DNA of 64,000 nt from Bacteroidota bacterium (GTDB lineage Bacteria; Bacteroidota; Ignavibacteria; Palsa-1295). Each line of letters begins with the position of its first letter. Positions within the stretch are counted from its first letter, which is position 1. This document shows, one piece after another, positions 1 to 64,000 of the stretch. Both the position numbers and the translations under genes were made by a program. The notes beneath the pieces were generated by a model, which saw nothing but the letters and a program-made list of their open reading frames with translations, searched no databases and was not told the origin of the DNA. The stretch lies in NCBI GenBank assembly GCA_021324735.1, contig JAJPIO010000015.1, forward strand, positions 1 through 64,000, in the 5' to 3' direction.

Positions 1-2
1 CA

Positions 3-1199
3 TTCATCTCACGAGATGTCCTTGCTTCTATCGAAGCGATGCGGGCACTGGGCTCGCACGTTGAAGAAATAAGCAATGGCATGGTGATTCACGGATGCGG
101 TCGTTATGGCCTTGCTAAGTCTTCCCAGGTACTTGATTGTGCGAATTCTGGCACAACAGCAAGGCTACTAATGGGATTGTTATGCGGACAAACTTTTGAT
201 TCGTTGTTGGTTGGCGATGCCTCACTAAGTAAACGACCAATGAAGCGCGTAGCAGCGTTTCTCGAACAACTGGGTGCGCGAATCACAACAAGCCAGGAGG
301 GGTCGTTGCCGCTTCAAATTCATGGAAGCAAACTTACGGGTCGAGAGATCGAGCTTACAGTACCTTCTGCACAGATAAAATCTGCTCTTCTTTTAGCAGG
401 GCTGTATGCTGAAGGGGATACCACGATCCGAGGCAAAACGGAGAGCCGCGATCATACCGAGCGTATGCTTTTGGCCTTTGGGTTCGATATAGAAGTTACT
501 GGCAACATACGAATCTCGGGAAATAGGGACTCTAATCTTCCGCCCCTGATAACTTATAATGTTCCGGGCGATATTTCGAGTGCAGCATTCCTTATTGCAG
601 CAGCAGTGCTCCTAAAGCGAGCGGTCATCGTTAAACAGGTTCTTTTGAATCCAACGAGAACTCGATTTCTCGATATCCTTTCTGTAATGGGCGTTGATCT
701 CGAGATTACGAATATTCGAGAAGAATATGGCGAAGAGCGGGGAGATGTAACTGTCTTCGGCGATCTATTAAAGGAGGCGCTTACACCATTTGATATTTCC
801 GGCGAAGATATTCCGCTACTGATCGACGAGTTACCGATCCTCATGGTGCTGGCGCTTTTTGCGAACGGTCCGAGTACCATTTCGGATGCCGGAGAGTTAC
901 GCGTAAAGGAAAGCGATCGCCTCGGACTATCGGCGCGGCAGTTCGAAGCCTTTGGAGTAAAGGTCGAAGAGAGCCAAAATGGCTTGCTGATCCATGGCAT
1001 CCCTGACCGCCAATTAATTGCTGGCAAAATAGAGCACGGTGGCGATCATCGTTTGGCGATGGCCTTCAGCATTGCATCGTTGTTTGCCGCCGGACCGACA
1101 CAAATCGATCATGCCGAATCGGTTGCTATTTCGTACCCGCAATTCTTTTCCGATCTTGGACAGATCTCAGGTAGCAATACTGTTGACGTGCAACTATGA
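3..1199 (+). CDS. aroA: 3-phosphoshikimate 1-carboxyvinyltransferase (EPSP synthase), 5' end outside window
   Basis: Transfers enolpyruvyl from PEP to shikimate-3-phosphate, the sixth step of chorismate synthesis, in the cytoplasm. The reading frame is open from base 3, and the residues before the first Met (FISRDVLASIEA) fit the family, so the true start lies upstream. Family motifs are visible: NSGTTARLLMG, KSALLLAGL, SRDHTERML, SSAAFLIAAA, ELRVKESDRL and GGDHRLAMAF. About 398 residues are present of the usual 425-440. The stop overlaps the aroE start (ATGA), so the two are probably translationally coupled at the head of a long aro operon. Confidence 0.96.
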   Translation, partial: FISRDVLASIEAMRALGSHVEEISNGMVIHGCGRYGLAKSSQVLDCANSGTTARLLMGLLCGQTFDSLLVGDASLSKRPMKRVAAFLEQLGARITTSQEGSLPLQIHGSKLTGREIELTVPSAQIKSALLLAGLYAEGDTTIRGKTESRDHTERMLLAFGFDIEVTGNIRISGNRDSNLPPLITYNVPGDISSAAFLIAAAVLLKRAVIVKQVLLNPTRTRFLDILSVMGVDLEITNIREEYGEERGDVTVFGDLLKEALTPFDISGEDIPLLIDELPILMVLALFANGPSTISDAGELRVKESDRLGLSARQFEAFGVKVEESQNGLLIHGIPDRQLIAGKIEHGGDHRLAMAFSIASLFAAGPTQIDHAESVAISYPQFFSDLGQISGSNTVDVQL

Positions 1200-2077
1200 G
1201 TGTCTTAAAAGTAGCCTTGCTCGGCCGCTCCTTAGCCCACAGCATCTCGCCATCTGTGCATCAGGTCCTTTTCCCAATTGTTCAAGCTAAGCTTGATTCG
1301 CCGTTTAAGGCGATCGAATATTCGAATATTGAGTGCAGGGATGAAGAAGAGTTTGAGGCAATCGTCCAAAAGGGGAGTACGCAAAACATAAGCGGCTTTA
1401 ACGTGACGTTTCCGTATAAATATGTGGCGACTCAGTTAACACCGCATATTTCTGAGATCGCTAAAGCGATCAATTCGGTGAACACCATACGTTGTATCAG
1501 CGGCCTACAGGCCACATCGACCGATGGTGCTGGATTTTTGTTCTCGCTTACGAGATCATTTCCCGATTTTAGGGCAGATGAATATACATTGCTCATACTC
1601 GGTGCGGGTGGCGCTGCTCGCGCGGTGTATGGGGCAATTACTAACTTAGGCTGGAAAAAAGTGATCGTTGCCGCCCGCTCTATAACGGAGGCGAGGCGTT
1701 CATTTCCGGATGTATCGATCGCCGAGATGGATGCAATTTCTCGAGAGAGTGGGAAGTATTTTGTAATTCAAGCAACCCCAGTGGGGCAGCGAAGCCGCAA
1801 ATCCCTCTTGGAGCAATTTGAGTGGCACGCGGACGATGTGGCTGTTGATCTTGTTTACAATCCCCGGAGGACCAGATTTCTGGAAATTGCAAGTTCTAAT
1901 GGAGCAATGACCATCGACGGTCTCGGTATGCTTATCGAACAAGCCGCCTTGTCGCAGTATTTTTGGATGATCGGAGAGGAATCTCAGAATTCGCTTTTGA
2001 CTACTGACGAATTTCGATCGTTGCATAACTCATTATCTACATTAGTCGCACCACGATGGGACGCCTTCGATATTTAA
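1196..2077 (+). CDS. aroE: Shikimate dehydrogenase (NADP)
   Basis: Reduces 3-dehydroshikimate to shikimate. At 293 residues it is of normal size. The N-terminal substrate domain shows GRSLAHSISPSVHQ and GFNVTFPYK, whose Lys is the family's catalytic residue, followed by INSVNTI and DGAGF. The Rossmann half carries LGAGGAARAV for NADP. The start overlaps the aroA stop by 4 bases, and the 3' end overlaps aroC by 22 bases, so it is embedded in the aro operon. Confidence 0.95.
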   Translation: MSVLKVALLGRSLAHSISPSVHQVLFPIVQAKLDSPFKAIEYSNIECRDEEEFEAIVQKGSTQNISGFNVTFPYKYVATQLTPHISEIAKAINSVNTIRCISGLQATSTDGAGFLFSLTRSFPDFRADEYTLLILGAGGAARAVYGAITNLGWKKVIVAARSITEARRSFPDVSIAEMDAISRESGKYFVIQATPVGQRSRKSLLEQFEWHADDVAVDLVYNPRRTRFLEIASSNGAMTIDGLGMLIEQAALSQYFWMIGEESQNSLLTTDEFRSLHNSLSTLVAPRWDAFDI

Positions 2078-3225
2078 CAGCCGGAGAGTCGCACGGTGAA
2101 ATGCTGGTCGGCATACTCGAAGGGATGCCGGCGGGGCTTTTGCTTATCGCTGAACGCGATATCGATCCCGTTCTTCGTGAGCGGCAGAAGGGGTATGGCC
2201 GAGGACGCCGTCAGCAGATCGAGCAGGATGGTGCAAAGATCGTCTCTGGAGTACGAAATGGCGTTACGACGGGCGCGCCGATGGCCCTCCTAATACAAAA
2301 CAAGGATTGGGTGCATTGGAAAGAACGGATGTCCGTACTGCCAACCGATGGAGAATCGTCCGCAGTGACCATTCCACGCCCGGGGCATGCCGACCTTGCC
2401 GGAGCAATGAAGTACGGTCACAAGGCCGATCTGCGAAATGTGTTCGAACGCGCCAGCGCCCGCGAAACGGCGATGCGTGTTGCGATCGGAGCGATCGCTA
2501 TGAAATTGCTCCAGGAATTAGAGATCGATTCGATCGGCTATGTGACCTCGATCGGTGGAATCGAGGCAACTCCAAGTACTAGCATCTTTGAACTTCGGAA
2601 GCAGATCGCGGAAAGCCCAGTGAGGATAGCGGACCATGTGAAAGAACAGACTATCATCGATACGATCGACAAGGCGAAGCAGGCTGGCGATACGTTAGGC
2701 GGTACCGTGGAGTGTACTTTCAAAAACATTCCACTTGGTATTGGAAGCCACGTTCATTGGGACCGAAAGCTGGATGCTATAATCGCTCAGGCCGTGATGA
2801 GCATTCAGGCCGTAAAAGCGGTCGAGATCGGGCGAGGCGTCGAGGCAGGAAAGTCTAAAGGCTCAGATAATCACGACCCCATTACGATCGTTGAAGGTGG
2901 ATTACGACGAACGCGTAATAATGCCGGGGGCATCGAAGGTGGCATGTCGAACGGAGAGCCGATCGTCGTCCGAGCTTCGATGAAGCCCATCTCAACACTG
3001 ATGCGACCACTTGAATCTGTCGATTTGAAGACAGGCGAGTTCAGGGAAGCACACATTGAACGAAGTGATGTTTGCGCCGTACCTGCACTCTCAGTCATTG
3101 TCGAAGCGGTTGTTGCTACGGTCATTGCGAGTGAGCTTCTCGAAACATTTGGCGGCGATACCATTGACGAGCTAAAAGCCCGAGTTGCGGAACGTCGAAA
3201 GGCTCTTCATATCCAATCGGCATGA
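2056..3225 (+). CDS. aroC: Chorismate synthase
   Basis: Makes chorismate from EPSP with reduced FMN, the last step of the shikimate pathway. The 389-residue protein begins MGRLRYLTAGESHGE, the family's N-terminal signature, which fixes the start inside aroE. Other signatures are RPGHADLAGAMKYG, RASARETAMRVA and GGIEGGMSNGEPI. It overlaps aroK-aroB by 4 bases. Nothing looks truncated or unusual. Confidence 0.97.
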   Translation: MGRLRYLTAGESHGEMLVGILEGMPAGLLLIAERDIDPVLRERQKGYGRGRRQQIEQDGAKIVSGVRNGVTTGAPMALLIQNKDWVHWKERMSVLPTDGESSAVTIPRPGHADLAGAMKYGHKADLRNVFERASARETAMRVAIGAIAMKLLQELEIDSIGYVTSIGGIEATPSTSIFELRKQIAESPVRIADHVKEQTIIDTIDKAKQAGDTLGGTVECTFKNIPLGIGSHVHWDRKLDAIIAQAVMSIQAVKAVEIGRGVEAGKSKGSDNHDPITIVEGGLRRTRNNAGGIEGGMSNGEPIVVRASMKPISTLMRPLESVDLKTGEFREAHIERSDVCAVPALSVIVEAVVATVIASELLETFGGDTIDELKARVAERRKALHIQSA

Positions 3226-4907
3226 CCTGGCGAAATCGTAATCTGTATCTTATCGGTCTGCCGGGAGCAGGGAAATCGGCTATAGGGCGAGAGCTAAGCG
3301 AGCTGTTGCGCCGCTATCGATATTCTTTTGTGGATCTTGATATAGAGACCGAACGCCTGGCAGGACAGCCCATTCCTGAAATTTTTGCAAAGCACGGGGA
3401 AGCAAGATTCCGAGATCTCGAGACACAAGCGTTGTTAAACGTCTCCACGACGAACGGCTCGCATTACATTATCGCTACTGGTGGTGGGGTCATGATGAAG
3501 CCATTGAATCGCTCGATCATCCGTGGCTCCGGAATTCCGATCTGGATCGATGTAACGGTACGGGATGCTGCAAAGAATGTTCTGGGAGATATTTTACGAG
3601 GCAAGGATCGTCCGCTTTTCAGGGCAGCTTCTGCGGATGAGCTAAAGGAAAAACTTCGCATCCTTCTCGAAGAACGTCGGCCGTACTACGAGCAAGCCAC
3701 TTTGCATTTCGTTACTCGTAGCGTTCGAGGCGACGAGCGAACTCCGCCGGAACTTGCAAAGGAACTGCTTACCGCCTTGGATAAAATGTCGCTTCATGTT
3801 GCGCTCAAGCCTCCTCATCGAACACTACTCGCTCACTCGGCTCTTGGGGATTATCCGATCCTTGTAGGCAGCGGCATTGCTTGTCGCGAGCTTTCCCAAA
3901 CGATCCTCGATGCAGGATATACCAAAGCGATCGTTATCACTGACAACAATGTCGACAGCCTGCACGGGAAAGAGCTTATTACGAAGCTGCAGAAGGAAAT
4001 AAGAAAGCAATGCGATCTATACAAGATCGTCATTGACGCGGGAGAAGCTAAAAAGAGTCAGGAAACGCTTGGTACAATCCTCGAACGTCTTCACGAGATA
4101 GATGCCAATAGGAGATCGACGCTCATTGTTTCCTTCGGCGGTGGTGTGATAACCGATATTGCAGGCTTTGCTGCAAGCTTGTATCATCGCGGATTGCCAC
4201 TGGTACATATTCCCACTACATTGCTGGCACAAGCCGATGCCGCGATCGGTGGTAAAACGGGCATTGACATGTTTGGAGCGAAGAACCTTATCGGTACTTT
4301 CTATCCACCGAGGCAAATTCTTGTCGATCCCCTTTATTTAAAGACGCTTCCCAAGCGCGAGCTGCACGCCGGACTCGCGGAAGTATTTAAATATGCACTT
4401 ATTGGTAGTGCAGATCTTTGGCAGAGTCTCGCAAAAAGCGTAAGAAGACTTATACGCGGCGTTGATACTTCGTACGAGGAGATCATTTATTCTTCCATCA
4501 TAGAAAAACTTCGCTATGTGGAGGCCGATGAGTTTGAGCGAAAGCAGGGAATTCGGGAGCTTCTAAATTTTGGGCATACGTTTGGTCATGCGTTAGAATC
4601 TGCGTCTAACTATGCGCTATTGCACGGCGAAGCCGTTTTGCTGGGAATGCGTGGGGCTGCATGGCTTTCGATGAAGAACAAGTATATCGACGAAGCAGCG
4701 TGGATAGAAATAGAGTCGGTGCTGGGCCGAATACCGATAAAAGGGGAGATCATTTTTTCCGTTGAAGATGCCGTTCGCATGTTTAAAAAGGACAAGAAGG
4801 GTTCTAATCGCGTTATCCTCTTAAGGAAGATCGGTGAAGCATTTGTTGATGAAATATCGGACGCTGCGGTTCGCGAAACGCTGGAATACCTATTTACGCT
4901 TGCATGA
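3222..4907 (+). CDS. aroKB: Bifunctional shikimate kinase / 3-dehydroquinate synthase fusion
   Basis: One 561-residue protein joins two shikimate enzymes. Residues 1-185 are shikimate kinase: Walker A GLPGAGKS at 12-19, VDLDIE for shikimate and Mg, RFRDLE, and IATGGGV. Residues about 195-561 are 3-dehydroquinate synthase: SFGGGVITDIAGFAAS for NAD and substrate, AGLAEVFKYALI with the active-site Lys, and NFGHTFGHALE with zinc-binding His. Both halves keep their catalytic residues, so both should be active. The fusion links a non-adjacent early step (DHQ formation) with the phosphorylation step. It overlaps aroC and aroQ by 4 bases each. Confidence 0.96.
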   Translation: MTWRNRNLYLIGLPGAGKSAIGRELSELLRRYRYSFVDLDIETERLAGQPIPEIFAKHGEARFRDLETQALLNVSTTNGSHYIIATGGGVMMKPLNRSIIRGSGIPIWIDVTVRDAAKNVLGDILRGKDRPLFRAASADELKEKLRILLEERRPYYEQATLHFVTRSVRGDERTPPELAKELLTALDKMSLHVALKPPHRTLLAHSALGDYPILVGSGIACRELSQTILDAGYTKAIVITDNNVDSLHGKELITKLQKEIRKQCDLYKIVIDAGEAKKSQETLGTILERLHEIDANRRSTLIVSFGGGVITDIAGFAASLYHRGLPLVHIPTTLLAQADAAIGGKTGIDMFGAKNLIGTFYPPRQILVDPLYLKTLPKRELHAGLAEVFKYALIGSADLWQSLAKSVRRLIRGVDTSYEEIIYSSIIEKLRYVEADEFERKQGIRELLNFGHTFGHALESASNYALLHGEAVLLGMRGAAWLSMKNKYIDEAAWIEIESVLGRIPIKGEIIFSVEDAVRMFKKDKKGSNRVILLRKIGEAFVDEISDAAVRETLEYLFTLA

Positions 4908-5350
4908 ATATTCTTGTATTGAACGGACCGAACCTAAACCTGCTCGGCGAACGGGAGCCCGAAATTTATGGGCGAGGAACACTCGAAGATATTTATGATA
5001 TGCTTCGGCAGGAGGCCTCGAAATTCAAAGCCGAGCTTCGGTTCTTTCAGTCGAATCACGAGGGAGACCTGATCGATAAGCTTCACGAAGAACGCAAGTG
5101 GTTGGATGGCATTATTATGAATCCGGGAGCGCTCACGCATTATTCTATTGCCCTGCGAGACGCCGTCTCAGCAGTGGGAAAGCCCATGGTGGAAGTGCAT
5201 CTCTCCGACCTCACAAAGCGGGAGGAATTTCGGCGGCATACCGTGTTTGAAGGCCTCGAGAACGTCCGCCGTATTATGGGACGAGGGCCACAAGGATATT
5301 TGAGTGCCTTGCGGTTGCTTGCCGATGCGGATACATCCATAGCCGAATGA
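4904..5350 (+). CDS. aroQ: Type II 3-dehydroquinate dehydratase
   Basis: Dehydrates 3-dehydroquinate to 3-dehydroshikimate; the type II enzymes are small dodecamers. The 148-residue product has the full set of motifs: LNGPNLNLLGEREPEIYG with the active-site Tyr and Arg, FQSNHEGDLID, NPGALTHYSIALRDA and VEVHLSD. It overlaps aroKB and the following prenyltransferase by 4 bases. With aroA, E, C and KB it supplies every shikimate step except DAHP synthase, which is not in this window. Confidence 0.96.
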   Translation: MNILVLNGPNLNLLGEREPEIYGRGTLEDIYDMLRQEASKFKAELRFFQSNHEGDLIDKLHEERKWLDGIIMNPGALTHYSIALRDAVSAVGKPMVEVHLSDLTKREEFRRHTVFEGLENVRRIMGRGPQGYLSALRLLADADTSIAE

Positions 5351-6213
5351 AGAAGTTTTTCTCCTTCGTAAAAATCGAGCATACTTTGTTTTCGCTGCCC
5401 ATGATCTATGCCGGTATGGCGATCGGGCTGCATGCGAATAAGCAGGCCGGAGTCGATCTTCCAACGTCAGAGATCGTCAAGAATCTTCTTCTAATTCTTG
5501 CCGCTGCTACCGGTGCTCGAACGGTCGGATTCTCGATGAATCGGATCATTGACCGGCATATCGACGCCAAAAACCCACGGACGGCCTCCCGCGAGCTTCC
5601 AAGCGGGAAGATGAAGCTTAGTCAGGCATATACGGTTTTAGGCGTTGCATTAGTGGTCTATTTCGCTTCGGCTGCAGCGCTTAACTCCTTATGTTTCATG
5701 CTTTCGCCAATCCCACTAATAGTGTTTGGCGGATATCCGTTTATGAAGCGGTTTACCTCGCTGGCCCATTTCGGATTGGGGGCTTCTTTGGCTCTTGGGC
5801 CATTGGGGGCCTATTTCGCAGTCCGGCCAACTACGGAGGGTGCGCTACCGGCCTTTTTGCTTGCTCTTTTTACCTGGCTTTGGGCCTCCGGTTTTGATAT
5901 AATTTATTCGACGGCGGACGAAGCCTTCGATAAGAAGGAAGGTCTGTTTTCGTTACCTGCTCGCGTAGGTTCAAAGCGGGCTCTGCAATGGTCTGCATAC
6001 ATCCATTTTGCCTCCTTCTTCGTGCTTGTCGCGGTGTACCTCGTGGCATTCCGAGGTAGCTTGTTAGCGGGGGCGCTGCTACTCATCGCTGGAATTCTGC
6101 TGTATCTCGAGCAGAAGAAATCGACGGACATTGAGCTTGCGTTTTTTAAGATCAACGCGGTACTCGGTTTTGTGGTCTTACTTTTTGTGATCGTAGGTAC
6201 TTCGCTTACATGA
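5347..6213 (+). CDS. UbiA-family polyprenyltransferase, probably menaquinone pathway (MqnP/UbiA type)
   Basis: A 288-residue integral membrane protein that attaches a polyprenyl chain to an aromatic acid. Both aspartate-rich motifs for Mg-prenyl diphosphate are present: NRIIDRHIDAKNPRT and DIIYSTADEAFDKKEG. The remaining sequence is about 8 hydrophobic helices. It is followed at 4-base overlap by UbiX and then UbiD, the combination that prenylates and then decarboxylates the quinone head group. In bacteria lacking ubiquinone this usually means the futalosine menaquinone route (MqnP). That assignment is inference from context; the family assignment is secure. Confidence 0.9.
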   Translation: MKKFFSFVKIEHTLFSLPMIYAGMAIGLHANKQAGVDLPTSEIVKNLLLILAAATGARTVGFSMNRIIDRHIDAKNPRTASRELPSGKMKLSQAYTVLGVALVVYFASAAALNSLCFMLSPIPLIVFGGYPFMKRFTSLAHFGLGASLALGPLGAYFAVRPTTEGALPAFLLALFTWLWASGFDIIYSTADEAFDKKEGLFSLPARVGSKRALQWSAYIHFASFFVLVAVYLVAFRGSLLAGALLLIAGILLYLEQKKSTDIELAFFKINAVLGFVVLLFVIVGTSLT

Positions 6214-6794
6214 CCGCACCAAATACGCAACCCAGAAAGCGCATCGCGGTTGGAATTACCGGCTCCAGCGGTTCGATCTATGCGATGGATTTTCTCAAGC
6301 GCTGCCCGCACGATAAATTCGTGGTGATGTCGAAGTGGGGGAAAGCGGTCATGAAGGACGAGCTGAAGCTCGATGATCCCTCTGCTGCAGTTGCACCGTA
6401 TTGTAAGAAGTTGTTCGCCGATTCTGACCTCACGGCCCCGTTAGCTTCTGGCACTAACGATATTGACGCGTTTGTCATCATTCCCGCCTCGACGAGCACT
6501 ATTGGCAAGATCGCTTCGGGAATTGGTGATACGCTTATTACTCGGACCGCGGCCGTGTGCCTCAAGGAGCGGCGTAAGATCATCCTTTGCGTTCGCGAAA
6601 CTCCGCTTTCGACGATAACACTTAGGCAATGTGCCGATCTTTCCAGCGAAGGTGTGGTCGTAATGCCGATCTCTCCGCCACTGTATTTTGTACCTACGAC
6701 GGTGGAAGAGTATGTACAAGGATTTGTCAACAGAGTTCTTCATCATGTTGGTGTTAACGTGGGAAGCGGTTGGCGCTCGGAAGAATTAGAATAA
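6210..6794 (+). CDS. ubiX: Flavin prenyltransferase UbiX
   Basis: Prenylates FMN with dimethylallyl phosphate to make the prFMN cofactor used by UbiD decarboxylases. The 194-residue protein has the flavin-binding VGITGSSGSIYAMDFL at its N-terminus, PASTSTIGKIASGIGDTLITR in the centre and RETPLSTITLRQ near the phosphate site. It overlaps the prenyltransferase by 4 bases, and its stop overlaps the UbiD start (TAATG), so cofactor maker and user are coupled. Confidence 0.95.
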   Translation: MTAPNTQPRKRIAVGITGSSGSIYAMDFLKRCPHDKFVVMSKWGKAVMKDELKLDDPSAAVAPYCKKLFADSDLTAPLASGTNDIDAFVIIPASTSTIGKIASGIGDTLITRTAAVCLKERRKIILCVRETPLSTITLRQCADLSSEGVVVMPISPPLYFVPTTVEEYVQGFVNRVLHHVGVNVGSGWRSEELE

Positions 6795-8665
6795 TGGCAT
6801 CCACGGAACGCGGATTCGACACGCTATCGCAGTTTATTGCGCGCCTCGAACGTTTGGGTGAGCTTCACCGCATCACTGCCGAGGTCGATCCCTATTTAGA
6901 AGCTCCACAGATCGCGATACGAGCACTACTCGAAGGACGTAAGGCGCTTTTGTTCGAGCGCGTCAAAGGATCGCAATTTCCACTTGCGATGAATTTGCTC
7001 GCGAGCAATCGTCGCGTCGAAATAGCACTCGGCGAAGACCCGGGCCGATTGGGTCATTCACTGGTTCACCTCGCGGAGCAGATATTTCCCCCCAGGCCAC
7101 GTGTGGTATGGAATGCTGCCAAGCCACTCCTGCCACGATTAATGTCAGCACGAATTCGGCGGACAAGCCCTGAAGAACCGAGACACACCCTCGACAAGCC
7201 CGATCTGGGAGCGTTACCAATACTTCAGACATGGCCCGAAGATGCTGGTAAATTTATTACTCTTCCGCAGGTCTTTACATACGATCCTCATACTGGTAAG
7301 CGTAATCTTGGAATGTACCGGATGCAAGTATTTGGTCCTTCTGAGACCGGCATGCACTGGCAAATTCAAAAGGGAGGAGGATTCCATTACCACGAGGCCG
7401 AAGCGATGGGGAGACCATTGGAAGTTGCCGTCGCTATTGGTACCGATCCGGCATTGCTGCTATCGACCGTCGCACCGTTACCCGAAGGAATTGATGAAGT
7501 GGTATTTGCGGGATTCTTGCGTGGCCGTCCGACTGCGATGCGCAAGGGAATGTCCATCTCGATCGACGTACCGACCAATGCCGAATTTATTTTGGAAGGC
7601 GTCGTGCCTCCGCAAGAGCGGCGTCTGGAAGGGCCTTTCGGGGATCACTTCGGTCATTATTCGCATGCGGGTATGTTTCCCGTCTTTCACATACGTGCGA
7701 TTACGCATCTTTCTCGAGCGGTGTTCGCGGCAACGGTTGTTGGTAAGCCGCCAATGGAGGACAAATGGCTGGGTGATGTCAACCAGTTGATCCTTGGGCC
7801 GCTCGTACGTCTAATGCACCCGGAGGTGTTCGATGTCTGGGCATTCTATGAAGCAGGCTTCCACAATTTGCTTGGTGTTCGAACAAAACAGCGTTATGGG
7901 AAAGAGGCTGTTAAAGCAACCCTCGGGGTCGTTTCGGACGGTCAGTTGTCGTTAACGAAATGTGCGATCGCTGTAAGTGAAAAGGTCGATAACCGAGATT
8001 TCCGTGCGCTCTTAAGAGCCATCCGAGATAATTTCGATCCTCACTACGATTTCACCTTGCTTACCAATACGGCGATGGATACGCTCGATTTTACGAGCTA
8101 TTCGATGAACTTGGGAAGCAAGATGATTGTCGATGCCACTGAAAAGCCTGATGTTACCGCAAGCGGGGGTAAATATCCGGCACGCCAGCCAAGCCCGTTC
8201 TACGCTCGAACGGGTCAATATTCAAGCAATATCAACGACATCGACTCGCGCATTCGGGAGTCGAGAGTATTCGAAGAGACTCTGCTCGTCGTCAAAGTTG
8301 ATTCGGCAATAGGAAAAATCTCAGGACAAGATTCTCAAAAAACTACCGGACGAGAGATCGTCGAGCGGTTAGTGGCGGAATCGAATCTCGAAAAACTTCC
8401 GAAAGGAATAAAGATCGTTGCTGCTGTTAGTGAAGATGTCGACCTTGCAAGCGATATGGAAGTCATCTGGGGCCTATTCACTCGCTTCGATGCTGCACGA
8501 GATGTCTGCTTCACTCGTACGACGCTCGTTGGAAGTGCACCGGTTTACGAAGGAATTATGGGCATCGACGCAACCTGGAAACCGGGATATCCAAACCCGT
8601 GTGTTATGCCAGAAGAGATCGTGAAGCGAGTGGATTCGCGGTGGAGTGAATTCGGCTTCCGATAG
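6794..8665 (+). CDS. ubiD: UbiD-family decarboxylase (menaquinone biosynthesis type)
   Basis: A prFMN-dependent decarboxylase of 623 residues acting on the prenylated aromatic acid of quinone biosynthesis. Family hallmarks include MHWQIQKGGGFHYHEAEA, EGPFGDHFGHYS with active-site acidic residues, and KQRYGKEAVKATLGV. I chose the ATG at 6794 (MASTERGFD), which overlaps the ubiX stop, over an in-frame codon 24 bases upstream. The length suits the longer UbiD/MqnL-like group. Which quinone is made cannot be read directly from the sequence. Confidence 0.92.
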   Translation: MASTERGFDTLSQFIARLERLGELHRITAEVDPYLEAPQIAIRALLEGRKALLFERVKGSQFPLAMNLLASNRRVEIALGEDPGRLGHSLVHLAEQIFPPRPRVVWNAAKPLLPRLMSARIRRTSPEEPRHTLDKPDLGALPILQTWPEDAGKFITLPQVFTYDPHTGKRNLGMYRMQVFGPSETGMHWQIQKGGGFHYHEAEAMGRPLEVAVAIGTDPALLLSTVAPLPEGIDEVVFAGFLRGRPTAMRKGMSISIDVPTNAEFILEGVVPPQERRLEGPFGDHFGHYSHAGMFPVFHIRAITHLSRAVFAATVVGKPPMEDKWLGDVNQLILGPLVRLMHPEVFDVWAFYEAGFHNLLGVRTKQRYGKEAVKATLGVVSDGQLSLTKCAIAVSEKVDNRDFRALLRAIRDNFDPHYDFTLLTNTAMDTLDFTSYSMNLGSKMIVDATEKPDVTASGGKYPARQPSPFYARTGQYSSNINDIDSRIRESRVFEETLLVVKVDSAIGKISGQDSQKTTGREIVERLVAESNLEKLPKGIKIVAAVSEDVDLASDMEVIWGLFTRFDAARDVCFTRTTLVGSAPVYEGIMGIDATWKPGYPNPCVMPEEIVKRVDSRWSEFGFR

Positions 8666-8690
8666 GACGATCGGCTCGTATTTTTGCAGT

Positions 8691-9047
8691 ATGTGGATTC
8701 GCCTGAAGAATATTCAAGTTTACGCTTACCACGGTGCTCACGCTCACGAACGAGAGCATGGGGCTCGGTTCGAGATCGATGTCGAGTTGGAAGCCGAGCT
8801 CGATAGGGCTGTGGAAAGCGATTCCCTGGAAAATACGATCGATTATGTAAAGGTCCAGAAAGCAGTATTGGGAGTAAGTGGTGCTAAGCCATTTCACCTT
8901 ATTGAGTCGCTTGCAAATGCTATTGCAGTGAAAATGCTGGACGAATTTCCGGTGCGTGAAACGATCGTACGGGTAAGGAAACCGGGCGTTTCTGCAGGTG
9001 CTGTCCTTGATACCGTAGAGGTTGAATGCCGAAAGACGAAGAGTTAA
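8691..9047 (+). CDS. folB: Dihydroneopterin aldolase
   Basis: Cleaves 7,8-dihydroneopterin to 6-hydroxymethyl-dihydropterin in folate synthesis. From ATG 8691 the product is 118 residues, the usual length, starting MWIRLKNIQVYAYHGAHAHE, which matches the family N-terminus. An in-frame codon at 8646 inside ubiD would add an unlikely 15 residues. The later VRVRKPGVSAGA region is typical of the substrate-binding face. It overlaps folK by 22 bases, so the next two folate steps are coupled. Confidence 0.93.
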   Translation: MWIRLKNIQVYAYHGAHAHEREHGARFEIDVELEAELDRAVESDSLENTIDYVKVQKAVLGVSGAKPFHLIESLANAIAVKMLDEFPVRETIVRVRKPGVSAGAVLDTVEVECRKTKS

Positions 9048-9565
9048 AACAACCAACGGCCAGCGAGATCGTAGCTGAATATGCTCGCACGTTCATCGGT
9101 CTGGGATCGAACCTCGAACCAAGACTCGAATACTTGCAAGCGGCTATTGCTGCGCTTAAGAATTTTGGGGAAGTGGTACGTCTTAGTTCTGTCTATGAAA
9201 CCGAGCCTGTCGGCGGGATTCCGCAGCCGCCGTATCTCAATGCTGTAGTGGAATTCCAAACGCTGCTCGGTCCGATCGATCTCGGAAATCACCTGAAAGC
9301 GTTGGAACGAACGCTGGGACGTAAGGAGCGGCCACGCTGGCATGAACGGGAAATTGATCTCGATCTGCTATTTTATGAGGACCTGATCCTGGAAAGCCCG
9401 GACTTAACACTACCGCACCCTGAATTGCACCGCCGAGCCTTTGTGCTTGTTCCATTATGCGAAGTGGCGCCGGACTTCGAACATCCCGTCTTACATCGAT
9501 CGATCTCCGAATTAACGAAAACTGTCAGTACTCAAGGTGTTCGCAAGACCGACCTTAAACTGTAA
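9026..9565 (+). CDS. folK: 2-amino-4-hydroxy-6-hydroxymethyldihydropteridine diphosphokinase
   Basis: Transfers pyrophosphate from ATP to the FolB product. The 179-residue protein has GLGSNLEPR, PPYLNAVVEF, the signature RWHEREIDLDLLFYEDL and PHPELHRRAFVLVPLCEV. About 22 residues precede the conserved core, so a shorter start is possible, but no better start codon is present. It overlaps folB and is followed 14 bases later by the nucleoside kinase with its own good ribosome binding site. Confidence 0.94.
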   Translation: MPKDEELKQPTASEIVAEYARTFIGLGSNLEPRLEYLQAAIAALKNFGEVVRLSSVYETEPVGGIPQPPYLNAVVEFQTLLGPIDLGNHLKALERTLGRKERPRWHEREIDLDLLFYEDLILESPDLTLPHPELHRRAFVLVPLCEVAPDFEHPVLHRSISELTKTVSTQGVRKTDLKL

Positions 9566-9579
9566 GGAGCGCTTATAAC

Positions 9580-10233
9580 GTGAGCTACATTGCAATTGAG
9601 GGTCCTATCGGGGCAGGGAAGACCACGTTAGCTGAGTTGCTGGCAGAGAGACTCGGGGGCAAACTCGTCCTTGAAGAATTTGAGGAGAATCCTTTTCTCC
9701 CTCAGTTCTATCAGGACCAGCAACGTAACGCGTTTCAAACGCAGCTTTTTTTTCTGCTGTCACGATTTCGACAGCAGCTCGACCTCGAACAGCGAGACCT
9801 CTTTTACGAGAATGTGGTAAGTGATTATCTTTTTATAAAAGACCGGATCTTTGCTTCCATTACGCTAAACGATGAAGAGCTTGCTTTATACGAAGAAGTA
9901 GAGCGAAGCCTGGTCCGGCGAGTCCCGGAACCGGACGTTGTGATCTATCTGCAGGCAAGCATACCCGTGCTGATGGCAAATATTCAAAAGCGCGGAAGGC
10001 CGTACGAGGTAAACCTAAAAGAAGAATATCTTGCGGCGGTTGCCGATGCGTACAATGATTACTTTTTCCATTATCGGCAATCACGGCTCATTGTGGTCGA
10101 TGCTAACCGATTGGATTATTTAACACAGCCGGAAGAGATCGATCGGTTACTGCTAGCCATCTATCGCGATCCGGCTCCGCCGGTGGAATATCTTGCTTCG
10201 CCGGTTCCGATATTCAATCCGGAAGGGGATTGA
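9580..10233 (+). CDS. Deoxynucleoside kinase (dNK family)
   Basis: Phosphorylates deoxynucleosides for nucleotide salvage; the exact base preference is not readable. The 217-residue protein has a P-loop GPIGAGKTT, EENPFLPQFYQD, a DR motif in IKDRIFAS and a lid KRGRPYEVN. It starts with GTG at 9580, supported by a clear AAGGAG 11 bases upstream, one of the few strong Shine-Dalgarno sequences in this operon. Placement right after folK is common in Bacteroidota-like genomes. Confidence 0.9.
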   Translation: MSYIAIEGPIGAGKTTLAELLAERLGGKLVLEEFEENPFLPQFYQDQQRNAFQTQLFFLLSRFRQQLDLEQRDLFYENVVSDYLFIKDRIFASITLNDEELALYEEVERSLVRRVPEPDVVIYLQASIPVLMANIQKRGRPYEVNLKEEYLAAVADAYNDYFFHYRQSRLIVVDANRLDYLTQPEEIDRLLLAIYRDPAPPVEYLASPVPIFNPEGD

Positions 10234-10263
10234 CGATTTTCATTCGAAGGGTGTTCGACCAAT

Positions 10264-10470
10264 ATGGCACGCCTCTTCGAGCTGTTTCTTATCGCACTGA
10301 TCGTGTATCTTGCCTTGCGGCGACTAACGCTGCCCATCCGGCGTGGTTATAACGAACGCGAGCGCGAACGACAGCAGGAACGACAAGCTTTTCGTGGGTG
10401 GACTTCGAAACGGCCAGAACAGATCGACCGTACTAATGCCAAGGATGCCGAATTTAAAGATCTCTCTTAA
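10264..10470 (+). CDS. Small single-span membrane protein, unknown function
   Basis: 68 residues: one N-terminal hydrophobic helix (about residues 4-20, LFELFLIALIVYLALRRL) followed by a highly charged Arg/Glu/Gln-rich cytoplasmic tail. It resembles the short DUF4834-like proteins of Bacteroidota in layout, but I do not recognise the family with certainty. It sits 30 bases after the kinase and 22 bases before the OmpA/PD40 gene, in the same orientation. A second frame overlaps it, but the hydrophobic-then-charged pattern and the fit between genes favour this one. Confidence 0.6.
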   Translation: MARLFELFLIALIVYLALRRLTLPIRRGYNERERERQQERQAFRGWTSKRPEQIDRTNAKDAEFKDLS

Positions 10471-10492
10471 CCGAACTTCCAGCAACGACCCG

Positions 10493-12544
10493 ATGGCGCT
10501 TCGGCAAATCCCAAGTTGGTTTTGCCTTCTTGCGCTATTGTTACTATCTTCCTCGGTACGTGCTCAGCACATCCAGTGGGCGAACCAGGTGTTGGACGTT
10601 TCCTCGGAAAAGCAAGTACCTGGGCATCCCCATGAATACCGAGCGGAGCAGGCACTCGGTAAACCGAATAAATGTCCGGCGACCGGTGATAGCCCGTGCG
10701 CATGGCTTTCGGCGAGTGACCCGGACGTTGGTACCCATGAAGAATGGATCAAGGTCGGTTATGCTCATCCGATGAAGATCCAACAGGTCGCTATCGCTCA
10801 GAACTTCTATCCGGGTGCGATCGAAAAAGTGATATTGTTCGACGATCGTGACCATCAGCGAGATGAATTCGATTATAAACCTGCCCCGGATGGCTTGGAA
10901 GCGAAGATCAAACACGTCACCTTCTTCAAAACGCAGTATAATGTTGGCGCCGTTAAGGTCGTCTTACAGCCGGGGCTGGTGCCCGGCCTCAATGAGATCG
11001 ATGCCATCGGTATCTCGGACGATATGCAGCCCATCGAGGCAGAGATCAATACTGCGCCGGACGTCAATGTAGGGCCCCGCGAAAATTTAGGGACGGCGAT
11101 CAATTCCATTGCCGATGAAGTATTGCCCGTCATTTCGCCCGATGGCAAAACGCTCTATGTCGATCGAAAAACCGATCCGAAAAATCGGCCGTCCAATTTT
11201 GGGAATGACGATATCTGGTATTCGACCCAGGATGCAAAAGGAAATTGGCAGCAACTGAAGAATATTGGTCCGCCGCTTAATACGGATTACGGTTCGTTCG
11301 TCGCCAGCGTAACGCCGGATGGTAATACGCTGCTGTTAGGTGGCAGCTTTATGCCTAAAGGAGTCCGTGACTTGAACGCGATCCATTTTGGATTGTGGCT
11401 CACTCATCGTACGGCAGAGGGATGGTCCTATCCAGAAGAGGTCAATGTAAAAGACTATTACACTCGCGATAAGTTTGTCGAATTTTGCTTATCGAGTGAC
11501 GGTCGTACGATCGTCCTTAGTTTGGACCGGGCCGATTCCTATGGCAGAAAAGATCTCTATGTGAGTTTTTTACAACCGGATGGTAGCTGGTCCGAGCCGA
11601 AAAATTTAGGCGGAACGGTAAACTCCGCTGCCGACGAAGCGACACCGTTTCTCGCTGCCGACGGTAAGACCCTTTACTTCGCTTCCGAGGGCTTTGCCGG
11701 TTATGGTGACATGGATATGTTCATCACTCGGCGTCTGGATTCCACGTGGCAGCGCTGGACCGAGCCACAAAATCTTGGTCCAAAGCTCAACACACCTGGT
11801 TGGGATGCCTATTATACCGTGCCGGCATCGGGTGAGTACGCTTACTTTGTAAGTACGGAAAATTCCTTAGGACTCGGTGATATCTTTCGTGTAAAACTAC
11901 CGCAGGCGTTGAGGCCGGAAGCGGTCGTTCTGGTAAGCGGTAAAGTGCTCGATGCAAAGACGGGCAAGCCGGTCAATGCGGTGATCAAGTATGAAGATCT
12001 CGAGACCGGAAAGGAGATCGGTAGTGCACGCACGAGTCCGGGGACGGGTGCATACAAGATCACGCTCCCTTCTGGAGAGAACTACGGTTACCGTGCAGAA
12101 GCACCAGGCTATGTGCCGATCAGCGAGAACCTCGATCTTACGAAGGCCGAACAATATAAAGAGATCGAACGCAATCTGACACTCGTACCGATGGAGAAAG
12201 GGCAGACCATCCGCCTCAACAATATCTTTTTCGAGACAGCGAAAGCGGAGCTTCGTCCGGAGTCCTTTGCCGAACTCGACAGAGTGGTCGAGTTACTTAA
12301 GGATAAGCCGACCATGGAGATCGAGATAGCGGGGCACACCGATAACGTCGGTACGGGTGCGCTTAATAAGCAACTTTCGGAAGCGCGCGCAAAGGCCGTT
12401 GAAAGCTATCTAAAGTCGAAAGGTATCGCCGCAAAACGCATGATAACAAAAGGTTACGGCGATTCAAAACCCGTCGCTTCCAATGATACCGAAGAAGGGA
12501 AGCAGCAAAACCGGCGGGTCGAATTCACCATTTTGAAGCAATAG
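10493..12544 (+). CDS. OmpA-family outer-membrane protein with PD40 propeller (PorE-like layout)
   Basis: 683 residues from ATG 10493. A signal peptide (MALRQIPSWFCLLALLLLSS, cut near VRA-Q) fixes this start; the frame stays open upstream, but that would bury the signal. Domains in order: a discoidin-like beta domain (about 25-175), WD40-like PD40 repeats with paired E-x-x-P-F and DGKTLY(F/V) units (about 185-470), a carboxypeptidase-regulatory-like beta sandwich (477-560), and a C-terminal OmpA peptidoglycan-binding domain (about 575-683, with GHTDNVG and SEARAKAVESYL). This resembles T9SS component PorE without its TPR part, so a role anchoring the secretion machine is possible. That role is inference. 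Confidence 0.85.
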   Translation: MALRQIPSWFCLLALLLLSSSVRAQHIQWANQVLDVSSEKQVPGHPHEYRAEQALGKPNKCPATGDSPCAWLSASDPDVGTHEEWIKVGYAHPMKIQQVAIAQNFYPGAIEKVILFDDRDHQRDEFDYKPAPDGLEAKIKHVTFFKTQYNVGAVKVVLQPGLVPGLNEIDAIGISDDMQPIEAEINTAPDVNVGPRENLGTAINSIADEVLPVISPDGKTLYVDRKTDPKNRPSNFGNDDIWYSTQDAKGNWQQLKNIGPPLNTDYGSFVASVTPDGNTLLLGGSFMPKGVRDLNAIHFGLWLTHRTAEGWSYPEEVNVKDYYTRDKFVEFCLSSDGRTIVLSLDRADSYGRKDLYVSFLQPDGSWSEPKNLGGTVNSAADEATPFLAADGKTLYFASEGFAGYGDMDMFITRRLDSTWQRWTEPQNLGPKLNTPGWDAYYTVPASGEYAYFVSTENSLGLGDIFRVKLPQALRPEAVVLVSGKVLDAKTGKPVNAVIKYEDLETGKEIGSARTSPGTGAYKITLPSGENYGYRAEAPGYVPISENLDLTKAEQYKEIERNLTLVPMEKGQTIRLNNIFFETAKAELRPESFAELDRVVELLKDKPTMEIEIAGHTDNVGTGALNKQLSEARAKAVESYLKSKGIAAKRMITKGYGDSKPVASNDTEEGKQQNRRVEFTILKQ

Positions 12545-12578
12545 GGACGTTATGGGTCGCCTTCCTGTTTAACGAGCG

Positions 12579-13466
12579 ATGCTACTTGAACTTCCTATCG
12601 CCGACGCTCCTGTAGAAGCTCCAGCGCCGCGCCAGCCACGACCAGAGTGGCTAAAGGTCAAAATACCTTCCGGAGAGACGTTCTCCAATCTTAAGCGCTT
12701 GATCGATAGTAAGAGCCTGCATACGGTCTGTGAAGAGGCTCGCTGTCCGAATATGGCGGAATGTTGGAATGCCGGCACCGCCACGTTTATGATCCTGGGC
12801 GATACTTGCACGCGTTCCTGCGGCTTTTGTGCCGTAAAAACCGGACGGCCCTCTGCTTTGGATACAGAAGAGCCGTTACATGTTGCCGAGGCCGTTCGCG
12901 CCATGCGTGTAAAGCATGCGGTCATTACCAGTGTAAATCGCGATGAATTAAAAGATGGCGGCTCGGTCATCTTCGCGGAGACTATCCGCGAAGTGCGGCG
13001 CCTGAACCCGAATACGACGATCGAAGTACTCATCCCGGACTTCAAAGGCAAAGACGATTGCCTCGATCGTATTCTGGAAGCGGGCCCGGATATCTTAAAT
13101 CACAACACGGAAACGGTGCCAAGCATGTATCGCATGGTGCGGCCGCAAGCCAAATATCATTGGTCGCTCAAAGTGCTTCGCCGTGCTAAAGAAGCGGGCT
13201 TTGTCACGAAGACGGGCATTATGCTCGGCCTTGGCGAAGGACGAGAAGAATTGCTTCAGGTCATGACGGACCTTGCTGAACTCAAACTTGATATTCTAAC
13301 ACTCGGGCAGTATCTTCAGCCAACGAAGGACCACCTGCCAGTACATCGCTTCGTTCCACCGTCTGAATTCCAGGAGTTGCATGATATTGGAGTTCAGATG
13401 GGTATTCGCATCGTCGAGGCAGGGCCGCTGGTGAGAAGCTCGTATCACGCCGAGAAGCACGTCTAA
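12579..13466 (+). CDS. lipA: Lipoyl synthase
   Basis: A radical SAM enzyme that inserts two sulfurs into octanoyl groups on lipoyl-dependent enzymes. It is 295 residues. The auxiliary cluster motif CEEARCPNMAEC and the radical-SAM CTRSCGFC are both intact, followed by AVKTGRP, TSVNRDELKDGG and MLGLGEGREE. It starts 34 bases after the OmpA gene and ends with a conserved GPLVRSSYHAE. Its partner lipB is not in the window. Confidence 0.96.
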   Translation: MLLELPIADAPVEAPAPRQPRPEWLKVKIPSGETFSNLKRLIDSKSLHTVCEEARCPNMAECWNAGTATFMILGDTCTRSCGFCAVKTGRPSALDTEEPLHVAEAVRAMRVKHAVITSVNRDELKDGGSVIFAETIREVRRLNPNTTIEVLIPDFKGKDDCLDRILEAGPDILNHNTETVPSMYRMVRPQAKYHWSLKVLRRAKEAGFVTKTGIMLGLGEGREELLQVMTDLAELKLDILTLGQYLQPTKDHLPVHRFVPPSEFQELHDIGVQMGIRIVEAGPLVRSSYHAEKHV

Positions 13467-13531
13467 AAACGATTGAAGATCGAGAGTAAAAAGAGGACTC
13501 TCCTGAAGGCTTCTCTCTACTAACCGTTATA

Positions 13532-14824
13532 GTGCTTACGCTGTACAATCTGTTTTTACCTATACTCCAACTTGGGGTCAAGGTGGCTGCACTATTTTCG
13601 AGCAAGATACGGCGAGGACTGGAGGGACGGCGAGGTCTGCTCTCGGAGATACAAAAACATTACTCCACTATTGCTTCTTCTCGGCTTCGCATTCTCGTTC
13701 ACTCTGCTTCGTATGGCGAGCTCGAGCAGGCTAAGCCGATTATTACGGCATTGCGAAAGAAATACCCTTCGGCTCATATCCATTTGACGTTCTTTTCTCC
13801 GAGTGGGTACGAGAATACGAGAAAACTCGACGGGGTCGATTTTATTTCGTATTCACCGGTCGATACTCGAGGTAATGTTTCTCGCTTTCTCGACCTCGTA
13901 AAGCCCTCGATCTCATTATTTACGAGATATGATGTATGGCCCAACATGGCCAATGAGCTACACAAACGGGGGATACCGTCGGTGCTGTTTGCCGCGACCG
14001 CTGCAGAGTCGTCGCGCCGCATGTTGCCGCTTTCAAAAGCCTTGCATACAAGTGTATATAAGAACCTCAGCAAAATCCTTACAATAGGAGAACAGGACGA
14101 GCACCGCTTTAACGCAATGGGAGTCACCCCAAAACAGCTCGTTGTAGCAGGGGATACACGGTTCGATCAGGTTATTGCTCGCCAACGGGATGTCGTAGCG
14201 CAGGGAGCGCCGATCATTCCTGATCCTATTTGGGAGCAGATACAGAGCAAAGGCTCACTCGTCTTTATTATCGGTAGTTCGTGGCCGGCGGATGAAGCGA
14301 TCGTAAAGGCTACGATCGCTCAGTCCGTTGAGAGAAGCGATAATATCGTTACCATTATTGTCCCGCATGAGCCTTCGGAAGAACGCCTTCGCTCACTGCT
14401 TGCTCTCTTCCCATCAAAGGCTATACGCTTATCACAAATAGGAGAGTATGCAGGGGAGCCGGTGATCATCGTCGATTCGATCGGCAAGCTCTTCGGTCTA
14501 TATCGATATGCCGATGTTGCTATGATTGGTGGCGGATTTGGGCAGGGACTTCATAACGTGCTTGAGGCTGCAGTATGGGGTATTCCAGCGATCGTTGGCC
14601 CGCGTCACAAAAAATCGCAGGAGGTGCAGCTCCTTATCGACCAACTGGCGGCGTTCGAAGTTACTTCTGCCAGCGAATTTGACTTTGTCTTTTGGCAGTT
14701 GGCGAAGGACGATGATTTACGAGCGACAGCAGGGAAGAAGGAGAAAGCTTTTGTAGAAGAGAATCAGGGAGCGACGGAGCGCATCATGACAGAGATAGAG
14801 ACTCTGCTTCAGGACCGTTCGTAG
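13532..14824 (+). CDS. waaA: 3-deoxy-D-manno-octulosonic acid (Kdo) transferase
   Basis: Adds Kdo from CMP-Kdo to lipid A on the cytoplasmic face of the inner membrane; its presence indicates an LPS-bearing cell. The 430-residue GT30 protein begins at a GTG (MLTLYNLFLPILQLG, membrane-associated N-terminus). It shows HSASYGELEQAKP, FTRYDVWPNM, GDTRFDQV and, near the C-terminus, MIGGGFGQGLHNVLEAAVWG. The last 16 bases overlap the convergent amidase gene. Confidence 0.93.
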   Translation: MLTLYNLFLPILQLGVKVAALFSSKIRRGLEGRRGLLSEIQKHYSTIASSRLRILVHSASYGELEQAKPIITALRKKYPSAHIHLTFFSPSGYENTRKLDGVDFISYSPVDTRGNVSRFLDLVKPSISLFTRYDVWPNMANELHKRGIPSVLFAATAAESSRRMLPLSKALHTSVYKNLSKILTIGEQDEHRFNAMGVTPKQLVVAGDTRFDQVIARQRDVVAQGAPIIPDPIWEQIQSKGSLVFIIGSSWPADEAIVKATIAQSVERSDNIVTIIVPHEPSEERLRSLLALFPSKAIRLSQIGEYAGEPVIIVDSIGKLFGLYRYADVAMIGGGFGQGLHNVLEAAVWGIPAIVGPRHKKSQEVQLLIDQLAAFEVTSASEFDFVFWQLAKDDDLRATAGKKEKAFVEENQGATERIMTEIETLLQDRS

Positions 14825-15591
14825 ATAGCTTTATATTTCTTGATCGCGTTCAGTATTCCTCTCGCATAATTTGATTGTCCGGATTCGCTCTTGAGGAGTG
14901 TCTCTTCTTTGGGATTGCTAATGAACCCCGTCTCGATAAGAACGTTTGGCATTGAAGCGCCGACAAGTACGAAAAAGCCTGCCTGGGAAACACCGTTATC
15001 AGCGATCGATATTTTCTTGCCGAGTTCTTGCTGTACTAAAGCTGCAAATTTCTCACTAAACTTCACATCCTGATTGCGAGACATGGAAGTGAGGATGAAA
15101 TCAACATCGGATAAGTGAGCGTATCGGGTTTTGTCCGGCTCATATTTGATAACGGCATTCTCGCGTGCCGCAACATGAATAGCAGCATCTGTTTTGCCGG
15201 GGCGGAGAATATACGTTGTGAAGCCGGTCGCTTTCGATGGCTTCTGAGGTGTTGAATTACAGTGAACGCTGATAAAAAGCTTGCCTTTTGCCTGGTTTGC
15301 GATCTCTCCTCGCCGATAAAGCTCGATGAACCGGTCATCTTTACGCGTATAAACGACTTTGACCCCCGGCATTTCTTTCTCGATCAGGTTGCCCAGCTTG
15401 CGGATAATACCGAGGGTCGCCTGCTTCTCCATATAGCCGTTCGTGCCGATGGCTCCCGCATCCTTGCCGCCGTGACCGGCGTCGAGGACGATGACGTCGA
15501 GATGGGGGCGTGCGGGACTAACCGGCGCGGCCGAAACTGTGAATATCGAAAGCCAGAGCGAAAGAGGCCCGAGTATGGTCGGGAAGATCAA
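14809..15591 (-). CDS. N-acetylmuramoyl-L-alanine amidase (Amidase_3), exported
   Basis: A zinc amidase that cuts the bond between MurNAc and the peptide stem during cell separation. It is 260 residues with a signal peptide ending near FTVSA-APV. Zinc and catalytic residues are in DAGHGGKDAG (H40), YMEKQ (E55), ISVHCNS (H110) and LIETGFISN near the C-terminus. There is no LysM or AMIN domain. The start overlaps the yajQ stop by 4 bases, so the two are probably one transcript, convergent with waaA. Confidence 0.92.
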   Translation of the reverse strand: MIFPTILGPLSLWLSIFTVSAAPVSPARPHLDVIVLDAGHGGKDAGAIGTNGYMEKQATLGIIRKLGNLIEKEMPGVKVVYTRKDDRFIELYRRGEIANQAKGKLFISVHCNSTPQKPSKATGFTTYILRPGKTDAAIHVAARENAVIKYEPDKTRYAHLSDVDFILTSMSRNQDVKFSEKFAALVQQELGKKISIADNGVSQAGFFVLVGASMPNVLIETGFISNPKEETLLKSESGQSNYARGILNAIKKYKAIYERS

Positions 15592-16085
15592 CGGTAATTC
15601 GTAAACTGTATTGGAAAATCAAAACTCTGTGCCTTTAGTGTGGCAATGGCCTGCTGCAGGTCATCCTTGCTTTTGCCGGTTATGCGTACGGCATCACCTT
15701 GGATCTGAGCTTGTACCTTCATTTTAAGATCCTTGACTAACTTCGTGATCTGCTTCGCCTGCTCGGACTCGAGGCCATGCTTGATCTTGATCGTCTGCCG
15801 CAAGGTCATTCCACCGGCCTCTTCAGGCTTTTGATAATCCAGGGCTTTGAGCGAGATGCCACGCTTGATCATTTTGCCGTTCACAATTTCGGTCAGCGCG
15901 CGGAGCTTCATGTCGTCCGACGTATGGAGGACGATCGTCTTTTCCTTGGGATTCCAATCGATGACGGTGTTCGACCCCTTGAAATCGTAGCGCTGCTCGA
16001 CTTCCTTGCGCGCCTGGTTGATCGCGTTATCTACTTCCTGCTGGTCGACTTCCGAAACGACATCAAACGAAAATTGCTGGGCCAT
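15588..16085 (-). CDS. yajQ: YajQ-family nucleotide (c-di-GMP) binding protein
   Basis: A 165-residue cytoplasmic protein of the YajQ/DUF520 family, some members of which bind cyclic di-GMP or tRNA. Typical sequence includes FDVVSEVDQQEVDNAINQA, QRYDFKGSNT, KMIKRGISLKALDYQ and IQGDAVRITGKSKDDLQ. Length and both ends match the family. It heads a two-gene minus-strand unit with the amidase. Its actual role here is unknown. Confidence 0.93.
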   Translation of the reverse strand: MAQQFSFDVVSEVDQQEVDNAINQARKEVEQRYDFKGSNTVIDWNPKEKTIVLHTSDDMKLRALTEIVNGKMIKRGISLKALDYQKPEEAGGMTLRQTIKIKHGLESEQAKQITKLVKDLKMKVQAQIQGDAVRITGKSKDDLQQAIATLKAQSFDFPIQFTNYR

Positions 16086-16206
16086 TCTATGCTTAAAGTT
16101 AGTGGTTTGGGTAATGACGAAGATTTAATCTCGGGCGCTACAACGCTCTGTTACATTTGCCGGGTTCATGTGTCTTATAATTAGAGCCTTGAAGGAGAGA
16201 TTAATC

Positions 16207-16338
16207 ATGCGTCGCTCGGGCCAAAACTGTCGGGGCGTTATGGCAGGCGTTTCATGTAAATGGCAGCCTCAAGTACCAAAATTGGCGCTTAAACCTCAAT
16301 TTTCGGTCTTGGCACAAAAATGCGAGAAGAGTAGGTAA
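16207..16338 (+). CDS. Possible 43-residue small protein
   Basis: An ATG at 16207 opens 43 codons (MRRSGQNCRGVMAGVSCKWQ...) ending TAA 16336-16338. A good AAGGAG lies 9-10 bases before it, and promoter-like TTACAT (16151) and TATAAT (16176) boxes lie upstream with a 19-base gap. The product would be basic and contain three cysteines. I recognise no family. It could instead be part of a long leader of the TPR gene that follows. Confidence 0.35.
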   Translation: MRRSGQNCRGVMAGVSCKWQPQVPKLALKPQFSVLAQKCEKSR

Positions 16339-16354
16339 GCGTATGAAAACGCGA

Positions 16355-16407
16355 CCTGGAAACTAAGGCTGGTGTCGAGCTTTCAAAGCCAGCCTCGAAG
16401 CTCCAGG
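16355..16407 (+). promoter_or_regulatory. Bipartite stem-loop in leader of the TPR gene
   Basis: Two nested 6-bp stems: CCTGGA (16355) pairs with TCCAGG (16402), and GGCTGG (16367) pairs with CCAGCC (16389). They are separated by an internal loop and capped by a 16-base loop. No T-run follows, so it is not a classic terminator. A second perfect inverted repeat, TCGAATA-CTC-TATTCGA (16437-16453), lies between it and the ribosome binding site. Function unknown. Confidence 0.4.
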
Positions 16408-16476
16408 ACTAAATTGAAACATAGAACGAATTTATATCGAATACTCTATTCGAGCAACTCCTGAAAGGAGACTATT

Positions 16477-17007
16477 ATGAAGCAGGTTGAAGACACAGGT
16501 TGGAGCGATGCATCATCGTCGGACGACGCGGCGGCGCTCAAAGAGCGAGCGCAGGAATTTCTGCAACGCGCCTACCGGCTTCAGATGTCTGGTCACCTCA
16601 ATGAGGCCATCGAGAATTATAAAAAGTCGATCGAGGTGCTTCCGACGAGCGAAGCTCATACCTTTCTCGGCTGGGCTTTTAGCTTCCTGGGCGATTACGA
16701 ATCAGCCATCGTAGAATGCCGCAAGGCGATCGAACTCGATCCGGATTTTGGTAATCCGTACAATGATATCGGGGCATACCTTATCCAGCAAGGGGAGTTC
16801 GACGAGGCGATACCATACTTAGAGCTTGCTATGAAAGCCAAACGTTATGCGACGCCACATTTCCCGCACTATAACTATGGCCGTATTCTGGAACGGCGCG
16901 GCCTGTGGTTCGAAGCGTTAGGTGAATACAAGGCCTCGCTAGACCTTGAACCGAATTATACATTAGCGAAAGATGCCTTTTATAGGCTTCAGGCGCTTCT
17001 CAATTAA
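16477..17007 (+). CDS. TPR-repeat protein, soluble
   Basis: 176 residues with about three tetratricopeptide repeats (for example SEAHTFLGWAFSFLGDYESA and NPYNDIGAYLIQQGEFDEA). There is no signal peptide or membrane span, so it is probably a cytoplasmic scaffold. It has a strong AAAGGAG 8 bases before ATG, a structured leader upstream and a rho-independent terminator just downstream, so it is likely a monocistronic and well-expressed unit. Partner unknown. Confidence 0.85.
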   Translation: MKQVEDTGWSDASSSDDAAALKERAQEFLQRAYRLQMSGHLNEAIENYKKSIEVLPTSEAHTFLGWAFSFLGDYESAIVECRKAIELDPDFGNPYNDIGAYLIQQGEFDEAIPYLELAMKAKRYATPHFPHYNYGRILERRGLWFEALGEYKASLDLEPNYTLAKDAFYRLQALLN

Positions 17008-17028
17008 TCTGAATAGTATCTAAAACGC

Positions 17029-17070
17029 ACGAGCCTCGGAGCGATGATCGCCCGAGGCTCGTTAATTTTT
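17029..17070 (+). terminator. Rho-independent terminator of the TPR gene
   Basis: An 11-bp perfect stem, ACGAGCCTCGG (17029-17039) with CCGAGGCTCGT (17052-17062), followed by TAATTTTTG. It lies 22 bases after the TPR stop. Confidence 0.85.
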
Positions 17071-17169
17071 GTCCCGTTGTAGCAGAAGCGAGCTGCGGCC
17101 AATGACCACTGCCATTAGGACCACTGCCATGCAGCCTCGGTTTTATCCAAAGCTGCTACTTTCTACGGC

Positions 17170-17265
17170 TTAGCGAACGCGCTTCTTATGACGGTTCTTG
17201 CGAAGACGTTTCTTCCGCTTGTGGGTCGCCATTTTATGGCGTTTGCGCTTTTTTCCGCTTGGCAT
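17170..17265 (-). CDS. Small basic ribosomal protein, AURKAIP1/COX24 (mS38-like) family
   Basis: 31 residues, more than half Lys, Arg or His: MPSGKKRKRHKMATHKRKKR and then LRKNRHKKRVR. This is the typical bacterial form of the AURKAIP1/COX24 domain, the counterpart of mitochondrial mS38 and actinobacterial bS22, a helix buried in the small ribosomal subunit. There is no Shine-Dalgarno before the ATG. Such a short frame is easily missed in automatic annotation. It lies alone, 96 bases downstream of the zinc-ribbon TPR gene on the same strand. Confidence 0.88.
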   Translation of the reverse strand: MPSGKKRKRHKMATHKRKKRLRKNRHKKRVR

Positions 17266-17361
17266 CTGGAGAAAGTATATTATGAATTTGTAAACTGTGA
17301 ATTCGTGCGCCCATGAAACAGCCACGAGGCGAGAGAGTTTCCTATAGGTGGTAGTTTACCG

Positions 17362-18222
17362 TCACTTCATCGGGAGTCGTTCGCCCGTCTTATCAATCGC
17401 TTGAATGAGCGTATCGATTCGCAGTGCCATTTTCGGATTGGTCTTCTCCGCCACTGCTTTGGCACGCTCGAAGTACTCTTTCGACTTTGCTAAGGCCTGC
17501 GCATGGTTGGAATCGCTAACGGTCTGAGCGGTCAGAATGCCGGCATTAACGAGTGCGTTCAGATGGTCCGGCTGGTATATAAGCGCCGTATCGATCTCGG
17601 AGATCGCCAAATGTAAATTATTCGTTTGCTGGGCGATAGCGAATGCGTAATCGACCCGCGCATCGGGGTCGCGTGGCTTTGCCGCTAAATAGGTTTGGAA
17701 TTCCTTTACGCTGCCGTTCCAGTCGGCAACGTCATAAAGGGCGTCGGCAAGCGAGAGGTGAAGACTGTCGTTTTGCGGATTGGCTGCAATCGCCGAGCGT
17801 AATGAATCTACGATATGCTGATAAAACATCCGCTTTTGGAGCAACATCGAGGAATCGACCTCTGAGTTGGCGGCATATTTATCGGGCTTAGCCGTCCATC
17901 GATAAATGCCATAGGTCGCGCCCAGGATCACTACAAGAATGATAACGAATGTTTTCCAGGCAAGCGGCTTTTGCGGCGGCTTATCGGTCTTTAGCCGCTC
18001 TAAAAGAATTTCTTCCGTCGAAAGCCTTCGGGCTGCAGGGGTTTGAGCCGGCTTGTCATTTTGGATGACCGACGTTTCAGCCGATTGATTGGGGTTGGCG
18101 ATAAATTCCGTACCGCAAATAGGGCATTTGATCAATGCACCCGGAGTAACAGGTTCTTCGATTCGTGCGGCGCAGCTAGGGCAAAAAATGCCATGCTGAG
18201 GTTCTTGAGATTGCTGGTCCAA
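17362..18222 (-). CDS. Zinc-ribbon, membrane-anchored TPR protein
   Basis: 286 residues. The N-terminus carries a zinc ribbon (FCPSC at C14/C17 and KCPIC at C33/C36). A low-complexity linker follows, then one membrane span (about 88-108, FVIILVVILGATYGIYRW), then TPR repeats facing the periplasm or cytoplasm (DSLHLSLADALYDVADWNGS, DPDARVDYAFAIAQQ). The domain order is like MJ0042/zinc-ribbon TPR proteins of unknown role. It starts 31 bases after the HU gene in the same direction. Confidence 0.82.
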   Translation of the reverse strand: MDQQSQEPQHGIFCPSCAARIEEPVTPGALIKCPICGTEFIANPNQSAETSVIQNDKPAQTPAARRLSTEEILLERLKTDKPPQKPLAWKTFVIILVVILGATYGIYRWTAKPDKYAANSEVDSSMLLQKRMFYQHIVDSLRSAIAANPQNDSLHLSLADALYDVADWNGSVKEFQTYLAAKPRDPDARVDYAFAIAQQTNNLHLAISEIDTALIYQPDHLNALVNAGILTAQTVSDSNHAQALAKSKEYFERAKAVAEKTNPKMALRIDTLIQAIDKTGERLPMK

Positions 18223-18253
18223 AATTAGAAAAGGGAGGAGAGTGTATTCTTAC

Positions 18254-18565
18254 TTATGCGACGGCGTCGCTTTTATGCTTGCCTTTCTGCCGGTCGTCAA
18301 TGATCTGTCGCAGTTCGCGCGATGCCTTGAAGGTCGGCACAAAATGTTCGTCCAGTGCCACCGCTTCGCCGGTGCGAGGATTGCGAGCCATGCGCGGCAT
18401 ACGCTTCTTCGTTTTGAACGTCCCAAAACCACGGATCTCGATATGATCGCCATTAGCGAGAGCATCCGTAATGGTCTTGAAAAAACCGTCGACAAGGATC
18501 TCGGTTTCGAGTTTAGTTACACCGGTTGCGTTCGCAATACGATTTACGATGTCGGCTTTGGTCAT
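18254..18565 (-). CDS. HU/IHF-family DNA-binding protein
   Basis: A 103-residue nucleoid protein that bends DNA as a dimer. It shows the HU fold signature: MTKADIVNRIANATGV, DHIEIRGFGTFKTKKR and the DNA-arm RNPRTGEAVAL. The C-terminal tail (DDRQKGKHKSDAVA) is slightly longer than E. coli HU. I cannot tell HU from IHF by sequence alone. It precedes the zinc-ribbon TPR gene. Confidence 0.93.
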   Translation of the reverse strand: MTKADIVNRIANATGVTKLETEILVDGFFKTITDALANGDHIEIRGFGTFKTKKRMPRMARNPRTGEAVALDEHFVPTFKASRELRQIIDDRQKGKHKSDAVA

Positions 18566-18646
18566 GGGTCGCGCCGATTAGGGTTCGAACAAATGGATAG
18601 CGGATTACTACGCAGCCACGAAGACACCTCCCCGTGAGCATGGCTG

Positions 18647-19831
18647 CTATGGAGCATCGGTTGACATAGCGGCAGGGGACGTAACATCTTCGAGTAGAGA
18701 GAGCGTTCGCCTGACACACGACTCCCATGAGAACTTTTTTGCTCGTTCTTTACCATGCGAGATGAGCTCGCTGCGAAGCACGGGATCGGTCAGTAAGCGA
18801 CGCGTTGCAGCAACGATATCCTGGACATTCTCCGGATCGAAGAGAAGCCCCGCTTGGTCAACGATCTCCGGGAAAGAATGCACGTTCGCCGTCGCCACCG
18901 GGATACCGCTTGCCCATGCTTCAAAGATCGGATTTCCGAAGCTCTCGTAGATCGAGGGAAAAATAAATGCACTGGCGTGTGCATAGAGATATCGAAGATC
19001 GCGTTGGGGAAGACCACCAGTAAATACGACCAGATGATCGGTCCCAAGCTGTTTCGGGAGTGCGTGAAGCTCGTCGATGTATGATCGATCGATACCGGTA
19101 CCCATTCCGGCGAGGACCAGTTTTAAAGTTGGGAAGCCATTCTTCGCTAATTCGGCATGAGCTCGTATCAACTGGTCCTGTTTTTTATAGCGCCACAATG
19201 CCGAAACATAGAGTAAATATGAGCCGCTAACAAGTCCATTGCGTTCCAGCAGAGTGCGGCCTTCGGGTGCCAGACGGTTCGTTTCGCCATTGAATAAAGA
19301 AGTATCTACGCCATGCGGTATTACATGGATCTTATCAGCATCGATCTTCGCAAACTGGATAACGTCGCGTTTAATGCTTTCACTTGGCGTTATGATAGCC
19401 TTCGCTTTGCGGGCAGAGGGCTTCATGAGCAATCGCCGCATCCAGCGGCGTGAACCTCGGATGCCATATTCCGGTCCATAAAAATGTGCGGACGACCGAA
19501 TATTGACCACCGCCGGTACATCCGAACGCAGGCAAATAAAATTGCCCGGATAATACATCAGGTCGATCTTCTCACGCTTAAGATATTTCGGTAGCCGTAT
19601 CTGCTCCGCTAGGACCTTATGAATAGGTGTTCGTTTGGAGTTCGGGATCGTCAGAATTTTGAGAGTTGAGCTTTCCTGGAGGTTAAGAGCCTCAGCTTCT
19701 GACTCACTGACAAAAAGCACAAACTCATGCGGAGGATTTAGGCGCACGAGTTCGGCGAGGAAATGTATGATGTAATTCTTCCCGCCCGTATCTTCGGAAA
19801 GTCTTCCGATGGCTGCGATGCCTATTCTCAT
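18647..19831 (-). CDS. Glycosyltransferase family 4
   Basis: 394 residues, GT-B fold. The N-terminal half begins MRIGIAAIGRLSEDTGGKNY. The C-terminal nucleotide-sugar half contains PSIYESFGNPIFEAWASG, the E-x7-E retaining GT4 motif, and SFPEIVDQAGLLFDPEN. The sugar donor cannot be read. The start overlaps asnB by 4 bases, and together with the TPR glycosyltransferase upstream it forms a three-gene minus-strand cluster, probably for a surface glycan. Confidence 0.92.
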   Translation of the reverse strand: MRIGIAAIGRLSEDTGGKNYIIHFLAELVRLNPPHEFVLFVSESEAEALNLQESSTLKILTIPNSKRTPIHKVLAEQIRLPKYLKREKIDLMYYPGNFICLRSDVPAVVNIRSSAHFYGPEYGIRGSRRWMRRLLMKPSARKAKAIITPSESIKRDVIQFAKIDADKIHVIPHGVDTSLFNGETNRLAPEGRTLLERNGLVSGSYLLYVSALWRYKKQDQLIRAHAELAKNGFPTLKLVLAGMGTGIDRSYIDELHALPKQLGTDHLVVFTGGLPQRDLRYLYAHASAFIFPSIYESFGNPIFEAWASGIPVATANVHSFPEIVDQAGLLFDPENVQDIVAATRRLLTDPVLRSELISHGKERAKKFSWESCVRRTLSLLEDVTSPAAMSTDAP

Positions 19832-21693
19832 ACAGTGTGTGCAGTATGGGTCGTTTTCGCGCTCGCGAGTTTTGTAAGTTTGCTATACCATCCCTCAAGA
19901 GCAAGGATACTCCAGGGCTTGAGATAATGCGTGCGCCCGGCAACAAAGTCGGAATGGACACGCCTCACCGCATCTTCGCTTAAGTAGCCATCCTGAACGA
20001 TTTGAAGTTGTCCATCAACTAATTGATCCAGTACTGGCCGAAGAGAGCCATCGCGCAGCCATTCTGCCATCGGCAGTTCAAATCCGGTTTTCGGCTTATC
20101 GATCAACTCTTGTGGTAGGATATCTTTGACCGCATCGATCAGCAATTGCTTCGAATCTCCCTGCAGCTTCATAGAGAGCGGAAGCTGCCAGCAGAATTCC
20201 ATCAGTTCTTTATCCAACAGAGGTGCTCGTGCCTCAAGGCTTTGCGACATCGTCATCGAGTCGAGATCGCGCAATAGCATATCGGGCAAATAATGTTCAA
20301 TGTCCGATCGCAGCAGTGACAGCATTGGGTCGGAGTCGATTGCACCGGTCATCGCATAAGAATTAATCTCATATCCAGTTAACGCACTGATCTCATTCCT
20401 GCTAAAAAGTAGACGCGAACTGATCGGATCGAGTATACTCCTGATCGCCGACTTGAAGGGTGAATGCGCTCCGGCACTTAAGGATTCAGCGAGCGACGTT
20501 CGAAGACTCTGTGGCAACCCATCTATCGCATTGATAAGCCACGCTCGTTTTGCAAGCCAGCGATATTTTTTATATCCCAGAAACGACTCATCACCGCCAA
20601 CACCCGTGAGCACTACTTTTAACGAGCTATTTGCTTCGTGAGCGCTCCGAGCTACAAGGTAGCTATTTAGGCCATCGCCAGTAGGGGAATCTATGGCGTG
20701 AAAAAAATCTGGCAGCCAGCCAGCAACATTTTGCTCTGTTATAATTCTCTCGTGATGTCGTGTCCCAAATGCCTCTGCTCCGATCCGTGCCCAGGTGGTT
20801 TCACTTGCAATATTGGCGGAGTTAAATCCTATAGTGAAAGTCTCGATGGGATTTGTGCTTTCACGGCTTGCCAATCCTACGATCGCATTCGAATCGAGGC
20901 CGCCGGAAAGGAAAGCACCGACCGGTACATCACTGACAAGACGATCTTTGATCGATCGCTCCAGTAATCGGCGGATCTCTCTGGTTGCATCATCATACGA
21001 AATAGAAAGCGGGTTGTGTTTGGGGAGTCGATACCATCGCTCAACCGTTGGCTTTTCTCCAACTTGCAATCTCAGAATGCTGCCAGGTGCCAGCATTCTA
21101 ACGCCCTCGACTATCGAGCTTTCGTGTGGTACTTCATAGTAGCGCAAATAATTAGCGACTCCTTCTTCTGAAAGCTTCGGCTCTATGAAACCACTGGCGA
21201 TCAATGAGCGGAGTTCCGATGCAAAGATGAAGAGTCCACTCATCTCTGCATAGTATAGCGGCTTCTTGCCGATCGCATCGCGAGCGATGGTTAGCTCTTG
21301 GGAGCGTTCATTCCAAAGCGCGAATGTATAGAATCCGCGAAGTTCAGGAAGAATGGAAATTCCTCGTTGCTCTAGCAATGCAAGCAGCACGGCAGTGTCC
21401 GACGGCGGGACTCGGAGGTCATATTTTATTCTTAGCTCCTCATAATTATAGATCTCGCCGTTGAAGATAATGGCCGTACCATTCCCGAGCATCGGCTGAT
21501 GACCTTCCGGTGTAGGATCGATAATCGCCAGGCGTCGATGAGCGAGTGCGGAGTGGTGTGTTGGATCGGTGTAAAGTCCGCCATCATCGGGACCGCGGTG
21601 CAGCATGGCGTCGCTCATCGCATTCAGCCGAGCGATGGCTTCGTTGTGTATTGGGGAGCCGTTTAAAGAAACAAGGCCGGCAATGCCGCACAT
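19828..21693 (-). CDS. asnB: Asparagine synthase (glutamine-hydrolysing) / AsnB-type amidotransferase
   Basis: 621 residues from ATG 21693, which places the glutaminase nucleophile Cys directly after Met (MCGIAGLVSLNG); a longer frame upstream would bury it, so I rejected that start. The class II glutaminase domain contains HRGPDDGG and FNGEIYNYEEL. The synthase domain has the PP-loop AFLSGGLDSNAIVG and GVGGDESFLGYKKY. Being sandwiched between glycosyltransferases suggests it aminates a polysaccharide or sugar rather than making free asparagine; that is inference. Confidence 0.9.
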   Translation of the reverse strand: MCGIAGLVSLNGSPIHNEAIARLNAMSDAMLHRGPDDGGLYTDPTHHSALAHRRLAIIDPTPEGHQPMLGNGTAIIFNGEIYNYEELRIKYDLRVPPSDTAVLLALLEQRGISILPELRGFYTFALWNERSQELTIARDAIGKKPLYYAEMSGLFIFASELRSLIASGFIEPKLSEEGVANYLRYYEVPHESSIVEGVRMLAPGSILRLQVGEKPTVERWYRLPKHNPLSISYDDATREIRRLLERSIKDRLVSDVPVGAFLSGGLDSNAIVGLASRESTNPIETFTIGFNSANIASETTWARIGAEAFGTRHHERIITEQNVAGWLPDFFHAIDSPTGDGLNSYLVARSAHEANSSLKVVLTGVGGDESFLGYKKYRWLAKRAWLINAIDGLPQSLRTSLAESLSAGAHSPFKSAIRSILDPISSRLLFSRNEISALTGYEINSYAMTGAIDSDPMLSLLRSDIEHYLPDMLLRDLDSMTMSQSLEARAPLLDKELMEFCWQLPLSMKLQGDSKQLLIDAVKDILPQELIDKPKTGFELPMAEWLRDGSLRPVLDQLVDGQLQIVQDGYLSEDAVRRVHSDFVAGRTHYLKPWSILALEGWYSKLTKLASAKTTHTAHTV

Positions 21694-21707
21694 GCAGTCA
21701 ACAGGTA

Positions 21708-23267
21708 TTACTCGAGGGCAAGCGTTTCCGTCACTTCCTGGATCACATCGTACCACTCGCCCGGCTTCTTCTGCCAAAAGAGTGACATAGAAGGATACCA
21801 CTTCGTTCGCTCATCGCCAATGACCCAGCGCCAATCGGGGGTATAAAAGAGTAACGTCCAGACTCGTTTGCCGAGCGCACCGGCCAAATGAACGAGCGAT
21901 GTATCGACAGAGATCACGAGATCGAGATTGGTAACGATCGCAGCGGTAATGGCAAAGTCCGTCAGGGAATCGCCGAGATCAATAATATCGGGATCTTCCG
22001 GTTTTCCACCTGGCTGTAAACTGAAGAACTGGAATCGGTCCTTATTTTCAGTAATGAGAGGAGAGAATGCCTCCCAGAACATCGAGCGATTGCGGTCACC
22101 AGGATGTGACGGATTGCCATACCACGCAATTCCTATCCGTTTCTTTCTTCTGTTCTCCGGAAGTGTCAGCGTTTTAAGCTTTCCTCGCCAATCTTCGATC
22201 TCACGTCCTCTGGGCCGAACGTATGGTTTTATTGCCGGCATCGATTCATAGGTAATGCCTAAAATTCTCGCCAGGCTGATCATTGGAACATGCAGATCGA
22301 ACGTCGGAGGCGTTGCACCGGCGCGGATAAATTTTACATTCGGTAAACTAAAGGATGCCGTAAGCAGGCGATATAATTGGGGCTGGACCTCGACAACAAT
22401 TTCACAGTCTTGCTTTGCAAGGTCGTGAATATATCTAACAAACTGGATCGTATCTCCAAGTCCTTGTTCGTGCCATACCAATATCGTTTCACCACGGAGC
22501 GTGTTACCTCTCCACAGTGGTCGACCAAAATATTTACGAGGCGGCACCCATTCTGGCGTTTTCCATCGCCACTCATATTCTTCCAGGCCTTCTTTCAATC
22601 GCCCTTGACACATCTTGAGGCAGGCCAGGTTATAGCGCACTCCTGCCGTGGAGTCGGGCGCGATCGCTATCGCTTTATTAAACGTATCTTCGGCTTCAGG
22701 GAAGCGATGCGAGAAATAAAGAGAAGCCCCCTTATTGGAAATTGTCTCGATATAATCCGGCTTTAACGCTATTGCCCGATCGAATGCGTCGCAAGCTTCT
22801 TCATATCGATAAAGTTGGTGCAGGACGAGCCCGAGATTGTTGAACGTATCCGCAGAGTTCGGATCGATCTCTGCCGCCTGGCGAAGCGGTGCTTCGGCTT
22901 CAGCGTATCGCTTTTGAACGAGCAACATGCGGCCGAGATTGTAATACGCCTCCCAATTATTTTTGTTTAGTTCGATCGCCCGTTCGAACGAAGAATGCGC
23001 TTCATCGAACCGGGCAAGCTCTGCTAACGCCAGTGCACGATTGTTCCACAGCCCAACAACATCGTTATCGATCGCAAGAGCTTTTTCGATCCACACCAGC
23101 GCCAGCGATGGGTCGCGCTGTTCGAGTGCGATGACAGACAAACGATGATAGGGAGCGATCTCGTGTGGCCACTGAGCGATAATGCTCGAATAAGAGCGCA
23201 ACGCATGGTCCATTTTGCCCATGCGTTCGTAGGCCATACCGATTTCGAACAACTCCTGAGCGGTCAT
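21708..23267 (-). CDS. TPR protein with GT9-like glycosyltransferase domain
   Basis: 519 residues. The first ~225 are about six TPR repeats (WNNRALALAELARFDEAHSS, AYYNLGRMLLVQKRYAEAEA). The rest is a GT-B domain like heptosyltransferases: VWHEQGLGDTIQFVRYIHDL, RIGIAWYGNPSHPGDRNRSM and DLVISVDTSLVHLAGALGK. TPR-GT fusions often act on protein or envelope acceptors. It is first in the minus-strand cluster with asnB (14 bases apart) and the GT4 gene. Confidence 0.88.
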   Translation of the reverse strand: MTAQELFEIGMAYERMGKMDHALRSYSSIIAQWPHEIAPYHRLSVIALEQRDPSLALVWIEKALAIDNDVVGLWNNRALALAELARFDEAHSSFERAIELNKNNWEAYYNLGRMLLVQKRYAEAEAPLRQAAEIDPNSADTFNNLGLVLHQLYRYEEACDAFDRAIALKPDYIETISNKGASLYFSHRFPEAEDTFNKAIAIAPDSTAGVRYNLACLKMCQGRLKEGLEEYEWRWKTPEWVPPRKYFGRPLWRGNTLRGETILVWHEQGLGDTIQFVRYIHDLAKQDCEIVVEVQPQLYRLLTASFSLPNVKFIRAGATPPTFDLHVPMISLARILGITYESMPAIKPYVRPRGREIEDWRGKLKTLTLPENRRKKRIGIAWYGNPSHPGDRNRSMFWEAFSPLITENKDRFQFFSLQPGGKPEDPDIIDLGDSLTDFAITAAIVTNLDLVISVDTSLVHLAGALGKRVWTLLFYTPDWRWVIGDERTKWYPSMSLFWQKKPGEWYDVIQEVTETLALE

Positions 23268-23354
23268 TTATATCCGCGAGATTAAGTATTGAGAGCTTGC
23301 TATAAAGGGGCAGCCAAATCGCTATGTAATAGCCGAAGAGCTACATCATGAACG

Positions 23355-23390
23355 CTGAAAAAATTTCAGACCGTTCGGAAATTTTTTCCG
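23355..23390. promoter_or_regulatory. Pair of palindromic operator-like sites
   Basis: Two 15-bp palindromes of one pattern, CNGAAA-N3-TTTCNG: CTGAAAAAATTTCAG (23355-23369) and CGGAAATTTTTTCCG (23376-23390). Their centres are 21 bp apart, two helical turns. They lie in the divergent intergenic region, 88 bp from the TPR-GT start and 143 bp from hsp20. No known regulator is assigned. Confidence 0.5.
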
Positions 23391-23532
23391 CCCGCTGGTC
23401 AAAATGACAGGCGCAGCCTGAAGCGATCGTTGAAATTTTGCGGCCTAAAAGGCTGGCACATAAATTAAAAGAAGTTGAGGTGATTACAGACGATCACAGA
23501 CTCATCAACGGAATTTTGAAAGGAAGGATACT

Positions 23533-24075
23533 ATGTCAATTATCAGATGGGAACCACAGCGAGAACTCGAACGGGTTGGCCGGAGCATGCGGCGCCTCTT
23601 CGAGGACTTCGATAATAATTTCCTAACTTCTTCCCCGGTTACCGGCCAACGCTCGTTTGCGCCGATGGTCGATATTAACGAAGATAAGGAGAACCTCTAT
23701 TTCATTGCCGAGTTACCCGGTATGAAATCAGAGGACGTGAAGGTAACCGTCAGCGAAGGCGTCCTGACGATCCGGGGTGAAAAGAAACGGGAGACAGAAC
23801 ATCAGGACCGCAACTTCTATCGGATGGAGCGCTCGTATGGTCAGTTCGTTCGCCAGTTCTCGCTTCCGGAGGATGTAAAGGACGAGGACATTCAAGCGAA
23901 CTTCAAGGACGGCCTTCTCGAGATCGTTGTGCCGAAAGCCGAGCCCTCTAAGCCGAAAGAACGGGAAATTACGATAGGCTCGACCAATGGCAACCAAGTG
24001 CTCACAAACGGTCATAAGACCAACGGTCAAAAAGCTACAGATGGTCAGCCGATGAATGTGAAAGTCAACGGATAA
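23533..24075 (+). CDS. Small heat shock protein, Hsp20/alpha-crystallin family
   Basis: A 180-residue ATP-independent chaperone that holds unfolding proteins. An N-terminal Arg-rich arm precedes the alpha-crystallin domain (FAPMVDINEDKENLYFIAEL through FKDGLLEIVVPKAE). An I-x-I motif (EITI) for oligomer packing follows, then an unusual Asn/Gly/Lys-rich tail (TNGHKTNGQKATDGQ). The ribosome binding site AAAGGAAGG is strong, and a terminator follows at 24096. Paired palindromes upstream may regulate it. Confidence 0.94.
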   Translation: MSIIRWEPQRELERVGRSMRRLFEDFDNNFLTSSPVTGQRSFAPMVDINEDKENLYFIAELPGMKSEDVKVTVSEGVLTIRGEKKRETEHQDRNFYRMERSYGQFVRQFSLPEDVKDEDIQANFKDGLLEIVVPKAEPSKPKEREITIGSTNGNQVLTNGHKTNGQKATDGQPMNVKVNG

Positions 24076-24095
24076 CCGTTCGCCAATTGTATTGT

Positions 24096-24122
24096 AAAAG
24101 GGCAGGAGATCTGCCCTTTTTT
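24096..24122 (+). terminator. Rho-independent terminator of hsp20
   Basis: Stem AAAAGGGCAG (24096-24105), 5-base loop, CTGCCCTTTT (24111-24120), then more T. It is 20 bases after the stop codon. Confidence 0.9.
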
Positions 24123-24194
24123 ATTATCCTTTGCGACTTCGCAATAATGAGAAATTTGAAACCATTTGAGGCGTAGTGTGCTTGTGTGCCGCGC

Positions 24195-25148
24195 ATGGCA
24201 CGGCTCACGCATACAATCTATCCGCTCGCAACAGGATTTCATGGTCCAATCCGTCCTGAACCGAACAAAGAGTTAGTCTCCAAGTACGGCTACGAGCACT
24301 TTACCGCATATAAAAATTCACCTGATAATTCAGACGAAACCCTGCACGAGATCGCGCAGGAAATTCGTCGTGATATTATCCGCGCGCTCGTAGAAGCGAA
24401 GAGCGGACACTCCGGTGGCCCCCTTGGCTCTGCCGACATTTTCGCCACGCTCTATTTCGGTGGCGTAATGCGGTACGATGCTAAGAATCCCTGGTCGCCG
24501 GATCGCGACCGCTTTGTGCTTTCGGCGGGACATATGTGTCCGGTGCTCTATGCTACGTTGGCGAATGCCGGCTTCTTCCCGAAGGCCGAGCTTCTGACGC
24601 TCCGAAAGTTCAACTCGCGTCTTCAGGGGCATCCGGGACGGGACATGGGGCTTCCGGGAATCGAGAGCTCTACCGGTTCACTCGGTCAGGGACTCGGAAT
24701 TGCCGTAGGTATGGCGCTCTCCGATAAACGTGTCGATAAGAATGATCGCCGTGTTTATGCGCTGACCGGTGATGGTGAGATCTCCGAAGGCGAGATCTGG
24801 GAGGCTGCTCTCATTGCTGCTCACTGGGATCTCGATAATCTGACGGTTATCGTCGACCGCAATAACTGCCAGATCGATGGCCGGACGGAAGACGTGATGA
24901 AGCTGAATCCGGTTGGCGATAAATTCCGCGCGTTCAACTTTCACGTGATCGAGTGCAATGGCAATAATATCAGTGAATTACGGGCTGCATTTAAGGAAGC
25001 GCAGAGCATCAAGGGCCGCCCGACCTGCATCGTTGCAGAAACATTCATGGGTCACGGAGTGAGCTTCATGGAAGATGACTACCGCTGGCACGGCAAACCT
25101 CCGACATCCGAACAAGCCGAACAAGCACTCTCTGAATTGGTAGGATAA
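24195..25148 (+). CDS. Transketolase, N-terminal (TPP-binding) subunit
   Basis: First half of a split transketolase. It binds thiamine pyrophosphate and moves two-carbon units in the pentose phosphate pathway. The TPP motif is GDGEISEGEIWEAALIAAHW ending in DRNNCQIDG; EAKSGHSGGPLGSADIFATL and GSLGQGLGIAVGMA are also typical. From ATG 24195 it is 317 residues; a GTG at 24186 is an alternative. About 45 residues precede the usual core, so the true start could be further in. The C-terminal subunit follows 13 bases later. Confidence 0.9.
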   Translation: MARLTHTIYPLATGFHGPIRPEPNKELVSKYGYEHFTAYKNSPDNSDETLHEIAQEIRRDIIRALVEAKSGHSGGPLGSADIFATLYFGGVMRYDAKNPWSPDRDRFVLSAGHMCPVLYATLANAGFFPKAELLTLRKFNSRLQGHPGRDMGLPGIESSTGSLGQGLGIAVGMALSDKRVDKNDRRVYALTGDGEISEGEIWEAALIAAHWDLDNLTVIVDRNNCQIDGRTEDVMKLNPVGDKFRAFNFHVIECNGNNISELRAAFKEAQSIKGRPTCIVAETFMGHGVSFMEDDYRWHGKPPTSEQAEQALSELVG

Positions 25149-25161
25149 GATTTTAAGAAAC

Positions 25162-26178
25162 ATGGCTGTAGCAGAAGTCCTCAATCGATCGATTAGTCAA
25201 ACATTGTCTACCAACGGCTCCGCACCACGCTTCGAAATGAATGGCAAAAAGGCCACTCGTTTCGGCTTTGGTGAAGGCCTTGTCGTGCTCGGTGAGAAGT
25301 ACGATAACGTCGTCGTGCTCGGCGGCGATATCACTGGCTCGGTGATGACCTCCTACTTCAAGGACAAATTTCCGGAGCGCTTCTTTTCGATGGGTATTAC
25401 CGAAGCGACTGCCACGCTGGTTGCTTCCGGACTCGCACTCAGCGGCATGATCCCGTTCTTTGCCACCTACGGAGCATTCGCATCCTGCCGTAATACGGAC
25501 ATGATCCGTATCTCACTGGCATACAACGACGCGAACGTGAAGATCGGTGGGGGACACGCCGGTATTTCGGTCGGTGAGGATGGTGCCACGCACCAGGCAT
25601 TGGAAGAGATGGCGATCATTCGCGTGATGCCGAACATGACGCTCGTCGTACCGTGCGATTTCCTCGAAGCCAAGAAGGCAACTATCGCTATTGGCGAGCA
25701 CTACGGTCCGTGCTACATTCGCTTTGGCCGCTCCGATGTACCCAGCTTTACCCGCGAGGACACTCCGTTCGAGATCGGTAAGGCGCAGACCTTCAAAGAT
25801 GGTAACGATGTCGCGATCATCGCCTGCGGGCCGATGGTATGGGAAGCGCTCGTTGCCGCGTATGAACTCGAAGCCGAAGGCGTGAGCGCGCGTGTCATCA
25901 ATATGGCCACCATTAAGCCGATCGACCGCCTTGCTATCGTACGTGCGGCGGGTGAGTGCAAAGCCATCGTCACGGCCGAAGAGCACCAGGTCACTGCCGG
26001 ATTAGGCGGCGCCGTCTCCGAAGTCCTTGCCCAGGAATTGCCGACGCCGATTGAGTTTGTCGGCGTAAAAGATACGTTCGGCGGCTCCGGCAAGCCCGAC
26101 GAGCTGATGAAATATTTCGGCCTTACAAGCGCCGATATAAAGTCAGCGGTTCAGAAGGTCCTCAAGCGGAAGCAGTAA
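25162..26178 (+). CDS. Transketolase, C-terminal subunit
   Basis: 338 residues covering the pyrimidine-binding and C-terminal domains of transketolase, expected to form an alpha2-beta2 enzyme with the upstream subunit. Visible features: RFFSMGITEATATLVASGLA with the Glu that activates TPP, PFFATYGAFASCRNTDMIR, GGGHAGISVGEDGATHQALE and ITAEEHQ-type segment VTAEEHQVTAGLGGAVSE. It is followed by a hairpin and a field of dispersed repeats. Confidence 0.93.
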   Translation: MAVAEVLNRSISQTLSTNGSAPRFEMNGKKATRFGFGEGLVVLGEKYDNVVVLGGDITGSVMTSYFKDKFPERFFSMGITEATATLVASGLALSGMIPFFATYGAFASCRNTDMIRISLAYNDANVKIGGGHAGISVGEDGATHQALEEMAIIRVMPNMTLVVPCDFLEAKKATIAIGEHYGPCYIRFGRSDVPSFTREDTPFEIGKAQTFKDGNDVAIIACGPMVWEALVAAYELEAEGVSARVINMATIKPIDRLAIVRAAGECKAIVTAEEHQVTAGLGGAVSEVLAQELPTPIEFVGVKDTFGGSGKPDELMKYFGLTSADIKSAVQKVLKRKQ

Positions 26179-26212
26179 CACTCCAAAGTGCCGGAGGCAC
26201 AAAAGGAATTAG

Positions 26213-26266
26213 CCCCGGTCGCAAGACCGGGGAAAGGGGTGGAGCGAAAGCGCAACCCCTGGAATG
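26213..26266. repeat. Two hairpins of a dispersed intergenic element
   Basis: CCCCGGTC-GCAA-GACCGGGG (26213-26232) is followed immediately by AGGGGTtGcG-type palindrome arms (GGGGT at 26236 with ACCCC near 26255). No T-run follows, so it is more REP-like than a canonical terminator, though it could end the transketolase transcript. Confidence 0.55.
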
Positions 26267-26314
26267 GGTTTGTTTATTTTTCCCAAAGCCCGAACGGGTG
26301 ACACAATACAACAC

Positions 26315-26561
26315 GCTCCTACGGAGCGATATATTTGTAGCCGCCGGTTAGTTGATAATTTCCTCCAAACCCCGGCTCCGTAGGAGCCCAATCGTTGTAG
26401 CCCCCGAATTTATTCGGGGTAGAAAATCGAGAAATCATCGAGCTCTGTAGGAGCAGTATATTTGTAGCCGCCGGTTTCAACCGGCGGTTAGTTGATAATT
26501 TCCTCCAAACCCTCGGCTCCGTAGGAGCCCAATAGTTGTAGCCCCCGATTTCAATCGGGGG
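26315..26561. repeat. Tandem pair of ~110-bp palindrome-rich REP-like units
   Basis: Unit 1 (26315-26420) and unit 2 (26440-26561) share the order CTCC-TAGGAGC-type palindrome, ATATTTGTAGCCGCCGGTT, AGTTGATAATTTCCTCCAAA, GGCTCCGTAGGAGCCCAAT, GTTGTAGCCCCCGA and a CCCCGA/TCGGGG hairpin. Unit 1 lacks about 13 bases (one arm of the CCGCCGG/CCGGCGG hairpin) that unit 2 keeps. Further single GCTCC-TAGGAGC-type palindromes sit at 26587-26602 and 26642-26656. This is intergenic sequence, not coding. Confidence 0.8.
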
Positions 26562-26805
26562 TTGAGGAGATGATCGATTTTTTCGCGCTCCGTTAGGAGC
26601 GCAACATGATTCGAATTATCGAACAACCCGGATAATATGCCACTCCTACGGAGCGCTGTTCTCGCCAACTGCGCTACCAGCAGCAGCGGGGCAGAGGCGC
26701 CGCCGAGGGTGAGGGCGGCCCTCCGCGGGACTACTACAGACCTACTCTAAAAATTGCCCGAACTCCCGAATTTGCCGCGCGGTTTGCAAAGTGTGTTCGT
26801 TCAAT

Positions 26806-26830
26806 AATGAGCAATCCGTGGTTGCTCATT
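26806..26830. promoter_or_regulatory. 9-bp perfect inverted repeat upstream of the OLD gene
   Basis: AATGAGCAA (26806-26814) and TTGCTCATT (26822-26830) around a 7-base centre, 76 bases before the nuclease start. It could be an operator or an RNA hairpin. The rest of 26660-26800 is GC-rich with nothing else recognised. Confidence 0.4.
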
Positions 26831-26906
26831 TCACTCTTCGACCCTGAGATCGAGTTCGTCCCACGAAACTTGACACTCTCCGCCGAATACATTTTTGAGG
26901 TGCAGG

Positions 26907-28490
26907 ATGAAGATAAAGTCTCTCGAAATAGCAAACTTCCGCTCGATAAAGGAGCTTTATCTTGAGCCTTCTGGCTTATGCGCCCTCATCGGGCCTAACG
27001 GTTCTGGTAAAACGAATATTCTCAAGGCAATTGATCTTGTTATTGGCGAGGGCTGGACTACGAAGGCGAAGGTTGCAAGAGAGCTATTCAACGACCCTGA
27101 AAAGCCGATTAAGATAGAGATCAAGTTTGACGAAGCCGTCGAATATCCGAACCCGAATGGATTTCCTGATCGGGTAACTTCTGTGGAGCTGGAGATGCGC
27201 CTTCGGCCTGAACTATCGGTAACAACTACTAGGAATGGTGGCGAGAAATTTTTCTATCAAGACCATTTCAAGAAACGGTGCCATTTTGTTTTTATTCCTT
27301 CAGACCGGCAGTTGAGCGATGAGTTGCGAGTGAGCCAGTGGACTATGCTTGGTAAGCTAATGAAAACAGTTTACGAGAGCTATGTTTCGAGTTATAACGA
27401 AGACGAGGAGCGGCTTCGGAGTGATTTTAAGCAGAAGATGGCACCAGCCAAGCAGTTTCTTGAGCAGGACTTTTCCCAGCAAAGGGGCCATGTTACGTTT
27501 CAGAAGTTCATTCTCGCTTTTAAAAAGTATTGTAAGCTAAACAGCGCCGGCTTCGCCAATGACTTTGAGCCTATACTCGACATCTATAACCTTAACTGGT
27601 TTTATAAGACACTCCAAATTACGGTCCAAGAAGAGGGTTCAGAGATCCACTTTGATAGTGAAGAGGTAGGGGCCGGCATGCAGAACCTGCTTGTTCTCTC
27701 AATATTCCAAACATATTCTGAGCTAATGGGTGGCAATGTCATACTCGGAATTGAGGAACCGGAAATATATCTTTACCCCCAAGCACAACGTTCTTTGTAC
27801 AAAAATTTCATCTCAATCGCGAGCGCAGGGACTCAGCTATTTTACACCACGCATAATCCAAACTTTGTGGACGCCCTAAGGCCGGACGACATTGCCCTCA
27901 TACGAAAGACTCGCGATAGCGGTACTGAAGTCCTCGAGAAGAATCCTTATTTTAACGCCGCAACCGCAGAGAAAGAGAGACATCGGATATACACGCAGTT
28001 TAATCCCGATAGGAATGAACTCTTCTTTTCTAAAAGGGTCCTCTTCGTAGAGGGGGCATCCGACAAACTTCTATTTTCAACGTTGTGTGAACAGAAGTGG
28101 GGTATCGACCTTGATTCGTGTGGATTCTCTATCATTTCGTGCGGTGGCAAGGGAGGGGTTAATTACTTCGTTGGTGTAGCAAGATTGATCGGTCTTGAAG
28201 ATTTTTTTGCTGTTTGGGATGAAGACAACCCAGAAGGGTATAATCCTTCGAAAGACTTCTTGCCCGACACGTTGAAGCATGGCAAGGGTCTTCAACTTGC
28301 GGGAAACCTAGAGATCTTTCTTGGAATCACCGGAAGCGACAAGGTCAAAGCTGCCTTTGAGTGGGCAAAGGGAGTTGACGTGAATAGAATTCCGGCTGAT
28401 TTTGAGCAGATCAGAAAATTTTTTAGTCCATCGCAACCTATACTAATAGAAGAAGCTGCAGATGTGTCTGATGACGATTTACCATTTTAG
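26907..28490 (+). CDS. OLD-family ATPase/TOPRIM nuclease with SSB-like C-terminal tail
   Basis: 527 residues from ATG 26907 (preceded by GAGG). The N-terminal ABC/SMC-type ATPase has Walker A GPNGSGKTN (about 29-37), signature VGAGMQNLLVLS, Walker B VILGIEEPEIYLYPQ and H-loop FYTTHNPNFVD. The C-terminal TOPRIM domain shows VEGASDKLLF (about 381), SCGGKGGVNYF and AVWDEDNPE (about 437), the metal-binding pattern of overcoming-lysogenization-defect nucleases. The protein ends DVSDDDLPF, matching the acidic tip of Bacteroidota SSB. Related enzymes (GajA, AriA/B) act in phage defence. No UvrD-like helicase follows, so it is not standard Gabija. Two membrane/coiled-coil genes follow. Confidence 0.87.
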   Translation: MKIKSLEIANFRSIKELYLEPSGLCALIGPNGSGKTNILKAIDLVIGEGWTTKAKVARELFNDPEKPIKIEIKFDEAVEYPNPNGFPDRVTSVELEMRLRPELSVTTTRNGGEKFFYQDHFKKRCHFVFIPSDRQLSDELRVSQWTMLGKLMKTVYESYVSSYNEDEERLRSDFKQKMAPAKQFLEQDFSQQRGHVTFQKFILAFKKYCKLNSAGFANDFEPILDIYNLNWFYKTLQITVQEEGSEIHFDSEEVGAGMQNLLVLSIFQTYSELMGGNVILGIEEPEIYLYPQAQRSLYKNFISIASAGTQLFYTTHNPNFVDALRPDDIALIRKTRDSGTEVLEKNPYFNAATAEKERHRIYTQFNPDRNELFFSKRVLFVEGASDKLLFSTLCEQKWGIDLDSCGFSIISCGGKGGVNYFVGVARLIGLEDFFAVWDEDNPEGYNPSKDFLPDTLKHGKGLQLAGNLEIFLGITGSDKVKAAFEWAKGVDVNRIPADFEQIRKFFSPSQPILIEEAADVSDDDLPF

Positions 28491-28666
28491 CAACCGATTT
28501 AGGTGTGAAGGACGAGCGTCTTCGTTCGACTCTCTTCGCGGCAAGTGGAGGCACAACCTCGAATTGCGAGATGCTCTGCATTACCCACAATCGCGCTAAA
28601 GACAATCCGTGAGAACGTTCAAATGTGCCACAGTCAAGACATAGCCAGAGAAGATGGGAGATCCTT

Positions 28667-29257
28667 ATGAAGAAAAGAATCATATGGTTTTTTCAATTCA
28701 TAGCAGCTTTAGGAATTCTGGCAATACTGGGTTGGGCCAGCTACGTTATTCTGGGTAAAGTCTGGGCGGGTTTTTCAACCCTTCCGTCTGGTGCGAAAAT
28801 CGCGGCAGTCGGGGGGCTTATTACCTTAGCGTCTGTCTTGGTTACTCGATACTACGAGAGGCGTAAAGATATCGAAGCGAAGCTGCGCGAAAGGAAATTG
28901 GAAGCCTACAGTTCGTTTCTGGAAGCGTATTTCCAACAACTATTTGAAGAAGAGCGGAAGCCGGACTTTAACTTCATAGCCGAATTACGACGATTTGTAA
29001 GGGGTATAATCCTTTGGGGTAACCCCGGGGTTATTAAGGCCCTAGTGTCAGTCCGACTTCAAATTTCGACCGCTACAACGCTGAAGAGCTTAGAATTGTA
29101 TGAAGCTTTACTCAAAGAAATTCGGAAAGATTTGGGCAATAGCAATTGGCAATTAAAGCAGTATGACCTTTCGCGCCTCTTTATAAACGATATAGATCAG
29201 CTGAAGGCGGAGAATACCTCATCAAATCCCTCGATCAAAGAAGTAACGCATAAATAA
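28667..29257 (+). CDS. Unknown membrane protein with cytoplasmic helical domain
   Basis: 196 residues from ATG 28667, with GGGAG upstream; a GTG at 28625 would add 14 unlikely residues. Two membrane spans (about 5-30 and 43-62: FFQFIAALGILAILGWASY, IAAVGGLITLASVLVTRYY) precede a charged helical region (YERRKDIEAKLRERKLEAYS) and a predicted alpha-helical C-terminal domain. I do not recognise a named family; the TRYYERRKDIEAKLRERK layout recurs in orphan bacterial proteins. It is 176 bases after the nuclease and 10 before the next gene. Confidence 0.7.
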   Translation: MKKRIIWFFQFIAALGILAILGWASYVILGKVWAGFSTLPSGAKIAAVGGLITLASVLVTRYYERRKDIEAKLRERKLEAYSSFLEAYFQQLFEEERKPDFNFIAELRRFVRGIILWGNPGVIKALVSVRLQISTATTLKSLELYEALLKEIRKDLGNSNWQLKQYDLSRLFINDIDQLKAENTSSNPSIKEVTHK

Positions 29258-29267
29258 CCTTACGATA

Positions 29268-29732
29268 GTGCTCCCGATCATTGAGGCGTTGCTGGCTGCC
29301 ATAGGTAGCATAATTATAGGTGGAGTTGCTCCAGTCATTGAGGCCATCGCAACCGCTCTGGGAGCCCCCAGTCTTAAATCTAAGCCTAGTTCTCAAACGT
29401 ATTCCGCGCGGCTGCGGCAGCTAACTTCGCTTTTGGAAAAGTCTTCCGCCGAGGTTGATAAGATCCTGCGCGAACTAGCGAGCGTTACTTCGGAACGCGC
29501 AGAGTCGATCGAGAAACTTGAAAGCGAATTAGCTAGACTGGAGAATAAGGAACAATCTATAAGAGCACATATTGCCACTCTTGAAAGAACTCCCGTGGCT
29601 GTTGCTGAACATTTTGCCGAACTCCTGGAGCCCATAGAGCGTGCGAGCCGGCGTCGAGATTTTAAGCTTTTCGTTGCCGGCGTTGTTGTAACCACCATAA
29701 TCTCAATTGTGATTAAATTCTTACTTCCTTGA
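29268..29732 (+). CDS. Unknown coiled-coil protein with hydrophobic ends
   Basis: 154 residues starting with GTG. The N-terminal hydrophobic helix (IIEALLAAIGSIIIGGVAPV) and the C-terminal membrane anchor (FKLFVAGVVVTTIISIVIKF) flank a long coiled coil (about 45-105, rich in Leu/Glu heptads such as KLESELARLENKEQSIR). I recognise no family. The gene lies 10 bases behind the 196-residue membrane protein, so the two probably work together at the membrane, perhaps with the upstream nuclease. Confidence 0.65.
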   Translation: MLPIIEALLAAIGSIIIGGVAPVIEAIATALGAPSLKSKPSSQTYSARLRQLTSLLEKSSAEVDKILRELASVTSERAESIEKLESELARLENKEQSIRAHIATLERTPVAVAEHFAELLEPIERASRRRDFKLFVAGVVVTTIISIVIKFLLP

Positions 29733-29830
29733 GCGCGTAGCTGCTAGGCTTCCGCTACACTTCGCCTGTTGTGGTTTTTATAGCCCCAACAAAGGATCAT
29801 AGAAGTATAGTGGTACATACAAGGTCGCGC

Positions 29831-29878
29831 GTCCCGCTCGACACTTCTGTTGGCGGCAACCGGCTGTCGGGCGGGGAC
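29831..29878 (+). other. Long imperfect hairpin, possible structured RNA
   Basis: GTCCCGCTCGACA (29831-29843) pairs with TGTCGGGCGGGGAC (29865-29878), with one bulge and one wobble. The loop contains GTTGGCGGCAAC, itself partly self-complementary. It lies in a 1.18-kb stretch without recognised genes. I could not match it to tmRNA, RNase P RNA or SRP RNA. Confidence 0.35.
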
Positions 29879-29982
29879 GTCCGACAACGCGATTAAAACG
29901 AATCGCTAACCAGGGGCTTACGCCATCCGGCTACTAATATGCCGTGCCATCGGCACTGAATGCAAGTCGCGGAGGGACGGAC

Positions 29983-30108
29983 GTGCAGGCAATCTCTGAT
30001 CACATGTCCGGCGATGAAATATCGTATGTTTGCACCGGCGAGAAACGAGAGCTCGCCGATCTGCCCTTCGCACCTCTCATCTCGGAGAGCAGTATGAACA
30101 AGAGCTAA
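29983..30108 (+). CDS. Possible 41-residue small protein
   Basis: GTG at 29983 sits 6 bases after a strong GGAGGG and opens 41 codons (MQAISDHMSGDEISYVCTGE..., ending ESSMNKS). The stop is immediately followed by two stable hairpins, the second with a T-run. The combination of ribosome binding site, frame and terminator looks like a gene, but I recognise no family. It could be a short remnant or a peptide gene. Confidence 0.35.
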   Translation: MQAISDHMSGDEISYVCTGEKRELADLPFAPLISESSMNKS

Positions 30109-30176
30109 GGCCCCCGTTGACCTTTCAGGGGGCCTCTACGGCCGCTGGCATGGGGACTTGCCAGCGGCTTTTTTTT
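30108..30176 (+). terminator. Double hairpin ending in a strong rho-independent terminator
   Basis: AGGCCCCC (30108) pairs with GGGGGCCT (30128). Then GCCGCTGGC (30141-30149) pairs with GCCAGCGGC (30160-30168), followed by eight T (30169-30176). It must end a + strand transcript crossing 29.9-30.1 kb. Confidence 0.88.
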
Positions 30177-30265
30177 GCATTTGAGTGAAAATTGTAGTAT
30201 GTTTGCGATGACCATATGAGTCTTTTCCGCTCACAAATTGTAACCTTGCGGATCAGGACATTTTC

Positions 30266-30338
30266 CCGCCGGTCTCAATATCCGGCGGTTCATATCTAAC
30301 CGTCGGTCTTTCGCGAGATCGGCGGTTAATTTTTTTAT
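30266..30338 (+). terminator. Paired CCGCCGG-type hairpins with T-run
   Basis: CCGCCGG (30266) pairs with CCGGCGG (30282). CCGTCGGTCT (30300) pairs with AGATCGGCGG (30316), followed by TTAATTTTTTT. The arms recall the CCGCCGG arms of the repeat field at 26.3-26.5 kb, so this may be a repeat serving as a terminator. Confidence 0.6.
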
Positions 30339-30384
30339 TATTCTCCATCCCCATAAGCGTGTAGGTCGAAGGGATGCGCCGACC

Positions 30385-30409
30385 CTTCGGCAAGCTCAGG
30401 GCAGGCTCT
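30385..30409. repeat. Dispersed repeat, copy 1
   Basis: 25 bases (CTTCGGCAAGCTCAGGGCAG and then GCTCT) that match 61962-61986 with one mismatch. A GAAGGG/CCCTTC stem (30368/30383) overlaps it. From here to 30916 I see no recognisable gene; short open frames there lack support. Confidence 0.65.
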
Positions 30410-30916
30410 ACGCGTATCGCCATTTCCAGCCAACATATGCCCATCCGGAGTAAGTATATATTTGTAAATAATACATATAATTGGGAACTTTTTGGCCTTA
30501 TTGTTTTGTTCTAATAATTGGTTGCTCGGTATGTTTGCTTGAGAAAGCTGTTGGACCGAGACAACTAAGCGGTCCCGATCCTACCTGGTAAACACGCCTC
30601 TGCCCGTACTGGCATCTAGCGATTAGACTTCGTGCGTGATCCCTGCCGTATAGAAGATAGATCGTCGCTTCAAACCTTGTTCGTTGACAATTGAGCAGGT
30701 TCCTCCGCGAGTACGCCCGGTTGAACCTAAGCGGTTAAACCTAACCCAGTATTTGCTTTTGCGAACCAAAACCCTGATTTCGCACGTTGCTTCCGGGCTG
30801 TTTTCAGCGTGCTGCTTGCAGCCGTTGCAGCCTGCGGCCTGTTCGTCTTCGCTGACGCTTTGGGCAATCCTCAACGTTCTCGTTATCTGTAATTTTTATC
30901 TGAGAAATACCGACGC

Positions 30917-33082
30917 ATGTATAGTAATTGGCTTAAACAGTCACTCGGACTATCACTCGTACTCTGTTTTGTCCTGTTAGGGGTTCATCCGACTGCGCAT
31001 GCCCAGAAGGCAAAGAGCAAAAAGAAAGAGGCTGCGACCCAGTCAAAAACCGATGCGAATTCCCCGTGGCTTATCAAGTGGGAAGGTGGCAGCGTAAGCC
31101 TTCCGGAGTTCGAAGCGGCATTTCTTCGGATGAACGGCAGGGAAGCGTATTCCACGACTCTGGACTCGCTTAAAGATTTCCTAAGCGTCTATGCCGATTA
31201 TCGCCTGAAATTACAGCAGGCCAAAGAAGAGGGACTCGACCACGATCCCTCGGTGATGAAGGAGATCGCGGGATACCGGAAAATGCTCGCCGGTCCCTAC
31301 ATCCTCGATAAAGAGTTGACCGATCCGGCGATCAAAGCGCTGTATGCGCGGCGCCAATGGGATATGCATGCGGGTCACTTCCTCGCGGCGGTACGGGATT
31401 GGTCCAAGCCGGCAGATACAGTCCGGGCGTATCAGAAGGCGATGCGTGCGATCAGAATGCTGGATGAAGGATATCCGCTCTCCTATATCTGCATGTCACC
31501 AGCGACGCGCGCCTTGTGGTATCACGGCGATCTTAGCGTGCTGCAGCGCACGAAGCTCGATACTTCGAATATGGAGAATTGGGAAGGCTCCGACGACAAA
31601 GCCAGCGCAAAAGCCGGTGGCGATCTTGGGTTCTTCATGGCGGGCATGACGGTCAAACCGTTCGAAGATGCGGTCTTTAAGCTCGAACCGGGTGAGTATA
31701 CGAAAGTACCGGTCAAGAGCCGTTACGGTTACCATGTGATCCAGCTTTTCGAGAAGGTGCCTCATATTGGCGGTGTGCATGTCAAGCACATTCTCGTATC
31801 AGTACCAAAGGTCGGCGGCGTCGATACGGCTTCGTTCTATCATCGGGCCGATAGCCTGCTGCAAGCCATACGGAATGGTGCGAGCTTCGAAGATGTGGCG
31901 CGCGAGTCGTCGGACGACAAATACACTGCGGCTCGTGGCGGCGATATGGATACGATCAATCGCGAAGATCGCCGTGCCGAGGTAACGTTCGATAAGGCGG
32001 CGTATGGCTTAAAAGATGGCGAGATCTCCGGTATCGTTCGTACGAGCTTTGGCTATCATATTATCAAACGGGTCAATAGTGTTCGCGCTAAAACATTCGA
32101 CGAGTCCAAAGAGCAGTTAAAGCAATTTTACAAGCGGTATTTCTTCGAAGACGATAAAGAAGCGTATCTTGCGAAACTGAAGAAAGAGCAGAATTTGCAT
32201 GTCGATTCTACCGTGCTTGGGTATTTTGTATCGCATGTGGATTCGACTCGTACCTCAGCCGATACCAATTGGGCCGCGAAATTAACGGACAAGAACCGCA
32301 CGATCTTTCACATCGGTGATATCAATTGGACGGTCGCATCGCTTATCGATACCTTGAATGCTCAACCGGGTTCGCCACTCGCTCGAAACGCGTTGCGCGA
32401 TCTTATCAATAAGAATATTGATGATGCTTCCATTTCCATCGAGGCCCGCAATACCGCGACCAAATATCCGGAGTTCGAGAAGATCATGGAGGACTACAAG
32501 AATGGCATCATCCTTTTCGATCTCGAGAATAAACGAGTGTGGTCGAAGGTCGTACCGGATAGCTTGAGCGAGCGTAAATATTACGAGGCGCATAAAGCAA
32601 AATACATGTGGCCGGAGCGCGTTGATATTTCGGAGATCTTTGTAACGAGTGATTCGCTGGCGAAACAGCTTTATAAGCGTGCGATCGCCGGTGAAAATTT
32701 CGATACGTTGGCGAAAAAGTATACCGAGCGTCCCGGCTTTAAGCAGAAAGCCGGACATTGGGGTCTCCTCCTGAAGGACGAAAACGAACTTGCGCGCCGG
32801 GCCTTCAACTTTATCGTCGATGAGGTGAAAGAGCCGTTTACCTTCCAGGGCGGGTTCTCGATCGTAAAATTGAACCGCCGCGATCCGATACACCAGAAGA
32901 CATTCGAAGAGGCCCGACAAGAGGTCGCGAGCCAGTACCAGGACGACCGGGCCAGCCAGTTGCGGACCGAGTGGGTCGAGGAACTGCGCTCCAAGTATGG
33001 TCGAGATATTAATGAGCCGTTGATCGTTGCCGAATGGAATAAGCACCATGTCGGCGGGGAGCAGAGTTCATTGACCAAGTAA
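30917..33082 (+). CDS. Periplasmic peptidyl-prolyl isomerase with multiple parvulin domains
   Basis: 721 residues with a signal peptide (LGLSLVLCFVLLGVHPTAHA). It assists folding of outer-membrane or secreted proteins. A chaperone-like N-terminal region comes first. A parvulin domain follows (GGDLGFFMAGMTVKPFEDAV ... YGYHVIQLFEK), then a second (VKHILVSVPK ... FGYHIIKRVNS). A weaker, diverged third lies near the C-terminus (VDISEIFVTSDSLAKQLYKR ... GGFSIVKLNRR). The first domain carries an insertion before its GGDLG strand. A SurA-like gene follows, so the two are probably co-expressed. Confidence 0.88.
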   Translation: MYSNWLKQSLGLSLVLCFVLLGVHPTAHAQKAKSKKKEAATQSKTDANSPWLIKWEGGSVSLPEFEAAFLRMNGREAYSTTLDSLKDFLSVYADYRLKLQQAKEEGLDHDPSVMKEIAGYRKMLAGPYILDKELTDPAIKALYARRQWDMHAGHFLAAVRDWSKPADTVRAYQKAMRAIRMLDEGYPLSYICMSPATRALWYHGDLSVLQRTKLDTSNMENWEGSDDKASAKAGGDLGFFMAGMTVKPFEDAVFKLEPGEYTKVPVKSRYGYHVIQLFEKVPHIGGVHVKHILVSVPKVGGVDTASFYHRADSLLQAIRNGASFEDVARESSDDKYTAARGGDMDTINREDRRAEVTFDKAAYGLKDGEISGIVRTSFGYHIIKRVNSVRAKTFDESKEQLKQFYKRYFFEDDKEAYLAKLKKEQNLHVDSTVLGYFVSHVDSTRTSADTNWAAKLTDKNRTIFHIGDINWTVASLIDTLNAQPGSPLARNALRDLINKNIDDASISIEARNTATKYPEFEKIMEDYKNGIILFDLENKRVWSKVVPDSLSERKYYEAHKAKYMWPERVDISEIFVTSDSLAKQLYKRAIAGENFDTLAKKYTERPGFKQKAGHWGLLLKDENELARRAFNFIVDEVKEPFTFQGGFSIVKLNRRDPIHQKTFEEARQEVASQYQDDRASQLRTEWVEELRSKYGRDINEPLIVAEWNKHHVGGEQSSLTK

Positions 33083-33205
33083 TTTTCGAAGGAAAATGGA
33101 ACAAACGCGGGGCATTGGTGTAAACCTCTGTCCCGTTTGGTTGTTGTAAAAATGGTTAAGATTTTTAGATGAACGGAGCGGCTCGCTTTTGACTTCTTTC
33201 CAAAT

Positions 33206-34528
33206 ATGAAACTCACCGCAGCCATATTGCTCATTAGTGCCACGTTCTTTAGCCTGCCGGCAGTTGCCCAGGTTAAAGATGGCAGTTCGGTCGATGCTGT
33301 TATTGCCGTTGTCGGAAAGCATCCGATCTTTAAGTCGTCGATCGACGCTCAGACGCAGCTATTCGCCATGCAGCGGGGCGGTAACATTCCCGCCGATACA
33401 ATGATGATGCTCCGTAGGCAAATTTTGCAGACCGAGATCGATCAAAAGCTTTTGTTAGCGAAGGCAGATCAAGATTCCATTACCGTGACCGATCAGCAGG
33501 TCGACGACCAACTGGACCAGCTTATTAAGGGCTATGTTGCCCGGCTGGGAAGCGAAGCGGCCGTAGAGCGAGCGATGGGCCGCAGTATAGCCGAAATGAA
33601 GGCTTCTCCCGATCTTCGCGAGCGCACCCGTGAAAACCTGATCGTTCAGCAGGAGCGCTATAAAGTGGTGCCGCCCGTGCAGACCATCTCACGTCAGGAC
33701 GTAGCTACATTTTACAATCTGTATAAAGACTCGCTTCCGGCTGTCGGACCGGAAGTCCAGTTGGCGACGATCGTTAAGATCGTAAAACCGCTGCCAGATC
33801 AGAAGGAGCGTTCGAGGGCCTTCGCGGAGTCATTACTCGATTCGTTAAAGAACGGAGCCGATTTCGCAACGCTCGCGAAGCGATACTCTCAGCATCCAAC
33901 CGCATCGAGTGGGGGCGATCTGGGAGCATTCTACCCGCGCGGAACATTCCTTCCGGCATTTGAGGAAGCAGCATTCAAGCTTAAACCGGGTGAAGTTTCG
34001 CCTGTGGTTGAAACCGAGCAGGGATTTCACATCATCAAAATGCTCGACCGCCGTGGCGAAGAAGTTCATCTCGCGCAAATACTAATTAAGCCGACCGTCA
34101 ATTCAATGGATGAAGCGGCCGTGCGGGATTCGCTGATGCAACTGCGCGCGCTGGCATTAAAAGGAGAGGACTTTGCCAAATTAGCAGAAGAACATTCCGA
34201 CGATCCGGAAACGAGATCGCTGGGCGGCGACTTGGGCAAGATTCGATTGGAAGACCTCGCACCCGAGCAGCGCGCTGTGGTAGATTCACTGCCGGAGGGC
34301 GGAGTTTCGGAGCCAATCCATATTGGTTATTCCAATAACCGCACCGGATTTCAGATAGTGAAAGTTATTCGAAAGATACCACAGCATCAGCTCTCACTCG
34401 ATCAGGATTATCATGACCTTGAAGCAGCGGCCTTGCAATGGAAACAGTCCCAGGATCTTAGCCGCTGGCTGGCCCACGCACGTTCGACAATCTATGTTAA
34501 TGTGCGCGATCTTTCTGCTTACTATTAA
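33206..34528 (+). CDS. SurA-like periplasmic chaperone / peptidyl-prolyl isomerase
   Basis: 440 residues, signal peptide MKLTAAILLISATFFSLPAVA then Q. The SurA N-domain (DAVIAVVGKHPIFKSSIDAQ) is followed by two parvulin domains: SGGDLGAFYPRGTFLPAFEE with GFHIIKMLDRR, then VHLAQILIKP with GGDLGKIRLEDLAPEQRAVV. SurA delivers outer-membrane proteins to the BAM complex. It begins 123 bases after the larger isomerase and precedes three M16 peptidases. Confidence 0.9.
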   Translation: MKLTAAILLISATFFSLPAVAQVKDGSSVDAVIAVVGKHPIFKSSIDAQTQLFAMQRGGNIPADTMMMLRRQILQTEIDQKLLLAKADQDSITVTDQQVDDQLDQLIKGYVARLGSEAAVERAMGRSIAEMKASPDLRERTRENLIVQQERYKVVPPVQTISRQDVATFYNLYKDSLPAVGPEVQLATIVKIVKPLPDQKERSRAFAESLLDSLKNGADFATLAKRYSQHPTASSGGDLGAFYPRGTFLPAFEEAAFKLKPGEVSPVVETEQGFHIIKMLDRRGEEVHLAQILIKPTVNSMDEAAVRDSLMQLRALALKGEDFAKLAEEHSDDPETRSLGGDLGKIRLEDLAPEQRAVVDSLPEGGVSEPIHIGYSNNRTGFQIVKVIRKIPQHQLSLDQDYHDLEAAALQWKQSQDLSRWLAHARSTIYVNVRDLSAYY

Positions 34529-34556
34529 TAGCTAAAATAGCTACCAATAAGAGCGC

Positions 34557-35834
34557 ATGGCTCCATCAAAAACTGATAGTAAATACGCGATCCGATTCAC
34601 GGAGTACGATCTCGATAATGGGATGCACGTGATACTTGCTCCAAGCCATCATGTGCCGCTTATCGTAACCAATTTATGGTATCACGTCGGTTCTAAAGAT
34701 GATCCCCCAGCGCGCACGGGGTTCGCACATCTTTTCGAACACATGATGTTCCAAGGCTCGAAGCATGTTGGCAAGACGGAGCATTTCAAGTATATCCAGC
34801 AAGTTGGTGGCTCTCTGAATGCTACAACAAGTGTAGACCGCACTAATTATTTTCAGACGTTACCGGCGGGTGAATTAGAACTCGCTTTGTGGCTCGAGAG
34901 CGATCGCATGCTTGCGCTCGATGTAACAGAAGAGAATTTCGAAAATCAGCGGGCCGTTGTAAAAGAAGAGCGACGCCAGCGGTATGAGAACAAGCCGTAT
35001 GGGCTCGTTTGGGAGAATATCGTTCATCATCTGTTCCCGACCAGTGGATATCATTGGACGACCATCGGTTCGATGGAACATCTCGATCAGGCTACGATCG
35101 ATGACGTTCGCGAATTTCATGCTGAGTATTATAAGCCGAATAATTGCTCGTTAGCACTTACTGGCAGTTTTGATGAAGCAGAAGTTCGTACACAGATCGA
35201 ACGGTATTTTGGAAATATACCCATCCGCGAGGCTGTAAAGCGCCAATGGGAGCCGATCAAGCCGGTTAATGGTCAGATCAGATTGTCGTTGGAAGATAGT
35301 GCTAAGCTTCCGGCGGTCAATATTGCATTCCAAGTACCTTCGGCTTTCCAGACATCCGAATACGCATTCGACCTCTTAGGGTATGCTCTCGGGGGCGGGC
35401 GTTCGAGCCGTTTATATCGCGAGCTGGTCTATAAGCGTAAGATCGCACGCGATATTGAAGCATATAATTATGCATTGGAAAAAGGGGGCGCGTTTGTATT
35501 GGAAGCACGCGTTCAGTCCAGCAGTTCTGTAGAAGAAGTTGAAGAAGCGTTATGGAATGAGATCAAAAAGGTCCAACAGGAATTACTTTCTTCTGAGGAA
35601 CTGGAAAAAGTGAAGAATCGGGCAGAAATGCGACACATCGCTTCACTGTGCGAGTTGGGACCGCGAGCCGATCGCTTACAGCGTGCCTGGACATTTACAC
35701 GTGATACCAGCCGTGTAAATACCGAACTCGATCGTTATCGCTCGATCACATCAGAAGACATTCGAACCTTGGCAAACCAATACCTACAACGGGACCATTC
35801 CGTTGTAGCTCACATTCTACCCCGTACCATCTAA
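34557..35834 (+). CDS. M16 zinc peptidase (active type), first of three
   Basis: 425 residues, insulinase/pitrilysin family. The zinc motif HLFEH (H58, E61, H62) is intact, with the distal Glu in AVVKEERRQRYENKPYG. No clear signal peptide, so probably cytoplasmic or released by another route. The last codons lead directly into the next M16 gene (1 base gap), so the three peptidase genes form one unit. Confidence 0.92.
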   Translation: MAPSKTDSKYAIRFTEYDLDNGMHVILAPSHHVPLIVTNLWYHVGSKDDPPARTGFAHLFEHMMFQGSKHVGKTEHFKYIQQVGGSLNATTSVDRTNYFQTLPAGELELALWLESDRMLALDVTEENFENQRAVVKEERRQRYENKPYGLVWENIVHHLFPTSGYHWTTIGSMEHLDQATIDDVREFHAEYYKPNNCSLALTGSFDEAEVRTQIERYFGNIPIREAVKRQWEPIKPVNGQIRLSLEDSAKLPAVNIAFQVPSAFQTSEYAFDLLGYALGGGRSSRLYRELVYKRKIARDIEAYNYALEKGGAFVLEARVQSSSSVEEVEEALWNEIKKVQQELLSSEELEKVKNRAEMRHIASLCELGPRADRLQRAWTFTRDTSRVNTELDRYRSITSEDIRTLANQYLQRDHSVVAHILPRTI

Positions 35835-35835
35835 T

Positions 35836-37146
35836 TTGGATTCCACGGTAGTCACTCATTCGGCGCAAAGTATCATTTCGTTCGAAGAACACTTTCTCTC
35901 GAATGGGTTACGCGTTATTCTTCATGAGGACCGCTCGGCGTCCGTGGTGTGCCTTAATATAGCGTATCACGTCGGTAGTAAGAATGAAAGCATTCAGCGA
36001 CGTGGCTTTGCGCATTTGTTCGAACATCTCCTATTCGATGGCTCGAAGAATGTGCCCCGAGGAGCGTTCGATCGTTATATCACCGAAGCGGGTGGACAGG
36101 ACAACGCTTATACGACGGAAGACCTAACAAACTATTACGAAGTTTTGCCATCTCACCAATTAGAGCTTGCCCTGTGGTTGGAAAGCGACCGCATGCTCGA
36201 GTTTGGAGTTTCTGATATCAGCTTGGAAACGCAGAAGCAAGTCGTGAAGGAAGAGAAGCGAGAACGATATGACAATTCTCCTTATGGTTCGGTCAGTATT
36301 CGGATGAACCGGCTTGCGTATCGCGATTTCCCTTATTGGTGGGCGGTGATCGGAGACATGGAAACGATCGATGCCGCTACACTGCAGGACGTTCGTGATT
36401 TCTTCGAGACCTTCTATGTGCCCGAAAATGCGGCATTGGTGTTAGCGGGAGATTTTAAGAAAGAGCAGGCCCTCGATCGGATAAGATATTATTTCGAATC
36501 AATTCCCAAAGGAAAGTCTCCGATCATTCATCCCATATTCGATGAAGCGGAATCCCAAGCAGAGTTGCGACAGATTGTCGACGCTGAACCGGTGCCGCTT
36601 CCAGCTGTATTTTACGGTTATCGCATCCCGGCGGAGGGTAGTCGCGATTATTTAGCGCTCGATCTTTTAACGAACATACTTTCGAGTGGCGATAGCTCGC
36701 GATTATATCAAAAGCTGGTGTATCAGCAGCAGGTCGCTTCTGAAGTTGCCGCCTATTTGGATGGACGGGAAATGCCCGGGCTGCTGTATATTCATGCGCT
36801 TCATCGCGATGAAAGCGGCACAGTGGAAGAAATGGAAAGAGCGATCGAGGAAGTGATCGACACGGTCGCTGAAAAAGGGGTGACCGAGCAGGAATTGCAA
36901 AAAGCAAAGAATAGAATGGAAGCGCGTACTATTGCCGGACGAGTGACGGTGCAGGGAAAAGCCGACCAACTTGCACATGCCGCACTTTTTTATGATAATC
37001 CGGCTCGGGTGAATACCATTTTGAACGAGTACGCGGCTATTACGACAGAAGATATTCGCACGGTGGCCAAGCGGTATCTGCGAAGACAAAATCGGTGTAC
37101 GATCGTTTATTTAACGAGCACCACTCACCAGAACGAAGAAGTTTAA
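35836..37146 (+). CDS. M16 zinc peptidase (active type), second of three
   Basis: 436 residues starting at TTG 35836, one base after the previous stop; no ATG or GTG near the expected N-terminus competes. Zinc motif HLFEH (H60, E63, H64) and KQVVKEEKRERYDNSPYG are intact. It is clearly paralogous to the upstream gene (shared YHVGSK, GFAHLFEH and LALWLESDRML). Confidence 0.9.
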   Translation: MDSTVVTHSAQSIISFEEHFLSNGLRVILHEDRSASVVCLNIAYHVGSKNESIQRRGFAHLFEHLLFDGSKNVPRGAFDRYITEAGGQDNAYTTEDLTNYYEVLPSHQLELALWLESDRMLEFGVSDISLETQKQVVKEEKRERYDNSPYGSVSIRMNRLAYRDFPYWWAVIGDMETIDAATLQDVRDFFETFYVPENAALVLAGDFKKEQALDRIRYYFESIPKGKSPIIHPIFDEAESQAELRQIVDAEPVPLPAVFYGYRIPAEGSRDYLALDLLTNILSSGDSSRLYQKLVYQQQVASEVAAYLDGREMPGLLYIHALHRDESGTVEEMERAIEEVIDTVAEKGVTEQELQKAKNRMEARTIAGRVTVQGKADQLAHAALFYDNPARVNTILNEYAAITTEDIRTVAKRYLRRQNRCTIVYLTSTTHQNEEV

Positions 37147-37156
37147 CTCAACGGAT

Positions 37157-38551
37157 ATGAACACACACGCAACGCCACTGGACCGATCGAAAGCGCCTCA
37201 ACCGGGACCGTTTCCGAAAATATCGTTTCCAAAATTCGAGCGCTCTACGCTGACCAACGGTCTCGATGTTTGGACGGTGCAGAATCACGAACAGCCGATC
37301 GTATCGTTGTCGCTTTACGTGAGGAGCGGTTCCGAATCCGATCCTCGTCATCGAGAGGGGCTTGCTTCCATTGCGGCGGACCTAATGACCAAAGGCACGA
37401 CGAATCGCTCTGCAACGGCGATCGCGGAAACCATTGACTTCGTCGGCGGTTCACTGTCGGCGGCGGCATCCTGGGATGCGCTTACCGTGAATGTTACGGT
37501 GCTCACTAAGTATCTGGATGTCGCGATCGATCTTTTAAGTGATATTTTGCTGAACGCGACCTATCCTGAGGAAGAACTGGAGCGTGTTCGCATTCAACGG
37601 CTTGCCGGACTTCGTCAAGCCAAAGCAGATGCCGGATTCCTTGCGGACCTCGTATTCGCGAAGCTTGTATTTGAAGGTCATCCATACTCCCAGCAACCGT
37701 TGGGTACCGAGCGCTCGGTGCTGGCCATGACCCGTGAGGATGTTATCCACTTCGCGCAACATCATCTTACGCCTCGTAACTCTTTCCTCGTTGCTGCGGG
37801 AGATATTTACCCGGATGAACTAGTCAAGGCATTGGATAATGCGTTGCTCGGCTGGCCGGAGCGAACGCTGGAATTGGCATCGCTCAGCAATGTTGCAATT
37901 CGAGGCGGAAGGCAAGTGGGGTTGATCAATCGTGAGGGCGCTGTGCAATCGGCTCTCCGAGTCGGACATGTCGGTATTCCTCGAAATACACCGGACTTTA
38001 TTCCACTTTCAGCGATCAATATGATGCTGGGCGGCTATTTCAATTCTCGCATCAATATGAATTTACGCGAGAAGCACGGCTATACGTACGGAGCTCGCAG
38101 TTATTTCGATACGCGCTTATCTGCTGGGCCGTTTCTCGTTTCGACCGAGGTGCGTACGGAAGTGACCACACGAGCTATCGAAGAGATCATTAGCGAGATA
38201 ACGCGCTTTTCGGTAGAGCCCGTCAGTGAAGAAGAGTTGGCGATGGCGAAGAACTACATGATCGGCAGTTTCCCGCTTCAGATCGAGACACCTCAACAGG
38301 TTGCCGCGCGCGTGGCTATGCTCGTCCTTTATGGTCTGGAATTGGATTATTGGGACACATACCGTGAGAAACTTTCGGCACTAACGTCCGTCGGTCTCTA
38401 CACGGTCGCTCATGAGTATTTGCATCCTGCCGATCTTACGATCGTTGCAAGCGGGGATGTCCCTGCGTTGGAAGCAGGCATGGGCGAATTCGGCGAAATG
38501 CGCGTATTCGATGACGAGGGAACGCTTATCGATACGCCGGTTTCTATATAA
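37157..38551 (+). CDS. M16-family protein lacking the zinc motif (inactive partner type)
   Basis: 464 residues with the M16 fold (LTNGLDVWTVQNHEQPIVSL, GFLADLVFAKLVFEGHPYSQ, LGGYFNSRINMNLREKHGYT). Where active members have HxxEH it reads REGLASIAADLM, so no zinc can be held. The C-terminal R/Y substrate pocket (NLREKHGYTYG) is kept. Such members usually pair with an active M16 subunit, as in mitochondrial processing peptidase. Its gene follows the two active ones by 10 bases. Confidence 0.9.
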   Translation: MNTHATPLDRSKAPQPGPFPKISFPKFERSTLTNGLDVWTVQNHEQPIVSLSLYVRSGSESDPRHREGLASIAADLMTKGTTNRSATAIAETIDFVGGSLSAAASWDALTVNVTVLTKYLDVAIDLLSDILLNATYPEEELERVRIQRLAGLRQAKADAGFLADLVFAKLVFEGHPYSQQPLGTERSVLAMTREDVIHFAQHHLTPRNSFLVAAGDIYPDELVKALDNALLGWPERTLELASLSNVAIRGGRQVGLINREGAVQSALRVGHVGIPRNTPDFIPLSAINMMLGGYFNSRINMNLREKHGYTYGARSYFDTRLSAGPFLVSTEVRTEVTTRAIEEIISEITRFSVEPVSEEELAMAKNYMIGSFPLQIETPQQVAARVAMLVLYGLELDYWDTYREKLSALTSVGLYTVAHEYLHPADLTIVASGDVPALEAGMGEFGEMRVFDDEGTLIDTPVSI

Positions 38552-38576
38552 TTCATTATTGTCGGCTTAGTCACGA

Positions 38577-39602
38577 ATGGCAAATTTGGTAGGGGAAGCT
38601 GCTCCACGTTCTCAGGTCGGTACGAATGGTCGCGAACTCGAAGCGGCTTCCGAACTCGTTCGAAAATTTCAGGCGCTGAAACAGGAAGTGGGTAAGGTGA
38701 TCGTTGGACAGGAAGCGATCATCGACCAACTCATGATCGCGTTGCTTGCTCGCGGTCACTGTTTGCTCGTCGGGGTACCGGGGCTTGCAAAAACGCTTCT
38801 TATTCGCACGCTGAGCGATGTACTCCATCTCTCATTCAGTCGCATTCAATTTACGCCGGACCTCATGCCGACGGACATTACCGGTACGGAGATCCTCGAG
38901 CAAAACGTCTCGACCGGCGGTAAAGAATTTCGATTCATTCGAGGTCCCGTGTTCGCTAATATTATTTTGGCGGACGAAATTAACCGCACACCACCTAAAA
39001 CGCAGGCGGCGCTGCTTGAAGCAATGCAGGAGCATCGAGTTACGGCAGCCAATATGACCTATACGCTTGCCGAGCCGTTCTTCGTGCTTGCTACGCAGAA
39101 TCCGATCGAACAGGAAGGTACCTATCCGCTCCCTGAGGCCCAGCTCGATCGCTTCATGTTCAATTTGTGGCTCGATTATCCCACGGAGCAGGAAGAGATC
39201 AATATCGTCCGTTCGACGACCAGTGAATATGCGGCGAAGCTTCAGAAAGTAATGGATGCAAAAGAGATCTGTGATTTTCAGGATCTCGTCCGCACAGTAC
39301 CGGTGGCCGATAACGTGATCTCCTACGCCGTCAGGCTGGTGGGGAAGACGCGTCCGAAGCGGGAAGGCACTCCTGATTATGTCACTAAATATGTGAGTTA
39401 CGGCGCAGGACCACGAGCTTCCCAATACTTGGTATTGGGTGCTAAGGTTCGTGCGATCTTACAGGGCCGTTACACCCCATCTATCGACGATATTAAAGCG
39501 ATCGCCTTACCTGTTCTTCGCCATCGTATTATCACGAATTTCAATGCCGAAGCAGAAGGCCTATCCAGCGTTGATATCGTTGCTCGGCTTGTAAAAGAAT
39601 AA
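38577..39602 (+). CDS. MoxR-family AAA+ ATPase
   Basis: 341 residues. Walker A GVPGLAKT, Walker B IILADEINRTPPKTQAALLE, and the MoxR segment NPIEQEGTYPLPEAQLDRFM are present. MoxR proteins act as chaperones that mature partner complexes, commonly encoded with von Willebrand (VWA) proteins. Here a BatA/VWA gene lies two genes downstream. The DUF58 gene that usually follows moxR is absent. Confidence 0.94.
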   Translation: MANLVGEAAPRSQVGTNGRELEAASELVRKFQALKQEVGKVIVGQEAIIDQLMIALLARGHCLLVGVPGLAKTLLIRTLSDVLHLSFSRIQFTPDLMPTDITGTEILEQNVSTGGKEFRFIRGPVFANIILADEINRTPPKTQAALLEAMQEHRVTAANMTYTLAEPFFVLATQNPIEQEGTYPLPEAQLDRFMFNLWLDYPTEQEEINIVRSTTSEYAAKLQKVMDAKEICDFQDLVRTVPVADNVISYAVRLVGKTRPKREGTPDYVTKYVSYGAGPRASQYLVLGAKVRAILQGRYTPSIDDIKAIALPVLRHRIITNFNAEAEGLSSVDIVARLVKE

Positions 39603-39609
39603 GTTTGGA

Positions 39610-41622
39610 ATGAAGCGCATTATCGCGTGCCTGTTCGCGCTTACAATTGTTGTCATCTCATCGGTTGGCGTTTCTGGTATAGCGGTTGCGCAGTCCAGAT
39701 ATTGGATCGAATTTCGCGATAAGGGCACTCCCCCAGAATGCTTCATTCCAGGAAGCACTGAGTTCGAATCGGCCCGTGCCTCGCTATCACAGCAATGCCT
39801 TGAGCGTCGCTCCCACGCGCAGGGTAAGCCAGAGCTCGATTGTATATCGCTAAAAGACGCGCCGGTTTTCACTCGTTACCTTGATTCGCTTCGAACGCTG
39901 GGTATTATTGGTGAGGTGCGATCGAAGTGGGCTAATGCAGTAAGTGCCTCTCTTACCAAGGCCCAATGTAAGCTGGTCGCTTCGTTATCTTTTGTAAAAG
40001 CGATCGTTCCAGTTGGTTCGGGAGTGCAGCTTTCTACTCAGCCAATACAGTGTACGCCGTTTGCGCTTCCAGCTAAACGTAATTCTTCGGTGTCGGATAG
40101 TGTATGCGGATATGACTCGATCATTTATCATTACGGCTTAGCCCAATTTCAACTCGACCGCATCAATGTTTGGCCGCTCCACGCGATGGGATTTGACGGC
40201 AGTGGCGTCCGGCTTGGCTTTCTCGATTGTGGATTTCGGTGGCGGGAAAATACAGCGTTCCAGCATCTCAAGGTGCTCAGCGAGTACGATTATATCTTTC
40301 ACGATAGTGTGACCGAGAACCAGCCGGGCCAGGATTCGACCGACCAAGATGGCCATGGCACGGAAACGCTCTCCTGTGTGGCCGCTTATCTTCCCGATAC
40401 CCTTATAGGGCCTGCTTTGGGTGCGACATTTATGCTCGCCAAAACAGAATGGGTCCCAACGGAGCATCATATCGAAGAAGACAACTATGCTGCCGCCCTT
40501 GAGGATATGGAAGCAAAAGGTGTCGATATTACATCGAGCTCGCTCGGATATTTCGCTTTTGATGCCCCGGATACGAGCTACACCTATCGCGACATGAATG
40601 GCCATACCACGATCGTAGCACAAGCAGTGGAGCGCGCTACGAAACTGGGCGTGCTCGTCGTCACTGCCGCCGGAAATAGCGGCCGATCGTCGGTACCCTA
40701 TATTGAATCGCCGGCAGATGCGGATAGCATTTTAGCTGTCGGGGCGCTTAATGTTGATGATACGATCGCCGATTTTTCTTCACGAGGACCGACCAGCGAT
40801 GGGCGAATAAAGCCGGATGTTTGCGCGCCTGGTGTTTCGGTGTGGACGCAAACGCGTGATGGTGGTTTCGCTCAGGCTAATGGTACAAGTTTCGCGACGC
40901 CTCTTACTGCTGGCGCTTGTTGCCTTATTAAACAAGCACATCCATTAGCGACCGCTCAACAGATTCGGCGAGCAATGATGATAACCGGTGCAAATGCCAA
41001 TCATCCGGATACTGCGTATGGTTGGGGAAAGATCAATGCGTATGCGGCAGCACTCGAATTGGGGACGATCGTTCATATTATGCATGCATCCGTCGACTCT
41101 GAGGTCCATCTTTGTGTGGGTGCAGCGGCAAAGCGTGGTGTAAAGACAGTCGAACTCCGATATTTTGGTGATAGCGATCTTAATCCTCATACTGCTCTCT
41201 TTCATCTCGAGGCTGATTCGCTCATCTATTCCCTTACCATGCCGATCACTACGGTTGGTTCACGGTTCTTTTACCAAGTAAACGTGGTCGATAGCAATAA
41301 TAAAGGGACGACCGAGCCTCCGTCACGGTGGGATACGCTGAAACTGCCTCCAAGGTCAGGAGTGAATAGATCGCAGAATATCGCGGAATTAAAGATTTCG
41401 GTTTTCCCGAATCCGTCGACAGAGCAATTTCACATACTGTCCAATAAAGCTGGCCGGTATAGCTTGACGGATCCATTGGGAAGAGAAATACTATTTGCTC
41501 CTGCGAGTGCGAATGTTGAGGCTTCTATCTCGACCGTAACACTTCCCAATGGAGCATATTACCTCAAGTTCATGGCGCTAGATGGAACGTCTGAGACGAT
41601 TCCATTGCTGGTTAGCCATTAA
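39610..41622 (+). CDS. Subtilisin-like (S8) protease with T9SS C-terminal sorting domain
   Basis: 670 residues with a signal peptide (ACLFALTIVVISSVGVSGIA). An inhibitor-like prodomain is followed by the catalytic triad: Asp in LGFLDCGFRW (about 206), His in DGHGTETLS (about 249) and Ser in NGTSFATP (about 427). The oxyanion Asn is in TAAGNSGRS. The C-terminus (from about 595: ISVFPNPSTEQFHILSN ... NGAYYLKFMA) is a type A T9SS sorting domain, so the enzyme should be exported through type IX secretion and anchored or released outside. It lies between MoxR and BatA genes. Confidence 0.9.
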   Translation: MKRIIACLFALTIVVISSVGVSGIAVAQSRYWIEFRDKGTPPECFIPGSTEFESARASLSQQCLERRSHAQGKPELDCISLKDAPVFTRYLDSLRTLGIIGEVRSKWANAVSASLTKAQCKLVASLSFVKAIVPVGSGVQLSTQPIQCTPFALPAKRNSSVSDSVCGYDSIIYHYGLAQFQLDRINVWPLHAMGFDGSGVRLGFLDCGFRWRENTAFQHLKVLSEYDYIFHDSVTENQPGQDSTDQDGHGTETLSCVAAYLPDTLIGPALGATFMLAKTEWVPTEHHIEEDNYAAALEDMEAKGVDITSSSLGYFAFDAPDTSYTYRDMNGHTTIVAQAVERATKLGVLVVTAAGNSGRSSVPYIESPADADSILAVGALNVDDTIADFSSRGPTSDGRIKPDVCAPGVSVWTQTRDGGFAQANGTSFATPLTAGACCLIKQAHPLATAQQIRRAMMITGANANHPDTAYGWGKINAYAAALELGTIVHIMHASVDSEVHLCVGAAAKRGVKTVELRYFGDSDLNPHTALFHLEADSLIYSLTMPITTVGSRFFYQVNVVDSNNKGTTEPPSRWDTLKLPPRSGVNRSQNIAELKISVFPNPSTEQFHILSNKAGRYSLTDPLGREILFAPASANVEASISTVTLPNGAYYLKFMALDGTSETIPLLVSH

Positions 41623-41628
41623 GGCTCG

Positions 41629-43875
41629 ATGACGTTTCTCAATCCTTTTTTCTTATTTGGTTTAGCGGCGGCCAGTTTGCCGGTACTATTCCATTTGTTC
41701 GCTCGTCGCAGATCGCGCCGAGTAGAGTTCAGCTCGCTCCGCTTTCTACAGAAGCTAGAAAAGACCTCGATGCGAGCGGTGAAATTGCGGCAGATCCTTC
41801 TCCTTATCATTCGCACACTGCTGATCGCGTGTCTGGTCCTGGCGTTTGCGCGGCCTGCTCTTAAAGGATATCTTGGCAGTTTTTTTGGCTCCTCCCATGC
41901 GAATACTTCCATGGTATTCCTTATCGATAACTCGGCGAGCATGTCCCGATCGGATGAATCCGGGGAATTACTTAAACAATCGAAAGACGGGGCTGCATCT
42001 ATTGCTTCACTACTCACGGATGGCGATGATGCCACGGTTATCCCGATTGCCTCTATTGGGCGCGGAGCAACCTTTAGCCCGATGCATAAAAAAGGGGAAG
42101 TGCTTGCCGCGATAAACGATGTTCGTATCGTCGATCGTCCCGCAACCTTAGCCGATGGGTTGAGGATGGCTTCCAGCGTACTGGCATCATCGCAAAATGT
42201 CAATAAGGAAGTCTATATTTTATCGGATAATCAGGCTCGTAACCTTAGTGAAAGTGAAGAAGGAAGAGCCGTTAATGCAACCGATTCTAATCATGTCAGT
42301 AAGCTCTTTGATCCTGCGACCAAGGTATTTACAATGGCCGTGGGACATGGTGAGAAGCTGACCGGTAGGAACCTCGCGCTTGACTCTTTGCGACCGGTGA
42401 CCACGATCTTTGAACCGGGGCGTCCAGTTCAGTTCGAGGCTTGGGTACGGAATACGACAAATGAATCCGCGCAAAACGCGATCATCTCACTCTTCTATAA
42501 CGATGAACGTGTAGCGCAAAAGACGATCCCTGCGATCGCAGGAATGGAATCGCAGCATATTGTGATCGACGGTCCGGCTCGTGGTTCGGGTGTGATCGGT
42601 ATACATGCCCAGCTTGAGCAAGATGCACTGCCATTCGATAACGATCGCTATACCGTAATCACAATACCTCTTTCACGGCGTATCGGCATCTTTATGGAGA
42701 ACCCCGCCGATGCAACATTTCTTACACTTGCACTCGAGCAGACGCTTACCCAAACACAAGGTGCACTACCATTTATCATTGAAATAAAACCGGCCGATGA
42801 GCTCCGAAGTTTGCCGGCACTGGCGTCACATTACGATGCGGTGGTGCTTGGCCTTGGACCCCATACGCTCGACCCTAGTGATCTATCCGGTCTTAAAGAA
42901 TATCTCTCGGGCGGACATGGTGCATCTATCTTCCTTATGCCAGGGCTGGACATCACAGCGACAAATCGTGAACTGGGAAGCCTGGGGCTGCCATGGATCG
43001 CGCAGAAGCAGGGAGCGCCTAATGAAACGACTCACTACCTCAGTTTTGCACAGTTAGAATTTTCCCATCCTTTCTTTTCTGGAATGTTCGAGCAGACTCC
43101 CTCGAACGGTAGTCTTCGAGGCATTCAATCGCCGAAAATATTCGAGTCGTACGATCTTGCAAGCGGTGTTGGAATTCCGTTGATCAAGCTCTCGAATGGC
43201 TCTCCATTTTTGGTCGAGACGAAAATAGGAAAGGGCGATGCATTGCTCTTTGCCGTTCCTCCCACAATGGCGTACAGCGATCTTCCACGTAAAAGTATCT
43301 TTTTGCCGCTTATTCGTCGCGCCGCTGCTTACACCAGTTCGGTTCGTACGACGAGTGATGAAAGCCTCAATGCTCATTATGTTACGACAGAGCCTCTCGA
43401 CATTCCTTTGCCTGAATCGGTGGGAGAGCAGCCAGGATCGACCGTGCTGGTAAAAGCGCCCGATGGCAGCAGTTCGAGGGCACAGATCGTCGCAGGGGCG
43501 GATGATAAACCCCATTTACATGTTGACGAGGCTAAGGTTGCCGGAAATTATTGGGTTTACAAAGACGCCGAGGCTCAAGAACCGTTAACTGCCTTCGCCG
43601 TTAATATTCAAAGCGATGAATCAGATCTTCGGGCTGCCTCAAGCGCGGAAATGAAAAAATATTTATCTGCACGGATGAGCGGCCCGAAACCATCGATCAT
43701 TTCGCTTGCGAATAATGACCGTGAACTTGCCAAAACGGTAGAGCAATCTCGTTACGGCGTAGAACTGTGGCAGTCGTTTCTTTGGGCGGCGCTCGTTTTA
43801 GCGATTTTGGAGCTAATTATCGCCCGGGAAGGGGTGCAAGCCGGAAATCTTGCAACTTCTGCTGCGGCCAGTTAA
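41629..43875 (+). CDS. BatA-type protein with VWA domain
   Basis: 748 residues. It begins with the double-membrane-span BatA domain (MTFLNPFFLFGLAAASLPVL ... LIIRTLLIACLVLAFARPAL). A von Willebrand A domain with MIDAS DNSASMS (about 100-106) follows, then a long periplasmic glutamine-amidotransferase-like/beta region, and a last membrane helix (FLWAALVLAILELIIA). It probably works with the upstream MoxR ATPase in envelope stress or protein maturation; that is family knowledge. It starts 6 bases after the protease. Confidence 0.88.
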   Translation: MTFLNPFFLFGLAAASLPVLFHLFARRRSRRVEFSSLRFLQKLEKTSMRAVKLRQILLLIIRTLLIACLVLAFARPALKGYLGSFFGSSHANTSMVFLIDNSASMSRSDESGELLKQSKDGAASIASLLTDGDDATVIPIASIGRGATFSPMHKKGEVLAAINDVRIVDRPATLADGLRMASSVLASSQNVNKEVYILSDNQARNLSESEEGRAVNATDSNHVSKLFDPATKVFTMAVGHGEKLTGRNLALDSLRPVTTIFEPGRPVQFEAWVRNTTNESAQNAIISLFYNDERVAQKTIPAIAGMESQHIVIDGPARGSGVIGIHAQLEQDALPFDNDRYTVITIPLSRRIGIFMENPADATFLTLALEQTLTQTQGALPFIIEIKPADELRSLPALASHYDAVVLGLGPHTLDPSDLSGLKEYLSGGHGASIFLMPGLDITATNRELGSLGLPWIAQKQGAPNETTHYLSFAQLEFSHPFFSGMFEQTPSNGSLRGIQSPKIFESYDLASGVGIPLIKLSNGSPFLVETKIGKGDALLFAVPPTMAYSDLPRKSIFLPLIRRAAAYTSSVRTTSDESLNAHYVTTEPLDIPLPESVGEQPGSTVLVKAPDGSSSRAQIVAGADDKPHLHVDEAKVAGNYWVYKDAEAQEPLTAFAVNIQSDESDLRAASSAEMKKYLSARMSGPKPSIISLANNDRELAKTVEQSRYGVELWQSFLWAALVLAILELIIAREGVQAGNLATSAAAS

Positions 43876-43887
43876 ACCTTATGGGTA

Positions 43888-43923
43888 TACCCCGAATCTA
43901 ATCGGTACATCATATTCGGGGTA
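43888..43923. repeat. TACCCCGAAT inverted repeat
   Basis: TACCCCGAAT (43888) and ATTCGGGGTA (43914) form a 10-bp stem. Sequence and context match the CCCCGAATTTATTCGGGG hairpin of the repeat field at 26.4 kb, so this is probably another member of that family. Confidence 0.5.
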
Positions 43924-43944
43924 AACACGGTCCTACCCTTTAAG

Positions 43945-43978
43945 GCCTGCTTTCGGAAACGGAGCGGGCTTTCTTTTT
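43945..43978 (+). terminator. Terminator after the BatA gene
   Basis: Stem GCCTGCTT (43945) with GGAGCGGGC (43961-43969, one wobble-rich side), then TTTCTTTTT. Confidence 0.7.
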
Positions 43979-44029
43979 GCAGCTATGTTGGCGTTATGTT
44001 AGTATGTCCTTTGGTGTTCCATTGTTAAC

Positions 44030-44659
44030 ATGCCGATCCTTCGAGTCTTTTTTCTAGTTGCGTTATTGCCACTATCCCTTTACGGACAATCACTTCCACT
44101 GTTGGAGCAGGCTGCACCAACTGAAGTTGGGGTACCGAGATATATTCAGCTCTTCGAAGCACGCTATAGACTACTTTTTGGCTTTGGTGGAAATGCTGGG
44201 GTAGGCGCGCTTACCCCAAGGTCGTTTATAGGTCTGGCGGAATATCAAACCAGCAGTAGTGTCCTTGGTGCAGGTTTTATTTCTAGCAGTAGTACCGGAT
44301 TCGGATTTCCGCGCCGGTCGTATTCAGAGTTCGATGCTCTATACAGTATTGCTTACGACGACCTTCTCACACACTACGAACTTCCATCACAGCATTTCCA
44401 TGCTTCCTTTGGAGCGGGACTGAGCTTGGCGGCTTATTCCACCGTGTGGCACCGGTTCCGAAGAGGAGCGATAGTACCCGATTCGAGCCTTGTGTTGCTG
44501 CAGCCCAATACAACAGAGATAGCTCTCGGTCTTCCGATCCAGGCGCAGGCGATCTATGAGCCGTTTCGTTACGCGGGTATTGGAGCCATTGCGTTTGCAA
44601 ATTTTAGTAAGCTTCAGCCGAGTTTTGGAGGGGCGATAATATTAGAGACGCGGTATTAA
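44030..44659 (+). CDS. Probable outer-membrane or periplasmic protein, unknown function
   Basis: 209 residues with a signal peptide (LRVFFLVALLPLSLYG then QS). The mature part alternates Gly, aromatic and polar residues and ends in ILETRY, an aromatic C-terminus as in beta-barrels. No named family is recognised. It stands alone between two terminators. Confidence 0.7.
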   Translation: MPILRVFFLVALLPLSLYGQSLPLLEQAAPTEVGVPRYIQLFEARYRLLFGFGGNAGVGALTPRSFIGLAEYQTSSSVLGAGFISSSSTGFGFPRRSYSEFDALYSIAYDDLLTHYELPSQHFHASFGAGLSLAAYSTVWHRFRRGAIVPDSSLVLLQPNTTEIALGLPIQAQAIYEPFRYAGIGAIAFANFSKLQPSFGGAIILETRY

Positions 44660-44662
44660 AAC

Positions 44663-44692
44663 ACAAAGCGAGGTACTAAGACCTCGCTTTGT
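44663..44692. terminator. Bidirectional terminator between convergent genes
   Basis: A perfect 12-bp stem, ACAAAGCGAGGT (44663-44674) with ACCTCGCTTTGT (44681-44692), 6-base loop, between the + strand barrel-like gene and the minus-strand DUF4382 gene. Confidence 0.75.
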
Positions 44693-44722
44693 AAACTGCT
44701 TCTCTATAAAGCTTTATCACGC

Positions 44723-45493
44723 TCAATAAGCAAGTATGCGAATCGCTACCAGAACATGATTATCGATATCATTCTGATGTGTAGCGTCGTTCGGATCGAA
44801 CACCGTTCCAGTGATACCTCCTAAGAGATGAAAGATGACCCGAGGATCTAACTGAAAGTTGAGCGTCATTGACCCGTTGGATACAAACTGCACGTTATCT
44901 CGATCGGTAAAATCGTGATCCTGGAATCGGAACATACCATTACGCGATGCACTCGAATGGACCATAAAAGCGGTGCGAAGTCCAGCTCTTACCGTATAGC
45001 CATAAATGTAGACCGAATAGGTCTGATTGCCTACTTGAAGTTGTGGATAAGAGGCAAGCACCGCAGCATCGTCAGTATTATTTTTATCCGGCTTGTGAAT
45101 CTCGAACTTCACACGATCATAAGTACCGGAAGGGATTGTTGCCGTGGTAACGACGTGCGTACCAGATGAATCGAAGACGATAACGAACGGGCCTGTTTTG
45201 ACCGTTGCATCATGATCGTCCTTGGTGGTGTCGTCTACATCGGAATGTAGCTTGACATCTTTGACAAAAACCAGTGCTTGCGTTACGACGAGCGAATCGA
45301 ATAGGACGCCTGATGGTGTGGCTCCTTTCACGGTCGCCATACGGCTAACATCGGATGTTGTCAGTTGCGATTGCATGGTTACCGTAGTTTGCCCGTTATT
45401 GGTCGAAGTGGAGGTACTGCTGGAGCAACCCGCTGCAACAAGCAAAAGAGCGACAACAAGATAGTGCGATAAGGGAATTTGGGGATAACTCAT
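44723..45493 (-). CDS. DUF4382-like lipoprotein
   Basis: 256 residues from ATG 45493. The lipobox LLLVAAGC puts the lipidated Cys at position 23; a longer frame upstream would spoil the signal and was rejected. After a Ser/Thr-rich linker it shows the DUF4382 pattern (DSLVVTQALVFVKDVKLHSD, IPSGTYDRVKFEIHKP, DFTDRDNVQFVSNGSMTLNF). Function is unknown; the family is a beta-sandwich of surface lipoproteins. Confidence 0.78.
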   Translation of the reverse strand: MSYPQIPLSHYLVVALLLVAAGCSSSTSTSTNNGQTTVTMQSQLTTSDVSRMATVKGATPSGVLFDSLVVTQALVFVKDVKLHSDVDDTTKDDHDATVKTGPFVIVFDSSGTHVVTTATIPSGTYDRVKFEIHKPDKNNTDDAAVLASYPQLQVGNQTYSVYIYGYTVRAGLRTAFMVHSSASRNGMFRFQDHDFTDRDNVQFVSNGSMTLNFQLDPRVIFHLLGGITGTVFDPNDATHQNDIDNHVLVAIRILAY

Positions 45494-45565
45494 ACCAGAA
45501 TTTATTAGGTGAATACAAAAGGGATGCTGGGGAAAAGCATCCACGAATCCTATGCCAAAGCTGAG

Positions 45566-46534
45566 CTATTTCGGTGCTGCACGATCCTCATCCGTCGAGG
45601 GAACGGCGATATTATAGGTTCCGGAGGGAATACTTCGGCCAATCAGCCAGGGATTCAACACTTTTATATCTTTATATAAATATCCCTGGGAATAAGCCCA
45701 ATCGGCGATGGAGGCAATGGGACCTCGAACGGCAACATATCGAACTTGCGGCATTCGATAGGGTGTAAGTTTCGAAAGATTGAGGCCGTAGCGGTCGGCG
45801 TGAGTGATCAGTTCTTTGATCGCCGCAATTCGAAAGACATAACGCATGGTCTCATCATTGACAAAGAGATCCCAATACGATCCTGCATGCTGCCATTGAA
45901 GGGCCTGGGCGACATTATCTTCTCCCATATTATATCCAGCCGCAACCAACGTCCAGGAGGGAAGGAGCGAACGCATATACTTAAGATAGGCAACTGCCGC
46001 TCGTGTAGATTTTACAGGATCGAGTCGCTCATCAATAAGATCATCTACACGCAGTCCAAATCGCTGGGCGGTCTGTGGAATAAATTGCCAAAAGCCATTC
46101 GCGTTGGCCGGTGATTTAACGTTTGCTAAACCACTTTCTGCAATAGCAAGATATTCAAGATCGGTTGGAAGTCCGGCATCGCGAAGCATTTTTTCGATAC
46201 CGGCGAAATATCGTCCCGAACGCTGCCACCAGATCACGATCTGGCTGGCGTTGTTCCAGTTGTAGTAAAATTCGCGCTCGAATCGTTCGCGGATGTCCCA
46301 GTTGTCGAGCGGCATTGGTTCGCCAAAGATGGTCAGTTCTTTCGGCAGTTCAATATCGGTGATGCCCTTGGTTGTAAGGATCGGGGTGGAGGGGACAGTG
46401 CTGTGTGTGGTTGCCAGTTGATATTGGCTGGCATTGAAACGATCGATAACGACCACGAGTACGATAAGGGCAACGGCTATCAAGAAGCCAATGCCCAGCC
46501 ATTGAAATTTGCTTTTGGTGAGAGCTTCCGGCAT
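45566..46534 (-). CDS. Membrane-anchored lytic transglycosylase (SLT domain)
   Basis: 322 residues with an N-terminal membrane anchor (about 11-30). The goose-lysozyme-like domain holds the catalytic Glu (E133) in EYLAIAESGLANV, then NANGFWQFIPQTAQRFGL and VAAGYNMGEDNV. It cleaves peptidoglycan between MurNAc and GlcNAc. The C-terminal part resembles MltD without clear LysM repeats. It lies 61 bases after pyrD in the same direction. Confidence 0.9.
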   Translation of the reverse strand: MPEALTKSKFQWLGIGFLIAVALIVLVVVIDRFNASQYQLATTHSTVPSTPILTTKGITDIELPKELTIFGEPMPLDNWDIRERFEREFYYNWNNASQIVIWWQRSGRYFAGIEKMLRDAGLPTDLEYLAIAESGLANVKSPANANGFWQFIPQTAQRFGLRVDDLIDERLDPVKSTRAAVAYLKYMRSLLPSWTLVAAGYNMGEDNVAQALQWQHAGSYWDLFVNDETMRYVFRIAAIKELITHADRYGLNLSKLTPYRMPQVRYVAVRGPIASIADWAYSQGYLYKDIKVLNPWLIGRSIPSGTYNIAVPSTDEDRAAPK

Positions 46535-46595
46535 AGTCGTTTAGTTAACAAATTACTTGCCCAGACTCTTGTAGCACTTAGTATCTGCCTTTTGT

Positions 46596-47573
46596 CTACC
46601 AACCGGCCGCTTTTAACTCGGCTTTTACGCGAAGCGTATTTACCAGTTCTGTTACTTCGGCGATCTTTTGCTGCTGGAGGTATTTCTCCAATCCCGCCGC
46701 CACTCTGACCCCGGCATCGGGATAGACAAAATTTGCGGTGCCGACCTGTACCATTGTTGCCCCCGCAATAAAAAACTCGATCGCATCTTCGGCGCTGACA
46801 ATGCCGCCGATACCTATGATCGGAAGCGAACATGCTTTCCGCGCCTGATAGACCTGCGCTAATGCGATCGGCTTTATAGCCGGACCCGAAAGACCGCCTG
46901 TAACGGTGTTTAATCGGGGCTCGTGCGTATAGATATCGATCGACATACCGACCAATGTATTGATCAGGCTGATCGCATCGGCTCCGGCGCGCTCGCAGGC
47001 CTGCGCGAATGGAGCAACGCTCGTTACGTTGGGGGTGAGCTTAATTATTAGAAGGCGGTCCGTTGAAGCGCGGAGGAGGGTCGTAAGTTCTTCCGTACGC
47101 TCGACATTCGTGCCGAAGGAGAGACCGCCATCTTTTACATTCGGACAACTGATATTGATCTCGTATCCTGCAAGATTAGGTACAGCATTCGCCTCGATCT
47201 TTTCCAACACATCGCGGTATTCTTCCATCGAGGAAGCCGCTATATTCGCGATGATCTTTGTATCGAATTTGGCGAGGTAGGGAAGTTTCTCCTTCACAAA
47301 CGTATCGACGCCGACATTCGCAAGCCCGATCGAGTTGAGCATGCCGCTGGCCGTCTCGACAATGCGTCGCGGCGAGTTACCCATCCTTGGCTTCCAACTT
47401 ACCGATTTAGTAACGACGCCGCCAAGCCCCTCAATATCGCAGAACTGCTTTGCTTCCGCACCATAACCAAACGTGCCGCTCGCGACAAGCACCGGATTTT
47501 TAAACTCGACGTTGCCAAGCTTTACGTGCAGGTTTGGCTTTACCTCGCCATTTGTATTCAGAGTCGTATTCAC
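46596..47573 (-). CDS. pyrD: Dihydroorotate dehydrogenase, class 1B catalytic subunit
   Basis: Oxidises dihydroorotate to orotate, using NAD through the PyrK partner. 325 residues; FMN and substrate motifs include NPVLVASGTFGYG, EINISCPNVKDGG with the class 1 active-site Cys, NTLVGMSIDI, GGLSGPAIKP and IIGIGGIVSAEDA. The start overlaps pyrK by 4 bases (ATGA), as expected for a heterotetrameric enzyme. Confidence 0.95.
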   Translation of the reverse strand: MNTTLNTNGEVKPNLHVKLGNVEFKNPVLVASGTFGYGAEAKQFCDIEGLGGVVTKSVSWKPRMGNSPRRIVETASGMLNSIGLANVGVDTFVKEKLPYLAKFDTKIIANIAASSMEEYRDVLEKIEANAVPNLAGYEINISCPNVKDGGLSFGTNVERTEELTTLLRASTDRLLIIKLTPNVTSVAPFAQACERAGADAISLINTLVGMSIDIYTHEPRLNTVTGGLSGPAIKPIALAQVYQARKACSLPIIGIGGIVSAEDAIEFFIAGATMVQVGTANFVYPDAGVRVAAGLEKYLQQQKIAEVTELVNTLRVKAELKAAGW

Positions 47574-48361
47574 AGTACGATCTCCTCCGCTTTGAAAGAT
47601 GGACCATCGGTGCAGGCAAGTCGATAGCGCCTGCCGGTCACTGCAAAAACCGATTCTTCAGTTCTAACCGGACACCCTTGACAAATTCCTATTCCGCACG
47701 CCATTTCTGTTTCTAAACTTACTTCACAAGGAATGCTGAATTCCGCAGCGAGCGATTGAGCCGCGCGCATCATGCCCGTTGGACCGCACGCGAATATTTT
47801 CGGTGATTCCAATTTACCCGATTCAAGATACGAGCGCAGTAACATTACGTTCGAACCGTGAAAGCCCTCTGAACCATCATCGGTCGCAATGTGCACATTT
47901 GCTAAATGATCTCGTGCAATAAGGCTGCTAGTCCGCGCGCCGTAAAAGGTGTGAAGCGGTACTTCATCGAGTTCGAATTTTCGCGTGAGCAATGGCATGG
48001 AGGCTACCCCGACGCCGCCAATCAGCAGCACGGCGGTCATATAGTCGGCGGAGTCGAACATCCACGGGCGGCCTAATGGCCCCAAAACATCCAGTATTTC
48101 GCCTTCTCGTGTATTCGCGAGAATACCGGTGCCACGCCCGTGCTCCTGGATGATGATCTCTGCCTCATCGCCTTGGGTCCAATAAACGGAAAATGGTCGC
48201 CGCAGCATCGGGTCGGAAAATCCTGCTTTTGGCAGGATGTTCACGAATTGTCCTGCTATTGTATTATGAGCAACATTTGGATTCCGAAATCGGAGTGTAA
48301 CCAGGCCCGGTGCGAGTATGCGGCGCTGCGTTACTACAGAAGGTACAGAAGATGATGTCAT
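47570..48361 (-). CDS. pyrK: Dihydroorotate dehydrogenase electron-transfer subunit
   Basis: 263 residues. FAD domain with MLRRPFSVYW (R-x-x-S), NAD domain with LLIGGVGVASMPLL and KIFACGPTGMM, and a C-terminal [2Fe-2S] site from MACGIGICQGCPV plus a later Cys (LACTDGPSF). It passes electrons from PyrD to NAD. The start overlaps the upstream TPR lipoprotein stop by one base (TAATG). Confidence 0.94.
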   Translation of the reverse strand: MTSSSVPSVVTQRRILAPGLVTLRFRNPNVAHNTIAGQFVNILPKAGFSDPMLRRPFSVYWTQGDEAEIIIQEHGRGTGILANTREGEILDVLGPLGRPWMFDSADYMTAVLLIGGVGVASMPLLTRKFELDEVPLHTFYGARTSSLIARDHLANVHIATDDGSEGFHGSNVMLLRSYLESGKLESPKIFACGPTGMMRAAQSLAAEFSIPCEVSLETEMACGIGICQGCPVRTEESVFAVTGRRYRLACTDGPSFKAEEIVL

Positions 48362-50685
48362 TAACGAACGTGTGAAGGGGGATCTCCCGGCTTAACGGGT
48401 GGCTGTGGTGGTGGCATGTTGCCCGGTTGGAAATGCCCGCGCACGGGCGGACGTCCCGGTTGCTGTGGAACAGCTTGGGGGCTTGCGCCCGGCTGAATAT
48501 TCTGTGGTGTTGATGGTACAACACCAGGTGGTATCGTGGTCGGATCGATCGGTGGCGGTGAAGCATGCGGCAACCCTGGCGGTGTTGCATCAGCTAATCG
48601 CGGACGCAGTGCCAGTGCATACGAGGAGTATGGATATTCCTTTTGTACCCGACGATAATACGCCACAGCACTATCATACTTCGATAGTTCTTCATAGCTT
48701 TCGCCGACGGCGTAAAGCGCCCGAGGAGCAACATCTTCCTGGCTGTAACTTTCCGCTACTTGCAAGAGTGGCAGCTTTGCTTTATCTAAACCGTAGGCTC
48801 GCAATAGACCGTACGCATCGCGATAAGCAACTTCTCCCGGAGAATTCTGGTCAGTCACCATGAATAACGCTCGAGCTTGTTCTGCGTAAATGGTCTGTCC
48901 ATAATGAGTCATGAGTTCATGGAGCAGCGAATCGCGCATTGGGCGGTTATTCTCATGCTGTTCGAGATTTAGCCAGGCGTAGATGGTTTGTGCGCGCAGG
49001 GCAGTCTTGGCCGTATCGATCGTCCCAAGATCCAAGTTAGCAGCAGTGCGGTATTCATTCCGTGCTTCCGAAACTTCTCCAAAGGTCTCATAGGCACGCC
49101 CGAGCTGATAATGGGCCATCGCTTTGCGGAGGTTAAGGCTATCCATAAAGCGGGAAGTATCTGCACCGGGGATCGACACATTGCGCGCCGATCGCAAACG
49201 TGTTTCGAGCTGAGCAATACGAATAGAATCTTCTTTCGTTATTTGTACCGGTTGTTGTGGTTGCCAACGGTTGCCTAATATTTCTTGCATCGCCTGCAAG
49301 TGGATCTCGGCCGATTCATTGCGGACTTGACCTCCCGCCTTCGTTCTTACCGGTTGTTCAGAAAGTTTATGCTCGGTAGAATCGATCTTGTCCAATTCGG
49401 CGCGCCACTTTGCAAAGCTGGCGAGTGAATTTGCCTGCTGCGATACATACTCATTCATCGCGGAAGAACCGAAGTCCTTGGTACCAATGAGGCTTGCGGC
49501 CATTCGTGCTGCCGAATCGTAGAGTCCCATCTCGCGGTACATTTCTGCTTGCCGAAATTTTGACCGCGATGTTATGACTGCACTCGAATTTTTGTACATG
49601 GTATCGAGCACATAATATTCGGCTCTGAGAGGGCCGTGATAGGTCGAGCGAAATTCTGGAGAACGCAGATCAGCATGTACGGCATGACGAGCCGCAAGCT
49701 CGTCCGTATAAGCTAATTCATAGCGTGCCGCCGGTTGAGAGGGGCCGTATTTCGCTTTACTAACGACGGATTTCAATTCTGCACGAGCATCATCGAACTG
49801 GTCTTGTTCGCGTAGTGCCAGGGCATGAGCAATATGCGCCTCACCGATCAGCCAATCGTCTTTCGCATTATTATAGGAAACTTCAAATGCTTGCTTCGCC
49901 GAAGTCCAATTGCCGGCAAGGAAATCGACAGCTCCTTCTTCGTAGGCCAGTCGGCCGAGTTCTTCTCCGCTTAGTCCATCCTCTGCTTTATGAAGTTCTT
50001 CGGCAATACCGGAAAGCGAATCTGGATTTTTCGCATAAATAAGTTCAGCAAAGGCGCGGTGTGCCGCTGAAAGAGCGGCTTTATCGTTTGACTCTGCGGT
50101 CATTGTCATTCCACGATTAAGCACCATTGCGGCGGTATCGAAATGTTTGTTCACAAGCGTCGCTCGTGCAAGAAATACTTCGATCTCCGCAGCGTAATGG
50201 GTCTCGGGAAATTTATATAGAAGTTCTAAGAACTTTCGCTCTGCTCCATTAAAGTCATTCTTGTAAAACTGGGCTTTACCGACAATATAGAGAGCATCCT
50301 CAATAAACTTGTTGCCTTTTTTATCGGCCAGTACTTTCGAGCCGAGAATAATAGCAGAATCAAGATGAACGTTGTTAACCTCCTTCGTTGCCGCAAGCGA
50401 TTGGGAAAAGGAGGGAGTAATAGGAAGTACGCGGCCATCGCGCAGAGCTATCTGCCGCATCTTGTATTCTTCATCTAACCAGCGATGGTTTAGCACCGCG
50501 ATCGCTCCATTGGAATTGGGCGGCGTTATCGCCTTCTGCGAATACTCATACGCTTCCAGATGCGTGCGGGCAAGATAGATGGTATTGAAATACGTGGATA
50601 CATTGTGCCACCATGCGCAACCCGATACAACGGTAAGCACTGTGGCGAACCACCATAGTTGAACGGAAGTCTTTTTGATCTTCAT
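48361..50685 (-). CDS. Large TPR lipoprotein with proline-rich C-terminus
   Basis: 774 residues from ATG 50685. Signal with lipobox TVVSGC (Cys 23) fixes this start; the frame continues upstream to 50796, but that would bury the signal. Many TPR-like helices follow (KFIEDALYIVGKAQFYKNDF, PETHYAAEIEVFLARATL, RALYAVGESYEELSKYDSAV), then a Pro/Gly/Gln-rich tail of about 65 residues (PGVVPSTPQNIQPGASPQ). Repeats of this type occur in outer-membrane assembly and gliding/secretion lipoproteins; its specific role is unknown. Confidence 0.8.
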   Translation of the reverse strand: MKIKKTSVQLWWFATVLTVVSGCAWWHNVSTYFNTIYLARTHLEAYEYSQKAITPPNSNGAIAVLNHRWLDEEYKMRQIALRDGRVLPITPSFSQSLAATKEVNNVHLDSAIILGSKVLADKKGNKFIEDALYIVGKAQFYKNDFNGAERKFLELLYKFPETHYAAEIEVFLARATLVNKHFDTAAMVLNRGMTMTAESNDKAALSAAHRAFAELIYAKNPDSLSGIAEELHKAEDGLSGEELGRLAYEEGAVDFLAGNWTSAKQAFEVSYNNAKDDWLIGEAHIAHALALREQDQFDDARAELKSVVSKAKYGPSQPAARYELAYTDELAARHAVHADLRSPEFRSTYHGPLRAEYYVLDTMYKNSSAVITSRSKFRQAEMYREMGLYDSAARMAASLIGTKDFGSSAMNEYVSQQANSLASFAKWRAELDKIDSTEHKLSEQPVRTKAGGQVRNESAEIHLQAMQEILGNRWQPQQPVQITKEDSIRIAQLETRLRSARNVSIPGADTSRFMDSLNLRKAMAHYQLGRAYETFGEVSEARNEYRTAANLDLGTIDTAKTALRAQTIYAWLNLEQHENNRPMRDSLLHELMTHYGQTIYAEQARALFMVTDQNSPGEVAYRDAYGLLRAYGLDKAKLPLLQVAESYSQEDVAPRALYAVGESYEELSKYDSAVAYYRRVQKEYPYSSYALALRPRLADATPPGLPHASPPPIDPTTIPPGVVPSTPQNIQPGASPQAVPQQPGRPPVRGHFQPGNMPPPQPPVKPGDPPSHVR

Positions 50686-50838
50686 AGAACGTGAGGAGCG
50701 TAGCACATAACGAACGGGAGGCTGAGCAGGCGATGGAAGAGGCTCCGGTTGATACATGCTGTCGCGATTAACGCCCTCAAAAATCACTTCGTTCAAAGCG
50801 AACCAGTCACTATTAATGCCCTAATCTGCTTCTATGTC

Positions 50839-51174
50839 TTAATCTGCTTCAGAAACATCTGTAGCGGGATCTTTGACCCATAGGCCATCGCCGACGAGAA
50901 GTGTTATCTTTTCTTCATTGAGACGTTCATGGGCCGAAACGATCGCCTGTTCCAGGTCGAGCATATCACATTGAATAGATACCGGCTCACCTTTTACCTC
51001 ACACGGACCAAAAGCCTGCACATTCTGCCCGGTACTGCGCTTGGCGAGCAAGCTAAAACGCTCGCCATTCGCCTCGGTCTCTAATTGCAGGGTCGTATCG
51101 ACCACGTTAAACTGCGTTTTAAACGCTTCGATGGTCGCCAGAAAACTCTTTTTATGAAAGGTGATCTCCGTCAT
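50839..51174 (-). CDS. Hypothetical protein, 111 residues
   Basis: A soluble, mildly acidic protein (MTEITFHKKSFLATIEAFKT...). No signal peptide, membrane span or recognised motif; predicted mixed alpha/beta. It is upstream of the TPR lipoprotein on the same strand, 153 bases before it, and could share its promoter. Coding assignment rests on length and a lack of competing frames. Confidence 0.55.
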   Translation of the reverse strand: MTEITFHKKSFLATIEAFKTQFNVVDTTLQLETEANGERFSLLAKRSTGQNVQAFGPCEVKGEPVSIQCDMLDLEQAIVSAHERLNEEKITLLVGDGLWVKDPATDVSEAD

Positions 51175-51325
51175 AAGGCTAATTCTGCTGATTTTGGCAA
51201 ATCAACACGCGTGTTGAAGAATCAATCCAAAGATAATATACCGGTAACCGAAAAAAAGGTGCGGCCCGTGTTGTCTTTATTGCAGGACCCTATGTGTCCT
51301 TAAAAACAGGAATCGCAAGTATATT

Positions 51326-51643
51326 ATGCAACAGGCTTATTATAGTTATGGAGAGGCGGTCAATCGAGCGGCGAGTAACGTGCTTAACGATCGTACAGTG
51401 GCCCGGCAACGTCAGATAGAGGAATTGGAAGAGCTGCTATACAGCCTTGGTAATTCGATCCCCGAATCATGGGAGACGCAAACACGAACGTTACTTACGG
51501 GACGCGAGCGCTCGATCGACCGCCTCGTTCGTGTTCTTACGATGGAGATGCATCTCGATCCGAAGCACCCGCGTTACAGCGTGCTGAGTTCTGTTCTCTT
51601 GCTTGCCTTCACGATCAAGCAGGCGGCCGCTCAGGTCTGCTAA
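51326..51643 (+). CDS. Hypothetical protein, 105 residues
   Basis: Mostly helical and charged (RQRQIEELEELLYSLGNSIP), with a hydrophobic C-terminal helix (YSVLSSVLLLAFTIKQAAA) and an ending AQVC. No family recognised. Its stop overlaps the convergent GyrI-like gene by 4 bases. Confidence 0.5.
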   Translation: MQQAYYSYGEAVNRAASNVLNDRTVARQRQIEELEELLYSLGNSIPESWETQTRTLLTGRERSIDRLVRVLTMEMHLDPKHPRYSVLSSVLLLAFTIKQAAAQVC

Positions 51644-52275
51644 GCTTTCTGAGCAGCTTTCTTTCTCAAGAGGACCGGCTGTCGGAGAATGGTCTTTAGA
51701 TTCGCTGGTTTGGTTCGGCGCGGATCTCCCATATAGATCTCATGGTGTTTGCCAGTCAGTTCATATCCATGATCGGTCGCAAAGTGATGTAACTTCTCGA
51801 TCGTCGTTCCCTCCGTAGCATAAGGGCCCACATGCATGATCTGTACTGCTGCGCCTTCCTTCAGGGGTGCAAGGCGTACGGATTCAATAGGAGCTTCGAC
51901 CCCTTTATCGAGGGCCTGTTCTACTGCCAAGTTAAGGTCTCGTTGCGTTATGAAGCTTGGTTGTGCGATCATCAGTGTCCATTTCCAGGCTGATCGATCG
52001 CCATTCGGCATAAACGCGTTCATATCGTCGGCCCACCATTGCCCTTCAAGCGGGGTGATCTTATAATCCGAGGGTTCTCCTCGTTTCTTACGTCCGAATT
52101 TGATGCCATAGGCGAGAGAATACAGCGCCTGAACGGCAGCCTGGAATTCAGGAGAATTATTCGGATCGCCGGTACCGTCGATCATAAGATATTTTATTGA
52201 TGGAATCCGTAACAGCTTCGGTTCTTTGGGTGAAGCTTTAAAAAACTCTTTAAGCTGATCGTCGTTGAGTGCCAT
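51640..52275 (-). CDS. GyrI-like small-molecule-binding domain protein
   Basis: 211 residues with the GyrI/SOUL-like fold usually found as effector domain of MerR or AraC regulators, here without a DNA-binding domain. Typical segments: LLRIPSIKYLMIDGTGDPN, KITPLEGQWWADD, AAVQIMHVGPYATEGTTIEK and HHEIYMGDPRRTKPANLKTI. Stand-alone members are thought to bind or hydrolyse small toxic ligands. A 19-bp palindrome (52344-52362) lies 69 bases upstream. Confidence 0.82.
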   Translation of the reverse strand: MALNDDQLKEFFKASPKEPKLLRIPSIKYLMIDGTGDPNNSPEFQAAVQALYSLAYGIKFGRKKRGEPSDYKITPLEGQWWADDMNAFMPNGDRSAWKWTLMIAQPSFITQRDLNLAVEQALDKGVEAPIESVRLAPLKEGAAVQIMHVGPYATEGTTIEKLHHFATDHGYELTGKHHEIYMGDPRRTKPANLKTILRQPVLLRKKAAQKA

Positions 52276-52343
52276 AGGTCAAGAGAAATCGGTGAATAGC
52301 CCCGGTCGTACAATTATATGGCCATGCAAGACAATTGCCTAAA

Positions 52344-52362
52344 ATGCCTTAGATTAAGGCAT
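52344..52362. promoter_or_regulatory. 19-bp palindrome upstream of the GyrI-like gene
   Basis: ATGCCTTA-GAT-TAAGGCAT (8-bp arms). It lies between the GyrI-like gene and the minus-strand membrane gene upstream. It could be an operator; no regulator is encoded next to it. Confidence 0.35.
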
Positions 52363-52419
52363 CAAGATGCGTAAGATTTATCTGAGAATTTTGAGAGGAG
52401 AAGAAATTTTTACGTTATT

Positions 52420-52869
52420 CTAATCACTGCCTATAAGGGCAAAGAGCGAACACAAGAAGGTCCCTAAAAGCGCAATAGCTCGAACGGCATTCCATGCCGA
52501 GAAACGCTTTAAAATGGAATAGATACTTTCTTCCGAAAGAGAACTGTTTTTTAGTTTTAGTCCGTTGGGCGCTGCATTCGCAGTAGCAATAATATGAAGG
52601 AGTGCGAAAAAGGCTGCTGCAAGCAAGAGGAGGGAGGCGACTCCTCGTACGAAAGCCATCATTGTGCTGGCAATTGTTAGGAGTGGACCTCCAAGTCCAA
52701 AAACGGGGTACCAAAATCGTCCCGGTCCAAGATCCGTTGCTCGGAAGTAATTGGCGAAGGCGTGCACACCGATCTTTCTTCGGGCGGGAAGCCCAATGAC
52801 CGCTTTATCCAGTGCCGCTCCGGCTATGAGAGCGTTTAGGATGGTGGCAATGGTGAGAAGTGTTTGCAT
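52420..52869 (-). CDS. Small integral membrane protein, DUF1772-like
   Basis: 149 residues from ATG 52869 (MQTLLTIATILNALIAGAAL); an in-frame ATG at 52887 would add six residues. Four hydrophobic helices separated by short loops, with YFRATDLGPGRFWYPVFGLG after the first. The pattern resembles DUF1772 (anthrone-oxygenase-like) membrane proteins, but I am not certain. It is divergent from the sugar transferase gene. Confidence 0.6.
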   Translation of the reverse strand: MQTLLTIATILNALIAGAALDKAVIGLPARRKIGVHAFANYFRATDLGPGRFWYPVFGLGGPLLTIASTMMAFVRGVASLLLLAAAFFALLHIIATANAAPNGLKLKNSSLSEESIYSILKRFSAWNAVRAIALLGTFLCSLFALIGSD

Positions 52870-52987
52870 TCCTTTGTCCAAAAGCAATATAAATGCCTTC
52901 AGCTGAACGTTAGGTACTTATTTGTGACCTTTTTTTCCTGTTACCAATGGCGACATCGCGGTTCTTCCTGATGTTCAGTACTGCGAG

Positions 52988-53731
52988 TTGCCAAAAGACC
53001 TGCAAGTGTTGAACGTGGATAAAAATAGTCTCTTACGAAACGAAGAATATCAATTGAACGCAGAAGGTACGGTTGCTTCAACGTTTGTACCCCCGGCCGG
53101 AAGACATTACTTTGAAGGTGCTTTATACGTGAATGGGGCCAAGCGCTGGCTGGATGTTACGCTATCTTTAATACTTATCGTGATGTTGCTCCCCGTCTTC
53201 CTGATCGTTGCAATCGCTGTCGCGATCACGAGCCGCGGTAAAGTGCTGCTGGCCCAGCCGCGAGTCGGGTGGAAAGGAGAGGTGTTCGGATGCTATAAAT
53301 TCCGAACGATGTATTCTCATATTCACGATGAGAATCTGATTGAACAAGCTACCGTACTGGCGCAGCAAGGCATTCTTTTGAAATTGGAGGAAGACCCCCG
53401 TATCACACCGGTCGGAAAATTTTTGCGCCGGTCATCACTGGATGAGTTACCTCAATTATTTAATGTATTAAAAGGCGATATGAGCCTTATCGGGCCTCGA
53501 CCACTCGTACAACTGATGGCCAATCCGTACCCGGTCGAGGTGCAGATTCGTGGCGTTATCCGTCCAGGTATTACGGGATTGTGGCAGACTCGATCACGGG
53601 ACGACGGTACGTCGATCTATCTCATGATGCCACATGATGTCGAGTATATCCAAACAGTCTCGCTCAAGAACGACCTTAAAATATTGGCAGCGACGATTCC
53701 TGCTGTACTGTTAGCGAAAGGAGCAAAGTAG
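52988..53731 (+). CDS. Sugar-phosphate transferase (WcaJ/PglC type), copy 1
   Basis: 247 residues, initiating glycosyl-1-phosphate transferase that loads the first sugar onto undecaprenyl phosphate. N-terminal membrane helix (LDVTLSLILIVMLLPVFLIV), then QPRVGWKGEVFGCYKFRTM, LRRSSLDELPQLFNVLKGDM (the conserved D-E and family signature), LIGPRPLV and RPGITGLWQ. The start codon is TTG at 52988; GTG 53006 is an alternative. A near-copy lies at 55192, on the far side of an FAD oxidoreductase. Confidence 0.88.
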   Translation: MPKDLQVLNVDKNSLLRNEEYQLNAEGTVASTFVPPAGRHYFEGALYVNGAKRWLDVTLSLILIVMLLPVFLIVAIAVAITSRGKVLLAQPRVGWKGEVFGCYKFRTMYSHIHDENLIEQATVLAQQGILLKLEEDPRITPVGKFLRRSSLDELPQLFNVLKGDMSLIGPRPLVQLMANPYPVEVQIRGVIRPGITGLWQTRSRDDGTSIYLMMPHDVEYIQTVSLKNDLKILAATIPAVLLAKGAK

Positions 53732-53859
53732 CAGAATGCTGTAATAAATCGGTCACATAAATTTCTTTTATAACCTGGTCTTAAAAATCACTCTCGTATC
53801 ACACACCCTTGGGTTGTGCGCCAGCCCATACGTGTGGAGTATGCCTTCACGTTTATTGT

Positions 53860-55179
53860 ATGACTCGTGTAAATCCTCATCTCATTCTCGGTGCCGGGGT
53901 CGCCGGACTCAGTGCAGCATTTCATTTGCGTGAACCTTATCGGATATTCGAAGCCACCGATGAATATGGAGGAGTGGCAGGTTCCCTCAAGATCGGCGGT
54001 TTTCTCTTCGATCATGCGATCCACGTTCTGTACACACGCGATCCCTATGCAGAAAAGCTAATTCGGTATCTTTTACACGATAATTTTCAAAAGCACACCC
54101 GCAGTTCATGGGTCTATTCGTGTGGCCGCTATATTCAATATCCCTATCAAGCTCACATGTATGGTCTTCCGGACGCGGTTATTAAGGATAACTTGGAGGG
54201 ACTAGCTGTAGCTATAGAAGGAAAGAACAAAGTCCCGCCGGCAAATTTCGAAGAATGGATCGTTTCTACATTCGGACCTGGAATTGCGCGGAATTTTATG
54301 ATCCCATTCAATGAAAAAGTATGGGCTTCCGATCTGCGAACCATGGGCTTCGATTGGATCGCCGATCGTGTGACCGTGCCAGATTTTAATGACGTGCTCG
54401 AAGGGTCTCGTACACCGTCTACAACTCAGTACGGGCCGAACGCAGAGTTCTGGTATCCTCGCAGCGGTGGTATGAGCGCGCTTACAACAGCACTTGCAAA
54501 ACAAGTAAGACCGGTTGAGACAGGAATGCGCTGTGTCATGATCGATCTAAAACATCGCCAGGCATATTTCGAAAAGGGGGAATGCTATGGGTATTCAACA
54601 TTGATCAGTACGTTGCCATTGCCTCGCCTCATAAGCCTTCTCGGGGAAGGCGTCCCGGACGAAATACGGGATCGAGCGGCTGCACTGCGTTCTAATCGCG
54701 TTATCACTGTCAATATTGGGGTTGCCCGGCCAAACATATCGAATATGCATTGGGTCTATCTTCCGGATCGTGATGTAGAATTTCATCGAATCAGCTTCCC
54801 GACCAATTTTTCAGATTCGGTTGCACCACCCAATACCAGTTCCATTTTAGTCGAATACTCTGAATCCGATACTCGAACAATTTCTCGAAAAGATCTTATC
54901 GAACGAACGATCGCCACACTTATAAAACTCAATATTTTAGAGCCGGAAGATCTAGTTCTGTGCAGTAACAGCTTTGTGATCGATCCGGCATACGTCATTC
55001 CAAATCTCGATCATAAAGAAGCGGTAAAAGAGATCCTTTCCTGGCTTCGATCAGTCGGCATCTATTCCTGCGGTCGCTTTGGAACTTGGGAATACCTTAA
55101 TATGGACCACTCACTGCTCAGCGGCAAAGAAGCTGCCGAAATGGCGACACATGCTAACGCTGTGGCAGTTGAATTTTAA
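53860..55179 (+). CDS. FAD-dependent oxidoreductase, UDP-galactopyranose-mutase/amine-oxidase-like
   Basis: 439 residues from ATG 53860 (MTRVNPHLILGAGVAGLSAA); the frame extends 51 bases upstream, but only this start puts the dinucleotide motif at the N-terminus. The Rossmann FAD motif GAGVAGLSAAF and EATDEYGGVAGS are clear. The middle (FNEKVWASDLRTMGFDWIAD, YPRSGGMSAL) and the C-terminal SCGRFGTWEYLNMDHSL resemble FAD enzymes of polysaccharide clusters. Position between two sugar transferases suggests modification of a lipid-linked or nucleotide sugar. Exact substrate unknown. Confidence 0.82.
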   Translation: MTRVNPHLILGAGVAGLSAAFHLREPYRIFEATDEYGGVAGSLKIGGFLFDHAIHVLYTRDPYAEKLIRYLLHDNFQKHTRSSWVYSCGRYIQYPYQAHMYGLPDAVIKDNLEGLAVAIEGKNKVPPANFEEWIVSTFGPGIARNFMIPFNEKVWASDLRTMGFDWIADRVTVPDFNDVLEGSRTPSTTQYGPNAEFWYPRSGGMSALTTALAKQVRPVETGMRCVMIDLKHRQAYFEKGECYGYSTLISTLPLPRLISLLGEGVPDEIRDRAAALRSNRVITVNIGVARPNISNMHWVYLPDRDVEFHRISFPTNFSDSVAPPNTSSILVEYSESDTRTISRKDLIERTIATLIKLNILEPEDLVLCSNSFVIDPAYVIPNLDHKEAVKEILSWLRSVGIYSCGRFGTWEYLNMDHSLLSGKEAAEMATHANAVAVEF

Positions 55180-55191
55180 TGCTTTCAATGT

Positions 55192-55881
55192 ATGAGTAGC
55201 AGCAAGATTATCATGGACTCAACTATATTGCACACCCAAGCATCAACCGAGAGTACCATGTTTGAAGGTACTTCTTACATCAACGGATTAAAACGATGGA
55301 TCGATGTTGTATTATCAAGCTTCCTTATAATCTTATTTCTGCCACTCATCGTCGTCATATCTCTTGCTATTGCGCTTACGAGTCGCGGACCAATCATATT
55401 GGTCCAGCCACGAGTGGGATGGGGTGGCGGACTTTTCAGGTGTTATAAATTTCGAACGATGTATTCAGCAAAGCGAAACGAGGAAATCGAGAAGGAGGCG
55501 CGCCGTTTGGCAGCGCAGGGTATTCTCTATAAACCGGAGCGCGATCCACGCATTACCCCAGTAGGGCATTGGTTACGACGAGCATCTTTAGATGAGCTTC
55601 CTCAACTGTTTAACGTTCTCAAAGGTGATATGAGTATGGTTGGACCCCGGCCCCTCGTGGAGTTGATGCTACAGCATCATATAGCCGAGCGGCAATTGCG
55701 CTCTGTACTTCGTCCCGGTATTACGGGGTTATGGCAAGTACGTGCGAGGCAGCATTCTACCTCTGTTCTTCAAATGATGCCACATGATGTCGAGTATATC
55801 CAAACGGTCTCGCTCAAGAATGACCTGAAGATCCTTGCCTCGACTATCCCGGCGGTTCTTCTGGCCAAAGGTGCAAAGTAG
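55192..55881 (+). CDS. Sugar-phosphate transferase (WcaJ/PglC type), copy 2
   Basis: 229 residues and paralogous to the gene at 52988: same helix-[53 protein letters not shown] order. The C-terminal 36 residues ([18 protein letters not shown] onwards) are almost identical to copy 1, and a 53-base stretch of DNA differs at only two positions. It begins 12 bases after the FAD gene. Both copies keep the catalytic Asp-Glu pair. Confidence 0.88.
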   Translation: [229 protein letters not shown]

Positions 55882-56034
55882 CGGCTCGTCCCGCTTGAGC
55901 CTCTAAAAAGGCATTTCAGCAAATTCCGCCGTTTGTAATTCCAAGAGTCAACCGGTGTCTATTCTCTAAAGTAGCGCGGAGAGTGCATAGCTCTGCTGCG
56001 CCTTTTCTGCCTTACCTAAACAGGAGAATCGTGT

Positions 56035-57105
56035 ATGAAATTAAAACTCGTATCAAGTCCTTTTGCCCTATTAATTGGTGCGATTGGAATACTGGCGGCC
56101 GGTTGCAAAAGCGATAGTACCAGCAGTACTGATCCACCGAACTCATCGTATCAGGAGACGGTCCTTGTCTCGGACACCGCTGGATTTGGTGCTTCCCGGA
56201 TCGATCCGAATTTGTTGAATGCCTGGGGGCTTGCACTCAATCCAGATGGCAGCTTTTGGATCGCCACAAACCATAGTAGTATGGCCGTTAACTACGATCG
56301 TATGGGAATGCAAGGGAATGCACCGATCATCATTCCGGCGCGTGACTCTAACGCCGGTGGTGCGCCCAGCGGGGCCGTTTATAATACGACGAATGACTTC
56401 AATGGAGCCAAAGTATTATTCTCGACAGAAGATGGAATTATCGCAGCATGGAATTCGGGTGGAAGTGCCCGGCAAATGGCAAAAAGTGCTTCCGAGGATG
56501 CGGTTTATAAAGGCATTGCGATCGCAAATGATGGAGGACAAAATTTTATCTATGTGACGAACTTCAAGCAATCGAAGATTGACGTCTATGATAAGAATTT
56601 CAATCCGATATCTGGAAAGATGTTTATGGATCCAACGACTAACCCAGCTATACCCGCAGATTATGGTCCGTTTGGGATCCAGAATATTGGCGGTAAGCTA
56701 TATGTAACCTACGCTGAGCATAAAGCACCCGATAACCAGGATGATCAAGCAGGACCTGGCCACGGATTCGTCGATGTATTCAATCCGGATGGTTCATTCG
56801 TAAAGCGATTGGCTTCTCAAGGTACGCTTAATTCTCCGTGGGGTATTGCGATGGCGGGTAATGGCTTTGGTAAATTCGCCAATGATATTATCATTGGCAA
56901 TTTTGGTGATGGCGCGATCAATGCCTTCGATCAAAATGGAAATTTTATGGGACAGATCAGTGACAAGAATGGTACTGTCATCAAGACGGATGGCTTATGG
57001 GGCATCTCCTTTAATCCTAACGCGGGCGACCCGAACCTCCTATACTTTACCGCGGGACCGAATGAAGAAAATCACGGGACTTTCGGATATATTCAATTGA
57101 AGTAA
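56035..57105 (+). CDS. TIGR03118-family lipoprotein
   Basis: 356 residues. Lipobox ILAAGC (Cys 24), Ser/Thr linker, then a beta-propeller-like body: LVSDTAGFGASRIDPNLLNA, WGLALNPDGSFWIATNHS, VYKGIAIANDGGQNFIYVTN, LNSPWGIAMAGNGFG and TDGLWGISFNPNAGDPNLLY. This is the TIGR03118 family of exported proteins with unknown function. A terminator follows directly. Confidence 0.87.
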   Translation: MKLKLVSSPFALLIGAIGILAAGCKSDSTSSTDPPNSSYQETVLVSDTAGFGASRIDPNLLNAWGLALNPDGSFWIATNHSSMAVNYDRMGMQGNAPIIIPARDSNAGGAPSGAVYNTTNDFNGAKVLFSTEDGIIAAWNSGGSARQMAKSASEDAVYKGIAIANDGGQNFIYVTNFKQSKIDVYDKNFNPISGKMFMDPTTNPAIPADYGPFGIQNIGGKLYVTYAEHKAPDNQDDQAGPGHGFVDVFNPDGSFVKRLASQGTLNSPWGIAMAGNGFGKFANDIIIGNFGDGAINAFDQNGNFMGQISDKNGTVIKTDGLWGISFNPNAGDPNLLYFTAGPNEENHGTFGYIQLK

Positions 57106-57136
57106 TTATGGGGCCTGGATAAAAAATGGGCCTGGA

Positions 57137-57168
57137 AAAAAGCCGAAGGATATTACCTTCGGCTTTTT
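57137..57168. terminator. Bidirectional terminator
   Basis: AAAAAGCCGAAGG (57137-57149) and CCTTCGGCTTTTT (57156-57168) form a 13-bp stem with T-runs on both strands. It serves the TIGR03118 gene and the convergent MFS gene. Confidence 0.92.
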
Positions 57169-57202
57169 ATATTCTTACTATCGGTTAAATTACGTCCCTC
57201 CG

Positions 57203-58507
57203 TTAGATCACGTCCGGAGCAAGATCGGGCACCGGGCCTTCGTTATTTATCGGCTGTTGTTCACTGGTTGGCCATGGTACTTCTTCAGCTTTCTGAGCGA
57301 TCATTCGATCGATATAGTACATCATTACGGTCATAACAACCATGAGTCCAATCACGACATACCCGAGCAGATCATAGTGTTCGATCTTGCCGTCCGGTGC
57401 TGATACAACGATGAGTCCTGCAATGACCGATGCAACACCACCAGATATTTGCATGACCGCGGAATTGATGCTCATAAACGAGCCGCGATCTTCGGGCGCA
57501 GGGATCGCCGTCATGATCGTAGATGCGGGGATCATGCGTGCCGTGAGAGCCACGAACAGCACGATACTAACGACGCAGGCAAGCCAGAACGGAGTAATGC
57601 CCATGTTAGTGTATATTACCAAGATGATCATCGACGCGATCGTGCCAATGGTGAACATTTTGAATTTGCCGATCTTGTCGCTGAACTTTCCAGCCAGTGG
57701 CCCGGCAACAACCGAGAAAATACCGGTAACAAGATAAAGCGTCGGTAACTGCTCCATGGTAAGACCGATATTGTGTATACCGAAAGCGCTACCAAATGGC
57801 ATCAACATGAAACCACCGACGGCGGCCAACGACATGGTGGCAAAGCCAAACAAATATTGTGGCTTCGATACAGTGGCGACAAGATGGTGCAGTGGGTGTC
57901 TGTCGATCTTGTATTTCAGATGCTCATCCACCGGCTTCATGTATATAAGCATAATAATGCCGGCAGCGAGCCCGAGGCCCGCGATCATCCAAAAGCAGGA
58001 ATGCCAGCCATAAGAATTCGCGAGCATAAGACCGATCGGAATCCCAAGCACCTGGCTTGCTGAGAACGACATCTGTACAAAACCCATAACGCGTCCTCGG
58101 ACCTGCATGGCAAAAAGATCGGTGATAATAGCAAATCCGATCGAGCCGATGACGCCGCCGAAGATGCCAGTTACGACACGAGCAACGAGCAGGAACTCGA
58201 AAGTAGGCGCAATAGCACAAAGGGTGGTGCCAAGCAAAAATCCGCCGTAGAAGAACATCAACAGTTTTTTGCGGTCGAATTTGTCAGCAAATCCAGCCGC
58301 GAGCAGACCAGATGCTCCAGCACTAAAGGCGTAGGCCGAGACGGCAAGGCTAAATTTGCTCGGTGAAATGGAAAGTGTCTTCATCAGGATCACACCTAAC
58401 GGCGAGATCACCATAAAATCCAGTATCACCGAGAACTGCAGAAATGCGAGGATCGCGATAATAAATATCTGATAACCGGTAAAGAGCTTTTGTTTTGGAG
58501 ACGACAT
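57203..58507 (-). CDS. MFS transporter (drug/sugar efflux type)
   Basis: 434 residues from ATG 58507 (MSSPKQKLFTGYQIF); a TTG at 58522 would add 5. Twelve membrane helices in two halves. The MFS loop motif appears as GFADKFDRKKLLMFFYGG and its second-half relative as GKFSDKIGKFKMFTIG. VARVVTGIFGGVIGSIGFAI is the helix 4 region. Arabinose-efflux-like; substrate not readable. It stands alone and ends at a shared terminator. Confidence 0.88.
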   Translation of the reverse strand: MSSPKQKLFTGYQIFIIAILAFLQFSVILDFMVISPLGVILMKTLSISPSKFSLAVSAYAFSAGASGLLAAGFADKFDRKKLLMFFYGGFLLGTTLCAIAPTFEFLLVARVVTGIFGGVIGSIGFAIITDLFAMQVRGRVMGFVQMSFSASQVLGIPIGLMLANSYGWHSCFWMIAGLGLAAGIIMLIYMKPVDEHLKYKIDRHPLHHLVATVSKPQYLFGFATMSLAAVGGFMLMPFGSAFGIHNIGLTMEQLPTLYLVTGIFSVVAGPLAGKFSDKIGKFKMFTIGTIASMIILVIYTNMGITPFWLACVVSIVLFVALTARMIPASTIMTAIPAPEDRGSFMSINSAVMQISGGVASVIAGLIVVSAPDGKIEHYDLLGYVVIGLMVVMTVMMYYIDRMIAQKAEEVPWPTSEQQPINNEGPVPDLAPDVI

Positions 58508-58652
58508 AGACGGCACAAGCAAAATATAGACGGACGTATATCAAAATTCATGACGAAGCGTTCCAATTATTATTGTACAGCGAACGTCCCGTTGCCTATT
58601 TTACAATAATTTGAACGAGAAACAGGAAAAGGAGGTGATTAAAAGCGATAGA

Positions 58653-59182
58653 TCACTCATTTTTCCGCTCTTCAAATGCAGAACGAGTGATCTGATAAAC
58701 AAAATGTGGGCGTCCATTTTCATCGTTGGTGGACTTAATCTGAACACCACTGATCTTTTCCATCGCGCCCTGCGACCGAATATTCCCTACACCTACAAAG
58801 AATACAACGGAGTCAACAAACTGAAATGCGTGCTCGAGCATCAACCGCTTCATTTCGCCGTTGTATTTACCACCCCAATAGGAGCGAGCAAGAAACGACC
58901 AGCCAATTTCGATTTGACTTTCCGCCTCATTATAATAAGCAAAGCGCGATGAACCAATAGCCTCTCCGCTCTTTGTATCGCGGACGAGGAATGCTCCGCA
59001 GCTTTCCATCGCTTGCCGAAAGAACTCACGAAATACTTCTTCTTTGTAGCGGTCCGAGCTTGGGTGCTGCTCCCAGATCAGCGGGTCGCATGCAACAGCA
59101 TATAGTGCTTCAAAATCCTCTTTTTGAGAGGATGAAGCTCGACCAGATTTCCTTTGAGTGTTGGTTGAAGAATAAAGGACAT
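58653..59182 (-). pseudogene. GNAT acetyltransferase broken by a 1-base frameshift
   Basis: A RimJ-like N-acetyltransferase. The body from EDFEALYAVACDPLIWEQHP to FEERKNE is complete, with acetyl-CoA-site segment VGNIRSQGAMEKISG. Its natural N-terminus, MSFILQPTLKGNLVELHPLKK from ATG 59182, is in another frame. Restoring one A to the five-base A/T run at 59121-59125 joins the two perfectly. A frame opening at 59195 reads through but gives an unrelated N-terminus. Either a true mutation, a homopolymer sequencing error or phase variation. Confidence 0.8.
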
Positions 59183-59191
59183 TTAAAAATG

Positions 59192-59322
59192 TCACCGTGA
59201 TAGCACTAGCGACAACACATCGGTGTGGTTATTCATCCGTACCACGCACTTATATACGCCTGTAGCGCATGCTTTAGCTTGCGCATCCCAGATGAAGCTA
59301 TGCTAGCATCCAACGCAGCAAC
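59192..59322 (-). pseudogene. Decayed T9SS sorting-domain remnant, copy 2
   Basis: Encodes HSFIWDAQAKACATGVYKCV and VRMNNHTDVLSLVLSR then a stop, the end of a T9SS type A sorting domain. A 4-base deletion relative to copy 1 after LDA shifts the frame, and the inverted-repeat element at 59323-59421 cuts off the rest. No start codon. Confidence 0.7.
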
Positions 59323-59421
59323 GCGGTAATGTAGAACAGCCTTCCGAGGCTGTCGCAGGACTTTTAGCCCGACGTGCTAAAAGCACGCAGACAGGCTGAA
59401 AGCCTGTTCTACACATACCGC
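59323..59421. mobile_element. ~99-bp MITE/REP-like element with terminal inverted repeats
   Basis: Ends GCGGTA-a-TGTAGAACAG (59323-59339) and CTGTTCTACA-ca-TACCGC (59404-59421). Inside are three hairpins: CAGCCT/AGGCTG, TTTAGC/GCTAAA and ACAGGCT/AGCCTGT. It has no coding capacity and separates two T9SS sorting-domain remnants. Confidence 0.65.
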
Positions 59422-59664
59422 TTATCGTTGTAACATTATTGGTAGGTTCTCAACGTGACCCTTCATCCGTACCACGCACTCGTACACACCAGTAGCACAG
59501 ACATTCTTGTCTGCGACCCACGTGAAGCTATGCTCGCCAGCATCCAGCTCACCGGAGAAAAGATGCGTGACTTCGTGGCCGAGAAGATTTATGATGGAGA
59601 TGTCGGCGTGACCGATTGCAGTCGCCGTGAAGAAGATTTTATCGCCTGCGCTTGAAGAGACCAA
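59422..59664 (-). pseudogene. T9SS sorting-domain remnant, copy 1 (no parent protein)
   Basis: About 78 residues of an intact-looking type A sorting domain: SSAGDKIFFTATAIGHADIS, INLLGHEVTHLFSGELDAGE, HSFTWVADKNVCATGVYECV, VRMKGHVENLPIMLQR. It has no signal peptide and no passenger domain. Upstream it is joined directly to the 3' end of the unrelated 186-residue gene, whose stop lies inside this sequence. A leftover tail of a lost secreted protein. Confidence 0.75.
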
Positions 59665-60199
59665 TAATACGTTTTACATCTACACCTAATCCTCCGAAAT
59701 TTGGTTGAAGAATTAAAGCGTCAACGAGAGCCCCCTCTTTACCTTTTTTCAATTCTTTAGCCACTTCGAAATCTTGAATGCCTTTTTTGTCTGCGATGTC
59801 TTTGAATAATTTTTCAATCAGGGAAACCACCTCCAAAGAGTTCTTACATGTCTTTTTCAGCGGAATTAACAAGAGTTCGTCCGATGACGGAGTGAACTCG
59901 CCGTCCATCATCTTGAAATGCTGTGGATGAATGGTCGTAATCAAAATTGCAGGATGTATTTCCTCTGAAGGTTGGCCGTTAACATGGTGCCAAGATAACA
60001 CCTCATCGGCAAAATGAGACCCGACAATTCCTCGTATCACCACGGCCTTACGACGCGACGCAAGGTCAGACATCTTGTCGAAATTCTTATATACGGCTTC
60101 TGCTAATGGTTCATGCCAACCATAGTCTAGAAGATAGACGTAGTACGCTCGTTTTGCTTCCAGTGGAAGCTCGCCAAGAGAGTGAACCATTAAGCCCAT
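59639..60199 (-). CDS. Unknown 186-residue protein next to the TIR gene
   Basis: Soluble, mixed alpha/beta (HSLGELPLEAKRAYYVYLLD, ILITTIHPQHFKMMDGEF, ELLLIPLKKTCKNSLEVVSL), with a basic tail KRIIGLFKRRR. No family recognised. ATG 60190 is an alternative start. Base composition is more AT-rich than the core genes. The last codons overlap the T9SS remnant in another frame, so this 3' end was probably created by a DNA join. It is divergent from the TIR gene, with 195 bases between. Confidence 0.65.
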   Translation of the reverse strand: MGLMVHSLGELPLEAKRAYYVYLLDYGWHEPLAEAVYKNFDKMSDLASRRKAVVIRGIVGSHFADEVLSWHHVNGQPSEEIHPAILITTIHPQHFKMMDGEFTPSSDELLLIPLKKTCKNSLEVVSLIEKLFKDIADKKGIQDFEVAKELKKGKEGALVDALILQPNFGGLGVDVKRIIGLFKRRR

Positions 60200-60284
60200 A
60201 GAAATAAAATAATTATGTTTAGCTTAATAACCAAGTGTATAAAGCCAAAAGCAGCGCTCGGCCGGAAAGTGCCGCCCGCCAAAC

Positions 60285-60332
60285 CCACGCTCAGCCAGCT
60301 CACCCGAAAAGATGAGCGACTTCCGAGTCCGA
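60285..60332 (-). pseudogene. Short T9SS sorting-domain remnant, copy 3
   Basis: The minus strand encodes SEVAHLF then, after a small deletion, GEL-like codons, matching HEVTHLFSGEL of copy 1. At DNA level AGCTCACC plus GAAAAGATG-GCGACTTC match copy 1 (59548-59576) with a 3-base gap and few mismatches. Too short and broken to code. Confidence 0.5.
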
Positions 60333-60394
60333 ACTAGCCCTCCAATAACATATCATGTGGCAATGATTGAAGAAAGAATTGAGTTTTATTTTGT

Positions 60395-61837
60395 ATGAGT
60401 CAAATCCCAATCCCTGTCATTGCTGTGACTGCCAAAGCACTGGCTGATTATTACACCCACACTGGATTAGAGACCCTCGCACAACGATTAGACCTATTCG
60501 TTTCGGGTATGTTCTCCAATAAGGTTGAAAAGGCAAAAGCCTATTTGTTCGAATGCAATAATCGTCTTAATCCTCTTGGCGAGTATCAAAAATTGATAGA
60601 AGAGTTAATGGATACGCCCGACTCCGACAGGGATTTTCGCAAACAGCGTTCTGATATTGAAGCAATTCTAAATCAGTATGGGCTTTCCTATTCATCAGTG
60701 GCAGATGAAATACAACAATCAAGCGGCTCGATAGTAGCAGGGGAATCGATAAGTGCTGGTGGATCCATTAGCGCGGCTGGATCCGTAACAGCAGGAATAA
60801 AGAATAGACGTCAGTTCACGCAACTGACTGATCAAAAAAAATCTTCCACCGAGAAGTCATTAGCCCAAGTCTTTATAAATCATGCAAGTGAGGATGCCAT
60901 GCTAATTGAAGCATTTGGACGCGACTTGCTTCCTGCGCTTGGTCTTAATCTTCACTCTGATGTTTTTTGTACTTCTCTAAATGGTCTGGGAATACCGCAC
61001 GGTGAGAATTGGCGTGATGATATTCGGAAGCACATGACTGCCTGCAAAGTTGTGATACCCGTAATTTCTCAGGCGTACAAAAAGAGTGAGGTGTGCCTCA
61101 ATGAACTCGGTGCAGCGTGGATGGTCAACAAGCCAATGTTACCGCTGATTGTTCCTCCGTTACAAAAGGGGGAGGTGGGTGTCTTGGTCGACGTACTTCA
61201 GCAACGGCTAATAAACGACGATGCCGAACTTGATGAGTTCGAAACTGCATTGCGGCAGCATTTAGGAACCTCGGTCAATATTCCTGTCTGGAATAAAGGA
61301 AAGCAAAACTTTCTTGATTCGGTCAAAATGCTTTTGTCTACCCATGAAGCGAATAGTAAGGTATTTAGCAAAAGAACGAAGACACACAGTTCTCTACTTC
61401 CGCCTTCTAGCCCGACTCAAGATACCGTCGCGACTGTCAATTCGCAGTTGGGAATGGAGTTTAATAATCAGCTAAAACGTTTAAACACGCTTCAAACGCT
61501 CACTGCGGCATACGTACTGTCCATTCTTCCAATTAAGACTTATAGAACAACGGATTTTATTAACCTTCTAAGCAAATTTTCAGAGGTTATTGCCGGAATG
61601 GGGAAAAAGGGGAAGGCTAATGCGGTAACGGCAATGTGGAATCCAGGGAAGGGTGGGAGAACCGATGATAAAAGCAGATGCATTGCTATTCCGACGTTGA
61701 GAGGCTTTTTTCGATGGAATGAGATTTACGATCGTGAGACTGCTTCGAATGAAATTCGAGAATACATGATGAAGAAAGCATTGACGGTGCCTAATGACGC
61801 TCTTGTCCGTCAACTTGCAGAAGTGATTTTGAAATAA
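60395..61837 (+). CDS. TIR-domain protein with hexapeptide (beta-solenoid-like) linker
   Basis: 480 residues. Helical N-terminal region (1-108), then four short repeats of the form S-I/V-x-A-G-x (111-134: GSIVAGESISAGGSISAAGS...), then a TIR domain (about 156-300). The TIR has VFINHASEDAMLIEAFGRDL, SLNGLGIPHGENWRDDIR and the catalytic-type Glu 237 in SEVCLNELGAAW. A ~135-residue C-terminal helical domain follows a Ser/Pro-rich linker. Bacterial TIR domains commonly cleave NAD or make signal nucleotides in phage defence. That function here is inference; residues needed for catalysis appear present. Confidence 0.85.
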   Translation: MSQIPIPVIAVTAKALADYYTHTGLETLAQRLDLFVSGMFSNKVEKAKAYLFECNNRLNPLGEYQKLIEELMDTPDSDRDFRKQRSDIEAILNQYGLSYSSVADEIQQSSGSIVAGESISAGGSISAAGSVTAGIKNRRQFTQLTDQKKSSTEKSLAQVFINHASEDAMLIEAFGRDLLPALGLNLHSDVFCTSLNGLGIPHGENWRDDIRKHMTACKVVIPVISQAYKKSEVCLNELGAAWMVNKPMLPLIVPPLQKGEVGVLVDVLQQRLINDDAELDEFETALRQHLGTSVNIPVWNKGKQNFLDSVKMLLSTHEANSKVFSKRTKTHSSLLPPSSPTQDTVATVNSQLGMEFNNQLKRLNTLQTLTAAYVLSILPIKTYRTTDFINLLSKFSEVIAGMGKKGKANAVTAMWNPGKGGRTDDKSRCIAIPTLRGFFRWNEIYDRETASNEIREYMMKKALTVPNDALVRQLAEVILK

Positions 61838-61961
61838 GCTATACCTAGTCTCACTGCCCCTCGGTGCTTGCTCCTCCAATCGCAACTGGGCGTAGATGGG
61901 GTGAAGCGCTTGTCTCCTCTATTTGCGTCTTCGAAAATCTTCAAAAAACCTGATAGGCACT

Positions 61962-61986
61962 CTTCGACAAGCTCAGGGCAGGCTCT
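61962..61986. repeat. Dispersed repeat, copy 2
   Basis: 25 bases matching 30385-30409 with one mismatch. It lies downstream of the TIR gene in a 181-base gap that holds nothing else I recognise. This repeat type is widely scattered in environmental genomes. Confidence 0.65.
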
Positions 61987-62018
61987 TGCGCCAGCCCATT
62001 CGAATGTCTACATTTCTG

Positions 62019-62237
62019 CTACAACCATCTTCTCACCATCCACAAGATCAAACTCAGAACGATCGACACAAGGATCATCGAAGTGATCGGTATAAACACG
62101 CGTACATTATCCGACGAGTAGCGAATATCGCCGGGCAGTTTGCCGAACCACGAGAGTAAATTTGTTTGTAGTGCGAGTCCTACCGCAATGGCAACAGCGC
62201 CGCCGATAATGAGAAATAATCCGAGCGTTCGGTGCAT
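62019..62237 (-). CDS. DUF2905 small membrane protein
   Basis: 72 residues, two membrane helices (LGLFLIIGGAVAIAVGLALQ; ITSMILVSIVLSLILWMV) around the family core LLSWFGKLPGDIRYSSDNVR. Function unknown but widely conserved. A broken paralogue lies 1.2 kb downstream. The stretch 62238-62525 on either strand shows no gene I can support. Confidence 0.88.
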   Translation of the reverse strand: MHRTLGLFLIIGGAVAIAVGLALQTNLLSWFGKLPGDIRYSSDNVRVFIPITSMILVSIVLSLILWMVRRWL

Positions 62238-62525
62238 GGAAGTCTAACACATAATTATCGTTATCTCTCCACATTGAAGCCTGTGTGTGCCGCTATTGCT
62301 AATGCTGAGTTGATGGGACGTCGAGCAGAACGCCGTGACCTAAAGGACACGACTACAACTTGCGCGCATTCGGTCACGAAGGATCTCATCTTTATAGCCG
62401 GCGGTGAATCCGTGATGGTAGAAGGTGCGAGAACCAGTGTCAGACACTGGCCCGTTACGTATGGTGTGTCCAGCGCAAAATACAGTACCGATGGAGAAAG
62501 ATCGATGTTGAGCAAGCTAAATTAA

Positions 62526-63050
62526 ATGAAGAGTGTCGTTGTAATAGTCCTCGTTGTTCTTCCAGTAATGCTTCGAGCGCAGGATACACCATATTCCGCA
62601 CCCGAACTAACGTTATTCGAGCGTGCCGGTTATGTTGCGGGGACATCGCTCGTATTCTCGTTCGCCGATTATGTTGGTTACAATGCAGTCCGCGTAAACA
62701 ATCAAGCTCCGTTGTGGTATAGGATATCTCAGATCGGATTGCAGGCGGGTTTATCCTACCTGTTGTACCGGATCTGTGGACTTTCTTCAGCGATCGCATT
62801 TAATGTGATCTGGTGGACATGGGGGGACGATATTGCGTATTACGGATGGGCTGATCTCATTAATCCAGCACGCGGCCCTGGAAGCGAGTGGGAAAATCGT
62901 GAGCATAATGGCTTGCGGGATAACCAAATAACATGGGCATACTGGACTCCCATCGGTCTTTTACGACCGATGGGGTCTCGAATCCCAAGAGACGTGCTGA
63001 TACCGCAAGCGATAGTAGGATTGTCTGTTTCAATGGCAATTCTTTGGTAA
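62526..63050 (+). CDS. Hypothetical membrane protein
   Basis: 174 residues with a signal-like N-terminus (VVVIVLVVLPVMLRA then QD) and two to three further hydrophobic segments (ISQIGLQAGLSYLLYRICGL, IPQAIVGLSVSMAILW). A Trp/Tyr-rich middle (VIWWTWGDDIAYYGWADLIN) suggests a membrane-embedded site. No family recognised. It sits between the intact and broken DUF2905 copies. Confidence 0.6.
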   Translation: MKSVVVIVLVVLPVMLRAQDTPYSAPELTLFERAGYVAGTSLVFSFADYVGYNAVRVNNQAPLWYRISQIGLQAGLSYLLYRICGLSSAIAFNVIWWTWGDDIAYYGWADLINPARGPGSEWENREHNGLRDNQITWAYWTPIGLLRPMGSRIPRDVLIPQAIVGLSVSMAILW

Positions 63051-63258
63051 GAATGAAATGAAGTTCTTGCAATATGCCTTTTCGTTTGTTTGCGCCAATA
63101 ACAAAGGCGCAAGCTAAAGTGGCAGTTGCCAGTTGCATACAGACTTAATTACTCCCGCTAAACATAAACGCTATCGCTTAAGCCCTGGATAGAATGTCCT
63201 GCCGTCGAAAAGATGACATCCGTGTAATTGCATAGTCTCATGAGATATTAGTGCCACT

Positions 63259-63473
63259 TACAACCATCTCCTCACCACCAAATCAAACTTACCACGATCG
63301 AGATGAGGAGCATCGAGGTGATTGGAATAAACACGCGCACGTTATCCGACGAGTAACGAATGTCGCCTGGAAGTTTGCCGAACCAGGAGAGCAGATTCGT
63401 TTGCCAGCGCGAGTCCGATGAGGATGGCGGCCGCACCGAAGAGAATGAAGAGAAATCCGACCGTACGATGCAC
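63259..63473 (-). pseudogene. Broken DUF2905 copy
   Basis: Starts with GTG 63473 (VHRTVGFLFILFGAAAILIG), then one extra G after GLAL shifts the frame. The next frame continues TNLLSWFGKLPGDIRYSSDN and VRVFIPITSMLLISIVVSL before stopping early. DNA differs from the intact copy at roughly a fifth of positions, so this is an old paralogue, not an assembly duplicate. Confidence 0.75.
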
Positions 63474-63743
63474 GCAGCTATAGCCGATTCACGCATGGCG
63501 TCATGCTGCCGTATCCCACGTGCATGAAATTTTGAGAAATGTTTGATGGGCACCTTGCGCTGGAGATTCCAAAGTATTATGTTGCTCCTGTGATGATGGG
63601 CACCACTTGCCGAGATGAAGGATGAAAGATGAAAAGAGGCCACTATTGCCAGGCTTACTTTTCAAGAAAATGGTGCTTTTATGAAAACAAAACTCAATTC
63701 TCTGTAGCAGCTATGGTTGCGAAGAATGGCGTTGAAAAAGAAA

Positions 63744-63970
63744 TCTTCAAAAAATCTTCATTTTCTCGGAATTCGGAGAACTTCGGATGGGGGAGTTGAG
63801 TTATACGGCCCGCCAATCGAAACGGGACATCAATCACCGATGACCCGCCTGCCGGAAAGGTGTCGAAGGACAAACCACCCGCGAAGGAAAAAATCTTAAA
63901 AATCTCTAAAAATCGAACGGAAGTGAGAACTTCCGGTGAGGGACCGTGGTTATACCCGCCCCTCGCATGA
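63744..63970. repeat. Two diverged ~70-bp direct repeats, no gene seen
   Basis: Unit a (about 63744-63815) and unit b (about 63890-63962) share AAATCTTCAAAAA-type A-rich DNA, then GAGAACTTC-GG-TGGGG/TGAGGG and GTTATAC-GGCCCGCC/CCGCCC. Open frames cross the units, but none resembles a protein family. The stretch 63480-63740 shows nothing recognisable. Confidence 0.45.
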
Positions 63971-64000
63971 GGGATTTTTTCTGCCACTTTCGAGCGGCGA

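Follow-up and report, generated by a model that had tools for sequence, protein, structure and literature searches.

A stand-alone OLD-family nuclease from a Bacteroidota bacterium ends in a likely mimic of the SSB tip

The single-stranded DNA-binding protein (SSB) of bacteria ends in a disordered linker that is closed by the residues D-D-[LI]-P-F, and with the Phe at its end this tip binds numerous proteins of genome maintenance. OLD proteins form dimers or tetramers. Those of class 1, such as the Thermus scotoductus enzyme (TsOLD, PDB 6P74) and Old of phage P2, are encoded by a single gene and join an ABC ATPase to a TOPRIM nuclease. The same core fold is found in two anti-phage effectors, GajA of Gabija (class 2) and the OLD effector of retron Eco8 (class 3), the latter being triggered by phage SSB. 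How the stand-alone OLDs find or sense phage is considered an open question (PMC10568477).

The window analysed here is a stretch of 64,000 nucleotides from a Bacteroidota bacterium and it carries an OLD gene whose features are the following.

26907..28490, + strand, OLD-family ATPase/TOPRIM nuclease gene, 527 aa from the ATG at 26907 (family alignment, nearest structure 6p74)
26991..27014, + strand, Walker A GPNGSGKT, residues 29-36 from the ATG, with G29, N31, G34, and K35 invariant in the family alignment
27750..27767, + strand, Walker B region IEEPEI, residues 282-287, with E283, E284, P285, and E286 invariant in the alignments
28050..28055, + strand, first acidic motif of TOPRIM, E382-G383, invariant in the alignments
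28218..28226, + strand, DxD of TOPRIM, D438-E-D440, with D438 and D440 invariant in the alignments
28434..28487, + strand, C-terminal extension predicted to be disordered (residues 510-527), which follows the last helix (497-506) and has a pLDDT below 50
28461..28490, + strand, putative SSB-tip mimic DVSDDDLPF and TAG stop, read from the sequence, with the tip conserved in relatives

The reading frame on the + strand (26895-28490) opens at a TTG in 26895, the ATG in 26907 being the likelier start. The protein matched the Pfam families AAA_15 (E 1.4e-41) and OLD-like_TOPRIM (3.4e-15), as well as the PADLOC models AriA/Old/GajA. It is formed by an N-terminal ABC ATPase and a C-terminal TOPRIM domain, and the Walker A, ABC signature, Walker B, and TOPRIM acidic residues were conserved in the alignment of the family. 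E382, D438, and D440, the residues predicted to serve DNA cleavage, are intact. Both by sequence and by fold, the closest solved structure was that of TsOLD. In the predicted model (mean pLDDT 75), residues 510-527 were of low confidence and came after the last helix, and the tip is therefore probably located on a free, disordered end. The DVSDDDLPF ending that a first-pass annotation had placed in 28461-28490 was exact, since the codons could be read one by one up to the TAG in 28488-28490. As in bacterial SSB, a disordered linker comes before acidic residues and an [LIVM]PF at the extreme C-terminus, and the final DDLPF is also that of the host SSB; here, however, the tip sits on a nuclease that has no OB fold and its binding is predicted. 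With respect to class 1, compared here for its domains and gene context, the SSB tip is a putative distinguishing feature of the window OLD.

The window OLD is a lone gene amid household genes. Reading of the neighbouring sequences gave a small heat-shock protein, a transketolase pair, two small ORFs, and a PpiC-type protein, and no defence genes were seen among the ORFs around the gene. Two small genes downstream (28625-29257 and 29268-29732) have hydrophobic stretches; the second one showed a weak match of coiled-coil type, and neither gave a confident family. Among the same surrounding ORFs there was no UvrD-like helicase, reverse transcriptase, or retron signature, which sets the window OLD apart from GajA and Eco8, and the NCBIfam model of retron Eco8 scored 60 against a cut-off of 250. 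It is, then, a single gene of class 1 type, with no GajB helicase or retron partner. On the other hand, restriction genes (type I, type III, and other) adjoin many members of its subfamily, a context that supports a defence role and that PMC10568477 does not give among those of class 1. Judged indirectly, from the PADLOC models and these restriction neighbours of the relatives, the window OLD is most likely a phage-defence enzyme.

Relatives were sought by scanning one genome per species, which gave close ones in Patescibacteria lineages, Saganbacteria, WOR-1, Omnitrophota, Fibrobacter, and Bacteroidota; a few others came from additional genomes. The family is rare and of patchy distribution. 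An [LIVM]PF formed the C-terminal end in 10 of its 15 members, the window protein included; the tip-bearing ones belong to several phyla (Patescibacteria lineages, Saganbacteria, Fibrobacter, and others) and mostly share 32-62% identity with the window protein (one at 32%). Their ends were DDDLPF (two), LNDLPF, PEDIPF, FKDVPF, PDDIPF, MTIPF, VEDLPF, FEMPF, and ENLPF, and in L012 and L009 the xPF was kept with few acidic residues. The 20-40 residues that precede the tip are predicted to be disordered and do not align among the relatives, which indicates that the tip was retained against a scrambled background. The other five members, as well as three more distant outgroup proteins, have no tip, and consequently the core can do its work, whatever this is, in the absence of the tip; its presence requires at least four changes on the subfamily tree. 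No hidden tail was seen past the stop in L010 or by way of a frameshift in L006, L007, and L008. The relatives from phages and plasmids were only distant ones, that of Mesorhizobium having no tail.

The surroundings of these relatives were varied. In two Patescibacteria genomes a gene of a PD-(D/E)XK (Cas4-like) nuclease lies directly 3′ of the OLD (L003:3311-4066 and L004:6279-7025). A tip-less OLD is located within the type I restriction operon HsdM-RhuM-OLD-HsdS-HsdR (L010:2528-10136), and the one member found on viral contigs, also tip-less, within another of order HsdM-HsdS-OLD-HsdR (L017:2884-10553). The OLD that ends in ENLPF lies beside type I restriction genes (L079:1498-3180, − strand), and its genome apparently uses TGA as a glycine codon (29 in-frame TGA). 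The restriction-linked L006, L007, L010, and L017 have no tip. That the tip is restricted to stand-alone OLDs was nevertheless rejected, since L004, L005, L040, and L079 adjoin restriction genes and yet they keep it.

The likeness of the tail to SSB was compared with the SSB genes taken from the same genomes as the tip-bearing OLDs. The tip residue was the same in OLD and host SSB in 9 of the 10 genomes, as L/L, I/I, V/V, and even the unusual M/M. The pairs, given as OLD and then SSB, are as follows.

G000 (the window genome), DDDLPF and VDDLPF
G396, LNDLPF and EDDLPF
G397, PEDIPF and PEDIPF
G398, DDDLPF and EEDLPF
G402, FKDVPF and SDDVPF
G404, EDDINPDDIPF and EEDINPDDIPF
G571, YDSDIKVEDLPF and YASDIKVEDLPF
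G485, DFEMPF and NIQMPF
G1358, EVSVENLPF and EISVEDLPF
G405 (the mismatch), MTIPF and VEDLPF

The SSB of the window genome ends, in full, in PVDDLPF. This genome has a second SSB paralogue, between genes of S6-like and L9-like ribosomal proteins (L002:1276-1836, − strand), which ends in SNDYSQL and carries no tip. The identical residues between the OLD tail and the host SSB tail amounted to 10 in G404 and 11 in G571. When the hosts were permuted, with relatedness ignored, the match gave P~0.001 for the tip residue and P=1e-4 for the last 10 residues. In a partial Mantel test controlling for OLD relatedness (n=9), the last 5 residues gave a partial r of 0.32 that was not significant (P=0.17) and no signal was seen over the last 8 or the last 10. 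The best local contrast was that of L003 and L004, with cores 82% identical and tips NDLPF versus EDIPF, each as in the SSB of its own host. Among the codons of the residues shared by OLD and SSB, 34 of 54 differ (G404, 9 of 10; G571, 9 of 11), which indicates that the resemblance is maintained in the protein sequence; a recent DNA copy from ssb was rejected for this reason. The nuclease had been proposed as an SSB-tip mimic from the window alone, and the comparison agrees with it, since most near relatives have the tip and it largely tracks the SSB tip of each host. We consider it very probable, from the sequences compared, that the tail is a selected mimic of the SSB tip.

By a naive estimate from composition, [LIVM]PF ends are expected in 0.05% of proteins. 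Among the long reading frames of eight genomes (~15 Mb), D[LIVMF]PF followed by a stop was found mainly in SSB, the OLD, and a TIR gene, with one further ORF of TPR type and doubtful meaning. Taking into account the exact end, the 10 of 15 members, and this low background, chance or annotation error was rejected as the source of the tail; absence from the near relatives would have made the resemblance accidental, and most of them bear it.

The same ending was sought in other proteins with a screen for D[DE][LIVMF]PF and a stop in 109 genomes of the phylum, where 93 matches were read from genomes with more than one match; the sample thus provides examples and not rates. Besides SSB, among the matches listed there were DUF3127 proteins (L155, L146, L154, L187, and L230), DnaB helicases (L158 and L182), ERF annealing proteins (L194 and L201), and a UvrD-like helicase (L205). 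An SSB-like tail would make sense in DnaB, ERF, and the UvrD-like helicase, which are proteins of DNA metabolism, the role of DUF3127 being unspecified. The matches listed also included a nuclease of the known anti-phage family Shedu (SduA, L202:6-689, − strand), which ends in SVDSDDDLPF, has the DDDLPF of the window OLD on an unrelated fold, and matched the PADLOC SduA model up to its final position (E 1.1e-113). Its more distant relatives L240 and L241 have no tip, and a match to Streptomyces Shedu was read as broken and left out. Finally, among the matches listed, L165 (caspase-like), L177 (Hypoth_Ymh, matching a HEPN defence model), L204 (DUF4062), L214 (TIR-like or deoxyribosyltransferase-like), and two proteins without family (L172 and L198) end in D[DE]LPF.

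In the window genome this motif gave exactly three matches: SSB, the OLD, and a TIR-domain protein of 328 aa that ends in QSVDDLPF (L091:531-1517, + strand; contig C7 of G000, ~120220-121206). A relative of the latter on a Klebsiella plasmid (L112:3737-4669), 36% identical, ends in SDDIPF, while the SSB of E. coli ends in DDDIPF (PMC5872125). The other TIR relatives examined had no tip and no relative of the Klebsiella gene was found in E. coli genomes. The reading of the first-pass annotation is supported in part: the mimicry agrees with the sequences, while docking on RecO, PriA, or RecQ, the joining of forks, and competition with SSB would be candidate roles. The tail is not specific to OLD, since several other putative immune effectors share it; this leaves a role as bait or sensor open beside that of recruitment.

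Considering the tail as a selected mimic, recruitment by host receptors is somewhat favoured as its main role. The free carboxyl-terminal Phe, together with the Pro, Leu, and acidic residues, would bind the basic-hydrophobic pocket of host SSB-tip receptors, for which RecJ, RecQ, PriA, RecO, or exonuclease-type proteins are candidates. As OLD proteins are oligomeric, several tails would act together. During an attack by phage they may bring the nuclease to DNA that is broken or coated with SSB, and the bound repair enzyme could supply its DNA substrate or share it with the OLD.

Among the alternatives, it is unlikely, though it deserves attention, that the tail is bait. It would then be an integrated decoy, and phage proteins directed at the SSB tip of the host, to bind or to attack it (a recombinase, an annealing protein, a helicase, or an SSB antagonist, for example), would seize the decoy and so cluster or unlock the effector. 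This would explain both the copying of the host SSB and the presence of the tip on enzymes that do not have to get to DNA, such as TIR and caspase-like proteins: the same ending is carried by the TIR protein (VDDLPF), its Klebsiella plasmid relative (SDDIPF), the caspase-like, Hypoth_Ymh, and DUF4062 proteins, and the Shedu nuclease. Responses to phage SSB are reported for several systems, among them retron Eco8 with its OLD effector (PMC12904381, PMC12887533), although Eco8 is described as sensing it by means of its msDNA and not of a tail. The tip on DnaB, DUF3127, and ERF proteins favours docking over bait.

Autoinhibition and a degron explain less than docking or bait. In the former, which we regard as improbable, the acidic tail would fold onto the DNA-binding surface of the enzyme itself and be displaced on activation, with no outside partner. 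The SSB tail contacts the DNA-binding fold of SSB itself, and the acidic, disordered end of the OLD comes after the DNA-cleaving TOPRIM domain; nevertheless, an acidic stretch alone would be enough, the fixed PF end and the host-like tips being superfluous, and L012 and L009 keep the xPF despite having few acids. A degron, by which ClpXP or an adaptor would read the tail and keep the nuclease scarce, is very improbable: in some strains of Streptococcus mutans LPF is enough for turnover by ClpXP, but it is not recognised in E. coli, in other streptococci, or even in other S. mutans strains (PMC5143411), and a degron would explain neither the copying of 10-11 host SSB residues nor the agreement of the I, V, and M tips with the host. 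An accident or relic, that is, a chance likeness or an old fusion inherited without function, has in its favour the small sample and a host match that drops away once relatedness is controlled, and it is nonetheless highly doubtful in view of a tip that persists in members 42-62% (one 32%) identical, with many synonymous differences and a scrambled linker, and of a background rate of such ends far below 1%.

Docking of the nuclease on SSB-tip receptors, with the tail as a working mimic, is therefore the most likely role on the evidence of the sequences. The complete picture, a stand-alone class 1-like OLD that is likely a phage-defence enzyme and whose flexible C-terminal tether is closed by a copy of the host SSB tip that functions by docking at SSB-tip receptors, has about an even chance of being correct. 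We propose more tentatively, at somewhat less than even chance, that the SSB tip is a general module, for docking or as bait, on the unrelated immune effector families OLD, Shedu, TIR, caspase-like, Hypoth_Ymh, and DUF4062, with infection sensed in common through the hubs of DNA repair or through phage proteins directed at these hubs.

In the open-access literature searched, which comprised neither preprints nor subscription papers, no description of an SSB tip on defence proteins was found. OLD nucleases and SSB tips are each known; that they are combined, and that the tip recurs on further immune effectors, is apparently undescribed. As a tag of six residues that can be deleted or swapped, the tip opens the way in which stand-alone OLDs find or sense phage to direct testing. 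Should unrelated effectors use this one tag, immunity in general would be connected with the network of SSB interactions, and new defence genes could be spotted by a simple sequence signature.
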